A stretch of DNA of 64,000 bases. Origin: Sphingobacterium corticibacter (lineage in GTDB: Bacteria; Bacteroidota; Bacteroidia; Sphingobacteriales; Sphingobacteriaceae). Shown here piece after piece: positions 1 through 64,000 of the stretch (positions are counted from its first letter, which is position 1; each line of letters opens with the position of its first letter). The position numbers and the translations under genes are program-made. The notes beneath the pieces are model-generated. The model was not told where the DNA came from. It searched no databases and saw only the letters and a program-made list of their open reading frames with translations. The stretch lies in NCBI RefSeq assembly GCF_003076635.1, contig NZ_QDKG01000002.1:248001-312000 (forward strand). Reading direction: 5' to 3'.

Positions 1-486
1 GCGACCGAAATTCGTAAGATCGATACCAAAACACCGATTATCTTTCTAACAGCGATGACGCAGACGGCCGACCTGGTCAAAGGCTTTCATCTTGGTGGCA
101 ATGATTATATCCGCAAGCCTTTTAAAATTGAGGAACTTATCGTACGCATTGAATCGGCGCATCGCGCCACAAGACAATACCACGATCAGCAGCATTACGA
201 AATAGGCAACTACCGGTTGGACACCCAGAAGTTTTTATTGAGCTTCGAAGATGAAACCGAGAAACTTTCTTTTCGCGAAGCCGAATTGTTGCGCCGTTTG
301 TTTGAACGTAAAGATCAAGTAGTTCCGCGCGAAGAGATCATCCGCACTTATTGGGGTGATGACACCTATTTCACCGGGCGAAGCTTAGATGTATTTATCA
401 GCCGCATCCGAAAATATTTGTCTAAAGACGAACGTATTAAGATTACAAACATCCGTGGCGTAGGCTATCGGTTAACGATCGATTAG
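1..486 (+). CDS. OmpR-family response regulator, 3' part only
   Basis: The reading frame is open from the first base of the window, so the gene begins upstream; 161 residues are visible. The fragment starts late in a receiver domain: FLTAMT supplies the conserved switch Thr (fragment residue 17) and YIRKPF the conserved Lys (residue 39). The phosphoacceptor Asp lies outside the window. Residues 65-160 form a winged-helix DNA-binding domain ending in NIRGVGYRL, typical of OmpR/PhoB regulators. Its partner histidine kinase would be expected upstream and cannot be seen. The family is certain; the target genes are unknown. Confidence 0.93.
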   Translation, partial: ATEIRKIDTKTPIIFLTAMTQTADLVKGFHLGGNDYIRKPFKIEELIVRIESAHRATRQYHDQQHYEIGNYRLDTQKFLLSFEDETEKLSFREAELLRRLFERKDQVVPREEIIRTYWGDDTYFTGRSLDVFISRIRKYLSKDERIKITNIRGVGYRLTID

Positions 487-498
487 TTATATTTGAGT

Positions 499-1089
499 AT
501 GAAAGCACTTATCATTGTCGATGTACAGGTTGATTTTTTGCCCGAAGGCGCTTTGGCTGTTCCAGCCGGCGATACGATTATTCCTGCCATCAATGTTTTG
601 CAGAAAGACTATGATTTGGTAGTTGCTACGCAAGATTGGCATCCGGCAGATCACGGCAGCTTCGCAAGTCAGCATCCCAGTGCACAGGTTTACGACACAA
701 TTGAATTACATGGTTTAGCGCAAACACTCTGGCCAGATCACTGTGTACAAGGCACGGCAGGTGCTGAGTTAGCCGACACGCTAAATACAGCTGCTATAGA
801 AGCTATTTTTAGAAAAGGAACAGAGAAAGATATTGATAGCTATAGTGGTTTCTTTGATAATGGTCAACGAAAAGCGACTGGACTACAAGGTTATTTGAAG
901 GAACGAGCGGTAAGCGAAGTACACATTTGCGGATTGGCAGCAGATTATTGTGTTTACTTTACTGCGATGGATAGCTTAGAAGCTGGTTTCAAGACCTCCA
1001 TCATATCTCGCGCGACCAAGCCGATTGATAAGACGACTTTCATGGACAAAAAGGAAATTTTCTTACAAAAAGGCGGGCGCATACTTTAA
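499..1089 (+). CDS. pncA: nicotinamidase
   Basis: Cysteine hydrolase (isochorismatase fold, 196 aa) that deamidates nicotinamide to nicotinate for NAD salvage in the cytoplasm. The expected catalytic triad is visible: Asp8 in IIVDVQ, Lys106 in FRKG and Cys151 in GLAADYCV. Metal ligands fit Asp46 and His48 in TQDWHP and His81 in WPDHCVQGT. I place the start at ATG 499; an in-frame TTG two codons earlier is less likely. It begins 12 bases after the response-regulator stop, so read-through from that gene is possible. Confidence 0.95.
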   Translation: MKALIIVDVQVDFLPEGALAVPAGDTIIPAINVLQKDYDLVVATQDWHPADHGSFASQHPSAQVYDTIELHGLAQTLWPDHCVQGTAGAELADTLNTAAIEAIFRKGTEKDIDSYSGFFDNGQRKATGLQGYLKERAVSEVHICGLAADYCVYFTAMDSLEAGFKTSIISRATKPIDKTTFMDKKEIFLQKGGRIL

Positions 1090-1122
1090 TCAATATGAAA
1101 GACAAGGATTGTCATTTTTCAA

Positions 1123-1130
1123 TATCTTTG
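1123..1130 (+). promoter_or_regulatory. -7 promoter element TATCTTTG for the TetR gene
   Basis: TATCTTTG matches the Bacteroidota -7 consensus TAnnTTTG exactly and lies 16 bases before ATG 1147, implying a very short leader. No TTG sits at the usual -33 spacing, so the assignment rests on the -7 element alone. Confidence 0.5.
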
Positions 1131-1146
1131 CTTCAGACAGTCAACT

Positions 1147-1689
1147 ATGAAAGAAACAGCCCTTAGTAGGAAAGATAGAATTATACAGACCGCCACCTCA
1201 CTATTCGCTGAAAAAGGTTTTGCCGACACTTCTACTAAAGAAATATCTGTGCAAGCAGGCGTCTCGGAGGCATTGATTTTCAAACATTTTGGCAATAAAG
1301 ATCGGCTTCTTTCCTTCATCATAAAAACCGGATACAGCCGCGTGGTGATGCACCACAAAGGCATGCTGACCTATAAAGGCGCTAAAGAATTTTTGCGCAA
1401 CATGATTCTGCTACCCAACAAATTAGTTGCGGAAGAACCCTTGTTTTGGAAAATGCAGGAAAGACTCTCGCACGATGAGTTGTCGCGTACCCAGCACGAG
1501 CATTTTATGAAGCCCGTGCAATCGATCATCCTGAAGGCATTTCAGGAATTGGGCTACGCCAAGCCGGAGTTAGAAACACAGTATTTATTATTGGTTATCG
1601 ATATGCTTTGGAAAAAAGAAGCCTGCGGCGAACTGCAAAATGCTGCAGAGCTCACCCAACTGATCGAAGACAAATACCAGTTGATTTAA
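1147..1689 (+). CDS. TetR/AcrR-family transcriptional regulator
   Basis: A 180-residue regulator. Residues 10-55 are a classic TetR helix-turn-helix domain, visible as RIIQTATSLFAEKGF, then TSTKEISVQAGVSEALIFKHF and GNKDRLL. The remaining 120 residues are the ligand-binding and dimerisation domain, which has no recognisable signature and gives no clue to the inducer. It has its own -7 element and is followed after 29 bases by a GH3 enzyme on the same strand. The two are probably co-transcribed. Whether it controls that enzyme is inference. Confidence 0.9.
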   Translation: MKETALSRKDRIIQTATSLFAEKGFADTSTKEISVQAGVSEALIFKHFGNKDRLLSFIIKTGYSRVVMHHKGMLTYKGAKEFLRNMILLPNKLVAEEPLFWKMQERLSHDELSRTQHEHFMKPVQSIILKAFQELGYAKPELETQYLLLVIDMLWKKEACGELQNAAELTQLIEDKYQLI

Positions 1690-1718
1690 TACCACCATTG
1701 CCTACCTTTATGATACCT

Positions 1719-3425
1719 ATGAAGTATATATTTCTTGTCATTACTTGTATATCTTTGTTCGCCACGTCGAGCAGTTACGGCCAAGCCAAGCGCGATTTTG
1801 TGCCATTTATCAATCAATCTCATCCTTGGGTAGAGCGCACGTTTCAGCAGCTAACGCCGCGCGAACGAATTGCGCAATTACTACTGATTAGAGCGCATAC
1901 CGATCGTGGTACGCGTTATATCGATTCGGTCGGACGCATTGTACGACAAGAAAAACTGGGTGGATTAGTGGTATTTCAAGGTGGGCCAGTGCGACACGCC
2001 GACATGTTCAACCGATATCAGAAAGATAGCAAAGTGCCGTTGTTGATCACGTTTGATGGCGAGTGGGGGTTGGGCATGCGCTTAGCCGATTCGACGACGT
2101 CGTTTCCTTATCAAATGACGCTGGGCGCTATTCAGCGCGACGAATTGATCTACGACATGGGCAAGCAAGTGGCCAAAGATTTCTTACGCTTAGGCATGCA
2201 TTTTAATTTCGCGCCAGTAGTAGATATTAACAATAACCCACAGAATCCGGTGATCAACTTCCGGTCTTTTGGTGATAACAAGGAAAATGTGACGCGTAAA
2301 GCGAAAGCGTACATGGACGGTATGGTAGCTGGCGGCATTGTGGCTTCACTAAAGCACTTTCCCGGACATGGCGATACCGATGTAGACTCGCATCACGATC
2401 TTCCACAATTGGATTTCTCCAAGAAAAGATTGGATGAATTGGAGATCTTTCCCTTTCAGGAATTGATTCGCGCAGGCGCGCCAGCGATTATGGTCGCGCA
2501 TATGCACATTCCGGCATTAGATAATACGCCAAACATTCCATCTTCCATCTCTAAAAAAGTCGTAACCGATTTGCTGCGCAATGAATTGGGTTTTCAAGGT
2601 CTTTCCGTAACCGATGCGATGGATATGAAAGGCGTAACAAAATTTTTCCCCAATGGTCGTGCCGATGTGATGGCGATAGAGGCAGGCAATGATTTGTTGG
2701 AAATATCAGAAAATAGTGGCCGCGCGATCCAACTAATCGAGCAAGCCATTAAAAATGGCAGCATCAAGCAAGCAGATATCGATCGTCGCGTTAAAAAAGT
2801 CTTGGCGACCAAGTACTGGCTGGGTCTGGACAAATACCAACCCGTATCTACCAAAAACCTATACAATGATTTGAATAGCGCAGCATCCAAACAATTGGTT
2901 CAGCGCTTGGCAGAAGCTTCAATCACCGTTTTACGTTCACAGCGTGCTATCAACTCTTTCAATCGTGGCCGCCCTACCTTGCTTATTAGCGTCGGTATCA
3001 ACAAACCGCAGGCCTTAGAGCAAGTAATTGCAAGTCGCGTACGTGGAATTATGCAAATGTATGTGTCTAACAACGAATCGCCGGAGCGCTTGCAGGAAAT
3101 TGCGATGGAAGCGCGCAAATATGGCCAGGTAATCGTTGCCATTCATGATGCGCGCAATAGACCGCAAAGCACATTGCCACTTTCAGAAGATGTGGTAGGA
3201 TTTATCGATAAAGTAACTAACAGAAACACCATTACCATTGTAAATGCCAACCCTTACACGCTCAATAATCTGGATGTGAGCCAAAGCGGTAGCATTATTA
3301 TGGCTTATCAGAATGATGCTTTCATGCAGCGTGCTGCGGCCAAAGTGTTATTTAAAGATATACGCTCGGAAGGAAAATTGCCGGTAACCATTTCACGCAA
3401 GTATAAATTTGGCGCGGGTTTGTAG
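1719..3425 (+). CDS. secreted glycoside hydrolase family 3 enzyme, NagZ-like
   Basis: A 568-residue exported protein of the beta-N-acetylhexosaminidase (NagZ-like) branch of GH3. The first 20 or so residues form a hydrophobic signal peptide, which is why I choose ATG 1719 over in-frame starts further upstream. KHFPGHG (212-218) followed by DTDVDSHHDLP is the NagZ substrate-binding signature and supplies the flexible His/Asp acid-base pair. Asp299 in SVTDAMDM fits the nucleophile. Many Bacteroidota homologues carry a C-terminal beta-lactamase-like domain; this one ends after the GH3 C-terminal region. The likely role is removing GlcNAc from muropeptides in the periplasm, compatible with the MurNAc genes at 31-40 kb. 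Confidence 0.88.
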   Translation: MKYIFLVITCISLFATSSSYGQAKRDFVPFINQSHPWVERTFQQLTPRERIAQLLLIRAHTDRGTRYIDSVGRIVRQEKLGGLVVFQGGPVRHADMFNRYQKDSKVPLLITFDGEWGLGMRLADSTTSFPYQMTLGAIQRDELIYDMGKQVAKDFLRLGMHFNFAPVVDINNNPQNPVINFRSFGDNKENVTRKAKAYMDGMVAGGIVASLKHFPGHGDTDVDSHHDLPQLDFSKKRLDELEIFPFQELIRAGAPAIMVAHMHIPALDNTPNIPSSISKKVVTDLLRNELGFQGLSVTDAMDMKGVTKFFPNGRADVMAIEAGNDLLEISENSGRAIQLIEQAIKNGSIKQADIDRRVKKVLATKYWLGLDKYQPVSTKNLYNDLNSAASKQLVQRLAEASITVLRSQRAINSFNRGRPTLLISVGINKPQALEQVIASRVRGIMQMYVSNNESPERLQEIAMEARKYGQVIVAIHDARNRPQSTLPLSEDVVGFIDKVTNRNTITIVNANPYTLNNLDVSQSGSIIMAYQNDAFMQRAAAKVLFKDIRSEGKLPVTISRKYKFGAGL

Positions 3426-3503
3426 ATAAATGAAGCGTTGAATCGCTGGATTAAATAGTTGTTAATATTTCCTAATTAATAAAAATAGACGCTTTTTATC
3501 CCG

Positions 3504-3511
3504 TATTTTTG
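3504..3511 (+). promoter_or_regulatory. -7 promoter element TATTTTTG for sdaA
   Basis: Exact TAnnTTTG match 19 bases before ATG 3531 in an AT-rich intergenic region. No clear -33 TTG at the expected distance. Confidence 0.45.
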
Positions 3512-3530
3512 AGAAATTTTTAATCTATTT

Positions 3531-4958
3531 ATGGCTAGCGAACAGATTTCTATTTTCGACATGTTTAAGATCGGCATCGGTCCGTCCAGCTCTCATACTT
3601 TGGGACCTTGGCGTGCCGCGCAGCGATTTGTACAAACAGTAGATGCCCGAGCGGGAATAGAAAATGTACAACAAGTCAACGTATTATTATACGGATCATT
3701 AGCAAAAACCGGTGTAGGCCACGGTACAGACATCGCTATTTTATTAGGCTTGAGTGGTGACGATCCAGTTACATTTGATGTATACGATGTCGTCCCAAAA
3801 GTAGATCGTATCAAATCTTCTTGTAAAATAGAACTCGGCGCAAAGCATCAGATCGACTTCGTTTACAATGAACACATGCTGTTTTTATACAGTGAAAGTC
3901 TGCCTTTTCATCCGAATGCGGTTACTTTTCAAGCTTTTCTGAACGATGGATCTGCCCTGAGTGAAACGTATTATTCCATCGGCGGCGGATTTGTGGTGCA
4001 AGAAGAAGAACAAAGTGCTGGCGCAACAGAGGTGGATCTTCCCTTCCAAATGGACAGCGCCGAAGATGTCTTGTTTTGGTCAAGACGAACAGGCTTGAAG
4101 ATTTCGGAGTTGGTGCTGGAAAATGAGCTGTCTTGGCGCAGCGAAGAGGAAACCAAAGAAGGCATTCTAAACATATTCTCTACGATGAAAGAATGCATCT
4201 ACAAAGGTTGCCACACCAATGGCATCTTGCCAGGTGGATTGCAAGTAGAGCGCCGTGCTACCAAACTCAATAAGCGTATTGTTAAAGATCGCCCTTACCA
4301 TGATTTTGCCTCTTGGTTGGAAGCTATCCGCGCCGGCGGCAAAGATTTTGGTTATATTTTGGATTGTGTGAGTTGTTTTGCCCTAGCGGTGAATGAAGAA
4401 AACGCTTCATTTGGTCGCGTAGTCACGGCACCGACTAATGGAGCCGCTGGCGTAATTCCTGCGGTTTTACAATACTACATTACGTTTTACGACGCGTTCA
4501 ACGAACAGAAAATCATTCAATTCATGGCGACCGCATCCGAAATCGGATCGATTTTCAAAAAAGGCGCTACGATCTCCGCCGCGATGGGCGGCTGTCAAGC
4601 CGAAATTGGCGTTTCGTCGGCCATGGCGGCTGGTGCGCTCACCGAATGCCTTGGCGGCTCACAGCGACAAGTGTTGATGGCAGCAGAAATCGCCATGGAA
4701 CATCATTTGGGGCTGACATGCGATCCAATTGGCGGATTGGTACAGATTCCGTGTATCGAGCGCAATACTATGGGCGCCATCAAGGCGATCACCGCGGCAC
4801 AATTGGCGTTGCAATCGAATCCAGAAAAAGCAAAAGTAAGTTTGGATGCTGTCGTCGGCACGATGTGGGCTACCGCGCAGGATATGAATGTAAAATACAA
4901 GGAGACTGCCGACGGTGGACTCGCCGTAAAAGTGCCGCTCAGTCTCCCTGAATGTTAG
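3531..4958 (+). CDS. sdaA: L-serine ammonia-lyase, single-chain iron-sulfur type
   Basis: Converts L-serine to pyruvate and ammonia using a [4Fe-4S] cluster, not PLP. The 475-residue chain has the N-terminal beta domain ([12 protein letters not shown]) and the C-terminal alpha catalytic domain ([14 protein letters not shown]). Candidate cluster cysteines are Cys355 (GGCQAEIG), Cys397 (CDPIGG) and Cys408 (QIPC); the 42- and 11-residue spacings match the type-2 single-chain family. The protein ends in Cys475, as in homologues where the C-terminal Cys folds into the active site as a fourth cluster ligand. The stop codon overlaps that of the convergent mqnD by four bases. Confidence 0.95.
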
Positions 4959-5827
4959 ATCGAAGCTAAGAATAAGTCTTGCGTGCGCGGAGGTATTAAT
5001 TCCAACCGCTCCGCTTCGCTAAATAGATAGTTGACGGAAGCACGCCCTTTCTCACCCAGATTCTCGGAATATTTATTGACATACAAATCGATATGTTGGT
5101 ACATCACCGATTCTTCCATTTCTTGCGCATGACTGCGGATGTAATCAAGCCCAGACTTCGGATTGGCAAATGCGAATCGTACGCTATCCGCGATGAGTTT
5201 GTTGACCTGCTGTTTGACCGATTGCGGCAGCGATCGTTTGATCACAATACCACCCAATGGAATAGGATATCCGGTATCTCGTTCCCAGAATTCGCCCAGA
5301 TCTTGTGCTTTGGATAAACCGCGTTCGCTATACGTAAAACGATTTTCGTGAATAATCAATCCCACATCTACTCGCCCATCCAGTACGGCATTTTCAATAT
5401 CAGAAAATACCAGCTCCTGCTTATTGGTCAACTGCGGATAAGCCAATCCCAACAAAAAGTTGGCTGTGGTATATTTCCCGGGAATACCAACGCGTAACCC
5501 CAACAGATCTGCTGGCAAATCCTGCCCAGCGTAATTTGACAGACGCTCGGCAAGATCTTTATCCTTCGTAATTAATAATGGCCCTACACCAAAGCCCAAC
5601 GCACTACCGGCATCCAATAATTCGTAATCTTCGGCCGCGTATGCGAATGCATGATAGCTTAGTTTGGTAATATCCAATTGCTGTGCAAAGGCCATTTGGT
5701 TCAGCGTCTCCACATCCTGATAGCTCGGTTCGAACGAAAGATCGCCCGTATCAATCTTACCATGAATCAATGCATCGAAGATAAATGTATCATTCGGGCA
5801 CGGAGAAAAACCCAGACTTAATTTCAT
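4955..5827 (-). CDS. mqnD: 1,4-dihydroxy-6-naphthoate synthase (menaquinone, futalosine pathway)
   Basis: A 290-residue enzyme of the MqnA/MqnD periplasmic-binding-protein fold. It converts cyclic dehypoxanthine futalosine to 1,4-dihydroxy-6-naphthoate in menaquinone synthesis. The N-terminal [13 protein letters not shown] at residues 8-20 is characteristic of MqnD, and GLIIHENRF contains the conserved His region. No other mqn gene lies in the window, so the pathway genes are dispersed. It follows the isomerase gene by 20 bases on the same strand and is probably co-transcribed with it. Confidence 0.93.
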
Positions 5828-5847
5828 ACTATTTGTTATCCCTATTA

Positions 5848-6900
5848 TTAAATGCCCAACAGATTGCGGTTAAACGCTTCGTCGGAACCGATAGCCGCAA
5901 AATCATCAAATGCTCTTTCGGTTACTTTGATGATGTGGTCGCTGATGAATTGCGCACCCTCGGTAGCACCGTCTACGCTGTTTTTGATCGCACACTCCCA
6001 CTCTAGCACTGCCCAACCTTCATAATCGTAAGCCGCTAATTTGCTAAAGATGGATTTGAAATCCACCTGTCCGTCGCCAAGCGAACGGAAGCGACCTGCT
6101 CTATCCAACCAATTGCTATAGCCGCCATATACACCTTGCTTCCCTGTTGGATTGAACTCTGCATCTTTCACATGGAACATTTTGATGCGCTCATGATAAT
6201 GATCTATATAGCTCAGGTAATCCATTCCTTGCAACAATAAGTGCGATGGATCATATAATAAACACGCTCTTGGATGATTGTTGGCCGCTTCTAAAAAGCG
6301 CTCGTACGAAACGCCATCGTGCAAATCTTCGCCAGGATGTACTTCATAACATAGATCCACACCGTGACGATCGAACTCATCCAAAATCGGCAACCAGCGG
6401 TTGGCCAATTCTTTAAAACCTGTTTCGACCAAACCTGCCGGACGCTGTGGCCAAGGATAAACCATATGCCACAACAAGGAACCGCTAAAGGTAGCATGCG
6501 CATTCAAACCTAAGTTTGCCGACGCTTTAGCCGCTAATTTTAGTTGATCGATTGCCCACTCGGTACGTGCTTTTGGATTATTGTGTACGGCAGCTGGCGC
6601 AAATCCATCGAACAATTTATCGTAAGTCGGATGTACCGCCACCAATTGCCCCTGCAAATGCGTCGAAAGCTCGGTGATCTCTACTCCGATTTCCGCTAAC
6701 CGGCCTTTGATTTCGTCTGCATAGGTTTTGCTTTCTGCTACCTTTTGCATATCAAAAAATTGCGGATCATTGGTCGGCACTTGCACGCCGACATATCCCA
6801 ATGATTTTACCCATTTGGAAATATTTTCTAACGTATTGTAAGGGGCGGTATTATCAATAAATTGTGCCAAAAAGATCGCTGGCCCTTTTAGTGTTTTCAT
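5848..6900 (-). CDS. sugar phosphate isomerase/epimerase-family TIM-barrel protein
   Basis: A 350-residue member of the AP-endonuclease-2-like (xylose-isomerase-like) TIM-barrel superfamily. Metal-ligand-type residues lie on successive strands: CYEVHPGE, YDPSHL, MFHVKDAE and VLEWECA. Such proteins isomerise or epimerise small sugars or inositol derivatives, but the substrate cannot be read from the sequence and no sugar operon adjoins it. It has no signal peptide, so it is cytoplasmic. The upstream region has only a near-consensus -7 box (TATTTTTA at 6941-6934). Confidence 0.85.
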   Translation of the reverse strand: MKTLKGPAIFLAQFIDNTAPYNTLENISKWVKSLGYVGVQVPTNDPQFFDMQKVAESKTYADEIKGRLAEIGVEITELSTHLQGQLVAVHPTYDKLFDGFAPAAVHNNPKARTEWAIDQLKLAAKASANLGLNAHATFSGSLLWHMVYPWPQRPAGLVETGFKELANRWLPILDEFDRHGVDLCYEVHPGEDLHDGVSYERFLEAANNHPRACLLYDPSHLLLQGMDYLSYIDHYHERIKMFHVKDAEFNPTGKQGVYGGYSNWLDRAGRFRSLGDGQVDFKSIFSKLAAYDYEGWAVLEWECAIKNSVDGATEGAQFISDHIIKVTERAFDDFAAIGSDEAFNRNLLGI

Positions 6901-7047
6901 GGTCGTTTCTTCTTTTATACGTTTTAAAGGTACTAAAAATATCTGCGTTAAGCCAAGTCATCGCCGGTGTAAAAAGCACACACATATTCATTGGACAGAT
7001 CGAAGTTTGTACCTGCGGACTTTACATTCAGACAACGTAAAATTGCG

Positions 7048-7055
7048 TAACTTTG
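7048..7055 (+). promoter_or_regulatory. -7 promoter element TAACTTTG immediately before truA
   Basis: Exact TAnnTTTG match whose last base is only five bases before the GTG start at 7060. By the usual Bacteroidota spacing, transcription would begin at or next to the start codon, suggesting a leaderless or near-leaderless mRNA. Confidence 0.5.
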
Positions 7056-7059
7056 CCCC

Positions 7060-7827
7060 GTGCAAGTAAACACTCAACGCTACTTTTTGGAAATCGCATA
7101 CAAAGGCACTGCCTATCATGGATGGCAGATCCAGCAGAATGCTGTCTCTGTGCAAGAGAAATTGCAGCAAGCGCTGCAAACCGTGTTGCGACAGGAAGTC
7201 GAGACCACGGGTGCCGGTCGCACCGATACGGGCGTGCATGCCACAAAATTATATGTGCATGTGGATATTCCGTCGGAAAAAATCAGCTCACCGCAAAGAT
7301 TTGTCCACGCCTTAAACGCCATACTGCCTTCGGATATTAGCGTACAACGCTTGCTGCCCGTACATACAGAAGCTCATGCGCGTTTTGATGCGACATCCAG
7401 ATCTTACGAATACCACATCCATTTAGGAAAAAATCCTTTTTTGCAAGACGCTTCGTGGTTGCTTCGTGACATGCCGGATGTTGATAAAATGAATGCTGCT
7501 GCACAATTGTTGCTGGGCAAAAAGGATTTTGGTTGTTTTAGCAAAGCACATACGCAGGTATTTACTAATATCTGTACTATTACGGAAGCGCGCTGGGTAC
7601 TAGACGGCCAACGATTGACGTTTCACATTACAGCCGATCGCTTTTTGCGCAATATGGTGCGTGCCATCGTCGGCACATTGTTGGAAGTAGGCTTAAAAGG
7701 TAAGCCCGTGGAGCACGTCGCTGAAGTAATTGCCAGTCAAGATCGAAGTCAAGCCGGCGCATCGGTGCCTGCTTGCGGTCTGTACCTTACCCAAATTATC
7801 TACCCTTATATCGATCAACCATCGTGA
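7060..7827 (+). CDS. truA: tRNA pseudouridine(38-40) synthase
   Basis: Isomerises uridines 38-40 in the anticodon arm of many tRNAs to pseudouridine. At 255 residues it has the usual family length. The catalytic Asp56 lies in GAGRTDTGVHA, and RFLRNMVRAIVGTLLEVG is the conserved C-terminal RNA-contact region. The start is GTG at 7060, chosen because no in-frame ATG precedes the conserved N-terminus. The stop TGA overlaps the GTG of the following ABC gene (sequence GTGA), a sign of translational coupling. Confidence 0.96.
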   Translation: MQVNTQRYFLEIAYKGTAYHGWQIQQNAVSVQEKLQQALQTVLRQEVETTGAGRTDTGVHATKLYVHVDIPSEKISSPQRFVHALNAILPSDISVQRLLPVHTEAHARFDATSRSYEYHIHLGKNPFLQDASWLLRDMPDVDKMNAAAQLLLGKKDFGCFSKAHTQVFTNICTITEARWVLDGQRLTFHITADRFLRNMVRAIVGTLLEVGLKGKPVEHVAEVIASQDRSQAGASVPACGLYLTQIIYPYIDQPS

Positions 7828-9587
7828 AAAAAGAACAAGTCGCTGGAAAAGCCTACGATTCTAAATTGCTGAGTCGATTGGCACAATATATTCGCCCTTA
7901 TCGTACCGTATTCTGGATTTCTGTCGTGCTCACTATTTTGTTGGCAGCGGTAGCGCCGGCATTACCGATGTTGGTAGAGCATACCGTAGACCGTTACATT
8001 CTGGCTGGTAATCCGGACGGATTAACCAAGATGCTCATCGCCATGATTGCACTTTTGCTTTTACAAACGGTGATCCGCTACTTTCATACTTTAATGACTA
8101 ATACTTTGGGACAATCCGTGATTCGCGATATCCGTATTCAGGTTTTCGAGCACATTACGAACTTACGTCTTAAGTATTTTGATAATACCCCTATCGGCCG
8201 ATTGATCACCAGAACCATCTCTGATTTAGAGACGATCGCTAATATATTCTCCGAAGGATTGATCCAAATTATTGGCGATCTGTTGCAGCTGGTAGTGATC
8301 TTATTGGTGATGTTTTATACGGATTGGCGCTTGACCTTGGTCGTTCTGATTCCGATGCCTCTGATGATTGCCGCCACGTATATTTTCAAGGAGGCGATGA
8401 AATCGGCCTTCCAAAGTGTGCGTACATGGGTTTCGAACCTAAATACTTTTTTGCAAGAGCATATTTCGGGCATGGCCATCATTCAGTACTTCGCTCGCGA
8501 AGAGCAAGAAATGCGCAAGTTCAAAGAGATCAACGCTGAGCACAGAAATGCGCATATTCGTGCAAACTGGTATTTCTCGATCTTTTTCCCTGTTTTGGAG
8601 GTGATCGTAGCCATAGCGACCGGTTTGTTGGTATGGTATGGTGCGAAGCAGATCTTGGCTGACTCCATTTCGCCTGGTGTGGTGGTGGCTTTCTTGATGT
8701 ACATCACGATGATCTTTCGGCCGATCCGAGAATTGATCGACAAATTCAACACCTTGCAGATGGGTATGATCTCTGCCGAACGTATTTTTGAGGTACTCGA
8801 CACACAAGAATTCACGCCGGATGAAGGGAATTACCAACCAGAAACGGTACGCGGTAAAATCGAATTTAAGAACGTTTGGTTCGCTTACAACGATGAAAAG
8901 TGGGTGCTGAAAGACATCAGTTTCACCGTGCAACCGGGTGAAACGCTCGCATTGGTGGGTGCTACTGGCGCCGGAAAATCATCGACGATCAATATTTTGA
9001 GTCGTTTTTACGAAATCCAACGTGGACAAATTTTGCTCGACGGAGTCGATATCCGGGAGTACGATTTGGCGTATTTGCGACAAACCATTGCGACAGTATT
9101 ACAAGATGTGTTTTTGTTCTCAGACACGATCCTCAACAATATCAATCTGTACGATACGACGATATCGATGGATGCCATCGTAGATGCTGCGAAGAAAGTT
9201 GGTGCGCATGAATTTATTGAAAGACTGCCTGGCGCTTATGATTACCAAGTGCAAGAGCGCGGATCTACCTTGTCGGCAGGACAAGGTCAGCTAATCTCTT
9301 TCATCAGAGCGCTGGTACACGATCCTAAAATCTTGATCTTGGATGAAGCCACCTCTTCTGTAGACACGGAAACAGAACAATTGATCCAATCGGCTATTGA
9401 AAACCTCATGGATGGACGAACCGCGATCGTGATTGCGCATCGCTTATCTACTATTCAACGAGCCGATAAGATTATCGTGCTAGAAAAAGGAGAAATGCTG
9501 GAAGCGGGATCGCATCAAGAATTATTGGCTCTCGATGGCGCGTACAAAAAGTTGTACGATCTACAATTTAACTCGGCTGGATTATAA
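7824..9587 (+). CDS. ABC exporter, fused membrane and ATPase domains (MsbA-like)
   Basis: A 587-residue half-transporter: residues 20-310 hold six predicted membrane helices, and the ATPase domain occupies about 340-585. Visible ATPase motifs are Walker A GATGAGKSS (near 378), Walker B ILILDEATSS and the H-loop IAHRLST. The signature is LSAGQGQ instead of the usual LSGGQ, a tolerated variant. I prefer GTG 7824, which overlaps the truA stop, over a TTG 51 bases earlier. It probably works as a homodimer; the substrate (lipid, drug or peptide) is not evident. Its stop directly abuts the convergent trmB stop. Confidence 0.92.
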   Translation: MKKEQVAGKAYDSKLLSRLAQYIRPYRTVFWISVVLTILLAAVAPALPMLVEHTVDRYILAGNPDGLTKMLIAMIALLLLQTVIRYFHTLMTNTLGQSVIRDIRIQVFEHITNLRLKYFDNTPIGRLITRTISDLETIANIFSEGLIQIIGDLLQLVVILLVMFYTDWRLTLVVLIPMPLMIAATYIFKEAMKSAFQSVRTWVSNLNTFLQEHISGMAIIQYFAREEQEMRKFKEINAEHRNAHIRANWYFSIFFPVLEVIVAIATGLLVWYGAKQILADSISPGVVVAFLMYITMIFRPIRELIDKFNTLQMGMISAERIFEVLDTQEFTPDEGNYQPETVRGKIEFKNVWFAYNDEKWVLKDISFTVQPGETLALVGATGAGKSSTINILSRFYEIQRGQILLDGVDIREYDLAYLRQTIATVLQDVFLFSDTILNNINLYDTTISMDAIVDAAKKVGAHEFIERLPGAYDYQVQERGSTLSAGQGQLISFIRALVHDPKILILDEATSSVDTETEQLIQSAIENLMDGRTAIVIAHRLSTIQRADKIIVLEKGEMLEAGSHQELLALDGAYKKLYDLQFNSAGL

Positions 9588-10241
9588 CTACTGTGGGAAT
9601 TGCCACTGCACGTAGTTGATGTTCTTGTCGTCTGCCAAATATTTCTTCTCGTAATAGGTTTTGATGGATAATACCTCGTCTACTAAATCAGACACGTATA
9701 GATCTGTCGTTTCCTTGGTTACCGGCATGTTGGCGGCTGCGATTTGCTCCAATGTATAGGCATAAAAACCATCATTATCGGTTTTGAGATGCATTATCCC
9801 ATCATTTTTCAAAATGATTTTGTATTTCTCTAAGAAACGAGGGCTTGTTAAGCGCTTTTTCTCGCGACTATCTTGAGGTTGAGGATCAGGAAAGGTAATC
9901 CAGATTTCAGAGATCTCATTTTCGGCAAAGTGCTCCAAAATGCTTTCGATCTGAATACGCAAAAAGCCAACATTGTCGATCCCTTCTTCCAAAGCTGTTT
10001 TTGCACCACGCCAGATTCGGTTTCCTTTAAAGTCGACACCAATGAAATTGGTCTGCGGAAAAAGCTTCGCCAAGTTCACGGTATATTCTCCTTTACCGCA
10101 AGCCAATTCTAATATGATCGGCTTATCATTACCAAAAAATTCTTTGGCCCATTGGCCTTTATAATCTTTACCTGCATCTAGCTGTACTACATTTTTGAAT
10201 GTAGCCACCTCTGCAAATCTGCGTAGTTTGTCTTTACCCAT
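9588..10241 (-). CDS. trmB: tRNA (guanine-N7-)-methyltransferase
   Basis: SAM-dependent enzyme forming m7G46 in the tRNA variable loop; 217 residues, normal for the family. ELACGKGEYT is the SAM-binding motif I. The TrmB hallmark is WITFPDPQPQDSREKKRLTS, where the proteobacterial WPDPWxKxRHxKRR is modified. It is transcribed from a promoter region shared with the divergent fcl gene. The stop is adjacent to that of the ABC exporter with no spacer. Confidence 0.93.
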   Translation of the reverse strand: MGKDKLRRFAEVATFKNVVQLDAGKDYKGQWAKEFFGNDKPIILELACGKGEYTVNLAKLFPQTNFIGVDFKGNRIWRGAKTALEEGIDNVGFLRIQIESILEHFAENEISEIWITFPDPQPQDSREKKRLTSPRFLEKYKIILKNDGIMHLKTDNDGFYAYTLEQIAAANMPVTKETTDLYVSDLVDEVLSIKTYYEKKYLADDKNINYVQWQFPQ

Positions 10242-10332
10242 GGTTACTGTTGTGCGTCTTGTTTGCCTGCGAATGAATGCTATTACTAGACAATAATGAC
10301 TAGAGGCTGGTCACCCGACAAGATAACTGGCG

Positions 10333-10352
10333 CAAAAATAACCTTATATTTG
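10333..10352. promoter_or_regulatory. back-to-back -7 elements for trmB and fcl
   Basis: CAAAAATA at 10333-10340 reads TATTTTTG on the minus strand. TATATTTG lies on the plus strand at 10345-10352. Both match TAnnTTTG exactly and only four bases separate them, so the two divergent promoters must overlap physically. Predicted leaders are about 90 nt for trmB and 75 nt for fcl. Confidence 0.55.
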
Positions 10353-10434
10353 TGGTAATACGAATAGCGCAGAAGTATATTCTCAAAAAAAGGATGAAAT
10401 CCTACTTCTGATAAGCGTGAAATAATAAAGTTGA

Positions 10435-11370
10435 ATGGATAAAAAAGCTAAAATATATGTGGCCGGACATCGCGGTATGGTGGGCTCTGCAATACACCGA
10501 AAACTGCAACAATTAGGCTACGAAAATATCTTGACGAGAACTTCCGCTGAATTGGATTTGCGCGATCAAGCGGCAGTTGCAGCCTTTTTTGCGACAGAAA
10601 AACCAGACTTTGTATTTATGGCCGCGGCCAAAGTGGGCGGTATTGTCGCGAATAATACCTATCGGGCAGATTTTATCTATGAGAATTTAGCGATCCAAAA
10701 CAATGTGATTCATCAAGCGCATGTGCACGCAGTGAAAAAGTTGATGTTTCTGGGATCTTCATGTATTTATCCTAAAATGGCACTACAACCATTGAAAGAA
10801 GATGCTTTGTTAACTGGTTTGTTAGAGCCCACAAATGAGCCTTACGCGATTGCGAAGATTGCAGGTATCAAAATGTGTGAAGCGTATCGCGCTCAATACG
10901 GTGACAACTTTATCTCGGTGATGCCGACTAATCTATATGGTTTGAATGATAATTACCATCCCGAAAACTCCCATGTACTGCCGGCATTGATTCGCCGATT
11001 TCACGAAGCCAAAGAGCAACAGTTGGAAGAAGTGGTGATATGGGGCTCGGGTACGCCGATGCGCGAGTTTTTGTATGCCGATGATCTGGCAGAGGCTTGT
11101 GTTTTCTTGATGGATACCTATAGTGAAAGCGGGTTTATTAATGTGGGTGTTGGTGAAGATATTAGCATCAAGGATTTAGCGCAGCTGATCAAACAAATTG
11201 TTGGCTTTGAAGGCGCTTTACGCTATGACAGCAGCAAGCCAGATGGCACACCGCGTAAACTGATGAATGTAGAGAAATTACACAATCTAGGTTGGAAGCA
11301 CAAAATTGAACTGGAAGAGGGAATACGATTGGCGTATCAGGATTTTCAAAATAAGCAAAAAGGGAATTAA
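10435..11370 (+). CDS. fcl: GDP-L-fucose synthase
   Basis: NADPH-dependent epimerase/reductase (311 aa) making GDP-L-fucose from GDP-4-keto-6-deoxy-D-mannose for surface polysaccharides. It is an extended SDR: the Rossmann motif is [10 protein letters not shown] near the N-terminus and the catalytic Tyr137/Lys141 pair sits in [26 protein letters not shown] and [14 protein letters not shown] are specific signatures of this enzyme. GDP-mannose dehydratase (gmd) is not in the window, so the pathway is split. A hairpin terminator follows 67 bases after the stop. Confidence 0.94.
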
Positions 11371-11437
11371 TTCTCACCGCGCTATTCGGTCTGAGAACTT
11401 CTTTTCAGCGATAAAGGTTTTTATAGCACAAAAAAAA

Positions 11438-11466
11438 AGCGTTCACTAGATAGTGAACGCTTTTTT
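11438..11466. terminator. bidirectional intrinsic terminator
   Basis: Perfect inverted repeat AGCGTTCACTA / TAGTGAACGCT (11438-11448 and 11451-11461), flanked by an A-run on the left and a T-run on the right. It can terminate both fcl (+) and the minus-strand gene ending at 11493. Confidence 0.88.
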
Positions 11467-11492
11467 GTATCTATTACAAATATTTTAAAAAC

Positions 11493-12029
11493 CTAATAGG
11501 CTTCGCTATCTTTTGGGATTCCGTATTTATTACCTTCCACCGCTTCTTCTGCCGTGATTTCGCCTTGTACTAAATTCGCTTTCTTAGTTTTCTTCTTCGG
11601 GCGAATAAAGCTAGCGATGCCGGAGACAGCGTTGGATATGCTATTTTGATTCACCTGTGCAACTGCTGTTTCGGATGCGACGGTGACCACTGCTTTTTTG
11701 AACCAACCTGCATCTTTCAGCAATGTGCGATTAAGCACTAATGGTGTTGCTAAGCGCAAAACTTTCGTAATCCAATCGGATTTACCCGTGCTCTTTCCAC
11801 TGTTGGCAGAGATAGATGATACGACGTCGCGTACACGATTTACCCCTGGTACGTGTGCCGTAATCATATTAACGAATCGAATTGGAGCTTCAACCTTATG
11901 TTTCAGCAGCTTGTACTGCGTACCGAAGTATAACTCCTGCTCATCACGAAGGACACTGATACGATCGATCTCGTTCAACAGATCATTTACGTTAGCTATC
12001 TTACTTCTCAACTGTTTGTTCGTGTTCAT
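11493..12029 (-). CDS. conserved hypothetical protein in the YtxH/holin-like cassette
   Basis: A 178-residue protein I do not recognise. It has a basic, helical N-terminal half and no signal peptide. Two short moderately hydrophobic stretches (around RLATPLVLNRTL and KAVVTVASETAVAQV) could be amphipathic or weakly membrane-associated. A lysine-rich patch PKKKTKK precedes an acidic C-terminus. The start ATG lies inside the 3' end of the holin-like gene (29-base overlap, different frame), so the two are translated as a unit. A role in the cell envelope is suggested only by the neighbours. Confidence 0.75.
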   Translation of the reverse strand: MNTNKQLRSKIANVNDLLNEIDRISVLRDEQELYFGTQYKLLKHKVEAPIRFVNMITAHVPGVNRVRDVVSSISANSGKSTGKSDWITKVLRLATPLVLNRTLLKDAGWFKKAVVTVASETAVAQVNQNSISNAVSGIASFIRPKKKTKKANLVQGEITAEEAVEGNKYGIPKDSEAY

Positions 12030-12483
12030 CTTCTATGATTTCTATTTCTTCCTTAATCTTAGCGGCAGCTTCTTCCGCCTTTGCTGCCTTTTTGCGTAGT
12101 CTGCTCAAGCGATCTTCTTCCAAATGATCGTCTTCCTCATGCCATTTGCCCAATACCTTACGAATGGTTAAATCCATCAAAAGCAGCTCAAGTTTACCTT
12201 TTGTTACGTTGATAATCACAATAATAAGCGCAAAGGCGATACCGGCGGCCAAAAAGCCTAGTGCATAGTTATTAAAAAGCTGGCCGAGATAAAAAGCTAG
12301 TGCCATTGCCAGAAAAAACACCACCAATAGCATGAGTAAAATCTTACTAACGTCTAATATTAGCGATGCTAAAATTCTAGAACCACGTGCGATCGAACGC
12401 AATTTGACCAATTCAATTTGCGTATCGATATACTCTTTTAATTTATTGAATGACCCAGAAAATGAAAATTTTTGATCCATCAT
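12001..12483 (-). CDS. holin-like membrane protein (Phage_holin_3_6 / Holin-X type)
   Basis: 160 residues. A basic N-terminal segment with KLKEYIDTQIELVKL is followed by two long membrane helices, about residues 42-72 (ILLMLLVVFFLAMALAFYLG) and 76-98. The C-terminal tail from about 120 is a highly charged coiled coil rich in E and K. This layout matches the Phage_holin_3_6 family, widespread in bacterial chromosomes outside prophages and often beside YtxH-type genes. There is no phage gene nearby, so a lysis role is unlikely; the function is unknown. A second ATG one codon downstream is equally possible. Confidence 0.75.
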   Translation of the reverse strand: MMDQKFSFSGSFNKLKEYIDTQIELVKLRSIARGSRILASLILDVSKILLMLLVVFFLAMALAFYLGQLFNNYALGFLAAGIAFALIIVIINVTKGKLELLLMDLTIRKVLGKWHEEDDHLEEDRLSRLRKKAAKAEEAAAKIKEEIEIIEDEHEQTVEK

Positions 12484-12589
12484 GCAAATATGGGTTTGGA
12501 GGAATCTGTCTATCCAATTTATATCGGCGAAGACTCCCCTAACTTGTGTTAATAAATATGCCTATGCTCATAGCATAGATGAGTGCAGG

Positions 12590-12859
12590 TTACGCGTGCT
12601 CTTCGATCTCTTCGTCGATCACCGCTTCTGCTCTTGCTGCTTTCGATTTCAATGAAGCAACTAGCTTTTCGCGTAGATCACTTAATTGATCCAATTGTTC
12701 TTCCGCGCGTTCTTTAATGGCATCACCCAAATCTGCTAGCGATTCATTAAGCTTGTCACGAGTCTCTGATCCTTTTTCCGGTGCAAATAATACACCTAAT
12801 ACTGTTCCTGCTGCCAAACCTGTTAACAATGCTGTTAAAACTTTTCCGCTATAATTCAT
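12590..12859 (-). CDS. YtxH-domain small membrane protein
   Basis: An 89-residue protein with one N-terminal membrane helix (about 7-26) ending in [11 protein letters not shown], the signature of YtxH proteins. An amphipathic, strongly charged helical tail follows. YtxH members are general-stress or envelope-associated proteins of unknown mechanism in many bacteria. It is the first gene of a minus-strand trio with the holin-like gene (106 bases downstream) and the unknown protein. A small inverted repeat CTATGC/GCATAG (12562-12578) lies in the gap without a convincing T-run. Confidence 0.82.
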
Positions 12860-13046
12860 GTGTAAAAATATTAAAATGTGACAATTGTGATGATTGACTT
12901 ACTAAAATAACACCAAAGAATACAAAGTGTTTGTATTAATTGAATCCAAAACCTCAACATATTGTTTTAAGAAAATTATTTTATCTAAACAAACAATACT
13001 ATCTTTATTAACTCTAAACAATGCTGTCCTATAAATATACCGAATT

Positions 13047-14585
13047 ATGCTCGTAAAAACGCACGCAAGCTCCTGTTATGGCATTGATGCTACTGCTATT
13101 GGGGTCGAAGTAAATATAACCACAGGCACGAAATACTATATTGTCGGTTTACCCGATAACGCTGTACGGGAAAGTTTACAGCGTGTTGAAAGTGCGATCA
13201 TGGCCGTAGGCTTTCGCATGCCTCGGCAAAAGATCGTTATTAATCTATTTCCAGCCGATATCAGGAAGGAAGGTTCGTCTTACGATCTTTCTATTGCGGT
13301 AGCGATTCTTGCTGCATCGAATCAAATACGACCTATCAATCTCCACGAATACATCATTATCGGCGAATTATCCTTAGATGGCTCGCTTCAGGCGATTCGC
13401 GGTGCTTTACCGATTGCCTTGCAAGCCAAGAAAGATGGATTTCGCGGACTTATTCTTCCTGAAGCCAATGCTCCTGAAGCTGCTGTGGTCGACGGACTGG
13501 AAGTGTTTGGCGTAAAACACCTGCGTCAGGTCATCCATCATTTGGAGGAAAAGGAGAAAATCCCGCCTTTACAAATTGATATTCAAGCGCAGTTCGCAAA
13601 GCAATTGGACGCACACGAGGTGGATTTTGCCGACGTGCAAGGACAAGAGAATATCAAAAGAGCGATGGAAATTGCGGCAGCTGGCGGACACAATCTCATT
13701 CTCATCGGCCCACCGGGAGCCGGCAAAACCATGTTGGCAAAACGATTGTCGACCATTTTGCCGCCACTCACATTGGAAGAATCGTTGGAAACTACCAAGA
13801 TTCATTCTGTAGCAGGACAATTAAATACCAAAGATGCGATCCTGACCATTCGGCCATTCCGAGCACCACACCATACCATATCCAATATTGCACTGGTTGG
13901 CGGAGGCACCAACCCTCAACCTGGCGAGATATCTTTGGCGCATAATGGTGTGCTATTTTTAGATGAATTGCCCGAATTCAAACGCAACGTACTGGAGGTG
14001 ATGCGGCAACCGCTGGAAGCGCGCAACATCACGATCTCTCGCGCAAAATTTACCGTGGATTATCCTGCGAGCTTTATGCTCATCGCTTCAATGAACCCCT
14101 GCCCTTGCGGCTATTATAATCATCCAGAGAAAAGTTGCACGTGCAGCAGCCAAACCGTACAACGGTATTTGAGCAAGGTGTCTGGCCCACTCATGGATCG
14201 GATTGACCTTCACGTCGAGGTAACGCCCGTTGCTTTCAAAGAGCTGAGCGCGCAAAAAACTAGTGAGAAAAGTACAGCCGTTCGCCAACGTGTCGTATTG
14301 GCTAGAGAAAGACAAGCTATGCGGTTTACCAAACATCAGAACACATACAGCAATGCGCAGATGAGTCCAGCATTAGTACGTAAGATGTGTCGATTAGATG
14401 AAAGTAGTCAACAGTTACTCAAATCTGCCATGGAACGCTTGGGGTTGTCTGCGCGAGCATATGATCGCATTTTGAAAGTGGCACGTACGATCGCAGATAT
14501 GGATGCCAGTGATGATATCCAAGTGCAGCACATTGCAGAAGCGATCCAATACCGAAGCTTAGATAAAGCGAATTGGGCGAACTAA
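13047..14585 (+). CDS. comM: YifB/ComM-family Mg-chelatase-like AAA+ ATPase
   Basis: A 512-residue protein with the ComM layout: an N-terminal Lon-like beta domain (about 1-170), an AAA+ module with Walker A GPPGAGKT near residue 221 and Walker B VLFLDELPEF, and a C-terminal Mg-chelatase helical region. The cysteine-rich insert CPCGYYNHPEKSCTC is characteristic. ComM is a hexameric DNA helicase that promotes branch migration during natural transformation in Vibrio and other bacteria; other competence genes are not seen here. The stop overlaps that of the convergent rhomboid gene by four bases. Confidence 0.93.
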   Translation: MLVKTHASSCYGIDATAIGVEVNITTGTKYYIVGLPDNAVRESLQRVESAIMAVGFRMPRQKIVINLFPADIRKEGSSYDLSIAVAILAASNQIRPINLHEYIIIGELSLDGSLQAIRGALPIALQAKKDGFRGLILPEANAPEAAVVDGLEVFGVKHLRQVIHHLEEKEKIPPLQIDIQAQFAKQLDAHEVDFADVQGQENIKRAMEIAAAGGHNLILIGPPGAGKTMLAKRLSTILPPLTLEESLETTKIHSVAGQLNTKDAILTIRPFRAPHHTISNIALVGGGTNPQPGEISLAHNGVLFLDELPEFKRNVLEVMRQPLEARNITISRAKFTVDYPASFMLIASMNPCPCGYYNHPEKSCTCSSQTVQRYLSKVSGPLMDRIDLHVEVTPVAFKELSAQKTSEKSTAVRQRVVLARERQAMRFTKHQNTYSNAQMSPALVRKMCRLDESSQQLLKSAMERLGLSARAYDRILKVARTIADMDASDDIQVQHIAEAIQYRSLDKANWAN

Positions 14586-15217
14586 AAACCGAATTGCTCG
14601 GCAAAATGCCTGAAAATCCAAGGGTACAATAACAAGGTGACCAGTATTCCCGTTAATGCGCCGTAGAGATGCGCATCGTGATTGATGCCATCACGTGCAT
14701 TTTTGGAAGCCCAGATGCAATAACCTAAATACAGAAAGCCGAACACAAAAGCGGGAATCGGAATAGCCATAAACAGGTAAAGCATGGTGCGCGGATAGAA
14801 AAGGATAAAACTAAATAACACGGCACTAATAGCTCCAGAAGCACCTAAGCTATGGTAGTTATAATTGTCCTTTTGCTGCATGATCGTAGGGATATCGCTT
14901 AGAACTAACGCCACTACGTATAAACCTGCAAAATAGATGTGTCCGATAGGGCCACTTTGCACAACTAAAAGGCTTTCCAATGCAAAGCCAAAGAAGTAAA
15001 AAGTTAGCATATTGAAGATCAGATGCGTCCAATCTTTGTGAATCAGCCCACTAGTAATTACCATTGGCCACTTGCTGCGATCGCGATATACGGTATAAGG
15101 ATGCAACATCATCCGCCCATATATTTGTGGATTTGAAAACGCATAAATACTCAAACCAACGGTAAGCGCAAAGATAATGCTCGCAACAGGCGTGTTGATG
15201 ATATAATCTGATAACAT
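14582..15217 (-). CDS. rhomboid-family intramembrane serine protease
   Basis: 211 residues with about six hydrophobic membrane segments. The catalytic Ser lies in LGASGAISAVLF (GxSG) and the catalytic His in NHDAHLYGALTG near the C-terminus. HLIFNMLTFYFFG supplies the conserved His-Asn region of the oxyanion site. Rhomboids cleave membrane-anchored substrates; the target here is unknown. It starts four bases after the LUD gene stop and is almost certainly co-transcribed with it. Confidence 0.93.
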   Translation of the reverse strand: MLSDYIINTPVASIIFALTVGLSIYAFSNPQIYGRMMLHPYTVYRDRSKWPMVITSGLIHKDWTHLIFNMLTFYFFGFALESLLVVQSGPIGHIYFAGLYVVALVLSDIPTIMQQKDNYNYHSLGASGAISAVLFSFILFYPRTMLYLFMAIPIPAFVFGFLYLGYCIWASKNARDGINHDAHLYGALTGILVTLLLYPWIFRHFAEQFGF

Positions 15218-15221
15218 ATTT

Positions 15222-15869
15222 TTAAAATCTATCTTCTGTCAAAAAAACATAGCACTGCTCAGGGCCGTGCCCTCCATCCATAGCAGTATAACCGATCGCA
15301 TTGCTGGCACTTGGTCCCGTAATCGTAGTGAGCATCGAAGGTATTTCATTCGGATAACGATCTTGCACTTTTTTGTAGGCGTGCTTGAGATCCATCACCA
15401 ACTGTGAAGCCGTGGCAAAAACGATGTGCACTGGCGCAAATATGCTCAACCTACGACCCGAAGGGCTAGCATTTGATAGCAATACGCTACCCGTTCTGGC
15501 GATCAGCGATTCGCAAGAGGTAATACCGATTTCCACTTGATCTAAATCTTGATCAGAGCGCAAGCACGGAAAACCATACTGATCCAACAAACTTTGCAGC
15601 TGCGGCTCCCAAACGGCAATCTTAGTTAACTGCAACTTCTCAACTAGCACGACCAAGTTTTCGATCAGATCTACCTCGCCATCACAGTAGATGAAGTGCC
15701 CACCTGCTGCCGTAAATTCATGCGCAAAAGTGACATCCAATGCTTCTTCTTCATCGGCGTACAAAGGCGTATCTTCAAAATCAGGGTATGGATTGTCCCG
15801 TTTATGGAGCAATGCTTGTCTGATTTGTTTCAGCATCTTTTCTTTGGCGGTGGTGTTTCGGATATTCAT
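15222..15869 (-). CDS. LUD-domain protein, LutC/YkgG-like
   Basis: A 215-residue LUD (DUF162) protein. GITSCESLIARTGSVLLSN is the LutC-type core, where an acidic-residue/TGS motif binds the substrate region, and TTITGPSASN is the conserved C-terminal element. LutC homologues act with LutA and LutB in L-lactate oxidation, but neither partner is present here, so the role of this stand-alone copy is uncertain. It appears to have its own promoter inside the terminator hairpin that ends the ftsH transcript. Confidence 0.88.
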   Translation of the reverse strand: MNIRNTTAKEKMLKQIRQALLHKRDNPYPDFEDTPLYADEEEALDVTFAHEFTAAGGHFIYCDGEVDLIENLVVLVEKLQLTKIAVWEPQLQSLLDQYGFPCLRSDQDLDQVEIGITSCESLIARTGSVLLSNASPSGRRLSIFAPVHIVFATASQLVMDLKHAYKKVQDRYPNEIPSMLTTITGPSASNAIGYTAMDGGHGPEQCYVFLTEDRF

Positions 15870-15876
15870 AGTAAAA

Positions 15877-15907
15877 AAGGTGCAGCAAAGTTATTCGGCT
15901 GCACCTT
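15877..15907 (-). terminator. intrinsic terminator after ftsH with a promoter element in its loop
   Basis: Inverted repeat AAGGTGCAGC (15877-15886) and GCTGCACCTT (15898-15907), read on the minus strand as a 10-bp hairpin followed by a T6 run: a good terminator for ftsH. On the minus strand, TAACTTTG (complement of 15886-15893), an exact TAnnTTTG -7 element, occupies the loop. It would start transcription just before the LUD ATG at 15869. Confidence 0.75.
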
Positions 15908-15937
15908 CCATTTTATATGTGAACGTTTTTTATACTT

Positions 15938-18013
15938 CTATTCTTTTACAGAATCACTAGTTTCAGGTTGATCGCCTTCCACTATGTCATCCTGAATTGG
16001 CGGAAGCTGCAAGTCGGTCTGTGGCACGCCACCACCGTCTACTCCGCCATTCACAAATTCTTCGTAGGTAGTTTTGTTCGCAAAAGGTCTTTTCCCTAAT
16101 AATTCTTCTAAATCGGATTGGAATAAGATCTCCTTTTCTAACAATTTCTCAGCAACTGCCACTAAGCCTTCTTGCTTATCCAACAGCAATTGACGCGTGC
16201 GCTCGTATACCGTCGAGATAATGGTGCGCACCTCGACGTCAATTAATTCGGCCGTCTGATCAGAATATGGTTTCTGGAATTGTGCGTCGCCAGATGCATC
16301 TCGGAAAGACACATTGCCCACTTTATCATTCATACCATATACAGCAACCATTGCATAAGCCAATTGGGTAATACGCTCTAAATCGTTTTGTGCACCCGTA
16401 CTGATTCTTCCAAACGTGATATCTTCTGCTACACGACCACCTAAAGTCATGGACATACTATCTACTAATTGTTCCGTTGTATACAAGAACTGCTCTTTTG
16501 GCAAATATTGCGCATAGCCTAATGCGGCAACACCACGTGGTACTATGGATACTTTCACCAACGGATCGGCATGCTCCAAAAACCAGCCTGCAATAGCGTG
16601 ACCCGCCTCGTGGTAAGCCACAATCTTCTTCTCTTCTGGAGAGATGATTTTATTTTTCTTTTCTAAACCACCAATCACGCGATCGATCGCATCTTGAAAA
16701 TCTTGCATATCAATCGCTGGCTTATTTTTACGTGCCGCGATCAAAGCTGCTTCATTACATACGTTGGCGATCTCGGCACCCGCAAAACCTGGTGTTTGTG
16801 CAGAAAGCTTTTTCGCATCAACTTCTTCCGCCAATTTCAACGGCTTCAAGTGTACTTTGAAGATATGCTCACGACCGATTAAATCTGGTTTATCAATGGA
16901 GATTTGACGGTCAAAACGTCCTGGACGCAGTAATGCCTGATCTAATACGTCCAGTCTATTTGTCGCAGCCAAGATAATAACGCCGACATTGGTACCAAAA
17001 CCATCCATCTCGACCAGAAGTTGGTTCAAGGTGTTTTCACGCTCATCATTACCACCCATTACGGAGTTTTTACCACGAGCACGACCGATCGCGTCAATCT
17101 CATCAATGAAGATAATACACGGTGCTTTTTCTTTCGCTTGCTTGAATAAGTCACGCACACGCGACGCACCCACACCAACAAACATTTCGACGAAGTCGGA
17201 ACCCGAAAGCGAGAAGAATGGCACTTGCGCTTCACCAGCAACTGCTTTAGCCAATAGAGTTTTACCTGTTCCCGGAGGGCCTACAAGCAACGCTCCTTTC
17301 GGAATTTTACCACCTAGATCGGTATATTTTTTCGGATTTTTCAGGAAATCTACGATTTCCATCACTTCCGTTTTTGCTTCTTCTAAGCCAGCTACATCAT
17401 TAAAGGTGATGTTGATCTGCGATTCTTTATCAAAAAGCTGCGCTTTGGATTTACCGATGTTAAACAGCTGTCCGCCACCGCCAGCACCGCCGCCACTCAT
17501 CCGACGCATCAAGAACATCCAGAGTGCGACCAAAATAACCAATGGCAAGATGAAAGATACTAACCAACCCGCCCAAGGATTGGAACGGTCTTCATAGTTG
17601 ACCGATACTTCAGCATGATCGGCAGCTAAGCTATCTTGTGACACCTTTAACTTGGATTCTAATATCTCGGCAGAAGGTTCGGTAAACAAATATTGCGGAC
17701 CTACATTTGGAGACAGGGCTAATGCATTGTCTCTCGGCGCCACGTCTTTGTATTTGTCATCTTCTTTTAGCTTGTCTTTTTTGATATAGACTTCTACTTC
17801 CAGAAGATCATTATTCTTGTAGGCTACCAAGCGATCGACATCACCCGGAATCAACATTTTCGTTTCAAACTCTCTATAAGTGATCCGCTTCGAAGGCTCG
17901 GAACGGAAGAAATACTGTAAGCCTATAAAACCAATAATCATGGCAATCCATATCCAGATCATACTGAATCTTGGTGGCACCGGAGTAATCTTTTTATTTG
18001 GTATTTTCTTCAT
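15938..18013 (-). CDS. ftsH: ATP-dependent zinc metalloprotease FtsH
   Basis: A 691-residue membrane-anchored AAA+ protease that degrades misfolded and short-lived membrane and cytoplasmic proteins as a hexamer. An N-terminal membrane helix (about 17-37) and a second one (about 145-168, ending MRRMSGGG) flank a periplasmic domain. The AAA domain has Walker A GPPGTGKT (near 248), Walker [12 protein letters not shown] and the pore-loop FVEMFVGVG. The zinc site is HEAGH near residue 467. It follows rsfS by 32 bases and is probably in one transcript with it. Confidence 0.98.
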
Positions 18014-18045
18014 TTTCTACATTGATAGATGAGACATTCGTCTCG

Positions 18046-18420
18046 TTAGGCACTCTGATAGGCTTGGGTGACGGCATCACCCCAAAGATCTTCGATTCCA
18101 TAATGGTTACGTTTTTCCGTTTTGAAAATATGCACCACCACATCGATAAAATCCAACAAAATCCATTCGCCATTTCCTTGGCCTTCTTTATGCCACGGGT
18201 CTTGGCCTAAAGCTTTATATACTTCCTGCTCGACACTGTTGGCGATAGCATTGACCTGTACATTGGAGTCGGCATGGCAAATCACAAAATAATCCGAAAC
18301 AGATCCATTCACTTCACGCATATCCAAACGCACAATCTCATTTCCCTTTTTCTCCTGCATCCCCAACACGACTATCTCTGCCAGATTTTCTGATGACAAT
18401 AACTTTTTGTCTTTACTCAT
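18046..18420 (-). CDS. rsfS: ribosome silencing factor
   Basis: A 124-residue RsfS/Iojap protein, which binds ribosomal protein uL14 on the 50S subunit and blocks joining with 30S during starvation. VRLDMREVNGSVSDYFVICHADSNVQVNAIANSV is summarised here by its conserved DYFVIC and the downstream WILLDFIDVVVHIF. It is the first gene of the minus-strand rsfS-ftsH unit and divergent from birA. Confidence 0.94.
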   Translation of the reverse strand: MSKDKKLLSSENLAEIVVLGMQEKKGNEIVRLDMREVNGSVSDYFVICHADSNVQVNAIANSVEQEVYKALGQDPWHKEGQGNGEWILLDFIDVVVHIFKTEKRNHYGIEDLWGDAVTQAYQSA

Positions 18421-18432
18421 TAAAAAATATTC

Positions 18433-18440
18433 TATTTTTG
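18433..18440 (+). promoter_or_regulatory. -7 promoter element TATTTTTG for birA
   Basis: Exact TAnnTTTG match 26 bases before the TTG start of birA. A TTTG at 18406-18409 lies 23 nt upstream, slightly longer than the usual -33 spacing. Confidence 0.5.
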
Positions 18441-18465
18441 GTGTGAGTCACTCATCTTTATTCCT

Positions 18466-19236
18466 TTGCAAAATAACACATTTTCGGGAGATTTCGCCGG
18501 TCAGAACATAATTATCGTAGATGAAGTTGCATCTACGAATGACTTCCTAAAAGCAGAAGCTTCAAATTTCAAGCCATGCGACAACTTTACTGCCATTATG
18601 GCAAGGCATCAATCCAAAGGCCGCGGGCAACGTGACAATTCATTTCATAGCGCCAAAGGTGAAAGTCTGACATTTAGTTTCATTTTGTTTCCTAAACAAT
18701 TAGTGGTGGATGATGTTTTTGCGATTCAAACATTGATTAGCCTTAGTCTACACGAATGGTTTAGCCAATACACGGATCACTGCCGAATCAAATGGCCCAA
18801 TGACATGATGTTGGGGGACAAGAAAGCGTGCGGCGTGCTAATTGAGAACACGATTAAAGGCCAGGAAATTCGATACAGTATTGTGGGAATAGGTGTAAAT
18901 ATCGGCCAGCGGGAATTCCCCAAAGATATCGCACAAAAAGCAACTTCACTATTCTTGGAAGTACCCGGTTTGACAGAGCGTCCGATGGAGGCGCACTGCG
19001 CCGACATCATTTCTATTATTCAGCAGAAGTACGCCAACTATTGGTCTGAGCCGGAGCAGATGTTGTCGGCGTACAACGAGTTGCTTTATCGCAAAGGCCA
19101 ATTGACGCTGTTCGAGGCGAATGGTGAAGTCTTTGAAGGCAGCATATCACATGTGGATAAGCGCGGCATGTTACATATTGATCATGGCACTGTAATGAAG
19201 CCCTATTACTTCAAAGAAGTTACCTTATTAAGGTGA
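18466..19236 (+). CDS. birA: biotin--[acetyl-CoA-carboxylase] ligase
   Basis: A 256-residue BirA catalytic core that activates biotin with ATP and transfers it to the carboxyl-carrier protein. It lacks the N-terminal DNA-binding domain of repressor-type BirA, so it is enzyme-only. Visible motifs are DEVASTNDFLK, the biotinyl-AMP loop KGRGQRDNSFHSA (GRGQR form of GRGRRG), and IKWPNDMM with VLIENTIKG. The start is TTG 18466: no ATG or GTG occurs in frame between the putative promoter and the conserved N-terminus. Confidence 0.93.
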   Translation: MQNNTFSGDFAGQNIIIVDEVASTNDFLKAEASNFKPCDNFTAIMARHQSKGRGQRDNSFHSAKGESLTFSFILFPKQLVVDDVFAIQTLISLSLHEWFSQYTDHCRIKWPNDMMLGDKKACGVLIENTIKGQEIRYSIVGIGVNIGQREFPKDIAQKATSLFLEVPGLTERPMEAHCADIISIIQQKYANYWSEPEQMLSAYNELLYRKGQLTLFEANGEVFEGSISHVDKRGMLHIDHGTVMKPYYFKEVTLLR

Positions 19237-19331
19237 TTTTATTTCCTATATTTGGCTTATCATTAAACCCATTTATTATTTCGTGGTCTTAAATGATATG
19301 GCAACACAAGCCGCTTAACAGAACAATACGT

Positions 19332-19784
19332 ATGAAAAAAGCATTATTAGCATTCACCCTTGTATTTTTTGCGCTTTCAGGCGCTTTTGCACAGATACAC
19401 AATCCTGTAAAATGGACGGTAGCAACGAAGAAATTGAATAACAACGAAGCGGTCGTATTTATCAAAGCTACGATCGAAAACGGATGGCATATCTACAGTA
19501 CTTCGGTACCTAGCGGTGGCCCAATAGCTACCAGCTTCACCTTTGCGAAATCCAATGATTTCACCTTGAACGGTAAAACGATGGAGCCAAAGCCTCAATC
19601 AAAGTACGAAGAGACTTTTAAAATGGATGTACCTTACCATAATAAAGAGGTGGTATTCCAACAGAAAATCAAATTAAATGGTAACAAAGCAACGAAAGTA
19701 TCGGGCACAGTAGAGTTTATGGTGTGTGACAAAACAAAGTGCTTGCCACCAGACGAATACAGCTTTTCAGTTACCGTAAAATAA
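19332..19784 (+). CDS. exported DsbD N-terminal (alpha) domain-like protein
   Basis: A 150-residue secreted protein with a cleavable signal peptide (about 1-20, ending AFAQ). ATG 19332 is chosen because it begins the signal peptide. The mature part is an immunoglobulin-like domain of the nDsbD type, with GWHIYS and the redox pair Cys132/Cys137 in VCDKTKCLPP. It resembles the CxxxxxC site through which nDsbD passes electrons to periplasmic partners. The next gene encodes the membrane and thioredoxin parts of DsbD, so this looks like a split DsbD. A terminator separates them. Confidence 0.85.
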   Translation: MKKALLAFTLVFFALSGAFAQIHNPVKWTVATKKLNNNEAVVFIKATIENGWHIYSTSVPSGGPIATSFTFAKSNDFTLNGKTMEPKPQSKYEETFKMDVPYHNKEVVFQQKIKLNGNKATKVSGTVEFMVCDKTKCLPPDEYSFSVTVK

Positions 19785-19807
19785 TCATTCGGTAAATATC
19801 TGAATAT

Positions 19808-19838
19808 AAAAGGCAGCCTTATCTGCCTTTTTTTTATT
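19808..19838 (+). terminator. intrinsic terminator
   Basis: AAAAGGCAG (19808-19816), loop CCTTAT, CTGCCTTTT and a run of T to 19835. It ends the nDsbD-like transcript before the larger DsbD gene. Confidence 0.88.
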
Positions 19839-19862
19839 TTTACGATGTTTTCAATTTTGCAT

Positions 19863-21566
19863 ATGAACCGTGTAGCAATTTACCTACCTATTATTACGCT
19901 CCTGTTTAGCTTATCATTTGGTGCATTGGCCACCAAGGCACAGGACACATTAGTTCCTTTCGAGGATATTGAATTTACCGAATCGCCTGCTTCTGAGGAG
20001 GAAGCGGAATTATTAGAAGTTCCTGCAGACATACAATTTGAGGATGGCGCAGATACCACTGTTGATGAAGATCAATTAATAGATGAAGCGCAGGCAGTGC
20101 AAACCCAAGATGCAAAACAATCTTTGTGGGGCGTTTTTATTGCGGGATTGTTGGGTGGCTTCGCGGCTTTCATCATGCCTTGTATCTTTCCGATGGTGCC
20201 TTTGACAGTTAGTTTCTTCACCAAACAATCCAAAACACGGGCTGCTGCCATTTCGCAAGCGCTCTTATATGGGGTATTCATTATCGCGATCTATGTGGCG
20301 CTTGGGATGTTGATCACAGTCACTTTTGGTTCCGACGCGCTTAACGCCTTGTCCACAAACGGTATCTTTAACTTCTTCTTTTTCTTATTGCTCGTCTTCT
20401 TCGCCGCATCATTTTTTGGCGCATTCGAGCTGACATTGCCTAGCTCATTCGTGAATAAGATCGATGCAAAGTCAGATCAAGGTGGTTTTATCGGGCTATT
20501 CTTTATGGCCGCGAGTTTAGCGGTTGTTTCTTTTTCGTGTACAGGACCTATTATCGGTACACTTTTGGTTGAGGCCGCTTCTAAAGGCGAACGCCTTGGG
20601 CCAGCCATCGGAATGTTGGGCTTTGCTATCGCATTGGCCATTCCATTCGTTTTATTTGCGATATTCCCTTCAATGTTGAAGTCTATGCCAAAATCTGGCG
20701 GATGGCTAAATAGCGTAAAGATTGTATTGGCATTTTTAGAGTTAGCTTTGGCGCTTAAATTCTTATCCAATGTGGATTTAGCGTACCACTGGAACTGGTT
20801 GGATCGCGAAGTATTCTTGTCTTTATGGATTGCGATCTTCAGCATGATGGGCTTGTACTTGATTGGCAAAATTCGCTTCTCGCACGATAGCCCTTTGAGC
20901 CATCTTTCCGTACCTCGCACCATTATTGCCGTTATTGTATTCGCTTTTGTGGTATATATGGTGCCTGGATTATGGGGCGCACCGTTAAAATCAATTTCGG
21001 CATTCCTGCCGCCAAGTGCTACACAAGATTTTGATTTGAGCACCGGTGTTAGTCAGGCACACAGTGCATCATCACCCGATTCTGCTAAGAAGAAATATTA
21101 TGAGATCTTCCACGAACGTGGTACACCAAAAGGTTTTGATCCGTACTATGATTATGAAGAAGCTTTGGCTGCCGCAAAAGTGGCCAACAAACCAGTTCTT
21201 ATTGACTTCACTGGGTGGAATTGTGTAAATTGTAGAAAAATGGAAGCCAACGTATGGACCGATCCTAAAGTGGCGCAGATCTTGCGCGAACAATTTGTGA
21301 TGGCCGAACTTTTTGTGGATGACCGCACCGAGCTAGCAGCAGAAGAGAAATATACCTCTACATATAGTGGTAAAAAAATAAAAACAATAGGTAATAAATG
21401 GAGTGATTTTCAAGCAGCTACCTTCAATAGCAATTCGCAGCCTTTGTATGTCATTGTAGATACACAAGGAAATGTGTTGGTACCACCAACTGGCGCAGAC
21501 TACGACATCAGTAGTTACACCGCCTACTTACAAAGTGGTATTGATGCGTTTAATGCGAAGAAGTAG
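19863..21566 (+). CDS. thiol:disulfide interchange protein, DsbD beta-gamma type
   Basis: An inner-membrane electron carrier of about 567 residues. After a signal peptide and an acidic periplasmic linker (E/D-rich, about 20-80) comes the CcdA/DsbD-beta domain of about eight membrane helices. It contains MPCIFPMVPLT and SFSCTGPIIGTLL, whose two cysteines form the membrane redox pair. The C-terminal thioredoxin-like domain carries WNCVNCRKM (CxxC). It takes reducing power from cytoplasmic thioredoxin to the periplasm. The alpha domain is absent from this chain and encoded by the preceding gene. ATG 19863 is preferred; ATG 19845 is possible. Confidence 0.92.
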   Translation: MNRVAIYLPIITLLFSLSFGALATKAQDTLVPFEDIEFTESPASEEEAELLEVPADIQFEDGADTTVDEDQLIDEAQAVQTQDAKQSLWGVFIAGLLGGFAAFIMPCIFPMVPLTVSFFTKQSKTRAAAISQALLYGVFIIAIYVALGMLITVTFGSDALNALSTNGIFNFFFFLLLVFFAASFFGAFELTLPSSFVNKIDAKSDQGGFIGLFFMAASLAVVSFSCTGPIIGTLLVEAASKGERLGPAIGMLGFAIALAIPFVLFAIFPSMLKSMPKSGGWLNSVKIVLAFLELALALKFLSNVDLAYHWNWLDREVFLSLWIAIFSMMGLYLIGKIRFSHDSPLSHLSVPRTIIAVIVFAFVVYMVPGLWGAPLKSISAFLPPSATQDFDLSTGVSQAHSASSPDSAKKKYYEIFHERGTPKGFDPYYDYEEALAAAKVANKPVLIDFTGWNCVNCRKMEANVWTDPKVAQILREQFVMAELFVDDRTELAAEEKYTSTYSGKKIKTIGNKWSDFQAATFNSNSQPLYVIVDTQGNVLVPPTGADYDISSYTAYLQSGIDAFNAKK

Positions 21567-21602
21567 GTTGCTTACTTTTCATTACCTAACAAACAACTTT
21601 TG

Positions 21603-22577
21603 ATGAGTCAAATAAAAAATATAGCAGTATTAACTTCCGGAGGAGATTCTCCGGGTATGAATGCGGGAATCCGCGCCGTGATACGAACTGGTATCTACCA
21701 TGGCTTGACTATGTACGGGGTGCGTAGAGGATACGATGGCCTTGTAAATAACGAAATCGAAGCAATGGACGCGAAGTCTGTTGCCAACATCATCCAGCGC
21801 GGTGGTACGGTTTTGAAAACAGCACGAAGTGATGAATTTCGCACCTACGAAGGCCGTCAGCGCGCGTATGAGAATCTAAAAACATTTGGAATAGATGCTT
21901 TAGTAGTAATCGGTGGTGACGGTACATTTACTGGAGCCTCCAAATTTATCGAAGAGTTTGATATTCCAATCATCGGTATGCCCGGCACGATTGACAATGA
22001 TTTGGCCGGAACAGACTTTACGATCGGATATGATACGGCAATTAATACGGTCGTAGATGCGGTGGATAAAATTCGGGATACGGCAGAATCTCATGATCGT
22101 GTTTTTGTGGTGGAAGTGATGGGACGAGATTCTGGTCTGATCGCACTACGTTCTGGTATTAGCACAGGAGCAGAAGCGGTATTGATCCCAGAGCTAAATG
22201 TAGATTACGACGCGATTATGAAGCGTCTGGATAAATCTCGTTCTAATAAGTCTTCTCGTATCATCATCGTAGCCGAAGGTGATAAAGAAGGTGGTTTAGT
22301 CGTTGCAGACAAGATCAAAGAAAACTTCCCTCATTACGATGTGCGCGTATCCATCTTAGGCCATATCCAACGCGGTGGTAAACCAACTTGTATGGATCGT
22401 GTGTTGGCCAGTAGATTGGGCGTGGCTGCGGTAGAAGGATTGCTAGAAGGTCGTCGTGGAGAAATGGCAGGCTTGATCTGTGGACAGGTGGAATACACTC
22501 CTTTTGAAAAAGCAATCAAACACATTAAGCAGGTGAATACCAATCTAACTCGAATTGTAGAGATTCTATCTTTATAA
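21603..22577 (+). CDS. pfkA: 6-phosphofructokinase
   Basis: ATP-dependent glycolytic enzyme making fructose 1,6-bisphosphate; 324 residues, the usual bacterial tetramer subunit. Motifs are LTSGGDSPGMNAGIRA, GGDGTFTGA (ATP), MPGTIDNDLAGTDFTIGYDTA with the catalytic Asp, GRDSGLIAL, and ILGHIQRGGKPTCMDRVLA. The Gly after GGDG favours ATP over pyrophosphate. ATG 21603 directly follows an in-frame TTG, which I discount. It lies 36 bases after the DsbD gene, and a strong terminator follows. Confidence 0.97.
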   Translation: MSQIKNIAVLTSGGDSPGMNAGIRAVIRTGIYHGLTMYGVRRGYDGLVNNEIEAMDAKSVANIIQRGGTVLKTARSDEFRTYEGRQRAYENLKTFGIDALVVIGGDGTFTGASKFIEEFDIPIIGMPGTIDNDLAGTDFTIGYDTAINTVVDAVDKIRDTAESHDRVFVVEVMGRDSGLIALRSGISTGAEAVLIPELNVDYDAIMKRLDKSRSNKSSRIIIVAEGDKEGGLVVADKIKENFPHYDVRVSILGHIQRGGKPTCMDRVLASRLGVAAVEGLLEGRRGEMAGLICGQVEYTPFEKAIKHIKQVNTNLTRIVEILSL

Positions 22578-22616
22578 TGATTTATAGATGCTGCTTCAAG
22601 CAGCTATTCGATACTA

Positions 22617-22656
22617 AAAATGGCTGCTTCCAATATGGAAGCAGCCATTTTATTTT
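22617..22656. terminator. bidirectional intrinsic terminator
   Basis: A 16-bp perfect stem, AAAATGGCTGCTTCCA (22617-22632) with TGGAAGCAGCCATTTT (22636-22651), a three-base loop, and A/T runs on both sides. It serves pfkA (+) and susD (-). A smaller hairpin GCTGC-TTCAA-GCAGC lies just upstream near 22590-22604. Confidence 0.9.
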
Positions 22657-22680
22657 TAACTGTTTGGTAGGAGTTGACAA

Positions 22681-24285
22681 TTAGTCAATATCCCAGAAGA
22701 TACGGGTAGTGCGCGTATCTTTTGATCTTACGGCTTCGTAATTCATACTATTATTTGTTACCTCATTAGATGGGTACAACAAACGTAGCGGAGGATTTTG
22801 GAAACCATTTAAGTTCGAAATTGGAAACGCTGGCAAAACGGGATAACCTGTTCTGCGGTAGTCTGCCCATGCTTGCTCTGCTTGCAACCAACCAAAATGC
22901 AACCATTTTTGCGTTCCGATCAATTGCAGTTTTGCCTGTGCAGCACCTGTGTAAGCGATGTTAGAGTCTTTAATAAAAGCTTGAACCGCTTCAGCAGAAG
23001 GTCTGGCTACCTTTGCCCCTGTGTTAGACGAAGCGTTGTTCAAATAGTAGTAGAAATCTATTGACTGCGCTACGGCTGTTTCATAGGCAGTTTGTGCCGA
23101 TGCTGTGCTACCCCAGCGTTCTTGCGCTTCAGCTTTGATGAAGTTTACCTCAGAAGTCGTCATCAATATACCTGGAAGATTACTATTAATCCAAGATGTA
23201 GTCGAATCCACAATGGCATAACGACGCAATGCAGCATTACTATACTCTGCATCAGCAGCTGCCTCAGTTGTAGTAATTGGCAAAGCCTGAAACTCTGCAT
23301 TTGGCGTAAATACGTTTTGTACAGTCTTTCCATATTTACCAAACAACATATCCATACGAGGATCATTAGCTGTCTTCAACACGGTATTCAGCATATAATC
23401 TGGTGCATAATGACTGTTCAACTCGCGCACCGCATCTAATAAACTAGATGTATAGGTTGTCAATTTCTGGTTCAATACATCATGACGACCACCTTCTTCA
23501 AGTGAGGTTTGTGTACCATCTATTAATGGGTACATCTCTGGGGCGTTCAGCATAGTCATAATGTCTGTCCGAGCTCTTCCCTCATCCGATTTCGAGATTT
23601 GCATCAATGCACGAAGTCTCAAAGAATTGGCATATCTGCGCCATTTATCAGAATTTCCTCTATTAATAATATCCGCCCGCACAAAATCATTAGTTGTCTG
23701 ATATGTTCTAAAGTACTCCGCCGCTTCGGTAAATGCCGTAATAAATTGATCGTACAATTCTTTCTGGTCATCAAATTTACCTAAAGCAATTTGGTCAGTT
23801 GCTGGCAAGCTTCCTGCTTCGCTGAAGGGAATATCACCGAAGTTGTTGACCAATTTCGCCGCTTGACCGTAGACAATCACACGTGTCGCGTGCATAAATG
23901 CATCATATTCTGCACGCTCTGCTTCTGGTAAGGCATCATAAGTACGCTCCATGGCACGATATACACCCAACATACCTGGGGAATAGAAATCTCTCCAATA
24001 ATCGTTGGTGTAAGAATCTGATTGTTGGTACATCGTATTGTTATTCGCGAAATACGTGGTTTGTGTATAACGTGCGTGATGTGGCAATACGAAAGTACGG
24101 TAGTGCCAATACTCGGAACGAAGGCGCGAATTGTTTAATATCTGGGTCATAAATGCCCGAATATTGGGAATGTCCGTTTGTTCTGGATCTTGATAACGAT
24201 CCTCTAGCTCAGTCTTACAAGATTGCATTGCCGTTAAAGAAAGCGCGGCAACTAGTAGACAGATTATGTTTCTTAACTTTTTCAT
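22681..24285 (-). CDS. SusD/RagB-family outer-membrane nutrient-binding lipoprotein
   Basis: A 534-residue lipoprotein: signal peptide with lipobox at Cys23 (AMQSC), then the tetratricopeptide-rich SusD fold. It most resembles the SusD_2 subfamily, from features such as WHYRTFVLPHHARY and IVYGQAAKLVNNFGDIPFSEA. SusD caps the SusC transporter and captures oligosaccharides or peptides at the cell surface. The substrate cannot be inferred because no hydrolase gene adjoins the pair. It starts 29 bases after susC and shares its transcript. Confidence 0.93.
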   Translation of the reverse strand: MKKLRNIICLLVAALSLTAMQSCKTELEDRYQDPEQTDIPNIRAFMTQILNNSRLRSEYWHYRTFVLPHHARYTQTTYFANNNTMYQQSDSYTNDYWRDFYSPGMLGVYRAMERTYDALPEAERAEYDAFMHATRVIVYGQAAKLVNNFGDIPFSEAGSLPATDQIALGKFDDQKELYDQFITAFTEAAEYFRTYQTTNDFVRADIINRGNSDKWRRYANSLRLRALMQISKSDEGRARTDIMTMLNAPEMYPLIDGTQTSLEEGGRHDVLNQKLTTYTSSLLDAVRELNSHYAPDYMLNTVLKTANDPRMDMLFGKYGKTVQNVFTPNAEFQALPITTTEAAADAEYSNAALRRYAIVDSTTSWINSNLPGILMTTSEVNFIKAEAQERWGSTASAQTAYETAVAQSIDFYYYLNNASSNTGAKVARPSAEAVQAFIKDSNIAYTGAAQAKLQLIGTQKWLHFGWLQAEQAWADYRRTGYPVLPAFPISNLNGFQNPPLRLLYPSNEVTNNSMNYEAVRSKDTRTTRIFWDID

Positions 24286-24314
24286 GTTGTTTCCTTTTTT
24301 AACTGCTGTATGTC

Positions 24315-27300
24315 CTAGAAATTAGCATTTAATGAGAAGCCAAAACTTCTAGTGGCTGCGGTAGAACCGATATCTATACCTTGAGAATACCAGTAGTTTC
24401 CGACAGGTGACTCTGGATCAATATCTTTGATCGATCTGTAGAAGTAGAACAAGTTACGTCCAATCAGTGATACGCGTAGGTTATTCATCTTCAAGCGCTC
24501 GCTGAATGCGCTAGGTAGGCGATAGCTGACAACGAGTTCACGTAATTTGATGAAGTTATTGTCCAATACAGCTGCTTTTTCATTCCAAGCATCATTACCC
24601 CAGTAGAAATTGTTCATGTAATACTCCGCACCACTCAATTTCACATCATTTGGCTGACCTGTATTTTCATTCACCCCGTCTAGTGTGATTCCTGTTTCGC
24701 GGTATTCCAATGTGCTCTCCAAACGACCTGCACCGTACGCATATTTATGAGGCGTCGAAATCATTTGTCCACCAAAACGATAGTCTGCAGTAAAATCTAA
24801 AGCGAAGTCTTTGTAAGCAAAAGTATTGCTCAAACCACCAATCGCTTTTGGCATAATGTTACCCGCTTTTACATACGTACTTTTGTCTATGATGTAGTTA
24901 CCTTCATCAGAGATCAACAATTGACCATCTGCATTGGTAGCGCGTGGATACACATAGATATTTCCTAAAGTTTCTCCCGGACGCGCTTCCATACGAATGG
25001 AGCTTTGATCCGCATCATAGAAGATTAGACTAGGTATTCCTGTCGTTAGTTCGTCTAAGCGTGAACGGTTGTTCGCGAAATTCAAACGTGTATTCCATGT
25101 GAAGTGCTCTTTGCGAATCGGCGTACCTGTCAAGGAAACTTCCCAACCCCGGTTAGAGATATTACCTACGTTTACGATTTGCGTAACTGCTCCTGTAGAG
25201 TAAGCATTAGACAATGGCATGATCTGATCTTTGATCTTATTGTTGTAATAAGATACATCTAAGCCTAAACGGCTATTCAGAAATTTCAAATCCAAACCAA
25301 ACTCCACCTCCGTTTTCATCTCTGGCTTAAGTTCAAAATTACCATAGTTCTCATTCACATTCAATGCTGGTACTGGACCAGAACCTGTGATAAGAGCCGT
25401 CTGCTTGTAAGCGATATTAGAAACATACATCGCTGCATCATTACCCACTACACCGTAAGAAGCACGCAACTTACCGTAATTGAAGAATTCCGGTGCTTCA
25501 AATGCTTCCGTGAATACAAAACCAGTGTTTACTGACCCATATAGGTACGGGCTATTTTTTACTGGCAAGGAAGAAGAGTATTCTTGACGACCTGTAGCCT
25601 CTAAGAATAGGTAATTGCGGTAGCTGAAGTTTGCTAATCCGAAGTAAGCATATTTAATCAGCTGCTTACGAATACTTGTGGTAGTGGCTTGCGCAAAAGT
25701 GTTGCTCAAACTAAACCAGTTCGCGGTAACCAAACCACCTTCTGTGCTAGATGATTGATCATTGTAGTCTTCCATACGAGATTGGAAACCTCCACTCAGG
25801 CTAAAATCTACATCGTCCGAGATTTTATCAGCATACGTTAATAACGCATCTCCGTATACGATAGAGTATAATCCTTTGTTGACAGCATATCTACCAGTAC
25901 TATTCGTCCCATTGAAACGTGTAGCATACTCATTATGCTCTTTGTTTTCGATGTTCAAAGAAGTCACATCCGTTCCAAGACGTCCTCTCAAACTCAACTT
26001 GTCAATAATCTTCCAGTTCATCGTCGCACTAGACAGGAAACGATCTTCTTTTTCCGTGTACTCATTGCGATTTTGTTGCCAGAAATAGTTCAATAAGTTT
26101 ACCCCACGGAAAGCCAAAGGAAATTCTTCAGGACGGTTTGATCCGACGGTCGAGAATTTGTAACCATCTGAAGTACGGTACAATTGGTCACGCATTTTGG
26201 CAACATCTTCCGCACCACTGAAAAATCCGCCGTAAGAGGCTAATACATCACCCATCAATCCTGGACGATTATTTGTCTTTGTAGAAATATAAGATGCAAC
26301 CACATCCAAAGACAAGTCTTCATGCATTTTTACAGTACTATTCAAGTTGAAAGTGCTTCTATTCTGCTTGCTTCCAGGCACGATGGCTTTATAGTCCATA
26401 TTAGTAGCTGAGAAACGGTAGTTCAACTTCTCTGTTTGATCAGATATACTTACATTGAAGTTACTGTTATGCCCTGTCTGAAAGATATCACCGTAGTTGC
26501 CTTTATTAGGCGAGTAGGCACGTACTGAACCATCCCACCAACGTACATCTCCACCGTCATATTTAGGGCCAAATTGTCCCCAAGCATTGTAATTCAACAG
26601 GCGCTCACCTGGGTAAGAAGGATTATTCGTAATCCAACCTTCTTCGTTAGCACCGGCTTGCACATTAGTCGCAGCATCATATCCTGGACCATACTCATAT
26701 TGCAAGCGTGGTAGAAAAGCAGCCGATTCTACAGAACCCGTGTAATTAAAGTCAATGCCCAATCCACGACCTTTAGTGCCTTTTTTAGTCGTAATCACGA
26801 TTACACCACTTGCCGCATCCGATCCGTATAAAGCTGTAGCGCTGGCACCTTTCAAGATCGTCATGGATTCGATATCGTTTGGATTAAGATCCAACATACC
26901 ATTACCACGGATTCTATTGTCAGACCAGATCGCCTGTCCACCTGGATTGGTAATACCACCAGTATTATTCACACCAGCCGCACCACCTTGCTGATCGTTA
27001 CGGATCATGACACCGTCTACCACAAATAAAGGCTGGCGATTGTTGCTCAATGAATTGATACCACGAATTTGCATGTTCACCGCACTAGATGCACCTCCTG
27101 GAGCGGCACTAACCTGCACACCTGGCGCTTTACCGTATAAGGCAGAACCAATGTTGGTTGTACCTGCTTGGGTCAATTCTTTCGAAGTAATCGTACTTGC
27201 GGCATAACCCAATGCTTTTGCTTCTCGTTTGATACCCATTGCGGTTACCACAACCTCACCAACGTCTCCTGCCTCTTCTCTTAGCACGACATTGATCGAG

Positions 27301-27569
27301 CGGTTCGTACCAATGGTGAAATCTTGCGATACGAAGCCAATCATTGAAAAGCGTAGTACTTCTCCTGCAGCTACATTAATGCTGTATTTTCCGTCGGTAT
27401 CCGATTGGGTTCCCCGACTAGTCCCCACCACACTAACCGTCACACCCGAGAGTGGACCATCTGCCCCCGTCACGCGACCGTTGACAGCTTGCTGTGCGAA
27501 CGTAACTGTGGTGCATACGGATAGTAGCAACAGCAGTAGAACGCAACATTTGTTGTGAAATTTGCTCAT
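24315..27569 (-). CDS. SusC/RagA-family TonB-linked outer-membrane transporter
   Basis: A 1084-residue outer-membrane protein. A signal peptide (to about 25) is followed by a carboxypeptidase-like/CNA-B regulatory domain (VNGRVTGADGPLSGVTVSV). Then come a TonB-box-like stretch near VGEVVVTAMG, the plug domain (IRGINSLSNNRQPLFVVDGV) and a long beta-barrel ending in an aromatic residue (NANF). With SusD it imports a bulky nutrient using TonB energy. It begins 48 bases after the ROK regulator gene, and no -7 element is found in that gap, so the three genes may form one operon. Confidence 0.95.
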   Translation of the reverse strand: MSKFHNKCCVLLLLLLSVCTTVTFAQQAVNGRVTGADGPLSGVTVSVVGTSRGTQSDTDGKYSINVAAGEVLRFSMIGFVSQDFTIGTNRSINVVLREEAGDVGEVVVTAMGIKREAKALGYAASTITSKELTQAGTTNIGSALYGKAPGVQVSAAPGGASSAVNMQIRGINSLSNNRQPLFVVDGVMIRNDQQGGAAGVNNTGGITNPGGQAIWSDNRIRGNGMLDLNPNDIESMTILKGASATALYGSDAASGVIVITTKKGTKGRGLGIDFNYTGSVESAAFLPRLQYEYGPGYDAATNVQAGANEEGWITNNPSYPGERLLNYNAWGQFGPKYDGGDVRWWDGSVRAYSPNKGNYGDIFQTGHNSNFNVSISDQTEKLNYRFSATNMDYKAIVPGSKQNRSTFNLNSTVKMHEDLSLDVVASYISTKTNNRPGLMGDVLASYGGFFSGAEDVAKMRDQLYRTSDGYKFSTVGSNRPEEFPLAFRGVNLLNYFWQQNRNEYTEKEDRFLSSATMNWKIIDKLSLRGRLGTDVTSLNIENKEHNEYATRFNGTNSTGRYAVNKGLYSIVYGDALLTYADKISDDVDFSLSGGFQSRMEDYNDQSSSTEGGLVTANWFSLSNTFAQATTTSIRKQLIKYAYFGLANFSYRNYLFLEATGRQEYSSSLPVKNSPYLYGSVNTGFVFTEAFEAPEFFNYGKLRASYGVVGNDAAMYVSNIAYKQTALITGSGPVPALNVNENYGNFELKPEMKTEVEFGLDLKFLNSRLGLDVSYYNNKIKDQIMPLSNAYSTGAVTQIVNVGNISNRGWEVSLTGTPIRKEHFTWNTRLNFANNRSRLDELTTGIPSLIFYDADQSSIRMEARPGETLGNIYVYPRATNADGQLLISDEGNYIIDKSTYVKAGNIMPKAIGGLSNTFAYKDFALDFTADYRFGGQMISTPHKYAYGAGRLESTLEYRETGITLDGVNENTGQPNDVKLSGAEYYMNNFYWGNDAWNEKAAVLDNNFIKLRELVVSYRLPSAFSERLKMNNLRVSLIGRNLFYFYRSIKDIDPESPVGNYWYSQGIDIGSTAATRSFGFSLNANF

Positions 27570-27617
27570 TTGTTGTTTGTATTTATGGTTAATTGTTATT
27601 TAGTTTTTTACAGGAAT

Positions 27618-28781
27618 TTAGATGTTCCATTTTGCTTTTTCCAAAGCCACACATGCCCCGCCGAGTAATTGTACCTGAGTTAAATCTGAAATCAATAAGC
27701 TGGTATGTTTGGACAGGCGATCTATACTGTACTTCATCAAAGCACTCTGAATCTGCGGTAGTAATATGCGGCCCACCTTCGCGCCGCGGCCGGATATGAC
27801 GACATATTCAGGATTGATAATATGGATTAGTGTAGCTACGCCCTTGCCTAGCATAAAACCTATTTTATTGAGCGATTCCATCGCCAATTGATCGCCCTCA
27901 TTTGCGGCATCCATCAATTGATCACCGTGGATACTTCCTTGTTCGCTAAAAATGCTTTGCAAGGAGGAAATCTCTCCTTCACTCAACCGTATGCTAGCCG
28001 ATTTTACCGCAGCAGTAAGCGATGCTTCTACTTCGAGGCAACCTCTTTTACCACAAGAACACAAGGTATTTTCGTCCGATAGTGGAATATGGCTGAATTC
28101 GCCTGCATAGCCACTATGTCCTTTGAAAAGTCGATCATGGATAATCATACCCAAACCTACACCCCAGTTGAGGTTTACGACCAACACATCTTGCGATCGC
28201 TGCGCTTCGCCAAAATTCTTCTCTGCAATAGCAATGGCGGTCGAATCATTCTCCATCCAGGTCTGGATGCCGAAGTGATCTTGAATGGTTTGACAGAGAT
28301 CAAACAAAGGATGATTTGCCGCATAAGAATGATTTTGTCCGGTAGCTGAGTCCACAAATCCAGGAATAGTCAATCCGATCGCCATAATCGGCTGACCAAC
28401 ATGCGCTTCCAATGCCTCCCCAATAATAGCTTTGATCTCAGCCATACACGTATCACCCGCTGCAACCGGATTGCGAATCGTCTTGACAGTCCCTAAAATA
28501 TCGAAGGATAAATCGTAGATCGCAATACTAGTGTAATATTGGTCTATGGATACTGAAAGGATGTTTGGTAGGTTTTGATAATTGAGTCTATATTGTAACG
28601 GTCTTCTGCCACCGCTTGATATAGCATAACCGCATTCGAGCACAATACCCAGCTCTGTAAGTTGATTAATAACCTTGGTGACATTTGGTATGCTTTTACC
28701 AGTACGAACGGACATGTCTGCAACCGTTTGCATTTTACCAAAACATAAACTCTTCATTACCAATGTTTGCGCCGCATTCAT
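27618..28781 (-). CDS. ROK-family transcriptional regulator
   Basis: A 387-residue protein: an N-terminal winged helix (about 10-70, with ADMSVRTGKSIPNVTKVINQL), then a ROK sugar-kinase-like domain. The zinc-binding motif CSCGKRGCLEVEAS is intact. The phosphate-binding DxGxT motif expected near the start of the ROK domain reads SIDQYYTSIA, which argues for a sugar-sensing repressor and against a kinase. The sugar-pocket ENDSTAIAIAE is kept. It precedes susC-susD on the same strand, so control of that pair by a sugar ligand is likely. Confidence 0.9.
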   Translation of the reverse strand: MNAAQTLVMKSLCFGKMQTVADMSVRTGKSIPNVTKVINQLTELGIVLECGYAISSGGRRPLQYRLNYQNLPNILSVSIDQYYTSIAIYDLSFDILGTVKTIRNPVAAGDTCMAEIKAIIGEALEAHVGQPIMAIGLTIPGFVDSATGQNHSYAANHPLFDLCQTIQDHFGIQTWMENDSTAIAIAEKNFGEAQRSQDVLVVNLNWGVGLGMIIHDRLFKGHSGYAGEFSHIPLSDENTLCSCGKRGCLEVEASLTAAVKSASIRLSEGEISSLQSIFSEQGSIHGDQLMDAANEGDQLAMESLNKIGFMLGKGVATLIHIINPEYVVISGRGAKVGRILLPQIQSALMKYSIDRLSKHTSLLISDLTQVQLLGGACVALEKAKWNI

Positions 28782-28804
28782 AAATAGGTATTCATAGGAC
28801 GCAC

Positions 28805-28837
28805 CAAAGATATTGAATTTAATATTTAATTAACAAA
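28805..28837 (-). promoter_or_regulatory. promoter for the ROK-susC-susD unit (TTTG-N21-TATCTTTG)
   Basis: On the minus strand, TTTG (28837-28834) is followed after 21 bases by TATCTTTG (28812-28805), matching both halves of the Bacteroidota housekeeping promoter. The ROK ATG lies 24 bases downstream. Confidence 0.65.
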
Positions 28838-28956
28838 GGCTTTTTAATTTTTTTACAAACTATTGCATAGTTAAAACAGGAGGCAAAAAAGACAAAGTTG
28901 AAATGTTGATAAAATTTTAGGATTTTCATTTTTTAGCACGGCGGAGTATATGTGCC

Positions 28957-28970
28957 TTACGTAAACGTAA
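28957..28970. repeat. inverted repeat TTACGT-AA-ACGTAA
   Basis: A near-perfect palindrome just before the tRNA terminator, in the otherwise empty gap between the ROK gene and the tRNAs. It could be an operator; nothing else supports a role. Confidence 0.3.
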
Positions 28971-28996
28971 AAAGCATCAATTTCTTGATGCTTTTT
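28969..28996 (-). terminator. intrinsic terminator of the tRNA-Val transcript
   Basis: AAAAAGCATCAA (28969-28980), loop TTTC and TTGATGCTTTTT (28985-28996). Read on the minus strand it is a 12-bp stem ending in a T-run, five bases after the 3' end of the second tRNA. Confidence 0.88.
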
Positions 28997-29000
28997 GGGG

Positions 29001-29075
29001 TGGAGGATACTGGGTTCGAACCAGTGACCCCCTGCTTGTAAGGCAGGTGCTCTGAACCAGCTGAGCTAATCCTCC
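29001..29075 (-). tRNA. tRNA-Val(TAC)
   Basis: 75 nt on the minus strand with a complete cloverleaf. The acceptor is GGAGGAT/ATCCTCC with discriminator A, the D-arm contains TAGCTCAG, the anticodon stem CCTGC/GCAGG encloses loop CTTACAA (anticodon TAC, valine GUA codons), and the T-arm contains GGTTCGAACC. CCA is not encoded. It is the promoter-distal member of a tandem pair. Confidence 0.96.
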
Positions 29076-29089
29076 TTTTTTAACTTTGG

Positions 29090-29164
29090 TGGAGAATACT
29101 GGGTTCGAACCAGTGACCCCCTGCTTGTAAGGCAGGTGCTCTGAACCAGCTGAGCTAATTCTCC
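29090..29164 (-). tRNA. tRNA-Val(TAC), second copy
   Basis: Identical to the neighbouring tRNA-Val except for acceptor pair 5:68, which is A-T here (GGAGAAT/ATTCTCC) and G-C in the other. Only 14 bases separate the genes, so they are processed from one precursor. Confidence 0.96.
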
Positions 29165-29180
29165 TTTTTGTTTGCGTGTG

Positions 29181-29210
29181 CAAATATATGCCTAAAATCT
29201 GATTTTCAAA
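29181..29210 (-). promoter_or_regulatory. promoter of the tRNA-Val pair (TTTG-N18-TATATTTG)
   Basis: On the minus strand, TTTG (29210-29207) and TATATTTG (29188-29181) lie 18 bases apart. Transcription would start about 10 nt before the 5' end of the first tRNA. Confidence 0.6.
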
Positions 29211-29273
29211 ATTATTTATCTAAATAAATAGAACAAAAAAACCAATCATACGGATTATCAAGGAGATAGATTT

Positions 29274-31304
29274 CTACAATTCCGTAGACAGCTTCATAAG
29301 ATCGGCATGTAATGCGTCAACAAAAGCTGTACGCGGCAGCAATGCCATAGCATCCTGCTCGTTGCCTACTTCTGCAGCCGCGACCGATAACCCTATCATT
29401 AACGAGTTGGCGCGATATGCCAGAGAGTGGAATGTATACAATCGTCGCCAATTCCAGCGCTTTGCGCCTGGTTCGCGACGCACCTGATCCATCGCCGAAG
29501 AGAATGCTGCTAGCGCACCATGCGCCATCTTTCGAGCCAACCGAAGATCATTGGCATCCACATCTACACAACTTATCTTTTGCTGTACCAACTCGCGATA
29601 CTCCTCTGCTCTATCCACCACATCAGCCGCTAATTTTTTCAGACTTTTGCTTTGCCGTACCGGAATGAAAAACCATCCTGCCAAGGCTAATAAACTTCCA
29701 ATTAATGTAAAAACGATACGGCTTCCCAATATATCGACCATATTGCCTTCATACACATGCAGAGCTATAATAATTCCTGGCGTTAAACATAGCACGCTCA
29801 GCATATAATTGATCCTATTGAAGAAGAAAAAACCAAATAATCCGCACACAGCTAACAATAGCAATACCACTGGTGACGATATCAATAATAACAATAGCGA
29901 ACCTAACAGAACACCGACAAGCGTTCCAATTATTCGCTGGGCATTCCGAATATTGGTATTAGCAAATCCAGGTCTGGCCACTACGACCAACGTAATCAAT
30001 ATCCAATACGTATAATGATACTCTGGCAAAAGCAATCCAATACTGCCGCCAATGCCAAACATCAGCGCCAAACGTAAAGCGAATGGAAATACAGCTGTAC
30101 GAAAGGAAAACTGGTTGCGCAGCGCACTTACACCTCGGGGAGCACGTGCTATATAACGTGAGTAACTATACTGACCATATACGCTTTGCTGCGTATCTTG
30201 CCGATTTAGCACCAATCGGATTCGGCCGATACACGCTATTATGGAGCGAGAATTGCGAATAGTTGCCCCTAATACTTGTGCTTCTTCCCCAGATAGGGTT
30301 TCGAATTCTGCGGATAATTTACGCATGATTTGCGCTATTTCCGCTTCCTTTGTATGGCGCTTAGTCACTGGCAGATTGCCCGCACTTTCCCGAGATAGGA
30401 AATCCACTTCTTCCGATAATAATAGTATTAAGGCTCGAATAGATTCTAATACGCGCAAAGGCGCCAATAGCTTTCGAATCGAATCGTAATCATGATCCAA
30501 TGCAGCTAACAATTCATATAAGTCGGTTACACCCACTCCCTGTTTTATCCAATATTCACTGATATCGGAGGAAGAATTGGTCAAGCGTTTTTCCCGAAGC
30601 AACAGGTTTCGTACGTTCTCTTGTTGTTCACTCACTTGCAAATGCAACGCTCCCAACTCCTTGTAAGCTTTCTCTAGTGGCACGTTTTCATCATAGAACT
30701 GTGCTTTATTTTTTAGCATCACAGCCATTCGGTAAAAACTATCTGCAATCGCGTACCGCAAGGAGCGATATGGAAATAAAAGCACTTGTAATACGCTGAT
30801 CAGAAAATACCAAAATACACCCAAGGCGATGTACAGTGCGTACGTTAACGGATCTGCCGGCCAAAGACCGACCGTAAACGTCACCAATATCAACCCCATC
30901 AATCCCATCGCAGCGAAGCGACCGCCGTAGATGGAAATCATCGTGAATACGAACGCTGCCATCATCAGCCACAAGATTAGTACAATCGGAATGGCAATCG
31001 CACTAGCGGTGATAAACGCCGTGATTCCGAACAATGGGATCGTCCATAGCGAAGACCGCACTTTGTCTTTACGATTGCCTGGCAAATCGGTGAGAGCAGC
31101 AAACAATGCACCTAACCCAATCATGATCGCCTGATCCAGAAACCCAAAATAAAAAAGTATCAAACCGGGCAGTATGACCGCTAATGTATTTCGCAAAGCA
31201 TCGCCACCATGTTCTCCCAACAGAAATAAGTGAATATGTTGAAAATCAAATTTTTGTTTTGATTTTGACAATAAATTAAAAACTATATTCTGCAAATTAT
31301 TCAT
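29274..31304 (-). CDS. FUSC/YccS-family membrane protein
   Basis: A 676-residue inner-membrane protein with the two-block FUSC layout: membrane helices about 30-170, a long cytoplasmic region about 180-390, a second helix block about 400-545 (with YHYTYWILITLVVVARPGFA), and a helical C-terminal domain. Relatives include YccS, YhfK and aromatic acid efflux AaeB; transport substrates are mostly unknown. FUSC genes in Bacteroidota usually stand alone. It starts 99 bases after the putative porin gene and has its own -7 element, so it need not share the salvage-block transcript. Confidence 0.87.
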   Translation of the reverse strand: MNNLQNIVFNLLSKSKQKFDFQHIHLFLLGEHGGDALRNTLAVILPGLILFYFGFLDQAIMIGLGALFAALTDLPGNRKDKVRSSLWTIPLFGITAFITASAIAIPIVLILWLMMAAFVFTMISIYGGRFAAMGLMGLILVTFTVGLWPADPLTYALYIALGVFWYFLISVLQVLLFPYRSLRYAIADSFYRMAVMLKNKAQFYDENVPLEKAYKELGALHLQVSEQQENVRNLLLREKRLTNSSSDISEYWIKQGVGVTDLYELLAALDHDYDSIRKLLAPLRVLESIRALILLLSEEVDFLSRESAGNLPVTKRHTKEAEIAQIMRKLSAEFETLSGEEAQVLGATIRNSRSIIACIGRIRLVLNRQDTQQSVYGQYSYSRYIARAPRGVSALRNQFSFRTAVFPFALRLALMFGIGGSIGLLLPEYHYTYWILITLVVVARPGFANTNIRNAQRIIGTLVGVLLGSLLLLLISSPVVLLLLAVCGLFGFFFFNRINYMLSVLCLTPGIIIALHVYEGNMVDILGSRIVFTLIGSLLALAGWFFIPVRQSKSLKKLAADVVDRAEEYRELVQQKISCVDVDANDLRLARKMAHGALAAFSSAMDQVRREPGAKRWNWRRLYTFHSLAYRANSLMIGLSVAAAEVGNEQDAMALLPRTAFVDALHADLMKLSTEL

Positions 31305-31311
31305 TATTCCA

Positions 31312-31319
31312 CAAAAGTA
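31312..31319 (-). promoter_or_regulatory. -7 promoter element TACTTTTG for the FUSC gene
   Basis: Exact TAnnTTTG on the minus strand, only seven bases before the ATG at 31304, implying a leaderless or near-leaderless mRNA. No TTG at -33 spacing. Confidence 0.45.
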
Positions 31320-31403
31320 CGCATATTAATTTGATAACCTGATGTGTGGCATCACACCATAGCTAAACAAGATCAAAGCATAAATTGATTGAGGTTTAAT
31401 AAA

Positions 31404-33431
31404 TTAATCGTAGAACTTCCACGATAATCCGAAGCGGATATTAGCATCCTGCATCGGATACCTTCTAACGGTATAGAACCCGTTCGGCGCGATATGTTGG
31501 TTTACAAAGTTGTAACTCAAAAAGAGGTTGACACGTTTGATATTGGCCGTTGCCCAGATATCAAAAATTGGGTAAGTGGAGAATTCTATTCCTGCATTGT
31601 CGTTATAAAACTGACCCGCATTCATTGCATACGAAGGATTTCGAAAAGGCGTATTGAAGCGAGCATCCAATCCTAACCTAAAGTCTAATACCTCACTGAG
31701 CACGTCTGCATAGTAAAAGCTATGCCATGTGTATAATTCTGGAATAGCCAGCACATCCATGGCGTCAGATTTCTGATAGACCGCTCTATTGTCCAAATGA
31801 AATTTTCTAAAGCTAAAGTTTTGTGTCACCGTTAGTTTTAGCAAATTAAGTGCTCCATGCTGCGCTGGCTCAATCACACGGCTCAAAGCAGGATCATCTT
31901 GCGGATTAGCCACTTCTCTAAAATAGAGAAATCCATCCATCAGAAAATACTCGGCCTTACCAGAGAATCGCAACTTCGGATTTACATAGGAAAACGAAAG
32001 ATTCTGCGTCTTTGTATTGTTAAAGTTAGTCTGGTCTGGACGCCATTGATGGTATGACAAGTTGGCTCGCTGAAAAATCATTTCTGGAGATTTACTTTGC
32101 GTATATGCGCCTAATTGGATATGCCCCAAATTATCCCCTCCAGAAATATTGGCTTGTGCTTCGTAGAGAAAATCTCCAAAGTTTTCACCCAATACAATTT
32201 GGTTCACACCCAAGCTGACATCTACCCGATCCGAGAATTGATAACCTAAACGTCCCTTAATCATACTATTTTGAAACGTTGTTCGATAGACCGTATCCTG
32301 CGGTAGTGCAATACTATTAGTGTCACGTTGCCTATCTTCGCCATACCAGATCAGGTCATTTTGAAAACCCAAATCCAACTTAATCTCGTTAGCTAGCGAA
32401 GGGCTACGAAGAAAAAAACTATACGTAAATTCATTCGTCAATGTGGTCACTCTCGTGGTATCCCCTACCTCCACCAAGTTGTTGAGTGGAAATATTCCGT
32501 TGGCATCAGCTTCATTCTTATAAAACATATAACGCCGATTTTGCAAATAGAGGTTGTGCGCCACCACATTGGTAGGCCGGACCTCCATTTCAGGAAGATT
32601 TTTATTGATTGTATCAATACGACCAAGATAAAGCGATTGCCTCATAAATAAGCCAATATCCTTCCACTTCGTTCGCGGACGATTAGCATTCGCACCCCGA
32701 AGGTTAGGAATTTCACTATAAGATCCCCTACTTTCTGAATTATTGGAGAATACTTCATCATTCACAATAGAGCCATTTTCTGAAGCATCTAATGTATTGA
32801 AGGTAAAGTTTGTTAAGAGATTATACCGCAAGCTAGGCGATTCATACCAGGAAAATATGCTACCTTTTCGGTCACTATATTGTTGATTCTGATAAAAACC
32901 ATCTGTGTTGGCCGCGTTATATTCTGCGCCGATATTGAGGCGAGAATGAAGATTCTGCGCTAGTTTCGCCCGAAAAATCTGATCATTGAAGAAAAATCCA
33001 ACGGCATACAACTCTGAATAACGAGCGCGCGCACGATAATACTGCACCGAGTCGGCCTTCACTAAATAACGGTCTAATGCATTATATCCAGTCTGAAAAC
33101 CAATACTCTTATTCGGGTTGAATAATAAGTCACGTGTCGCTAAACCGTAGGCACCCAGATTGATACTAGGGTTCCAGGGTTGCAGTTGCTTATTATAATA
33201 CTGAAAATTGTGATGCGTGGTATCGATCTGAAAAGTCTGTGTGCGTTGCTTCAGTGCCGCCAAAGTAGTGTACCGCACATAACGCGCCGAAAAAACGACC
33301 GAATCTTGCTTATTATCCTCTGCCGCTCGTGCAGAATCCAATGCCGAACTGAACTCTTGCTCTTGTGCAACAGCCACAAAAGACAAACAACAAAACACGA
33401 CACACAATAGAAACGCCCTCAACAAGATCAT
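31404..33431 (-). CDS. putative outer-membrane porin (Porin_10 type)
   Basis: A 675-residue exported protein. The signal peptide (about 1-23, ending VAVAQ) fixes the start at ATG 33431; the TTG 30 bases further upstream lies inside the promoter. The mature part is rich in aromatic-alternating beta-strands, includes YNALDRYLVKADS and RARARYSELYAVG, and ends SWKFYD, as in the Bacteroidota putative porin family. I infer a 16-or-more-stranded barrel. It follows punA by 51 bases. Passage of small wall sugars or nucleosides is a context-based guess. Confidence 0.82.
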   Translation of the reverse strand: MILLRAFLLCVVFCCLSFVAVAQEQEFSSALDSARAAEDNKQDSVVFSARYVRYTTLAALKQRTQTFQIDTTHHNFQYYNKQLQPWNPSINLGAYGLATRDLLFNPNKSIGFQTGYNALDRYLVKADSVQYYRARARYSELYAVGFFFNDQIFRAKLAQNLHSRLNIGAEYNAANTDGFYQNQQYSDRKGSIFSWYESPSLRYNLLTNFTFNTLDASENGSIVNDEVFSNNSESRGSYSEIPNLRGANANRPRTKWKDIGLFMRQSLYLGRIDTINKNLPEMEVRPTNVVAHNLYLQNRRYMFYKNEADANGIFPLNNLVEVGDTTRVTTLTNEFTYSFFLRSPSLANEIKLDLGFQNDLIWYGEDRQRDTNSIALPQDTVYRTTFQNSMIKGRLGYQFSDRVDVSLGVNQIVLGENFGDFLYEAQANISGGDNLGHIQLGAYTQSKSPEMIFQRANLSYHQWRPDQTNFNNTKTQNLSFSYVNPKLRFSGKAEYFLMDGFLYFREVANPQDDPALSRVIEPAQHGALNLLKLTVTQNFSFRKFHLDNRAVYQKSDAMDVLAIPELYTWHSFYYADVLSEVLDFRLGLDARFNTPFRNPSYAMNAGQFYNDNAGIEFSTYPIFDIWATANIKRVNLFLSYNFVNQHIAPNGFYTVRRYPMQDANIRFGLSWKFYD

Positions 33432-33458
33432 CTTTAGTAAATTCCCGGCAAATTGAGA

Positions 33459-33491
33459 CAAAAATACATCTTATGCGCCAAATTATTGCAA
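33459..33491 (-). promoter_or_regulatory. promoter of the putative porin gene (TTG-N22-TATTTTTG)
   Basis: On the minus strand, TTG (33491-33489) and TATTTTTG (33466-33459) are separated by 22 bases, and the ATG follows after 27 bases. It overlaps the last codons of punA. Confidence 0.55.
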
Positions 33492-34298
33492 CACAATTAG
33501 TTCTTTTAACAGTCGCGTTAATTTAGGTTCCGCCTCTGCAGCCACCGAAACAATTTCCTGCAAAGAAACCGGATGCAGATTCGCATGAAATCCTTCGTCG
33601 GTAACCACGGAAATAGCACAAACGGGCACACTCATATGGTGCGCAACGATTACTTCAGGCACGGTACTCATCCCGACAATATCGCCCCCAATAATGCGCA
33701 TATAACGATATTCGGCACGGGTCTCTAAGTTTGGACCTGGCGCAGCTACATACACGGCTTTATGTGCTTTGTAACCCAAACTATGTGCAATCGACAAGCT
33801 TTGCTCGATCATTCCACGATCGTAAGGTTGGCTCATGTCAGGAAAACGTGGCCCAAAGTCTTCATTATTTGGTCCGCGCAGCGGATTATCAGGCAATAGA
33901 TTGATATGATCGTCTATAATTGCGAGGTCACCTCTTTTAATATCAGGATTTAACGAACCCGAGGCATTCGACAGAAACAATTTCTGGATACCCAACAGCT
34001 TCATGATACGTACTGGAAAAGTGATCTCTTGCATACCATACCCCTCGTAATAATGCAGTCTACCTTGCATGGCTACCACATTGCGACCATTCAATTGCCC
34101 AAAGATTAACTTTCCAGAGTGAAACTCTACGGTAGAGATCGGAAAGTTTGGAATATTGGAATACATCAATTGGTAAGAGACATCAATTTCATTGACCAAC
34201 TTTCCTAAACCAGTACCTAAGACAATACCAAATTCAGGCACAAAATCACCTATTTTCCGGCGGATGTAGGCAATCGTTTCATTATAACTATCGTGCAT
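33483..34298 (-). CDS. punA: purine-nucleoside phosphorylase
   Basis: A 271-residue trimeric-type PNP that splits inosine or guanosine with phosphate to the base and ribose 1-phosphate. Motifs are GIVLGTGLGKL (phosphate site), GRLHYYEGY, LSNASGSLNPDIKRGD, DDHINLLPDNPLRGPN, GMSTVPEVIVAHH and VVTDEGFHANLHP. ATG 34298 is used; a TTG two codons upstream is discounted. It has its own promoter, so its place between the symporter and the porin may be only positional. Confidence 0.95.
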   Translation of the reverse strand: MHDSYNETIAYIRRKIGDFVPEFGIVLGTGLGKLVNEIDVSYQLMYSNIPNFPISTVEFHSGKLIFGQLNGRNVVAMQGRLHYYEGYGMQEITFPVRIMKLLGIQKLFLSNASGSLNPDIKRGDLAIIDDHINLLPDNPLRGPNNEDFGPRFPDMSQPYDRGMIEQSLSIAHSLGYKAHKAVYVAAPGPNLETRAEYRYMRIIGGDIVGMSTVPEVIVAHHMSVPVCAISVVTDEGFHANLHPVSLQEIVSVAAEAEPKLTRLLKELIVLQ

Positions 34299-34320
34299 AC
34301 TCAAAATATAGATCTATTCT

Positions 34321-34351
34321 CAAACATAAACGAATTTTGCTAGCCACGCAA
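34321..34351 (-). promoter_or_regulatory. promoter of punA (TTG-N20-TATGTTTG)
   Basis: On the minus strand, TTG (34351-34349) and TATGTTTG (34328-34321) have ideal 20-base spacing; the punA ATG is 22 bases downstream. Confidence 0.65.
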
Positions 34352-34389
34352 TAAGGCATCAGGTACTTTAAGTTCTTTTAACGATCTCA

Positions 34390-35901
34390 TTATCGCTTTG
34401 GCACCTCTTGCACCACCTCAGGATCTAATCTCAATCTGCCCGGCGAACTTAACAGTAGCAGCAGAAACGTGAGCAAACCGTTGTAAATAATCAACTCAAA
34501 TCCTACTTGGTAGTTGCCCAATGAAAACAGATAATCTGTATTGATGACTAGAAAAATAACCGTCGGCGAAATCACACTGATGAAAGGAACCAGCTGGTCG
34601 CGAACGCGCAATCGGGTTAAAATTCCAAAAGCAAATAAGCCCAACAAAGGCCCATAGGTATAGCCGGCCGCCGTGAAAATCGCATTTACCACCGAGTCAT
34701 CATTCACGATCCGAAAGATCATAATCACCAATAGCATAATGACGGAAAACCCTGCGTGAACGTAGTTTCGTTGGCGAATCAAATGCGGCGCATTCGGATC
34801 TGTTTTCTTATTAAATCCTAGAAAGTCCACGCAGAATGACGTTGTCAAGGCCGTCAATGCAGAATCTGTGGTAGCAAACGTCGCCGCTGTAAGTCCCAAC
34901 ATAAAGATAATCCCGGGCAGCACCGTCAAATAATTAAGCGCAATCTCTGGATACAGATAATCTGGTGTGCGCATTGCCGTAAGATCGATTTGATTCTTCG
35001 CGGCATAGATATATAACAGCGCACCAACGCAGAGGAAAAACAAATTGATCACGATAAATATACCAGTAAACGTCAGCATGTTTTTCTGCGCTTCGCCAAT
35101 AGTGCGCATACTCAAATTCTTTTGCATCAGATCCTGATCCAGCCCTGTCATCGCAATCGTAACAAATGCGCCGCCAATCACATGTTTCCAGAAATGGTTG
35201 CGAGATCCTAAAAAATCTTCCCACACAAAAATCTTAGAATAACTACTTTCCTTGACTGATTCAAAAGCCTCCATCATAGACAGGCCCAATCCATCTGCCA
35301 TAAAATAGATAGACAGCACAACCGCCAAAAGTAGGAAAAACGTTTGCAGCATATCTGTGATGATAATGGTTTTCAGCCCACCTTTATTAGTATACAGCCA
35401 GATGAGCAAAAGACACAAAGCAATGGTAACGATGAAAGGTACATTCCACGCATCAAAGATGAATTTTTGCAGGATAATGGCCACCAGATACAATCGAAAA
35501 GCCGAACCAATGGTTCGCGAAATCAAAAAGATCATGGCGCCAGTCTTATAGCTTTTATGGCCGAGTCGCTCTTCTAAATACGTATAAATCGAGGTAAGAT
35601 TTAGCCGATAATAGAGCGGCAACAATACATAAGCAATTAGTACAAAACCGATAGCATTGCCCAGCACAAACTGAAAATAACTGAAATTATTGGCGCCGAC
35701 AGCTCCGGGCACGGAAATAAAGGTCACGCCAGAAAGCGCGGTGCCAATCATCCCGAAAGCCACCATATACCACTTCGCATTGCGGTTTGCTACGAAAAAA
35801 GTGGCGTTATCAGAGGATTTTCTGGAGGTAAAATGCGCAATGGATAGCAGCACGGCAAAATATACAATCAGGAAACATAATAAGATAATCGGCGACATCA
35901 T
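34390..35901 (-). CDS. sodium:solute symporter (SSS family)
   Basis: A 503-residue inner-membrane protein with about 13 hydrophobic helices. It has the SSS signature region, for example MIGTALSGVTFISVPGAVG near the N-terminus and GLTAATFATTDSALTALTTS near the middle (the conserved sodium-site helix). Its gene starts seven bases after the murQ stop, so they are co-transcribed. A transporter of this family is paired with murQ in Tannerella forsythia (MurT), making N-acetylmuramic acid, or a related wall sugar, the most likely substrate. That assignment is inference. Confidence 0.88.
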   Translation of the reverse strand: MMSPIILLCFLIVYFAVLLSIAHFTSRKSSDNATFFVANRNAKWYMVAFGMIGTALSGVTFISVPGAVGANNFSYFQFVLGNAIGFVLIAYVLLPLYYRLNLTSIYTYLEERLGHKSYKTGAMIFLISRTIGSAFRLYLVAIILQKFIFDAWNVPFIVTIALCLLLIWLYTNKGGLKTIIITDMLQTFFLLLAVVLSIYFMADGLGLSMMEAFESVKESSYSKIFVWEDFLGSRNHFWKHVIGGAFVTIAMTGLDQDLMQKNLSMRTIGEAQKNMLTFTGIFIVINLFFLCVGALLYIYAAKNQIDLTAMRTPDYLYPEIALNYLTVLPGIIFMLGLTAATFATTDSALTALTTSFCVDFLGFNKKTDPNAPHLIRQRNYVHAGFSVIMLLVIMIFRIVNDDSVVNAIFTAAGYTYGPLLGLFAFGILTRLRVRDQLVPFISVISPTVIFLVINTDYLFSLGNYQVGFELIIYNGLLTFLLLLLSSPGRLRLDPEVVQEVPKR

Positions 35902-35908
35902 GAGGGCG

Positions 35909-36733
35909 TTAAGAGTTTTTTAAATCTGCTTCGTAATGCGTAGCCGCAGCGCGCACGCTGCCATATTTGTCTAGGTATTCCTTTGCAGTGGTTTCGTTCG
36001 CTCCCGTTTCATCCATCACCATCTGTACCGCACGGCCGACCAATTTATGATTGGATAGCTGCATATCTACCATTTTATTTCCTTTAACGCGGCCAAGTTT
36101 AATCATCACAGCCGTGCTCAACATATTCAACACCAATTTCTGTGCTGTTCCCGCTTTCATGCGCGTCGATCCAGTCACAAACTCAGGACCCACCACCACT
36201 TCTACTGGATAGTGCGCTTCAGCAGCAATAGGCGATCCAGCATTGCACACAATACATCCCGTCGCCAAACCGGCAGCGTTGGCACGCTGCAGTCCGCCGA
36301 TGACGTATGGCGTCGTGCCCGAAGCAGCAATGCCGACCACAGTATCTTTCGTATTAATGTCATATGCTTCCAAATCTCGCCAAGCTTGTTCCGCATCATC
36401 TTCTGCATTTTCGACCGCTTTGCGAATGGCCGTATCGCCACCAGCGATCAATCCCATCACCCAATCGGCTGGTACACCAAATGTCGGCGGACATTCCGAT
36501 GCATCCACCACACCCAATCGACCGCTCGTGCCCGCTCCAATGTAAAAAAGTCGTCCACCCGCTTTCATCCGATCAGCGGTGATATCCACTAATTTTTCAA
36601 TAGCTGGAATAGCCAACGCCACCGCATGGGGCACCGTTTGATCTTCTTGGTTGATATTGGTCAACAATTCGGTGGTCGACATGTTATCTAATCCTTGGTG
36701 ATTCGATTCTTTTTCGGTCGTTCTAATGATCAT
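35909..36733 (-). CDS. murQ: N-acetylmuramic acid 6-phosphate etherase
   Basis: Cleaves the lactyl ether of MurNAc-6-phosphate to give GlcNAc-6-phosphate and D-lactate in cell-wall recycling. The 274-residue SIS-domain protein shows RLFYIGAGTSGRLGVVDASECPPTFG, summarised by its SECPPTFG catalytic Glu, and the second catalytic Glu in AVENAEDD; GSTRMKAGTAQKLVLNM is the conserved sugar-phosphate loop. It sits between namZ (41 bases upstream) and the symporter. The required kinase or phosphotransferase is not in the window. Confidence 0.97.
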   Translation of the reverse strand: MIIRTTEKESNHQGLDNMSTTELLTNINQEDQTVPHAVALAIPAIEKLVDITADRMKAGGRLFYIGAGTSGRLGVVDASECPPTFGVPADWVMGLIAGGDTAIRKAVENAEDDAEQAWRDLEAYDINTKDTVVGIAASGTTPYVIGGLQRANAAGLATGCIVCNAGSPIAAEAHYPVEVVVGPEFVTGSTRMKAGTAQKLVLNMLSTAVMIKLGRVKGNKMVDMQLSNHKLVGRAVQMVMDETGANETTAKEYLDKYGSVRAAATHYEADLKNS

Positions 36734-36774
36734 AATATGGTCAATAATATATCGTGATGCCGCAACTCGGCCTC

Positions 36775-38013
36775 TTATTCAAAATCTGGATACAGCAAAT
36801 ATTTCTTGCGCATCGTTTTATAGGCGGTCAATTCTTCTTTCCACGATTCTCGGATTTCCGCTTCGCTCTTACCGGCGATGATTTGCTGCCGCAATTGATC
36901 GGTACCCGCCAGCTTATCGAAGAAATCCGGACGGGTAAAGAATCGCTTCTTATCCGGCATTTTATGATAAAAATCTAATAAGTATTTCAACGTAAACTGC
37001 TGTTGACCGGGATCGACACCGCGCAGATCCAATCCATAGTTGACCTGCCCTTTCCCCTCCACATGCTTAGCCATGCCCGATTTCTCGCCGGGTGTAAATT
37101 TAAAGTCGCCAAATATAGGATCTGGATAACCTACGACTTGAAAGGGCCAGTCCGTACCTCGACCGATGGAAAAATCTGTCGCCTCAAATAAACAAAGGGA
37201 AGAATATAATCTCACCGAGACGTCATTCGGTAAACTTGGCGATGGCACGACAGGCAACACATATCTGGTTGAATGCGTGTAATGCTGTACCGGAATAATA
37301 TGCAGTTCACACGTACGACCTTTTTCCAGCCAGCGTTCTCCATTGATCATTTGCGCCAGCTCACCAATAGTCAAGCCATGCACCATCGCAATTTTGTGAA
37401 AGGAAACGTCTGCTTTATATTTATCATCTGATCTTACCGGACCATCGACCTGATCGCCACACGGATTCGGGCGATCCAACACGATGAGTGGTTTATTGTG
37501 CTTAGCACACAGCTCCATCACACGATGCAAGGAAGTAATGTAGGTATAGAATCGCGCTCCCACATCCTGCAGGTCGAAGATCATCACGTCAATAGATTGC
37601 ACGATCTCATCCTGCTTATCATTGCCACCGTACAAGGTCGGCAGTGGAATACCCGTTTTGGCGTCGACTTCATTGTCGACTTTTTCACCGCGCTCTACTT
37701 GCCCACGAAAGCCATGTTCTGGTGCGAACACGAATTTCACATCGACATTTTGCGTCAACAAGTAATCTACCAAATGCGTACTCGTATCGCCAACAATGGA
37801 AGTTTGATTGGCCATGAGTCCAACCTTCTTCCCTTGAAGCAAAGGCAAATAGGCCGCCTTCTGATCGGCTCCGGTGAGTAATTGCTGAGCCTCGGACTCC
37901 ACAGAATCTATCGATTCCAACGAAGAAGCCGATTGTTTGCTAGCGCCAGAAGAACAGCTTACGTGATAAAGACCGCCTAATAGGAAGATGATAATAAGTC
38001 GAGCGTAGATCAT
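36775..38013 (-). CDS. namZ: DUF1343 lipoprotein, NamZ-type exo-beta-N-acetylmuramidase
   Basis: A 412-residue lipoprotein (lipobox Cys20 in HVSCSS). The family, DUF1343, was shown in Bacillus subtilis (NamZ, formerly YbbC) to release MurNAc from the non-reducing end of wall fragments. Conserved stretches seen here are GLMANQTS, VKFVFAPEHGFRG, DVMIFDLQDVGARFYTYI, VLDRPNPCG and ATDFSIGRGTDWPFQVVG. The order namZ-murQ-symporter parallels the B. subtilis NamZ/MurQ cluster and supports the activity. Confidence 0.9.
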   Translation of the reverse strand: MIYARLIIIFLLGGLYHVSCSSGASKQSASSLESIDSVESEAQQLLTGADQKAAYLPLLQGKKVGLMANQTSIVGDTSTHLVDYLLTQNVDVKFVFAPEHGFRGQVERGEKVDNEVDAKTGIPLPTLYGGNDKQDEIVQSIDVMIFDLQDVGARFYTYITSLHRVMELCAKHNKPLIVLDRPNPCGDQVDGPVRSDDKYKADVSFHKIAMVHGLTIGELAQMINGERWLEKGRTCELHIIPVQHYTHSTRYVLPVVPSPSLPNDVSVRLYSSLCLFEATDFSIGRGTDWPFQVVGYPDPIFGDFKFTPGEKSGMAKHVEGKGQVNYGLDLRGVDPGQQQFTLKYLLDFYHKMPDKKRFFTRPDFFDKLAGTDQLRQQIIAGKSEAEIRESWKEELTAYKTMRKKYLLYPDFE

Positions 38014-38091
38014 ATCAACTTTTGTTTTTTATAAATCTATTCAAAAAAATCAACTTCTTAAAGGACAGCACACACCGCCGTTGTAAAGTCG

Positions 38092-39747
38092 CTATTTTAC
38101 GTCGTAAGCCAGATAATCACTGGCATTACCCAAACGATCAATCGCTTGCACCGCTACACCGCGCAACTTAGCACCTTGTTTATTTGGCGAGAATTCGCTC
38201 GACGTAATGTCGCGATCGTAGATCGTGTATTCCCAATTATCGCCGTACTTAGCATATACCACCCAGTGATTCACATCTTCTGGTGTACGGTGTTGCCATT
38301 TGGCAAAAACAGATCCGGATTTTTCTTTCGTCAGCAACAACGTTGGTGTGATTAATGGTGTTGTTTGCAGCCAAGGCGAGGCAGGAACTAATGCTTTTTC
38401 TTTGTAAGGGCCATTGACCAATGCTTGCACCATGGCTGGACTTTTGGTTAAGCCCGCGATACTCCAGTGAATAACACCTTGGCTGTTCGGCACAATTTGA
38501 CGCGTTAATTCAACTTGGCGGACGATCTCTGTCGGACGATCTGCCGTACGTACTTCCACCGTATTTAAACCTGGCCAAAGGTGGCGATTGTGTTTGTTTT
38601 CGGATTGCCACCAACGCAATAAAGCCGGGAAGCTTTGACGCGGCGGATCAATCGCCCAATACAATTGCGGCGCAAAATAATCCACCCAACCTTCGTTCAA
38701 CCACAACTTGGCATCGGCATATAATTCATCGTACTGCGATGACCCCGTGATCCCGGATGGATATCCCGGTTTCCAGATTCCAAACGGACTCAATCCAAAT
38801 TTCACATGCTTCTTTTCGGCTTTGATCTCTCCGTAAACACGCTTGATAAAGCGGTTTACTTGATCGCGGCGCCAGTCGGCACGCGATAAATTACCGCCGC
38901 GTTGGCGATAAGCATTCCACGAAGTGTTGTCTGGAAAATCGGCACCACCATTATACGATGCATATGGATAAAAATAATCATCGAAATGCACGCCATCGAT
39001 ATCATAGCGTTTTACGATATCGCGCACCACCATCGAAGCATGATCTTGTGTAGTTTGATCCGCCGGATCAAACCAATACATACCATTTTTTAGACGAACA
39101 ACATTTTGAGGGAATTTCTTCACCAGCGAAGCACTTCCCACCCCCCCACCAGAACTGTGATGTGCCCGATACGGATTAAGCCATACGTGTAATTCCAAAC
39201 CCCGCTTGTGTGCTTCCTCTACCCAAAACTCCAACGGATCATAATACGGATAAGGCTTACGACCTGTCTCACCCGTTAGGAAATAAGACCAAGGCTCTAA
39301 GGAAGAATTATATAATGCATCTGCCGATGGTCTTACTTGAAAGATCACGGCATTAAAATTATTCTCTTGTAACAGATTCAAAAGCGCAATCGCTTCCTGC
39401 TTTTGTTGATCTGTCGATAAGTTGTTTTTCGATGGCCAGTTGATATTGGCTACGGTGGCGATCCACGCTGCGCGAAATTCGCGACGAACTTCTGGCAATT
39501 GCGCGCGTATCGGCTGCGGAACTTCTTTCTCGGCTACTTTCGTCGCTTTTACGACTTCTGCGGCGCGCGATGTTTGCGCTACCTCCGCTTCCTTCGGCCC
39601 TTCGAGCTCCGGTTTACCCTGCGCTACGCCTGTTACTTCGGTATTTGGTTTTACCAACACTTTATTGCGTCTTTTCTTGCTTCCGCAAGAAAACAATACC
39701 AACATCATCACTAATCCTACACATAAAAAACCAATTCGTTGCCTCAT
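38092..39747 (-). CDS. GHL10 (DUF187) family glycosyl-hydrolase-like lipoprotein
   Basis: A 551-residue surface or periplasmic lipoprotein with lipobox LFSCGSKK. A charged linker is followed by the GHL10 TIM barrel (about 80-400). Typical motifs are REFRAAWIATVANINWPS, FNAVIFQVRPSADALY, LELHVWLNPYRAH, DIDGVHFDDYFYPY and VKFGLSPFGIWKPG. A C-terminal beta-sandwich-like region follows. GHL10 (YngK-like) proteins are thought to act on peptidoglycan-related glycans, but activity is not established. ATG 39747 fits the promoter at 39769; ATG 39762 would be leaderless. Confidence 0.85.
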   Translation of the reverse strand: MRQRIGFLCVGLVMMLVLFSCGSKKRRNKVLVKPNTEVTGVAQGKPELEGPKEAEVAQTSRAAEVVKATKVAEKEVPQPIRAQLPEVRREFRAAWIATVANINWPSKNNLSTDQQKQEAIALLNLLQENNFNAVIFQVRPSADALYNSSLEPWSYFLTGETGRKPYPYYDPLEFWVEEAHKRGLELHVWLNPYRAHHSSGGGVGSASLVKKFPQNVVRLKNGMYWFDPADQTTQDHASMVVRDIVKRYDIDGVHFDDYFYPYASYNGGADFPDNTSWNAYRQRGGNLSRADWRRDQVNRFIKRVYGEIKAEKKHVKFGLSPFGIWKPGYPSGITGSSQYDELYADAKLWLNEGWVDYFAPQLYWAIDPPRQSFPALLRWWQSENKHNRHLWPGLNTVEVRTADRPTEIVRQVELTRQIVPNSQGVIHWSIAGLTKSPAMVQALVNGPYKEKALVPASPWLQTTPLITPTLLLTKEKSGSVFAKWQHRTPEDVNHWVVYAKYGDNWEYTIYDRDITSSEFSPNKQGAKLRGVAVQAIDRLGNASDYLAYDVK

Positions 39748-39768
39748 ATTCCAAAAGTTCATAACAAG

Positions 39769-39776
39769 CAAAACTA
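39769..39776 (-). promoter_or_regulatory. -7 promoter element TAGTTTTG for the GHL10-namZ-murQ unit
   Basis: Exact TAnnTTTG on the minus strand, 22 bases before ATG 39747. No -7 element is found in the GHL10-namZ, namZ-murQ or murQ-symporter gaps, so this may drive all four genes. Confidence 0.5.
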
Positions 39777-39912
39777 CAACTTTATCCGTCAAAAAAAAGA
39801 ATCGTCCCACAAGGTCTTCGACAATTAAATTTTAGATTTTTGCCGCGGTGTCGTACATTAGCTGTAAGCATACAAAACCACAAAATATTTATATCACTAC
39901 ACCTTATATCCC

Positions 39913-40305
39913 ATGTCTGAAAAGAAGATTTTTAACACAGATGCTGCACCCAAAGCCATTGGCCCTTACAATCAAGCGGTGCAAGCCGGAGATACGTTAT
40001 ATGTTTCTGGGCAAATTGCTTTCTTGCCAGAAACCATGCAATTGGTCGCTACAGGCATTGCCGATGAAACCCATCAGGTCTTGAAAAATGTATCGGCCAT
40101 TTTGGAGCACGCTGGATACAGCTTCAATGACGTAGTCAAAACGTCGATCTTCATTAGCAATATGGATGACTTTGCGACCATCAATGATGTCTATGCGCAA
40201 TACTTTGTGGAGAACCAGCCCGCGCGCGAAACCGTAGCCGTGAAGACTTTACCAAAAAATGTAAACGTGGAGATCTCCGTCATCGCTTGGAAAAAAGGCT
40301 CCTAA
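39913..40305 (+). CDS. ridA: RidA-family enamine/imine deaminase
   Basis: A 130-residue YjgF/YER057c/UK114 protein that hydrolyses reactive 2-aminoacrylate-type enamines made by PLP enzymes. Family motifs are APKAIGPYNQAVQAGDTLYVSGQ, the catalytic Arg in QPARETVAVKTLPKN, and VNVEISVIAWKKG at the end. It lies 17 bases before recG and is probably in the same transcript. Confidence 0.94.
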   Translation: MSEKKIFNTDAAPKAIGPYNQAVQAGDTLYVSGQIAFLPETMQLVATGIADETHQVLKNVSAILEHAGYSFNDVVKTSIFISNMDDFATINDVYAQYFVENQPARETVAVKTLPKNVNVEISVIAWKKGS

Positions 40306-40322
40306 AAATCTGATTTCCTGAT

Positions 40323-42428
40323 ATGGCTGTATTGACAGCGATCACTCCCATCGAATATCTAAAAGGCGTCGGCCCGCAAAAAGCCGACGTCTTGAAAAAA
40401 GAGTTGCAGATTTTCACGATCGGCGACCTGCTACAGCTATATCCTTTTCGGTACGTGGATCGGACGCAGTTTTTCAAAATCCGACAACTGGACGCTACGT
40501 TATTAGGCGCGCAAGTTTTGGGGCGACTAATTCGCCTGCAAGAGGTTGGCGAAAAGCGCGCGAAGCGCCTAGTCGGATTGCTCAAAGACGAAACCGGAAC
40601 GGTCGAATTGGTTTGGTTTCAACAAATCGCTTGGCTCAAAAAAACGCTGCAGCTCAATGCAGTGTATGTCATGTACGGCAAGCCGACCTCATTCAATGGC
40701 GCGATTTCCATCACGCACCCCGAGATGGAACTGTACCAATCTTCCGAGAAAAAAATCGGCAACCAAACCTTGCAGCCGGTCTATACTTCTACCGAAAAAC
40801 TGAAGAAATTCAATCTGGACACCAAAGGTTTGCAGAAGTTGGTGGCTCAAGCCTTAGAAACAGTATTGCCGAATTGGGAAGATGATCTACCCGCAGATCT
40901 ACGGCAGAAACATCATCTGATTCCAGCTCGTGAAGCTGTATTGGGCATTCATTTCCCGACCGATCAGAAAGCGTATGAAACCGCTTCTCGTCGGCTCAAA
41001 TTCGATGAATTATTCTGGCTGCAGTTGCGCTTGCTGCGCAATAAGCAACTCAACACCAAGAAATACCGTGGACATCGCTTTACGCAAGTAGGCGATCATT
41101 TCAATACGTTTTTCAATACGAGATTACCTTTCCCACTTACGGGCGCGCAGAAGCGCGTGATGAAAGAGATCCGCATTGATACGAATACCGGCGCACAGAT
41201 GAATCGCTTGGTGCAAGGCGATGTCGGCTCGGGCAAAACGGTGGTGGCGCTTATGGCGATGCTATTGGCCATCGACAATGGATTTCAGGCCTGCATGATG
41301 GCGCCGACAGAAATTTTGGCGACACAACATTATCACGGCGTGAAAGAATTGCTGGGGGAAGATTTGTGTCAGGTCGCATTATTGACAGGATCAACGTCGA
41401 CCAAAGAGCGTCGTCGTATTCACGAACAGCTAGAAGACGGTAGTCTGAATATTCTGATCGGCACACATGCTTTGATCGAGGATAAAGTAAAGTTCAAAAA
41501 TATTGGCTTCGTCGTGATCGATGAACAACACCGTTTTGGCGTGGAGCAGCGCGCCAAGCTTTGGCGCAAAAACACCATTCCGCCCCACATGCTGGTGATG
41601 ACGGCGACGCCGATTCCGCGCACCTTGGCCATGACGATGTACGGCGATCTGGACATTTCGGCAATTGATGAATTGCCGGCAGGCCGAAAACCCATCAAAA
41701 CCGTGCATTTTTTCGAAAACCAGCGCTTGCGCGCTTTTGGTTTTATGCGCGAAGAAATCCAAAAGGGTCGACAGATCTATATCGTTTATCCACTCATCAA
41801 AGAAAGTGAAAAGCTGGATTTACTACATCTGGAAGCAGGACTGGAATCTCTGATGCGTGAATTTCCACTACCCAACTACCGCATCAGCGTGGTACACGGC
41901 AAAATGCCGGTGAAGGACAAGAACTTTGAAATGCAACGTTTTGTAAAAGGAGAAACGCAGATTATGGTGGCCACCACCGTGATTGAAGTCGGCGTCAATG
42001 TTCCCAACGCTTCGGTAATGATTATCGAAAATTCCGAACGCTTCGGCCTTTCGCAACTACACCAATTGCGCGGCCGTGTTGGGCGCGGTGCGGAGCAATC
42101 TTTTTGTATCTTAATGTCGAGCAATAAGCTAAGCAAAGACGGCAGAAAGCGACTGGAAACGATGGTGGAAACCAATGACGGTTTTAAGATTGCCGAAGTG
42201 GACTTGCAATTGCGCGGGCCTGGAGATATTTCGGGCACTCAACAATCGGGCATTTTGGAAATGAAAATTGCCAACCTCAGCACAGATCAAGCCTTGCTAA
42301 CCGAAGTACGGGAAACGGTGATCGACATTTTCTTGCAAGACCCCGAGCTGCAACTTCCAGAACACCAATCATTACTCCAAAAACTCACCCACAAAGGCCC
42401 AGCTATCGCTTGGGATAAAATCTCTTAA
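40323..42428 (+). CDS. recG: ATP-dependent DNA helicase RecG
   Basis: Branch-migration helicase that reverses stalled forks and resolves recombination intermediates. The 701-residue chain has the N-terminal wedge (OB-fold) domain and a superfamily-2 helicase core. Walker A GDVGSGKTVVALMA lies near 300, DEQHRFGVEQR (DExx) near 399, MTATPIPRTLAMT is motif III, and RGRVGRGAEQSFCILM is motif VI. The C-terminal QLRGPGDISGTQQSG is the RecG-specific TRG-type region. A new promoter for hflX lies immediately after its stop. Confidence 0.97.
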   Translation: MAVLTAITPIEYLKGVGPQKADVLKKELQIFTIGDLLQLYPFRYVDRTQFFKIRQLDATLLGAQVLGRLIRLQEVGEKRAKRLVGLLKDETGTVELVWFQQIAWLKKTLQLNAVYVMYGKPTSFNGAISITHPEMELYQSSEKKIGNQTLQPVYTSTEKLKKFNLDTKGLQKLVAQALETVLPNWEDDLPADLRQKHHLIPAREAVLGIHFPTDQKAYETASRRLKFDELFWLQLRLLRNKQLNTKKYRGHRFTQVGDHFNTFFNTRLPFPLTGAQKRVMKEIRIDTNTGAQMNRLVQGDVGSGKTVVALMAMLLAIDNGFQACMMAPTEILATQHYHGVKELLGEDLCQVALLTGSTSTKERRRIHEQLEDGSLNILIGTHALIEDKVKFKNIGFVVIDEQHRFGVEQRAKLWRKNTIPPHMLVMTATPIPRTLAMTMYGDLDISAIDELPAGRKPIKTVHFFENQRLRAFGFMREEIQKGRQIYIVYPLIKESEKLDLLHLEAGLESLMREFPLPNYRISVVHGKMPVKDKNFEMQRFVKGETQIMVATTVIEVGVNVPNASVMIIENSERFGLSQLHQLRGRVGRGAEQSFCILMSSNKLSKDGRKRLETMVETNDGFKIAEVDLQLRGPGDISGTQQSGILEMKIANLSTDQALLTEVRETVIDIFLQDPELQLPEHQSLLQKLTHKGPAIAWDKIS

Positions 42429-42435
42429 AAACACG

Positions 42436-42443
42436 TATCTTTG
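42436..42443 (+). promoter_or_regulatory. -7 promoter element TATCTTTG for hflX-lipB
   Basis: Exact TAnnTTTG eight bases after the recG stop and 32 bases before the hflX ATG. A TTG at 42410-42412 is 23 nt upstream. The leader contains a GAGAGAGAGA stretch next to the start. Confidence 0.55.
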
Positions 42444-42474
42444 TACTTTACAATCATAAAGAGAGAGAGATTTA

Positions 42475-43668
42475 ATGGGAAAAGAACCAAAAATATACGA
42501 TACCGCTGCGAAACAAGAAACGGCTATTTTAGTCAGTGTCATTCCGCAGGGCGTCTCGGACGAAACCGCCAAGGAATACTTGGGTGAGTTGGATTTTCTG
42601 GTGCAGACGGCGGGTGGTATTGTAAAAGGCGTTTTCACGCAAAAACTAACCAAGCCAGATCGGGCAACATTTGTTGGATCGGGAAAGCTGGACGAGATCA
42701 AAGCATTCATAAAAGCAGAAGAAATTGACATCGTCGTATTCGACGATGAGCTTTCGCCATCGCAACTGCGTAACATAGAGAAGGAATTTGAGATCAAGGT
42801 GTTGGATAGATCCAACCTGATCTTAGATATTTTTGCCAACCATGCAAAGACCGCTCAGGCGAAAACGCAAGTAGAATTGGCACAATTACAATACTTATTG
42901 CCACGACTAACCCGCATGTGGACTCACTTGGAGCGCCAGCGAGGTGGTATCGGTATGCGTGGTCCCGGTGAGAGCCAGATCGAGAGTGACCGCCGGATGA
43001 TTTTGAACAAGATTTCCTTATTCAAAGAGCGCTTACAACATATCGACAAGCAGAATGAAACGCAGCGCAAAAATCGCGGCGAACTCGTTCGCGTCGCATT
43101 AGTGGGTTATACCAACGTCGGGAAATCGACGATCATGAACTTATTGTCCAAGTCGGATGTATTGATCGAAAACAAGCTATTTGCGACGTTAGATACTACC
43201 GTTCGCAAGGTGGTAATCGAAAACTTGCCTTTCTTGCTATCAGATACCGTTGGATTTATTCGAAAATTACCGCATCACTTGGTAGAATGTTTCAAATCGA
43301 CTTTGGATGAGGTGCGCGAAGCGGATATTTTGATTCACGTGGTGGATATTTCACACCATAGTTTCGAAGATCATATTCACGCGGTGAATGAAACTTTGAA
43401 AGATTTGAAAGCGCTGGATAAACCAATCTTGACGGTGTTCAACAAGATCGACGCGTACAAACCGGCGGTTGAACAAGATGAGGATGGCGAAGAAATCAAA
43501 GTGACGTTGGAGGATTTTAAAAACTCTTGGATGGGTCGCCATGCTGCGCCGGCGATCTTCGTTTCAGCTACGGACAAAGTCAATGTCGAAGAGTTTCGCG
43601 CGAAGCTATACGAGATGGTTTCCGAACTCCACACCGCACGCTATCCGCACAACAATTTGTTGTACTAA
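42475..43668 (+). CDS. hflX: ribosome-associated GTPase HflX
   Basis: A 397-residue GTPase that splits stalled 70S ribosomes under stress. The N-terminal HflX domain (about 15-190) contains VFDDELSPSQLRNIEK and RGGIGMRGPGESQIESDRR. The GTPase domain starts with VALVGYTNVGKSTIMNLLS (P-loop near 210), then LDTTVRKV (switch I), LSDTVGFIRKLPHHLVECF (G3) and TVFNKIDAY (NKxD). It precedes lipB by 21 bases. Confidence 0.96.
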   Translation: MGKEPKIYDTAAKQETAILVSVIPQGVSDETAKEYLGELDFLVQTAGGIVKGVFTQKLTKPDRATFVGSGKLDEIKAFIKAEEIDIVVFDDELSPSQLRNIEKEFEIKVLDRSNLILDIFANHAKTAQAKTQVELAQLQYLLPRLTRMWTHLERQRGGIGMRGPGESQIESDRRMILNKISLFKERLQHIDKQNETQRKNRGELVRVALVGYTNVGKSTIMNLLSKSDVLIENKLFATLDTTVRKVVIENLPFLLSDTVGFIRKLPHHLVECFKSTLDEVREADILIHVVDISHHSFEDHIHAVNETLKDLKALDKPILTVFNKIDAYKPAVEQDEDGEEIKVTLEDFKNSWMGRHAAPAIFVSATDKVNVEEFRAKLYEMVSELHTARYPHNNLLY

Positions 43669-43689
43669 ACGTTCGAAAAACGAAAGGTC

Positions 43690-44448
43690 ATGCAAAACAA
43701 GCAAACGCAATTTATCGATTGGGGTTTGGTGGATTACCAAGAAGCGTGGGATCGGCAAGAGTCGGTATTCAATGGAATCTTGGAAGCCAAGCTGCAGAAT
43801 CGCACGCAAAACACCGAAAATCCTACGCCCAATTACCTGATCTTCACGGAGCATCCGCACGTGTATACATTGGGTAAAAGCGGCCATTTGGAGTATTTGT
43901 TATTGGACGAAGAAGGATTGCAAAAGCACCAAGCGACATTTTATAAGATCAACCGTGGTGGTGATATTACATACCACGGACCGGGACAGATTGTTGGATA
44001 TCCGATCCTGGATTTGGACAATTTCTTCACCGATATTCACAAATACCTACGAATGCTGGAAGAAGCGGTCATACTGACACTGGCCGATTACGGCATTGTA
44101 GCTGGTAGATATCCCGGATTTACGGGCGTTTGGATTGATGCAGACAATGATCGCGCGCGCAAGATCTGCGCAATGGGCGTACGCGCTTCGCGCTGGGTAA
44201 CGATGCACGGTTTCGCGTTCAATGTGAATGCGGATCTGAATTATTTCAACCACATTGTGCCTTGCGGTATTGATGATAAAGATGTGACTTCCATGCAGCG
44301 CGAGCTGGGCTATGCACTGGATATGGAAGAAGTGAAAGCGAAGCTAAAAGGTCATATTGCTTCGCTTTTTGAGATGGAATTAACGGCTGCTATAGCGCCA
44401 ATTCCACTACAGTCGGACAATGATCTGAGTGTACCGCCTCTGCCATAA
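43690..44448 (+). CDS. lipB: octanoyl-[acyl-carrier-protein]--protein N-octanoyltransferase
   Basis: Transfers octanoyl groups from ACP to lipoyl domains, the first step of lipoate synthesis. The 252-residue enzyme shows FTEHPHVYTLGKSG, INRGGDITYHGPGQIVGYPI, and the catalytic Lys in ARKICAMGVRASRWVTMHGFA with the catalytic Cys in HIVPCGI. The C-terminal 19 codons run into the antisense 3' end of the exonuclease gene (59-base overlap), so that tail is probably non-essential. Confidence 0.95.
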   Translation: MQNKQTQFIDWGLVDYQEAWDRQESVFNGILEAKLQNRTQNTENPTPNYLIFTEHPHVYTLGKSGHLEYLLLDEEGLQKHQATFYKINRGGDITYHGPGQIVGYPILDLDNFFTDIHKYLRMLEEAVILTLADYGIVAGRYPGFTGVWIDADNDRARKICAMGVRASRWVTMHGFAFNVNADLNYFNHIVPCGIDDKDVTSMQRELGYALDMEEVKAKLKGHIASLFEMELTAAIAPIPLQSDNDLSVPPLP

Positions 44449-45157
44449 TACTCGAGCTGACAATCTGGTTTTCCAACGCTTTGGATACCATATTGTAATC
44501 AATGCGCCAGCCTAAGTTTTTGCCGCGCGATCCTGCGCGGTAACTCCACCAGGTATAATTATGTGGCTCTGGATTGAGATGCCGAAACGAATCAATAAAG
44601 CCCGATTCTAAATATTGCTCCATCCATTCGCGCTCCTGCGGCAAAAAGCCGGAAGTATTGGCATTGGACTTTGGATTGTGAATGTCGATCGCGCGGTGAC
44701 AGATGTTGAAATCTCCGCACACCACGAGCTTGGGTTGTTCTTCGACCAGTTTGTTGCTGTACGCCTGAAAATCGTCCAGAAAACGGTATTTAAACGTTTG
44801 ACGAATATCGCCAGTCGTTCCCGAAGGGAAATAAACGCTCATCACCGACAGCTCCTCAAAATCCAAGCGGATCATGCGGCCTTCGAAATCGTAATCTTCG
44901 TGCCCACAACCATAAACAACTTGCTTTGGTGTTCGGCGGGTGAAGATGGCCGTTCCGCTATAACCTTTTTTCTGAGCTGGATACCAATAATGTTCGTAAC
45001 CCATTTGTTCGAGATACACCAATTCGGGAACCTGATCCGGTGTGGCCTTGATTTCCTGAATGCAAATGACATCCGGCGCAGCCGTTTTCAACCATTCGAG
45101 CCAGCCTTTTTTGAGCGCAGCACGTATTCCGTTGACGTTATAGGTGATGATTTTCAT
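44390..45157 (-). CDS. xth: exodeoxyribonuclease III (AP endonuclease)
   Basis: A 255-residue EEP-fold nuclease acting at abasic sites in base-excision repair. Motifs are ITYNVNGIRAA, ICIQEIKATPDQ with the catalytic Glu, CGDFNICHRAIDI (Asp/Asn), GKNLGWRIDYNMVS and the terminal SDHCPTVVEL with the catalytic His. That last motif is encoded within the overlap with lipB. The gene follows the cyclophilin gene by three bases and ends a four-gene minus-strand operon. Confidence 0.95.
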   Translation of the reverse strand: MKIITYNVNGIRAALKKGWLEWLKTAAPDVICIQEIKATPDQVPELVYLEQMGYEHYWYPAQKKGYSGTAIFTRRTPKQVVYGCGHEDYDFEGRMIRLDFEELSVMSVYFPSGTTGDIRQTFKYRFLDDFQAYSNKLVEEQPKLVVCGDFNICHRAIDIHNPKSNANTSGFLPQEREWMEQYLESGFIDSFRHLNPEPHNYTWWSYRAGSRGKNLGWRIDYNMVSKALENQIVSSSIMAEAVHSDHCPTVVELAL

Positions 45158-45160
45158 GGA

Positions 45161-45937
45161 TTATTTCTTGCTCGGTGTTAGGGTGTATTCTTGTGCCGGT
45201 GCTTTAGAGAATACCTGCGCAAAAAAGCCGCGCTTCGGAACTGCTCCTAATTCGATTTTCAACGCTTCGTCACGCGTTAACGTACGCATAGACATCCGTT
45301 CGTTCGCCACTGGGCGATCGCGCCCGTCTGTTTCCACTTTGGCGATGCTATCTACCACGGCTAATCCATCAATGATTTCTCCGTATACGGTGTACTCTCC
45401 ATCCAGATGCGGCACACCACCGACTGTAGTATAGGTTTCCCGTTGTTTCGGTGTCAACTTTTTCTTCAAGCGCATGGTTTCCAAAGAATCCAACCCCGCC
45501 TCGGAATACTTCTTGCCTTGTACCAAGTAGAATTGTGAACCCGAAGATTTCTTCTCTGGGTTATTATCGCGCGCAGCGCCAATGACTCCTTTTTTGTGAA
45601 TCAATTGCTCTTGGATTTCTGCCGGCACATCATAGCCTGGTCCGCCTTCACCCAAACTTTGTTTATCGACGGCAAACTTGGATCCCGGATCACCACCTTG
45701 TATCATAAACTGATTGATCACGCGGTGAAACAATAAAGAATCGTAAAAATTCGCGCGCACCAAGCGCACCATATTATCGCGGTGCAGCGGCGTCTCGTTG
45801 TACAATTTCAAAATGGCATTGCCTTTCCCCGTTTTGATCTCCACATAATAGTGAGTAGGTGATTGCGCATACGTCGCATTGTTGCTCAATAACAGCGCGA
45901 AAACGAGCAGTATCGTAGCCTTAAATAACCTGTGCAT
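45161..45937 (-). CDS. exported cyclophilin-type peptidylprolyl isomerase
   Basis: 258 residues: a signal peptide (about 1-24, ending TYAQ), then a cyclophilin domain with FYDSLLFHRVINQFMIQGGDP, SSGSQFYLVQG and DGEYTVYGEIIDG. It catalyses proline isomerisation in the periplasm. A lysine-rich insert (MRLKKKLTPKQRET) is typical of Bacteroidota members. ATG 45937 replaces an upstream TTG. Its start overlaps the end of the preceding small gene by 17 bases, and the exonuclease gene follows after three bases. Confidence 0.93.
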   Translation of the reverse strand: MHRLFKATILLVFALLLSNNATYAQSPTHYYVEIKTGKGNAILKLYNETPLHRDNMVRLVRANFYDSLLFHRVINQFMIQGGDPGSKFAVDKQSLGEGGPGYDVPAEIQEQLIHKKGVIGAARDNNPEKKSSGSQFYLVQGKKYSEAGLDSLETMRLKKKLTPKQRETYTTVGGVPHLDGEYTVYGEIIDGLAVVDSIAKVETDGRDRPVANERMSMRTLTRDEALKIELGAVPKRGFFAQVFSKAPAQEYTLTPSKK

Positions 45938-46268
45938 CTTCAAAATAATCTATGATTAATGATTTGATAATTAATTCTTGCTCCATGAGCGTGTAATTGG
46001 GGATTGGCTTCACCAATTCCCAGTGCGGCCAACCTTCTTCGTCCAAGCCCTTTAATTCATAAAAACCCATGGAGCTGAACAAGCGACAGTTGGCAATATG
46101 CATCAGCTCTTCTTTCTGTCTCTTCGAAAATTCCTGCGGACCTTTTCCTAGCTCCTGCACACCGATTAGAAACAACATCACCTTCAGGTCGGGGATATCC
46201 ATATCAAACTGCTCGGCCAATACCTCTTGCAGATGTGCCCATTTCTTATTTACTTCTCCGGCGTTCAT
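45921..46268 (-). CDS. conserved hypothetical protein
   Basis: A 115-residue soluble, helical protein I do not recognise by function. Its composition is even, with no signal peptide or membrane segment; landmarks are VLAEQFDMDIPDLKVMLFLIGVQELG, here noted by DMDIPDLK, and KRQKEELMHIANCRLFS. It is locked between the phosphatase (ATGA overlap at 46265-46268) and the cyclophilin (17-base overlap), so it is translated coupled to both. I read it as a Bacteroidota-specific conserved gene. Confidence 0.8.
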   Translation of the reverse strand: MNAGEVNKKWAHLQEVLAEQFDMDIPDLKVMLFLIGVQELGKGPQEFSKRQKEELMHIANCRLFSSMGFYELKGLDEEGWPHWELVKPIPNYTLMEQELIIKSLIIDYFEDAQVI

Positions 46269-46723
46269 GCTTTGTCCTCCTGCTTTTCGGATTGCCAAGT
46301 TTTCAGTAAAACCTGTGCTTGTGCAGCAATCATATCATATACTGGCTCAAACATCGTATCATCGAAATACGGATCAGGCACTTCGCCTTCGGGCAAGAAT
46401 AATGTCACTTTATCGCGTTGTTCATCGGTTTTAGCTTGGTCAATTACATCGCGGTAATTCTGGCGATCCATCACCAGAATCTTATCAAAGCGGTCGAACA
46501 TATTCGGTTGAAACCATTGCGCTTGTTGCGTAGATATATCCAATCCGTAGCTTTTTGCTGTCGCAATAGAGCGTCTGTCCGGCGCTTGGCCAACATGCCA
46601 ATCGCCCGTTCCGGCAGAATCCACCTGCCAATCTAATCCTTCTTTATCTATCATTGCTTGCATAATGCCATGCGCCAAAGGCGAACGGCAAATATTACCC
46701 AAGCATACCATTAATATCTTCAT
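46265..46723 (-). CDS. low-molecular-weight protein-tyrosine phosphatase
   Basis: A 152-residue LMW-PTP. The P-loop CLGNICRS places nucleophile Cys7 and Arg13, and the general acid is the Asp of VPDPYFDD near residue 125. Such enzymes dephosphorylate tyrosine kinases and sugar transferases of capsule synthesis, or arginine phosphates in other phyla. No kinase lies nearby. It is the first gene of the ptp-hypothetical-cyclophilin-xth operon. Confidence 0.95.
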   Translation of the reverse strand: MKILMVCLGNICRSPLAHGIMQAMIDKEGLDWQVDSAGTGDWHVGQAPDRRSIATAKSYGLDISTQQAQWFQPNMFDRFDKILVMDRQNYRDVIDQAKTDEQRDKVTLFLPEGEVPDPYFDDTMFEPVYDMIAAQAQVLLKTWQSEKQEDKA

Positions 46724-46822
46724 GTATTGCTAGTCCATTTTTGTTGGTGATCGAAATTACTACATTATGCGGAGATATTATAATTCCGCTGCCGCAATGG
46801 CCGAATTTCTCTATAACAAGAA

Positions 46823-46844
46823 AGCCTCCCCAATCGGGGAGGCT
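46823..46844 (-). terminator. hairpin downstream of degP
   Basis: AGCCTCCCC (46823-46831), loop AATC and GGGGAGGCT (46836-46844): a GC-rich 9-bp stem 30 bases after the degP stop. On the minus strand it is followed by TTTCTTG, a weak T-run. Confidence 0.65.
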
Positions 46845-46873
46845 CTTCCATTGGGATGGAAACTATCTACTTT

Positions 46874-48433
46874 TTATCGTTGCAAGGGCACATTCATTTC
46901 ACGAATGCTTCCTCTACGTGGCACTGCCACGATGTTAATCATATTTCTACGTGTGTTGGACAAAGCACTTTCTACCTCATCTACATTGTTCACTGGTTTG
47001 CCATTGATTTCAGTGATCACCAATCCAGACTCATAGCCAAAGTACTCGAACAATCCACCACGGTGTACCTGTGCGATCGTTACACCAGAATTGACGCCCA
47101 ATTCTTTTTTCTTTGCATCGGTTGCTGGCACAAAGCTAGCTCCTAGCTTATTAAAGATCTCCGCACCGCTAGCCGATCCACCTTCAGATTCTGCTGCTGT
47201 TTTGGTTTCCTCACCTTTCAAGGTAACCGTAACATCTTTCTCCTTTTTATCGCGTTTGTACGTCAATTTTACCTTATCGCCAGGACGGAGTCTCGCTACG
47301 CGTTCTTGTAAATCTGGAGTTGACTCAATCGTACGTCCTTCGATTTTTGTTAGTACGTCGCCACGTTTGATACCTGCGGCTTCTGCTGCACCACCTTTTA
47401 CTACATCTCTTACATAAAGACCGGACACATCATCAATACCAAACTCTTCGCGAGTCGCTGCATTGATTTCCGTGAAAGTAACGCCTACATAACCACGTTT
47501 TACGCTACCAAATTCTTTGAAATCATCCAATACTTTTTTGGCTAAGTTGATCGGAATAGCAAAACCATAACCAGCGTATACACCTGTCGGAGAAGCAATC
47601 GCCGAGTTGATCGCAACCAATTCGCCGCGTGCATTTACCAAGGCACCACCACTGTTACCGCGATTGATTACCGCATCTGTTTGAATAAAGGATTCGATCG
47701 CCGTATTCACCATCAGCTCTTGCTGTTCCTGCGGACTACCAAATCCACGTGGACGTTGTTGTTGCTGCTGCGATTCACCCAAAATACCGATCTGACGGCC
47801 TTTTGCACTCACAATACCTGCGGTAACTGTCGATTCTAAACCAAGAGGATAACCAACGGCTAAAACCCACTCACCTACTTGCACATTATCTGAATCACCC
47901 AGCTTTACGATTGGCAAATTGCTGCCACTAACTTTGATTAATGCTAAATCCGTATTCGCATCGCGACCAATTACTTTCGCTTCAAACGTACGTTTGTCGG
48001 TCAGTTTTACTTCGATCTTGTCTGCATCTTGTACCACGTGATTATTCGTCACGATGTAACCATCTGGCGAGATAATCACACCAGAGCCAGATCCCGTAGA
48101 TTGACGTGGCTGTTGTTGTCTGCGTTGTTGTGGCATACCAAAGAACTCCTCGAAAAGATCAAATGGCTCACCTCCGCCACGTTGCGAACCACGCGCTGTA
48201 GACGTCACCGTAATATGCACTACACCTGGTGTCACAGCTGCTGCCGCTTGGGTAAAATCAGGATTTCCGGTAGAAGACATAATTTCTGCACCTGGATTAT
48301 TCGCATAGAAAACTTTCTGCTGTTCCTCGAAAGTCATCCGATCCAGCTGCCGATTCTCGAAGAGCTTATAGCCCCCCAATGCGATAGCTCCTCCTATCGC
48401 CGCTACCAATAATGTTGCTCCTATTTTTTTCAT
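46874..48433 (-). CDS. degP: Do/DegP-family periplasmic serine protease
   Basis: A 519-residue HtrA protease and chaperone. A membrane anchor or signal segment (about 1-22) precedes the trypsin-like domain with the catalytic triad in VTNNHVVQDA (His), DANTDLALIKV (Asp) and NRGNSGGALVN (Ser). Two PDZ domains follow, the first with GYVGVTFTEI and the second with GLVITEINGKPVNN. A Q/R-rich insert (QQRRQQQPRQSTG) precedes the first strand of the site. ATG 48433 is used; the upstream GTG is discounted. It degrades misfolded envelope proteins. Confidence 0.95.
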   Translation of the reverse strand: MKKIGATLLVAAIGGAIALGGYKLFENRQLDRMTFEEQQKVFYANNPGAEIMSSTGNPDFTQAAAAVTPGVVHITVTSTARGSQRGGGEPFDLFEEFFGMPQQRRQQQPRQSTGSGSGVIISPDGYIVTNNHVVQDADKIEVKLTDKRTFEAKVIGRDANTDLALIKVSGSNLPIVKLGDSDNVQVGEWVLAVGYPLGLESTVTAGIVSAKGRQIGILGESQQQQQRPRGFGSPQEQQELMVNTAIESFIQTDAVINRGNSGGALVNARGELVAINSAIASPTGVYAGYGFAIPINLAKKVLDDFKEFGSVKRGYVGVTFTEINAATREEFGIDDVSGLYVRDVVKGGAAEAAGIKRGDVLTKIEGRTIESTPDLQERVARLRPGDKVKLTYKRDKKEKDVTVTLKGEETKTAAESEGGSASGAEIFNKLGASFVPATDAKKKELGVNSGVTIAQVHRGGLFEYFGYESGLVITEINGKPVNNVDEVESALSNTRRNMINIVAVPRRGSIREMNVPLQR

Positions 48434-48497
48434 AATGATTTTAATTGTTGAAACATAAATAAACACCGCTACAAATCCGGTGATGTTTTGATTAAGT

Positions 48498-48529
48498 CAA
48501 ATGTAATACCATGCGGCCTGCTGGTACAA
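48498..48529 (-). promoter_or_regulatory. promoter of degP (TTG-N21-TACATTTG)
   Basis: On the minus strand, TTG (48529-48527) and TACATTTG (48505-48498) lie 21 bases apart. The leader of roughly 60 nt contains a small CACCG/CGGTG hairpin (48464-48485). No sigma-E-type motif was recognised. Confidence 0.65.
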
Positions 48530-48595
48530 GTTTTGTCAGTTAAATAATGTTAATCAAAAACGCGTTTGATGCGCTTTTAACAAGATTTAACCATA

Positions 48596-48628
48596 TTGGT
48601 CTCTTTTGTAACAAGATTATTAAATTTG
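48596..48628 (+). promoter_or_regulatory. promoter of dapF (TTG-N22-TAAATTTG)
   Basis: TTG at 48596-48598 and TAAATTTG at 48621-48628; the dapF ATG is 19 bases further on. Confidence 0.55.
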
Positions 48629-48646
48629 TAGCATATTATAAAGGAC

Positions 48647-49441
48647 ATGAGCAGAAAAATTGCATTCTCTAAATATCAAGGCGCAGGCAACGATTTTATT
48701 TTAATTGATAACCGCAACAACGGTTTTGACCACAATAACCATGATTTAGTGGCCAAAATGTGCGATCGTCGTTTTGGTATCGGTGCTGATGGTCTGATGC
48801 TATTGGAGTATACAAAAAATTCTGATATCAGGTCTGATTTCGACATGATTTACTATAACGCAGACGGTCAAAAAGGTTCGATGTGCGGCAATGGCGGACG
48901 CTGTATTGTTGCTTTTGCCCGTGATCTTGGCGTTATTGAGCAAGACACTGTCTTTATGGCAGTTGACGGCTTACATCATGCCAATATCCAAGCCGAGCAA
49001 GTACAACTTGGCATGATAGACGTGAACAATTTCGCTCGCGATGGCGAAGCGTATATCTTGCAAACTGGATCTCCGCACTACGTAGAATTCGTATCGGGGC
49101 TGGCAGATTTAGATGTCTTCACAGTCGGTGGGGCGATTCGAAATAATGAAACCTACAAAACCGAAGGTATCAACGTCAACTTTGTGGAGAAAGAGGGAGA
49201 AGATGCCTATTTCTGTCGTACTTTCGAACGTGGCGTAGAAGATGAAACATTTGCTTGTGGTACTGGCGCGACGGCCGCAGCGATGGCCATTGCCCTGCAA
49301 GAAGAACGCGAAGGACATCAAGAAATTGGTATTCGTGTATTAGGTGGCCAATTACGCATTGCCTTCGACAAACAAGGAGATACCTTTACCAATGTGTGGT
49401 TGCACGGCCCTGCCAAATCGGTATTTCAGGGCGAATTTTAA
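48647..49441 (+). CDS. dapF: diaminopimelate epimerase
   Basis: PLP-independent racemase converting LL- to meso-diaminopimelate for lysine and peptidoglycan. The 264-residue chain shows YQGAGNDFILID, the first active-site Cys in GSMCGNGGRC and the second in FACGTGATAAA, the expected pair. It is divergent from degP and 61 bases ahead of the SNF2 helicase gene. Confidence 0.97.
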   Translation: MSRKIAFSKYQGAGNDFILIDNRNNGFDHNNHDLVAKMCDRRFGIGADGLMLLEYTKNSDIRSDFDMIYYNADGQKGSMCGNGGRCIVAFARDLGVIEQDTVFMAVDGLHHANIQAEQVQLGMIDVNNFARDGEAYILQTGSPHYVEFVSGLADLDVFTVGGAIRNNETYKTEGINVNFVEKEGEDAYFCRTFERGVEDETFACGTGATAAAMAIALQEEREGHQEIGIRVLGGQLRIAFDKQGDTFTNVWLHGPAKSVFQGEF

Positions 49442-49502
49442 ACTCTAGCAGGAGAATGGTATATTAGTGGTCTTTTTTGCGAGACAGCACTACAATCATT
49501 TC

Positions 49503-52388
49503 ATGCAGCAAGTTGATTCCAATCTTCCTTTTCGATTAATTTACTCTTTGGGTGAGCACCCTTATTTGGGCTACCTCATCGAGCCGCATGTGGTGCAGCT
49601 CAATAGCAATGGATCGCTATCACTTACTTATAAAAGAGTGTTTAGCAATACGGCTGCGGAGTACGCTGCAGGATTATCTGATGCAGATATGGAGATGATT
49701 CGCTTGCTCGATGAAGTCGAGCAAACACATATCATCAAGCGGTATCACAAAAAACCGATTCGTCCGGCAGATTATTTCACCAAGATATTCGATCAAAAAA
49801 TATATCAGTTTGTTCGCCCAAAGATCGAACAACGATTGCTCAAAGTACTCGACAAACTGGAAGGCCGTCCGCTCTATCTAATGAGCAAAAAAGATGGTTA
49901 TCCGGCCGAAACGAGATTGCAAATTGCGCAAGAACCTGCTTCTATCCTATTTCATTTCAGAAGAAATGAAGAAGAAACGCGCTATTTCCCGACCATCAAA
50001 TACCAAGGACACCGCATGGAGTTTATGTATAAAGATGCAAGTGTCATTATACAAGAACAAGCTTGGTTGTTACTCGAAGGCACCTTGTATCATTTTGATC
50101 AACCGCTAGACGGCAAGAAGCTCAGCCCATTCTTACAAAAGCGTTTTATATCGGTTCCTCGCAATACGGAAAAGAAGTATTTTGAAACCTTCGTGACCAA
50201 CCTCATCGAGCGTCATAATGTCTATGCAGAAGGTTTTGACATCAAAACCATGAAAGAAGATGCCGTGCCGATCTTAACCATTCGCTACGCGGAAGGCCAA
50301 GCTCCACAAGTGGAATTGAGCTTTCGCTATGGTGACTATACGTTTCCGCCTAGCATCGAACGCTCGATCACGGTTCGTTTGCAACATGATGAAGAGCAAG
50401 ATACGTACACCTTCACCCGGATCAAACGATCGGTGAAATGGGAGCAAAAGCAAGAAACTGCGCTGATCGAATTGGGTTTACAATCCAAAGATCGCCTCTT
50501 CGGCTCATTCGGCGTAGCCGCTGCTTCAGGTGAACACAGCTTTTCGATCTTCGAGTGGTTGAACAAGCATATAGAACAGTTAAAAGAATTGGGCTTTGTC
50601 GTCGAGCAACAAACCGGTGCGAAACGATTCTTTCTGGGCTTGGCCAGCGTCGACATGACGGTGGAGGAAAACAATGATTGGTTTGATCTACAAGCTTTCG
50701 TTTCTTTTGGGTCTTACAAGATTCCATTCGTGCAATTGCGCGATCATATCCTGAATAGGATTCACGAGTTTGTACTACCAAATGGCGAGATTGCGGTGAT
50801 TCCCGAAGCTTGGTTTGCACAGTACGAACACTTATTCCATTTCTCCAACTCCACCGATGGATTGAAACTGAATAGAATGCATGTCGGCATTCTACAAGAC
50901 ATCAGCGAACATGCGATGGTTTCTTTCCAACGTAAATTGGAGAAACTAAACTCGTTTGAAGAGATTGAGCAGATGCCACCGCCGCTGCATTTCAAAGGAC
51001 AATTACGCGCTTATCAGCAGGCGGGCTACAACTGGTTTCACTTCTTGCAGCAATATCGTTTTGGCGGTATTTTGGCGGATGATATGGGATTGGGAAAGAC
51101 CGTACAAACTATTGCGCTACTGCAACGGCAAAAAGAAAACCGCGCCGAAGGCGAACATGCGGTTACCTCTTTGCTTATTTTGCCGACGTCCTTATTGTAC
51201 AATTGGCAGAAAGAAGCCGCTCGTTTTGCGCCCAAACTCCGCGTGCTGCTGCACACCGGCTATGCACGTACCAAAGATTCTTTCGCATTTACGCACTACG
51301 ATCTGGTAATTACCACCTATGGTGTGGTCAGAAGTGATGAGGCATTGTTTAGCGCATTCTTCTTCGATTACATCATTCTCGACGAGAGTCAGCATATTAA
51401 AAACCCGCGATCGAAATCATTTAAAGCCATCAAAACTTTGCGGAGCAAACATCGCTTGGCACTCACCGGTACTCCGATCGAAAACTCGGTAGCCGATCTT
51501 TGGACGCAGATGCACTTTTCGAATCCCGGATTATTGGGCAATTACCATTATTTCCAAGAGGAATTTGTGATTCCGATCGAGAAAAAGAAGGATGAGGATC
51601 GTGCGCAACGCCTGCAAGCGATGATCAAACCATTCATCCTACGCCGCACGAAGAATCAGGTGGCTACAGAACTACCTTCTAAAACGGAGCAAATCGTGTA
51701 TTGCGCGATGAATGACAAGCAAGCGGAATTGTACGACAGCACGAAATCGGCTTATCGCAATGTCCTCTTGGACGAACCTGCGGCAGGTGAAAACAGTCAG
51801 ATGACCTTGTTGCAGGGTTTGATGAAATTGCGGCAGCTGGCCAATCATCCGCACATGGTAGATCAGGAATATGCCGACGGCTCAGGAAAATTTGATGCGG
51901 TACTGGAAATGTTAGAATCCGTACCTACGCAAGATAGCAAGATCTTGATCTTCTCTCAGTTTGTGAAGCATTTGGATATTTTCCGCCAGCATTTCGACCG
52001 CAAGAAAACGAAATACGCTTACTTGGATGGTGGCACGAAAGATCGCGAAGCGGCGGTGAATCAGTTTAAAAACGATGCGGAAACACGTATCTTTCTGATT
52101 TCGATCAAAGCGGGTGGCGTGGGTCTGAATCTGACGGAGGCAGATTATGTATTTATTCTAGATCCGTGGTGGAATCCAGCGGTGGAGCAGCAAGCCATTG
52201 ACCGCAGCCATCGCATTGGCCAAGAGCGCAATGTGTTTATCTACCGCTTCATCAGTAAAGATAGCGTTGAAGAGAAGATTGTGTCCTTACAAAACCGCAA
52301 AAAGAAACTCTCTTCCGCGTTGATCACGACAGAAGAGAGTTTCGTAAAATCCTTATCCCGCGAAGACCTAAGCATCCTCTTGGAGTAA
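49503..52388 (+). CDS. SNF2/RapA-type DEAD/DEAH-box helicase
   Basis: A 961-residue SWI2/SNF2 ATPase. The N-terminal half (1-490) is a long, poorly conserved region with no recognisable SWIM zinc cysteines. The core has Walker A DDMGLGKTVQTIALL near 525, DESQHIKN (DExH-like) near 627 and LTGTPIENSVADLW. The C-terminal half contains ILIFSQFVKHLDIF, SIKAGGVGLNLTEADYVF and DPWWNPAVEQQAIDRSHRIGQ. Such proteins remodel protein-DNA complexes or recycle RNA polymerase. ATG 49503 is preferred over GTG 49467. It ends five bases from the convergent serB-like stop. Confidence 0.92.
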   Translation: MQQVDSNLPFRLIYSLGEHPYLGYLIEPHVVQLNSNGSLSLTYKRVFSNTAAEYAAGLSDADMEMIRLLDEVEQTHIIKRYHKKPIRPADYFTKIFDQKIYQFVRPKIEQRLLKVLDKLEGRPLYLMSKKDGYPAETRLQIAQEPASILFHFRRNEEETRYFPTIKYQGHRMEFMYKDASVIIQEQAWLLLEGTLYHFDQPLDGKKLSPFLQKRFISVPRNTEKKYFETFVTNLIERHNVYAEGFDIKTMKEDAVPILTIRYAEGQAPQVELSFRYGDYTFPPSIERSITVRLQHDEEQDTYTFTRIKRSVKWEQKQETALIELGLQSKDRLFGSFGVAAASGEHSFSIFEWLNKHIEQLKELGFVVEQQTGAKRFFLGLASVDMTVEENNDWFDLQAFVSFGSYKIPFVQLRDHILNRIHEFVLPNGEIAVIPEAWFAQYEHLFHFSNSTDGLKLNRMHVGILQDISEHAMVSFQRKLEKLNSFEEIEQMPPPLHFKGQLRAYQQAGYNWFHFLQQYRFGGILADDMGLGKTVQTIALLQRQKENRAEGEHAVTSLLILPTSLLYNWQKEAARFAPKLRVLLHTGYARTKDSFAFTHYDLVITTYGVVRSDEALFSAFFFDYIILDESQHIKNPRSKSFKAIKTLRSKHRLALTGTPIENSVADLWTQMHFSNPGLLGNYHYFQEEFVIPIEKKKDEDRAQRLQAMIKPFILRRTKNQVATELPSKTEQIVYCAMNDKQAELYDSTKSAYRNVLLDEPAAGENSQMTLLQGLMKLRQLANHPHMVDQEYADGSGKFDAVLEMLESVPTQDSKILIFSQFVKHLDIFRQHFDRKKTKYAYLDGGTKDREAAVNQFKNDAETRIFLISIKAGGVGLNLTEADYVFILDPWWNPAVEQQAIDRSHRIGQERNVFIYRFISKDSVEEKIVSLQNRKKKLSSALITTEESFVKSLSREDLSILLE

Positions 52389-52393
52389 TCGGC

Positions 52394-53689
52394 TTATTTG
52401 TATAGTATTCGGAACTTGATCGTATTATCGATCTGCTTCAGTTGTTTCAACATTTCCTTATCATACTGCGCATCGACATCGGTGATGGCGTAGCCAATTT
52501 CATCTTTGGTCATCAGAAACTGAGAGAAAATATTGACTTCATTTTCTGCATACACCTTATTGATCTGCGCCATAATGCCCGGTACGTTCTTGTGAATGTG
52601 AATCAAGCGGTGCGCGTGTTTCAACTTCGGTAAAGTCATCGCTGGGAAATTGCGACTCATATAGGTATCGCCATGATTGATGAAATCTGCCATGCGACGC
52701 GGAATAAATTCGGCATTGCGTTTTTTATGGCGTTTATCATCAAAAATCACCACGCCTTTTTCGCAACATACCGTGCGCGACACATTGCCTTTTACATCGC
52801 CTAAGTAGCCTAAAACTTTCAGCTTATTAGCTCGGCGTAGCTGATTGGGATCGATTGAGACATTATCTCCCAGAAGCAACATACCAACATCCTTCACGTA
52901 TTTCTCCTCAAAGCTATCTTTGATACGGACTGAAAAGCCATCATTCTTCAATATCTCGGCGGCCACATTGGGTACATTGCCAATAATTAGGCAGAGAATT
53001 CGATTTTTCGGATACGAGATCGCACGTGGTAAATCATTGACATACAGAAACTCATCAAAACTTGGCGTGACGTGATCTGCTTTCTCGGTGACGGATTGGC
53101 GTGCAATATTCTCCGTAAACGCATAGAATCGTTCGATCAATCCAGATTCCTTCAACTGGAAATCGGAATAACCATCACCAATACCGAACAATCGGCCTTG
53201 TACGTTGAGCTCTTTCAGCAATTTCACCTTGCCCCCTTCATCAGAAAGTGGATTGGTATCGTCGTAGCCCACAATATTTCCTTCATCATCAAATAAGAAG
53301 GTATTGGCATAAATATTCTCGGTCTTGATACCGTACGGCGCCACGACAGGCGTAATAAACTCCTTAAATCCACCCGATACAATCCATGCCGTATCGGCGT
53401 TGGCTTGAAAGAAAGCACGATTCCGATCAAAAGATTTGGAAACCTTCTTTTTGAGGTGTTTGATCAATTGATCCAGATGGGTTCTATTTGCTTTCAATAA
53501 GCTGATTCGGCCAGTAAGGCTTTCGCGAAAGGAGATCTTTCCTTCCATCGCCAAATTGGTATAGCGTTCTATTTCGCGGTATACGCTTTCTTGTTCGGGA
53601 CTTCCTTCTAGAGATATTCTGGCTAATTCGTCCAGCGCTTCTACTTGTGTAAAGGTGCTGTCGAAATCAATGATATAATAATTTTTCAC
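52394..53689 (-). CDS. SerB phosphatase fused to a SerA remnant and ACT domain
   Basis: A 431-residue chimera. Residues 1-220 are an HAD-IB phosphoserine-phosphatase-like domain with DFDST (Asp8, Asp10), Ser105 in WIVSGGF, Lys154 and GDGYSD at Asp172. Residues 229-317 resemble the substrate-binding part of 3-phosphoglycerate dehydrogenase (LRRANKLKVLGYLGDVKGN). Residues 330-431 match the SerA tail plus ACT domain (RNFPAMTLP, then RLIHIHKNVPGIMAQINKVY). The whole NAD-binding Rossmann domain between them is missing. It probably acts as a serine-responsive phosphoserine phosphatase. It starts 12 bases after the epimerase gene. Confidence 0.85.
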   Translation of the reverse strand: MKNYYIIDFDSTFTQVEALDELARISLEGSPEQESVYREIERYTNLAMEGKISFRESLTGRISLLKANRTHLDQLIKHLKKKVSKSFDRNRAFFQANADTAWIVSGGFKEFITPVVAPYGIKTENIYANTFLFDDEGNIVGYDDTNPLSDEGGKVKLLKELNVQGRLFGIGDGYSDFQLKESGLIERFYAFTENIARQSVTEKADHVTPSFDEFLYVNDLPRAISYPKNRILCLIIGNVPNVAAEILKNDGFSVRIKDSFEEKYVKDVGMLLLGDNVSIDPNQLRRANKLKVLGYLGDVKGNVSRTVCCEKGVVIFDDKRHKKRNAEFIPRRMADFINHGDTYMSRNFPAMTLPKLKHAHRLIHIHKNVPGIMAQINKVYAENEVNIFSQFLMTKDEIGYAITDVDAQYDKEMLKQLKQIDNTIKFRILYK

Positions 53690-53701
53690 GCTCCGTATGG
53701 A

Positions 53702-54676
53702 TTATTTGGCATAATATGCCTGGTATACATTCTTAAGGGTTTCGGCTACTGGCACGAATTGATGGGCAGTAAGTCGAGTGATCTTGGAATTATCGTAGCT
53801 CAATTTTTCGGAAGCTGCCCTGGCGGCATATTTGGTGAGTGCCGACGGTTGTCCGAACAGCGTCGCTTTTACCTTGGCCAATCGCCATGCGATTGACATT
53901 AAGGTTTTGCTCGCTTGGATGGTGGGTGCTGGTTTTCCCATTAAGGCGCTAATGTCTGTCAATAAATCGCGTGACAATACATTCTCACTGTTTAATATGA
54001 ATCTTTCGCCAGAAATTTTGGAATTCATCAGCCAAATCATAATACTAGCCACATCCGTGACATCAACGATACCAACAGAGCCGATTGGAAAGATTTTCAG
54101 TCCTTTTTTGACTTGGTCGAATAAGGCATTGGCGGCAACTTTTCCTTTGCCCAGTCCCACGCCCATCATAATCGATGGATTGACAATCACGGCATCAAGA
54201 TCTTCTTCCATCCCGCGCCACACTTCCATCTCCGCATCATGCTTCGCACGAGAATATAGGGCAGTTTTTCGTGTCATTTCCCATTTCGCCTCTTCAGTAA
54301 CTGGCTGTCCGTTTTTGTTGGACCCAAGTGCTGCTATGGAACTTACATGCACCAAGCGTGCCCGATGCTCTACACACAGATTTACGATATGCTTAGTACC
54401 TTCTCGATTGATTTGAGTGATCTGGGCAGCATCTTTCGATTGATTGGAAATCATCGCCGCACAATGGTACACATACTTAATACCTGAAAACACTTCCTGT
54501 AAAGCGAAATAATCGGTGATATCGGCATCTTCCCATTGTACCAAAGAAGATGCTTTTAGTGCATCGGGTATAATGGATTGTGGTCGCTTTAGAGCGATGA
54601 CGCTATGCCCTGCATCTATCAACTTTTTGATCAATACAGATCCCAAAAAACCGGTTCCTCCAGTTACTAAAATCAT
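53702..54676 (-). CDS. NAD(P)-dependent epimerase/dehydratase, extended SDR
   Basis: A 324-residue extended short-chain dehydrogenase. The N-terminal VTGGTGFLGSVLIKKL (TGxxGxxG) binds the cofactor, and the catalytic Tyr and Lys are in ALYSRAKHDAE (YxxxK). VHVSSIAALG supplies the Ser. It resembles dihydroflavonol-reductase-like or NAD-dependent epimerases; the substrate is not evident. It is the first gene of a minus-strand pair with the SerB-SerA chimera. Confidence 0.9.
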   Translation of the reverse strand: MILVTGGTGFLGSVLIKKLIDAGHSVIALKRPQSIIPDALKASSLVQWEDADITDYFALQEVFSGIKYVYHCAAMISNQSKDAAQITQINREGTKHIVNLCVEHRARLVHVSSIAALGSNKNGQPVTEEAKWEMTRKTALYSRAKHDAEMEVWRGMEEDLDAVIVNPSIMMGVGLGKGKVAANALFDQVKKGLKIFPIGSVGIVDVTDVASIMIWLMNSKISGERFILNSENVLSRDLLTDISALMGKPAPTIQASKTLMSIAWRLAKVKATLFGQPSALTKYAARAASEKLSYDNSKITRLTAHQFVPVAETLKNVYQAYYAK

Positions 54677-54707
54677 CTTCTACCTAGGTGTTTGACATTG
54701 CTTCCTT

Positions 54708-54738
54708 CAAAAGTATAGTAATTATACATACCATGCAA
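54708..54738 (-). promoter_or_regulatory. promoter of the epimerase-serB unit (TTTG-N19-TACTTTTG)
   Basis: On the minus strand, TTTG (54738-54735) and TACTTTTG (54715-54708) are 19 bases apart, with the ATG 31 bases downstream. Confidence 0.65.
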
Positions 54739-54803
54739 ATGCTTATTTGTGGGAGCAAAAGCGAAGGAATAAGTGCATCTTTGTAGTAAACAAAAGCGAT
54801 TTA

Positions 54804-54813
54804 TTTACGTAAA
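54804..54813. repeat. palindrome TTTACGTAAA upstream of the arginase-like gene
   Basis: A perfect 10-bp palindrome 23 bases before ATG 54837, placed where an operator could act. A related TTACGT-AA-ACGTAA occurs at 28957. Confidence 0.3.
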
Positions 54814-54836
54814 GTACTTTTAGCATCACCATATTC

Positions 54837-56024
54837 ATGACTTTAGCAGATTTTTTTCAACCGATAATCCTTTCTGAAATTACGTCTACGACAGATTTTC
54901 TTAATTCACAACTCGGCAAAACCATCACACGTTACGAAGAAAGCTTCCCTGATTTGGAGGATGCCGATACCAGACCGCATCTGGCTATTGTGGGCGTGGA
55001 AGAGGATCGCGCCGCGGTGAATAACCGTGGAACTGCGAAAGCACCGAACGAAGTGCGTAAGCATTTGTATGAACTCTATGAAGGCGATTATACGCTACGC
55101 ATTGTTGATTTAGGAAATATCAAAGCAGGTGCACGTATCGAAGATACATACGCGGCACTACGTAATGTGGTAGAGGAATTGGTGAAAATGCAGATCGTAC
55201 CCGTGATTATTGGTGGCGGACAGGATCTGACCTACGCACAGTATCAAGGTTATGAAAATCTAGAGCAAAAAGTTGAGGTAGCGGTGATCGATTCTCGATT
55301 TGACCTAGATCAAGAAAGTGATGAGAATACGACCTTGAACTCCACGACATATCTTAATCACATCATCTTGCACCAGCCAGATTATTTATTTAGCCTGAGC
55401 AATATCGCCTATCAAACGTATTTGGTGAGCAAGGAGTCAATCAACATGTACAATAAGTTGTTTTTCAACACCATGCGCCTTGGCGCAATTACCGGAAAAC
55501 TGGACCAGTCCGAACCCTTGATCCGCGCAGCGGATATGGTGAGCTTTGATATGGGTGCGATTCGCGCTTCGGAAGCAGGTGGCAATGCGAATGCAACACC
55601 GAATGGATTATATGGCGATGAAGCTTGTCAGCTAGCGCGCTATGCGGGCATGTCCGACAAATGTTCGTCGGTGGGATTCTATGAGTTCAACCCAACATTC
55701 GATCCAATGGGACATAGCGCGATGTTGGTCGCTCAGATGATTTGGTGTTTTGTAGATGGTTTCTATTCGCGTAAGGGCGATGCGCCAATGTACCCGAAAT
55801 CCAATTATATTATCTATCGCACTTCATTAGAAAGCGACGACTATGAATTGGTGTTCGTGAAGAGTAAAAAATCAGATCGTTGGTGGATGCAGGTTCCATA
55901 TTTCGGTACCAAATCGGTGAACGAACGATTTTTCTTGGTTCCCTGCCGATACGAAGATTATCAATTGGCCGTAGATGGCGAAATGCCGGATTTGTGGTGG
56001 CGTACACATCAGAAGTTACAGTAA
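54837..56024 (+). CDS. arginase/agmatinase/HutG-fold protein with degenerate metal site
   Basis: A 395-residue ureohydrolase-fold protein of the type labelled formimidoylglutamase in Bacteroidota. The three metal motifs are recognisable but altered: GGGH is GGGQD (Gln129), DAHxD is DSRFD (Asp152, Arg154, Asp156), and SFDxD is SFDMG (Asp238 kept, Gly240). At least three of the six usual manganese ligands are replaced, so classical dinuclear hydrolysis is doubtful. It has no signal peptide and no his-utilisation genes nearby. A near-consensus -7 box (CATCTTTG, 54776-54783) precedes it. Confidence 0.85.
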   Translation: MTLADFFQPIILSEITSTTDFLNSQLGKTITRYEESFPDLEDADTRPHLAIVGVEEDRAAVNNRGTAKAPNEVRKHLYELYEGDYTLRIVDLGNIKAGARIEDTYAALRNVVEELVKMQIVPVIIGGGQDLTYAQYQGYENLEQKVEVAVIDSRFDLDQESDENTTLNSTTYLNHIILHQPDYLFSLSNIAYQTYLVSKESINMYNKLFFNTMRLGAITGKLDQSEPLIRAADMVSFDMGAIRASEAGGNANATPNGLYGDEACQLARYAGMSDKCSSVGFYEFNPTFDPMGHSAMLVAQMIWCFVDGFYSRKGDAPMYPKSNYIIYRTSLESDDYELVFVKSKKSDRWWMQVPYFGTKSVNERFFLVPCRYEDYQLAVDGEMPDLWWRTHQKLQ

Positions 56025-56035
56025 GTGTTTTTATT

Positions 56036-56061
56036 CAAACTTTTTCTTGATAAAAAGTTTG
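56036..56061. terminator. hairpin after the arginase-like gene
   Basis: CAAACTTTTT (56036-56045), loop CTTGAT and AAAAAGTTTG (56052-56061), 12 bases after the stop. The stem is AT-rich and not followed by a clean T-run, so termination is plausible but not strong. It resembles the hairpin inside the 223-bp repeats. Confidence 0.5.
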
Positions 56062-56161
56062 GCAAAAATCAAGACTGCGTCCCTTACTGCTACCAGTCCT
56101 CAGAAATCCTAAACAAAACCACGAAGTGCTCAGCGCAGCTAAATAAACTCGCTACGCTCAA

Positions 56162-56384
56162 ACAGATTTTTGTTCTTTACGGATTTGCTTTCAGACGGCT
56201 GGACGTAGTCGGAACGCTAGGTCGGTTGAATCAGTAACTTTCCAACTCATAAAATGCCGCATTAGCGGATTGGCAATTGCACTAGGATGCACGGACGTTG
56301 TGCCAATACGGTCAGCGGCGAGGTTTTTGCATACTTTTTTACGGAGAAAAAGTATGAGCCCGCCCGGCTCGAGGGCAAGCACAA
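56162..56384. repeat. 223-bp tandem repeat, copy 1
   Basis: Runs from ACAGATTTTTGTTCTTTACG to GGGCAAGCACAA. It contains ATTGGCA ... TGCCAAT (56269-56275 and 56301-56307) and a 10-bp hairpin CATACTTTTT/AAAAAGTATG (56330-56356), followed by GAGCCCGCCCGGCTCGAGG. No plausible coding region: short frames across it lack start context and repeat with the unit. Confidence 0.9.
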
Positions 56385-56607
56385 ACAGATTTTTGTTCTT
56401 TACGGATTCCTTTCAGACGGCTGGACGCAGCCGGAACGCTAGGTCGGTTGAAGCAGCAACTCCCCATTCCGTCAAAATGCCGCCTTAGCGGATTGGCAAT
56501 TGCACTAGGATGCACGGACGTTGTGCCAATACGGTCAGCGGCGAGGTTTTTGCATACTTTTTTACGGAGAAAAAGTATGAGCCCGCCCGGCTCAAGGGCA
56601 AGCTCAA
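56385..56607. repeat. 223-bp tandem repeat, copy 2
   Basis: Same length and order as copy 1. The right-hand 120 bases are nearly identical. The left part differs most (ACTCCCCATTCCGTC where copies 1 and 3 have ACTTTCCAACTCAT), with one deletion balanced by one insertion. Confidence 0.9.
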
Positions 56608-56823
56608 ACAGATTTTTGTTCTTCACGGATTTGCTATCGGACGGCTGGACGCAGCCGAAACGCTAGGTCGGTTGAAGCAGTAACTTTCCAACTCATAAAA
56701 TGCCGCATTAGCGGATTGGCAATTGCACTAGGATGCACGGACGTTGTGCCAATACGGTCAGCGGCGAGGTTTTTGCATACTTTTTCGCGGAGAAAAAGTA
56801 TGAGCCCGCCCGGCTCGAGGGCA
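56608..56823. repeat. 223-bp tandem repeat, copy 3 (slightly truncated)
   Basis: Ends at GAGGGCA, seven bases short of the other copies, where a heptamer repeat begins. It is closer to copy 1 than to copy 2 in the variable left part. The hairpin spacer reads CGCGGAG where the other copies have TACGGAG. Confidence 0.9.
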
Positions 56824-56879
56824 ATACTAACATCTCAATACGCAATACTAATCTCTCAATACTAGATACTAACATCTAA
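56824..56879. repeat. degenerate heptamer microrepeat
   Basis: Eight consecutive 7-base units: ATACTAA, CATCTCA, ATACGCA, ATACTAA, TCTCTCA, ATACTAG, ATACTAA, CATCTAA. They also form a 21-base higher-order unit repeated 2.7 times. The array ends two bases before the ggt stop codon. Confidence 0.8.
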
Positions 56880-56881
56880 AA

Positions 56882-58573
56882 TCAATACCCCCTCGCTACA
56901 TCATCCCCGCGCGGATCTGCGCCAGTTTGCAATTTACCATTAGGCAACACAATAATATTCTCCACGCGACCGATATTTCCACGTTCGTGGAATTTGTAAC
57001 CAGCTTGCTCCAAGCTTTTGCGTGTATCAGCTTTGATAGCGGCATCTTCCACATCAATCTGATCGGGCAGCCATTGATGATGAAATCGCGAAGCAGAAAC
57101 CGATTCTTGCGCGTTCATCCCGTAATCGATCACGTTGGTAATGGTTTGAAATACCGATGTAATAATCGTAGAACCTCCTGGTGTCCCGACGACCATAAAT
57201 AGCTTACCTTCTTTCTCCACGATTGTTGGCGTCATCGAACTCAGCATGCGTTTATTTGGCGCAATAGCATTGGCCTTGCCGCCAACTAGGCCGTATAAAT
57301 TAGGCACGCCAGGTTTCACCGAAAAATCGTCCATCTCGTTGTTTAATAAAAAACCAGCGCCTTTTACCCACACGCCAGCACCGTAAGCGCCATTCAAGGT
57401 AGTGGTGAGCGAAACCGCATTGCCCTCTTTATCGACGATACAATAATGCGTCGTTTCTTCCGACTCGTAGCCCGCAAATTTAGATGCCAAAACTTCGCTG
57501 CTTGGTGTCGCTTTGGCGAAGTTGATTGCTTTCATGCGCGCTTTATTACGGTCATTATCCATCAATTCCTTCATCGGCACGCGATGAAAATCCGGATCGC
57601 CCATGTGCGTCGCGCGATCTGCGTAAACCCGTCGTTCGGCCTCTACAATCACGCGTACCGCGGAATCACTTTGAAAACCCCAATCGGTCAATGGATACAA
57701 CTCCACCGATTGCAATAAGGCAATTAGCGCCGCACCGCCACTCGATGGTGGTGGCATAGAGATCACGCGGTGACCGCGATACATTCCTTCTACTGGTTTG
57801 CGCCATACGGCTTGATAATTCTCCAGATCCGCTTTGCTCATAATACCGTTGCCACGCTGCATTTCTTTCACAATATGATCGGCGGTCTCGCCTTTGTAAA
57901 AACCATCCCGCCCTTCATTCGCTACGCGCTCCAAGGTGCTAGCCAATTCGGGTTGCTGAAATACATCGCCCTCTTTCCATGCTTCGCTACGGATAATCGC
58001 TGCGCCATCGACATTGAGTTTCGAAAAAAGCTCCTGATGTTTATTAAATTCGGCGGCTTGCATGCTCGTAATTTGAAAACCTTCTTTGGCGAGTTTAATG
58101 GCTGGCGCAACGAGGGCTTTCCAATCCATCGAGCCATATTTCTCGTGTGCAGCAACCATTCCAGCAACGGTGCCCGGTACGCCTGCAGCCAGCTGTCCAT
58201 ACAGGCTTAAATCTGTAATCGCATTCCCGTCGGCATCCAAGTACATGTCTTTGTCAGACTTTTCCGGCGCTTTCTCTCGAAAATCTAATGCATCTACATT
58301 GCCGTCATGACTTCTGTACAGCATAAAACCACCACCGCCGATGTTGCCCGCATTAGGATATACGACGGCCAAAGCAAATTGAACCGCAATAGCCGCATCA
58401 ATGGCATTACCGCCCTCTTTTAAGATTTGCACACCCACATCAGACGCCAATGGATGAGCTGCGACGACAGCACCGTGTTCGAATTCGTTTGTTTGTGCGG
58501 AATGCTGATTGTTGGAGTTCTGACACGAACTGAACAACAAGAACGCTATTAATAAGTGAGATAGTATTTTCAT
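56882..58573 (-). CDS. ggt: gamma-glutamyltransferase, lipoprotein form
   Basis: A 563-residue N-terminal-nucleophile hydrolase, made as a proenzyme that cuts itself before Thr374 (EETTHYCIVD). It transfers or hydrolyses the gamma-glutamyl group of glutathione in the periplasm. Other motifs are GGGGFMLYR-like GNIGGGGFMLY, LDFREKAP, PPPSSGGAALI, LLNNEMDDF and GTPGGSTIITSVFQT. It carries a lipobox (FSSC, Cys17), so it is membrane-anchored. Its leader and signal-peptide DNA closely resembles that of the ankyrin lipoprotein at 61250. Confidence 0.95.
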   Translation of the reverse strand: MKILSHLLIAFLLFSSCQNSNNQHSAQTNEFEHGAVVAAHPLASDVGVQILKEGGNAIDAAIAVQFALAVVYPNAGNIGGGGFMLYRSHDGNVDALDFREKAPEKSDKDMYLDADGNAITDLSLYGQLAAGVPGTVAGMVAAHEKYGSMDWKALVAPAIKLAKEGFQITSMQAAEFNKHQELFSKLNVDGAAIIRSEAWKEGDVFQQPELASTLERVANEGRDGFYKGETADHIVKEMQRGNGIMSKADLENYQAVWRKPVEGMYRGHRVISMPPPSSGGAALIALLQSVELYPLTDWGFQSDSAVRVIVEAERRVYADRATHMGDPDFHRVPMKELMDNDRNKARMKAINFAKATPSSEVLASKFAGYESEETTHYCIVDKEGNAVSLTTTLNGAYGAGVWVKGAGFLLNNEMDDFSVKPGVPNLYGLVGGKANAIAPNKRMLSSMTPTIVEKEGKLFMVVGTPGGSTIITSVFQTITNVIDYGMNAQESVSASRFHHQWLPDQIDVEDAAIKADTRKSLEQAGYKFHERGNIGRVENIIVLPNGKLQTGADPRGDDVARGY

Positions 58574-58597
58574 GTCTGTTGTTTGCTTGTTGGTATT
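58520..58597 (-). repeat. shared lipoprotein leader segment, copy at ggt
   Basis: 78 bases spanning the first 18 codons of ggt and 24 bases upstream. By hand count about 60 of 78 positions match 61197-61274 without gaps, with start codons aligned. Confidence 0.75.
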
Positions 58598-58734
58598 AGC
58601 TTACAAGTGTATATCCTTTTTGTACAACGGTTCGCGTTACTTCACTACGCGTTCGCTGTGCTGGACTTGACCTAAGGCATCAAGGTACAAAAAATATTGT
58701 TTTGTAACTTGATGGTCTACCAAAGGGGTCGTTA

Positions 58735-59895
58735 TTATTTACTCATTTTACTTTGAGTTTTTAATTCCAGCAAACTTCTTATTCCAATCATTAGGAAAGC
58801 CAAAACGCCAAAAACAAAACCTATCCAAGGATTATAAGCGACGCCTTTGGTCATAATTATCCACCCTCCGATAGTTGTTCCAAGTGTTACTCCCAAATTA
58901 CCAAATGATGTTGCTAAACTATTCGCAAACTCTAAGCTACCAGGTACCGAAGAAATCATATAAGTAGAAGCATTCAAGAAGCTAGGCGAATAAAGAAAGC
59001 CCCAAATACCTATAACCAGAATAGTTGCAAAAGTATTGCCTCCCGAAAAATGCAGGAGAATCGGCGTCAGAATAGTTCCAGAAAGAAAAAAAGCGGTGGT
59101 CTTAGTTACGTTCTTATTCAACATCTTTCCCGCAACCTTCATCGACAAAAGACCAATGACCCCAAAAACAAGCATCATATAACTGATCATGGTATTATCC
59201 ATTCCCTTTGCTTTGTTCAGGTATTCAGCAAAATAGCTGTAAGTAGAAAACCAAGCCGTTATCATAAAGAGATTCATGGCTGTACTAACTATAAAAGTCG
59301 GTTTTGTAAGAATCTTCAATTGGCTTCCATATGACTTCTTTTCTTTGACGGGCATCGGTGGCAATACAAAATAAATGCTTGCCAACGCAATGATACTAAC
59401 GATTGCCTGCACCAGAAAAGAATATTCCCAAGACCACATACTTGCCAGCCAAGTAGCAAATGGAACCGTAGTCACCATCGCAAAGGCAACGCCGCTGAAC
59501 ACAATTCCCATCAATTCATTTTCATGCTCTTTATCTGCCTTGGAGATCGCTACGGCCAAAGCCGTTGCAATGTAGACGGGTTGCAGAAACGCGGGCAACA
59601 CCCGAACCAGCATCAATAACCAGAACGGCGGAGAAAAAAATGAAACCACGCCCGTAAGCACAAAAATAGAAATTGCGGTTACCATTATTTTTTTTCGGTC
59701 AAAACCAGACACCAATAAGGTCATAAATGGTCCGGTGATCGCAATCACCAATGCAAATACGCTTAATAAATACCCTGCCTTATCGATGCTGATACCATAG
59801 TGCTCGGCGATTTGAGGTAAAATCCCAATGACTCCAAATTCGGTGGTAATGATTCCTACAAAACCAAGGCTGCCGATGTATGCATATTTTTTCAT
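58735..59895 (-). CDS. major facilitator superfamily transporter, drug/sugar-efflux type
   Basis: 386 residues with about 12 membrane helices, beginning YAYIGSLGFVGIITTEFGVIG. It belongs to the AraJ/YdhP-like DHA1 efflux group (TEFGVIGILPQIAEHYGIS and SGFDRKKIM, the loop 2-3 motif). ATG 59895 is chosen over an upstream TTG. It is divergent from the HxlR regulator, a common arrangement in which the regulator controls the pump. The substrate is unknown. Confidence 0.9.
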   Translation of the reverse strand: MKKYAYIGSLGFVGIITTEFGVIGILPQIAEHYGISIDKAGYLLSVFALVIAITGPFMTLLVSGFDRKKIMVTAISIFVLTGVVSFFSPPFWLLMLVRVLPAFLQPVYIATALAVAISKADKEHENELMGIVFSGVAFAMVTTVPFATWLASMWSWEYSFLVQAIVSIIALASIYFVLPPMPVKEKKSYGSQLKILTKPTFIVSTAMNLFMITAWFSTYSYFAEYLNKAKGMDNTMISYMMLVFGVIGLLSMKVAGKMLNKNVTKTTAFFLSGTILTPILLHFSGGNTFATILVIGIWGFLYSPSFLNASTYMISSVPGSLEFANSLATSFGNLGVTLGTTIGGWIIMTKGVAYNPWIGFVFGVLAFLMIGIRSLLELKTQSKMSK

Positions 59896-59942
59896 CACAA
59901 TAAGCTCTTTTAAAATGAGCTGCAAAACTGTTGTTTAAATAT

Positions 59943-59950
59943 TACATTTG
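59943..59950 (+). promoter_or_regulatory. -7 promoter element TACATTTG for the HxlR gene
   Basis: Exact TAnnTTTG 45 bases before ATG 59995. Transcription would start inside the first of two direct repeats, as expected for autoregulation. Confidence 0.5.
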
Positions 59951-59953
59951 CTG

Positions 59954-59991
59954 GGTACACCACCATTTGTGAGGTACACACAAATTTGTAA
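59954..59991. promoter_or_regulatory. tandem 19-bp direct repeats, candidate HxlR operator
   Basis: Two adjacent 19-base units, each beginning GGTACAC and containing ATTTGT (59954-59972 and 59973-59991). The second includes the perfect palindrome ACAAATTTGT (59980-59989). HxlR of Bacillus is known to bind two direct repeats. Confidence 0.6.
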
Positions 59992-59994
59992 GTA

Positions 59995-60381
59995 ATGGGG
60001 AAGAGAAAGGAAAATTCAACGAATAGGTTGAATGAAAAAGTCATTATGGAATGTGACTTGATGTATGCGATATGTAAAATAGGTGGGCGATGGAAATTAA
60101 TGATTTTATGCAAACTGGAAAAGGGCAAACTACGTTTCAGTGAGATAAAAAGATGTATCCCAGAGATTACCGAGCGTATGCTTGCCTTACAGCTACGTGA
60201 ACTGGAAAAAGATGGTTTAGTAAAACGTACCGTCTATGCGGAAGTTCCGCCTCGAGTGGATTATGAATTGACGGATATTGCTATTGGTTTAGTTCCCGTG
60301 TGGAGACAGTTGGAAGATTGGGCAGTGCAGCATAAATCGTTGTTGCAAAATGATAAAAGTAAAGTCCATGAAATAGCATAA
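59995..60381 (+). CDS. HxlR-family winged-helix regulator
   Basis: A 128-residue MarR-like DNA-binding protein. The family signature is CDLMYAICKIGGRWKLMILCKL, shown by its IGGRWKLMIL core, then LRFSEIKRCIPEITERMLALQLRELEKDGLV and VPPRVDYELTDIG-type sequence ending the wing. These proteins sense redox or reactive electrophiles through a Cys; Cys residues lie near 20, 27, 39 and 54. It is divergent from the MFS exporter. Confidence 0.92.
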   Translation: MGKRKENSTNRLNEKVIMECDLMYAICKIGGRWKLMILCKLEKGKLRFSEIKRCIPEITERMLALQLRELEKDGLVKRTVYAEVPPRVDYELTDIAIGLVPVWRQLEDWAVQHKSLLQNDKSKVHEIA

Positions 60382-60452
60382 CTTTCATTTGCCTATCACT
60401 ATGATTAAATCGTTTGGCCAATAGCGTCATTATTTAAATACGAATGCCTGCT

Positions 60453-61250
60453 TTAACGTGACTGACCTTTGGGAATCACTACTTTCTCGCCTCTTTCGCG
60501 CATTTGCTCCCGTACTTCAACGGGTGAAAGAGGCGGCCAAGCGATCCCTTTGTCAATAAGCTGATCACGCACTTGCACAAACTGCTCGCGCAAAGGATTG
60601 TTAGGGTTCATCTCTTCAATGGCTTGATATATCGACCAGATGGGCGTTACACCATTGACGGTTGCCAGGTGGATATCAGCTCCTTGCTCAATCAGATAAG
60701 CTGTGATTGCTGGTTTTACGCTTGTCGTCGACTCATACAAGGCTGTGCCTCCCATACTGTCCTGATCATTGATACGAGCGCCGTGCGAAAGTAGCAACTT
60801 CACGTGATCGAGACCGCCAAACACGCCGCGTTGAAGCATGAGTTTTCTACGCGGATAAATATGGTTTGGACTTAATCCGCCATCTAGCATGGCCTTCAAA
60901 AAACGCGTGTCATCATGTTTCATAAATGTCGCCTCCAAGGCACTACCCAACCCTTGCGCAATTTGCTCATCTGGGTTCACACCTAACTCTATCAACGCGG
61001 TGATCGCATCAAATTTTTTATTAAAAATAGCAAACCACAGCAAGTCCATATCTTTTTTGCCTTTCAGCGAAAGGTCTTGCCCTTCTGCGAGTTTTTTAAG
61101 TCGTAGAGTATCTTCCGATTCAATGGCCTTAGCTATCTTCAAGTAGTCATCCTGAAAAAAATCTTCCGCACGGTATTGTTGCATATTGCTCTCGTGCTGA
61201 CAGGAGCTGAAAAACAACACTGCGACTAATATGTGAGCTACCATTTTCAT
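60453..61250 (-). CDS. ankyrin-repeat lipoprotein
   Basis: A 265-residue lipoprotein (lipobox FSSC, Cys17). The mature part holds about four ankyrin repeats, recognisable as DLLWFAIFNKKFDAITALIELGVNPD, DTRFLKAMLDGGLSPN, GGLDHVKLLLSHGARINDQDSMGGTALYES and ITAYLIEQGADIHLATVNGVTPIW, each cited only in part. It resembles ankyrin immunity or periplasmic scaffold proteins, but no toxin gene adjoins it. It is the last gene of the dtd-mazG-ankyrin operon. Confidence 0.88.
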   Translation of the reverse strand: MKMVAHILVAVLFFSSCQHESNMQQYRAEDFFQDDYLKIAKAIESEDTLRLKKLAEGQDLSLKGKKDMDLLWFAIFNKKFDAITALIELGVNPDEQIAQGLGSALEATFMKHDDTRFLKAMLDGGLSPNHIYPRRKLMLQRGVFGGLDHVKLLLSHGARINDQDSMGGTALYESTTSVKPAITAYLIEQGADIHLATVNGVTPIWSIYQAIEEMNPNNPLREQFVQVRDQLIDKGIAWPPLSPVEVREQMRERGEKVVIPKGQSR

Positions 61251-61274
61251 CTGTCTTAGGTGCTTGTTGGTATT
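61197..61274 (-). repeat. shared lipoprotein leader segment, copy at the ankyrin gene
   Basis: Partner of 58520-58597, covering the first 18 codons and the 24 bases upstream, which extend almost to the mazG stop. Confidence 0.75.
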
Positions 61275-61277
61275 TGA

Positions 61278-61604
61278 TTATTTGAGCTTCTCGTTATTGG
61301 CGTGACGATCCGCATCGCGTACGGTTTTCTTTTCCAAGTTCTTTTGCAATGCTTCGGTGAGGTTAATGCCAGTTTGATTGGCCAAACAGATTAATACAAA
61401 AAGCACATCGGCCATCTCATCCGCCAGATTCACCTCTTTGTCGGAAGCTTTAAACGATTGCTCTCCGTATTGACGCGCCATAATGCGCGCTACTTCTCCC
61501 ACCTCTTCCATCAGCATAGCCGTATTCGTTAATTCGTTGAAATAACGAATGCCTGTCGTATTGATCCATTCGTCTACTTTGGTTTGTGCTTGCTCGATCG
61601 TCAT
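61278..61604 (-). CDS. MazG-like nucleotide pyrophosphohydrolase
   Basis: A 108-residue all-alpha NTP pyrophosphohydrolase. Metal-binding acidic motifs are MLMEEVGEVARIM (EExxE type) and LADEMADVLFVLICLA (ExxD type). It hydrolyses nucleoside triphosphates, probably non-canonical ones. Single-domain forms of this size are common in Bacteroidota. It lies 24 bases after dtd and 27 before the ankyrin gene. Confidence 0.9.
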   Translation of the reverse strand: MTIEQAQTKVDEWINTTGIRYFNELTNTAMLMEEVGEVARIMARQYGEQSFKASDKEVNLADEMADVLFVLICLANQTGINLTEALQKNLEKKTVRDADRHANNEKLK

Positions 61605-61628
61605 ATTTATAGTGTTGTGTGTTTCCTA

Positions 61629-62087
61629 TTAAAAATTCTCTTTGTCTTTGGTGTTCATCATAATCGTCACCGGTCCATCATTCTCCAGACTGATCTTCAT
61701 ATCTGCCCCAAAAATTCCTGTTTGCACCGGTTGGCCTAACAGTTCGCTACAGCGCAGAATCATATCTTCATACATGGGCTTTGCCTTATCTGGCTTCGCC
61801 GCACGAATAAAAGATGGCCGATTACCTTTCTTGGTTTGCGCGTACAAGGTGAATTGCGAAATGAGTAATAAGCCGCCGCTCACATCTTGCAGGGAGCGAT
61901 TCATCAACCCTTGATCGTCGGAAAATATGCGCATACTACAAATCTTGGCGGCCAGCCATGCGGCATCTTCGTCTCCATCTGCCTCTTCCACTCCTAGCAA
62001 AACCAATAATCCCTGTTTGATGGCTCCCGTTTCGACACCATCTACATGGCACGCGGCATAATTGACCCGCTGAATGACTGCTCTCAT
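61629..62087 (-). CDS. dtd: D-aminoacyl-tRNA deacylase
   Basis: A 152-residue homodimeric enzyme that removes D-amino acids from tRNA. Motifs are MRAVIQRVNYAACHVDG, ISQFTLYAQTKKGNRPSF (SQFTL) and the Gly-cisPro proofreading loop NDGPVTIMM. It is the first gene of the dtd-mazG-ankyrin transcript. Confidence 0.96.
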   Translation of the reverse strand: MRAVIQRVNYAACHVDGVETGAIKQGLLVLLGVEEADGDEDAAWLAAKICSMRIFSDDQGLMNRSLQDVSGGLLLISQFTLYAQTKKGNRPSFIRAAKPDKAKPMYEDMILRCSELLGQPVQTGIFGADMKISLENDGPVTIMMNTKDKENF

Positions 62088-62099
62088 GGTTTAAAATTA

Positions 62100-62111
62100 G
62101 GCAAATTTGCC
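62100..62111. repeat. palindrome GGCAAATTTGCC upstream of dtd
   Basis: A perfect 12-bp palindrome 13 bases from the dtd start codon, a possible operator. No matching -7 element was found for dtd or groES in this interval. Confidence 0.3.
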
Positions 62112-62286
62112 GAAATGTGAGATGCGGATATCCTGACAGCTTGACACGCAACTTTTGCAGAAATCTGACAACCAGGGAGCAGACTTATGCAAAAATGTCT
62201 CCTAAATATGTAAATCCTGCTTTGGCATAATTGGTGATGCGAAGAATGTATAAACGTAAATAAAACATAAAATAAATAGAATAATT

Positions 62287-62562
62287 ATGGCATTAAGTAT
62301 CAAACCTATCGGCGACAGAGTCGTAGTTGAGGCGGCTCCAGCAGAAGAGAAAACAGCATCAGGAATCTATATTCCAGATACAGCGAAAGAAAAACCTTCT
62401 CAAGGAACAGTGGTAGCAGTAGGAACTGGTAAACCAGATGAACCATTGACTGTACAAGTAGGCGATAAAGTGTTGTATGGTAAATATGCAGGTACAGAGA
62501 TCACGTACGAAGGTAAAGAGTACTTGATCATGCGTGAATCAGACATTTACGCGGTACTGTAA
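62287..62562 (+). CDS. groES: co-chaperonin GroES
   Basis: The 91-residue lid of the GroEL folding chamber. Motifs are [27 protein letters not shown] (mobile loop [10 protein letters not shown]), [14 protein letters not shown] and [18 protein letters not shown] at the end. It is followed after 42 bases by groEL. No CIRCE inverted repeat is present upstream, so HrcA control is not indicated. Confidence 0.98.
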
Positions 62563-62604
62563 GTTAAGTTTTAATCGATTATTAGATTTAAGTAATAGCA
62601 AGAA

Positions 62605-64000
62605 ATGGCAAAACAGGTAAAATATAATGTTGAAGCGCGTGAAGCTCTGAAAAAAGGGGTAGATACGTTAGCAAATGCAGTAAAAGTAACGTTAGGACCA
62701 AAAGGTCGTAACGTCATTATCGAGAAAAAATTCGGTTCTCCAGCGATCACTAAAGATGGTGTAACAGTAGCAAAAGAAATCGAATTGAAAGACGCCGTGG
62801 AAAACATGGGCGCGCAAATGGTGAAAGAAGTGGCTTCTAAAACTGCTGACCAAGCAGGTGACGGAACGACTACTGCTACCGTATTGGCACAAGCAATCGT
62901 AGCGCCTGGTATCAAGTCGGTAGCGGCTGGTGCAAATCCAATGGACTTGAAACGCGGTATCGACAAAGCAGTTTCTGCAGTAGTAACTAACTTGCAGTCG
63001 CAATCTCAGGTTGTTGGCCAAGACAATAACAAAATCAAACAAGTAGCGTCTATCTCTGCTAACAACGATGAAGTGATCGGTTCGTTGATCGCACAAGCGA
63101 TGGAAAAAGTAGGTAATGATGGCGTGATCACGGTAGAAGAAGCAAAAGGTACGGAAACTGAAGTAAAAACAGTAGAAGGTATGCAGTTTGACCGTGGTTA
63201 TTTGTCTCCATATTTCGTGACCAACTCCGAAAAAATGGAAGCAGACTTAGAGAACCCATACATCTTGATCTACGACAAGAAAATCAGCAACATGAAAGAA
63301 TTGTTGCCAATCTTGGAGAAACAAGTACAAACCGGTAAACCATTGTTGATCATCGCCGAAGATTTAGATGGTGAAGCATTGGCTACTTTGGTGGTAAACA
63401 AAATCCGTGGTTCATTGAAAGTGGCTGCTGTAAAAGCACCAGGATTCGGTGATCGTCGTAAAGCGATGTTGGAAGATATTGCGATCTTGACTGGCGGTAC
63501 CGTTATTTCTGAAGAAAGAGGTTACAAATTGGAGAATGCTGAACTAGATATGCTAGGTCAAGCAGAGAAAGTGGTTATCGACAAAGATAATACTACTGTA
63601 ATCAACGGATCTGGAAACGGTGAAGAGATCAAAGCACGCGTAGGACAAATTCGTTCACAAATCGAAACAACTACTTCTGATTACGATCGTGAGAAATTGC
63701 AAGAGCGTTTAGCGAAGCTTTCTGGCGGTGTGGCTGTTCTTTACGTAGGTGCTACTACTGAAGTAGAGATGAAAGAGAAGAAAGATCGCGTAGACGATGC
63801 ATTGCATGCTACTCGTGCTGCCGTTGAAGAAGGTATCGTTGCTGGTGGTGGTGTTGCTTTCATCCGTGCAACAGAAGCGTTGAAAGACTTGAAAGGTGAT
63901 AACGAAGACGAGAACATTGGTATCGATATCATCCGCCGTGCAATCGAGGAGCCTCTTCGTCAGATCTGTTTCAACGCAGGTATCGAAGGTGCCGTAATCG
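62605..64000 (+). CDS. groEL: chaperonin GroEL, 5' part only
   Basis: Starts at ATG 62605 and runs off the window: 465 codons of about 545. Conserved segments are [34 protein letters not shown], the ATP-site [42 protein letters not shown] and the hinge region [13 protein letters not shown]. It forms the double-ring folding machine with GroES. Confidence 0.99.

Follow-up and report, generated by a model that had tools for sequence, protein, structure and literature searches.

Results and Discussion

A Tandem Array and a Related Half-Element Lie between Two Convergent Genes

The window analyzed here is a 64,000-nucleotide stretch of the Sphingobacterium corticibacter genome (G000). Between the convergent genes for an arginase-family protein (plus strand) and a gamma-glutamyltranspeptidase (minus strand), it contains a tandem triplet at 56159-56824, for which a repeat finder and TRF give 3.0 copies, 92% matches, and a period of exactly 223 bp, bearing out the three exact-period copies of the original prediction (Table 1). 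Among the three copies, 24 of 224 aligned columns are variable, 17 in the left 94 and 7 in the right 130 (Fisher p = 0.004), in agreement with the near-invariant right half and diverged left half described earlier; just 3 of the 24 fall inside a ∼105-nt hairpin core. The compensated indel reported for the left half is real and is carried by copy 2, which has one base missing near column 29 and one extra near column 93, and kinship among the copies is unequal, with copies 1 and 3 alike versus copy 2 at 12 of the 24 variable sites. The ATTGGCA/TGCCAAT motif and the CATACTTTTT hairpin noted in the conserved half are found in all three copies. The sole reading frame through the array is a 95-aa minus-strand ORF that runs across the repeat borders, and 223 is not divisible by 3; as had been stated, no coding frame explains the repeat.

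Table 1. Features of the Array and Its Surroundings in the Window
Feature	Coordinates	Strand	Basis or remark
Left neighbor gene, arginase-family protein	54837..56024	+	PF00491, E 3e-24
Type A hairpin P1A, CAAACTTTTT / AAAAAGTTTG, loop CTTGAT	56036..56061	+	Sequence, DNA fold; kept at the same site in G061
Type A spacer, GCAAAAA then TCAAG	56062..56073	+	Sequence
Type A long hairpin P2A, GACTGCGTCC (56073-56082) with GGAACGCTAGGTC (56211-56223)	56073..56223	+	DNA fold, window and G061 copy
Tandem copy 1	56159..56381	no strand	223 bp
Type B unit 1 (P1, A-run spacer, P2)	56252..56356	-	Model R1, 84.8 bits, E 1e-13; DNA fold
Small GC hairpin P0, then P1 T-run, terminator-like	56358..56380	-	Terminator scan, DNA fold
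Tandem copy 2	56382..56604	no strand	223 bp; left part the most diverged of the copies
Type B unit 2	56475..56579	-	Model R1, 84.3 bits
Tandem copy 3	56605..56824	no strand	220 bp, end truncated
Type B unit 3	56698..56802	-	Model R1, 83.9 bits; belonged to the training set of R1
Right neighbor gene, gamma-glutamyltranspeptidase	56882..58573	-	PF01019, E 6e-170

Folding of the conserved half as minus-strand DNA gives, in order, the small GC hairpin P0, the hairpin P1 (CATACTTTTT/AAAAAGTATG), CAAAAAC, and the hairpin P2, in which GCCGC/GCGGC forms the outer and ATTGGCA/TGCCAAT the inner stem; equivalents of P0 in the remaining two copies lie near 56578-56606 and 56802-56816. We refer to the ∼105-nt minus-strand unit composed of the A/T hairpin P1, an A-run spacer, and the long hairpin P2 as type B. 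Directly left of the array, at 56036-56223, lies a second, related hairpin module (type A), which also occurs elsewhere and shares the type B plan of T-run hairpin, A-run, and long hairpin. The TCAAG that follows the type A spacer is the complement of CTTGA in the P1A loop, and the same relation between loop and post-spacer bases recurs as CTTGAC/GTCAAG at two other loci (L259 and L010), making a pseudoknot or triplex clamp possible. The original prediction had left out the type A module and had not recognized that a larger element extends beyond the conserved half, which forms its minus-strand end.

Straight after the array (56821-56883), there are three degenerate 21-bp tandem repeats (AATACTAACATCTC...); an ATACTA-rich stretch that resembles them is also present inside the element linker of G061 (L176), the closest relative of the window's genome.

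The Unit Belongs to a Dispersed Family with Recurrent Tandem Arrays

A BLAST search with one unit returned, in its own genome, a single diverged copy plus another array of three copies with a period of 344 and, in further Sphingobacterium genomes, fragments of the same architecture whose inner stems differ widely; a unit-derived pattern matches S. gobiense, S. faecale, and S. haloxyli. The unit is a fragment neither of a known mobile element nor of an rRNA-linked spacer as far as these searches reached. With a covariance model built from 27 units, we scored 150 candidates per genome in a search of the genus and 14 per genome in a search of the order, so that the hit counts are lower bounds: units occur in at least 14 of 20 sampled genus genomes (at least 89 matches in the richest) and in at least 64 of 251 genomes of the order, from at least 6 of 16 genera, all of one family, that is, Sphingobacterium and five other genera. 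The window's genome has nine matches at five sites among the candidates scored. The conserved half, for which the original prediction had proposed such searches, is therefore a dispersed structured family, which the letters of the window could not show.

Inverted pairs are frequent among the units, with a start-to-start distance of about 160-170 bp. Other tandem arrays have periods of 148, 180, 241, 264, 266, and 344 bp, versus 223 bp in the window, each array having a period of its own. The presence of arrays at other loci with other periods makes tandem amplification a recurrent property of the family, and the array-specific periods fit local illegitimate duplication, possibly assisted by the fold. 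All-against-all BLASTP of the flanking ORFs gave no recurrent neighbor gene, and the gene context of the units (46 tandem, 16 divergent, and 13 convergent by crude ORF calls) is like that of ordinary intergenic DNA. Our literature searches did not find a published description of Sphingobacterium or Pedobacter repeats of this kind.

The Hairpins Probably Evolve as DNA Palindromes

Both-sided changes are seen at 27 of 28 base pairs across 108 distinct units, and the covariation score is 0.47 for the units, compared with 0.14 when shuffled and ≤0.08 when slid, in alignments that, like the model itself, are biased toward the assumed structure. The covariation repeats in an alignment of two genomes (A4; G060 and G032) for which the G060 rows and most of the G032 rows lay outside the model training set. 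Watson-Crick pairs fill 90.5% of the P2 cells, G·U pairs 1.2%, and mismatches 8.3%. The corresponding values for RNase P RNA of the same genus are 86.5%, 13.1%, and 0.5%, where the mismatch count, but not the G·U share, is lowered because RNAalifold picks pairable columns. Selection on an RNA structure should leave room for G·U pairs, and their near-absence in the face of covariation indicates that the unit evolves as a DNA palindrome; at the level of sequence, the evidence points to the conserved half being a DNA palindrome rather than an RNA. More generally, G·U content relative to a true RNA offers covariation screens a simple criterion for distinguishing RNA structures from palindromes in DNA.

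The original prediction had allowed for an RNA or protein target in the conserved half. The conserved structure stands; the RNA part fares poorly, given the scarcity of G·U pairs, the absence of a match to any curated Rfam family for the unit, and an RNA fold of one 223-nt unit that is no better than shuffles (z −0.9). These same data bear on a role as a structured non-coding RNA or 3′-UTR/terminator element, in which the transcribed hairpins would terminate transcription in both directions or stabilize the messages of the convergent genes. P0 and the P1 T-run do look terminator-like on the minus strand, and P1 often starts 1-10 nt past a stop codon, but the gene contexts given above show no 3′-end bias, and at L004/L176 the upstream gene has a GC terminator of its own ahead of the unit; we consider such a role very unlikely.

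Changes on both arms, which dominate in the units, could also be produced by mutation alone, with replication template switching copying one arm onto the other and keeping the palindromes perfect in the absence of any function or mobility; template switching is known to give compensatory changes without G·U steps (PMC8794818). It should, however, erase mismatches, whereas on inspection of alignment A2 a one-base bulge and the internal loop that separate the outer stem of P2 from the inner one hold their position while the stems change, which speaks against simple arm-to-arm correction. Nor would it account for the dispersal of the units, the empty sites, or the exchange of whole modules, loops included (see below), and we therefore give this explanation only a slim chance.

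The A-Runs of P1 and the Spacer Are Matched in Length

In 110 of 116 distinct P1-plus-spacer sequences, the A-run of the spacer equals that of P1 within 1 nt, and the lengths correlate with a Spearman coefficient of 0.75 across the 116 distinct P1 sequences, a value that none of 2,000 permutations within loop class reaches. The spacer and stem A-runs thus provide the three tracts of matched length that characterize intrastrand triplex repeats, and this suggests that P1 and the spacer may form an intrastrand triplex. Slippage or conversion between neighboring A-runs could also give rise to the match.

Close Species Differ in the Presence and Type of Units at Shared Sites

The DNA compared between G060 and G032 is about 95% identical. 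We looked in G032 for the flanking sequences of 25 units of G060 and could compare 23 loci; at 7 of these G032 has no unit, L203/L249 being a clean empty site. Among 18 pairs of units at shared sites, 5 are at least 89% identical and 13 only 45-82%, and the divergent ones are still well folded and lie within flanks that are mostly >90% identical. The pair L188/L266 has P1 and the outer stem in common and differs by a swap of the inner stem and its loop, and at L193/L256 one half is of type A in one species and of type B in the other, exchanges which imply that modules are replaced in place. The earlier suggestion that gene conversion keeps the tandem copies alike is plausible in light of such swaps.

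In G061 (94% protein identity), the window's site carries type A alone and no array; one unit was found genome-wide among the candidates scored, compared with nine in the window's genome, and the element at site L104 of the latter is missing. In the full/empty pairs L181/L248, L184/L260, and L203/L249, neither shared terminal inverted repeats nor a target duplication is clearly seen, and no exact insertion footprint is readable. The term “mobile” thus refers to presence/absence and replacement, and deletion plus gene conversion could lie behind much of that pattern.

The Family Resembles REPIN/BIME Elements but Is Not Accompanied by a RAYT Enzyme in Most Carriers Tested

The closest parallels are the REPIN/BIME elements, RAYT-linked REP doublets of Proteobacteria, which likewise form dispersed intergenic palindromes, inverted pairs with short linkers, mosaic families within a single genome, and tandem clusters (PMC3116915). 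As expected for REPs and REPINs, the copies are many, intergenic, and often arranged as inverted doublets. The half-units are, however, ∼105-118 nt long rather than 20-65, and they have a separate A/T hairpin and A-run. GTAG/GTGG is absent from the foot of the hairpins (CTC or ATC stands 5′ of P2, and the bases 5′ of P1 are variable), and no tnpAREP gene flanked by a unit was found by PF01797, at RAYT-like loci, or among neighbor genes. With neither the tag nor the transposase found, the family cannot be filed under REPs, even though it is REPIN/BIME-like in behavior.

RAYTs of subclass 2.6 come mostly from Bacteroidetes, and the atypical structures on their flanks recur at other places in the genome (PMC6006769). 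This host range and these flanks would suit a REP origin of the units, with a Bacteroidetes-type TnpAREP/RAYT as the mover that either works in trans or has meanwhile disappeared. PF01797 (Y1/RAYT) has no match, however, in the window's genome or in six high-copy genomes (G015, G032, G035, G014, G021, and G008). G020 does have two RAYT-like genes (L037 and L040; open frames of 187 and 215 aa), but both are flanked by distinct palindromes of their own, and no significant unit was found near RAYT-like loci, including these two. An enzyme of the Y1/RAYT type does not accompany the family in most carriers tested, and we regard this origin as unlikely.

Palindromic repeats without a dedicated transposase are known in Bacteroidetes as CGTC-tagged REPs (PMC3733652). 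The present family shares these traits, but no unpaired CGTC tag stands beside a short stem: the bases that correspond to it belong to the outer P2 helix, where they pair and change together, and the unit is several times longer. The TMECO repeats of E. coli are also intergenic, have three matched tracts, and are linked to genome instability (PMC4666352); their tracts are G/C, whereas those seen here are A/T and sit inside a larger hairpin element whose triplex is inferred. Insertion-sequence MITEs resemble the units in being short non-coding repeats at variable sites, but the units do not share a terminal inverted repeat, target duplications were not seen, and no parent transposase was found, consistent with the earlier statement that neither a transposase nor a terminal repeat explains the array. 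An attC-like integron site was also considered and dropped, no GTTRRRY/RYYYAAC boxes being seen by eye.

At L007:1200-1900 (G000:C4 ∼178,600-179,300), CGTCATTGCG-type repeats that resemble CGTC-REPs adjoin the 344-bp array; several palindromic repeat families thus share one gap.

A Probable Local Amplification of One Half of a New Element

The unit is a new, previously unnamed REPIN/BIME-like family of DNA elements in Sphingobacterium and its relatives, with stems that stay paired as their sequence is rapidly exchanged between species, and the array itself arose by ordinary amplification at the site. The array probably consists of three head-to-tail copies of one half of this dispersed, DNA-structured intergenic element, an origin that the window on its own could not reveal. 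We envisage that an A-B pair once stood at the site and that illegitimate recombination or replication slippage, favored by the fold-back structure, would have fused the B half, at its end, with an internal position of the A half, giving rise to the 223-bp triplication. The core would then have stayed alike because it would be recognized or maintained in a folded DNA form, a hairpin combined with an A/T triplex, and because of copy-to-copy replacement, while the linker between cores would drift.

A broader model, possible but on the doubtful side, is that a hairpin-plus-A/T-triplex element with a module-swapping hairpin would owe its spread, as well as its in-place exchange at gene borders, to some structure-reading system that is not a Y1/HUH RAYT, with the fold driving repeated local tandem amplification. 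In any case, Sphingobacterium and related genera gain a REPIN-like repeat family of their own, which lends itself to testing why both arms of a stem vary with no G·U steps, how units spread without a detectable RAYT, and by what means modules are replaced at fixed sites in species whose flanking DNA is ∼95% identical.

Additional Modules in and around the Units

A segment of ∼48 nt (CCCGCATCGAGAATAGTTTTGATG...) recurs at L203:1248-1616, L257:1023-1183, L009, and L024; at L203 and L257 it is nested in a P2 arm, and units thus carry further inserted modules. At L013, L018, L112, and L113, an extra hairpin (CGAACGAAGTGAGCTCATG...CATAAACC) is present between P1 and P2 of several units. Where P1 precedes a gene start (L125, L126, L130, and L114), a Bacteroidetes −7 box (TAnnTTTG) is often found just outside the unit, and, judging from these motifs, the ends of such units may fall between the two boxes of the promoter. 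Elsewhere in the window, at 28999-29169, there is a tandem pair of tRNA-Val (TAC) genes that are 97% alike.
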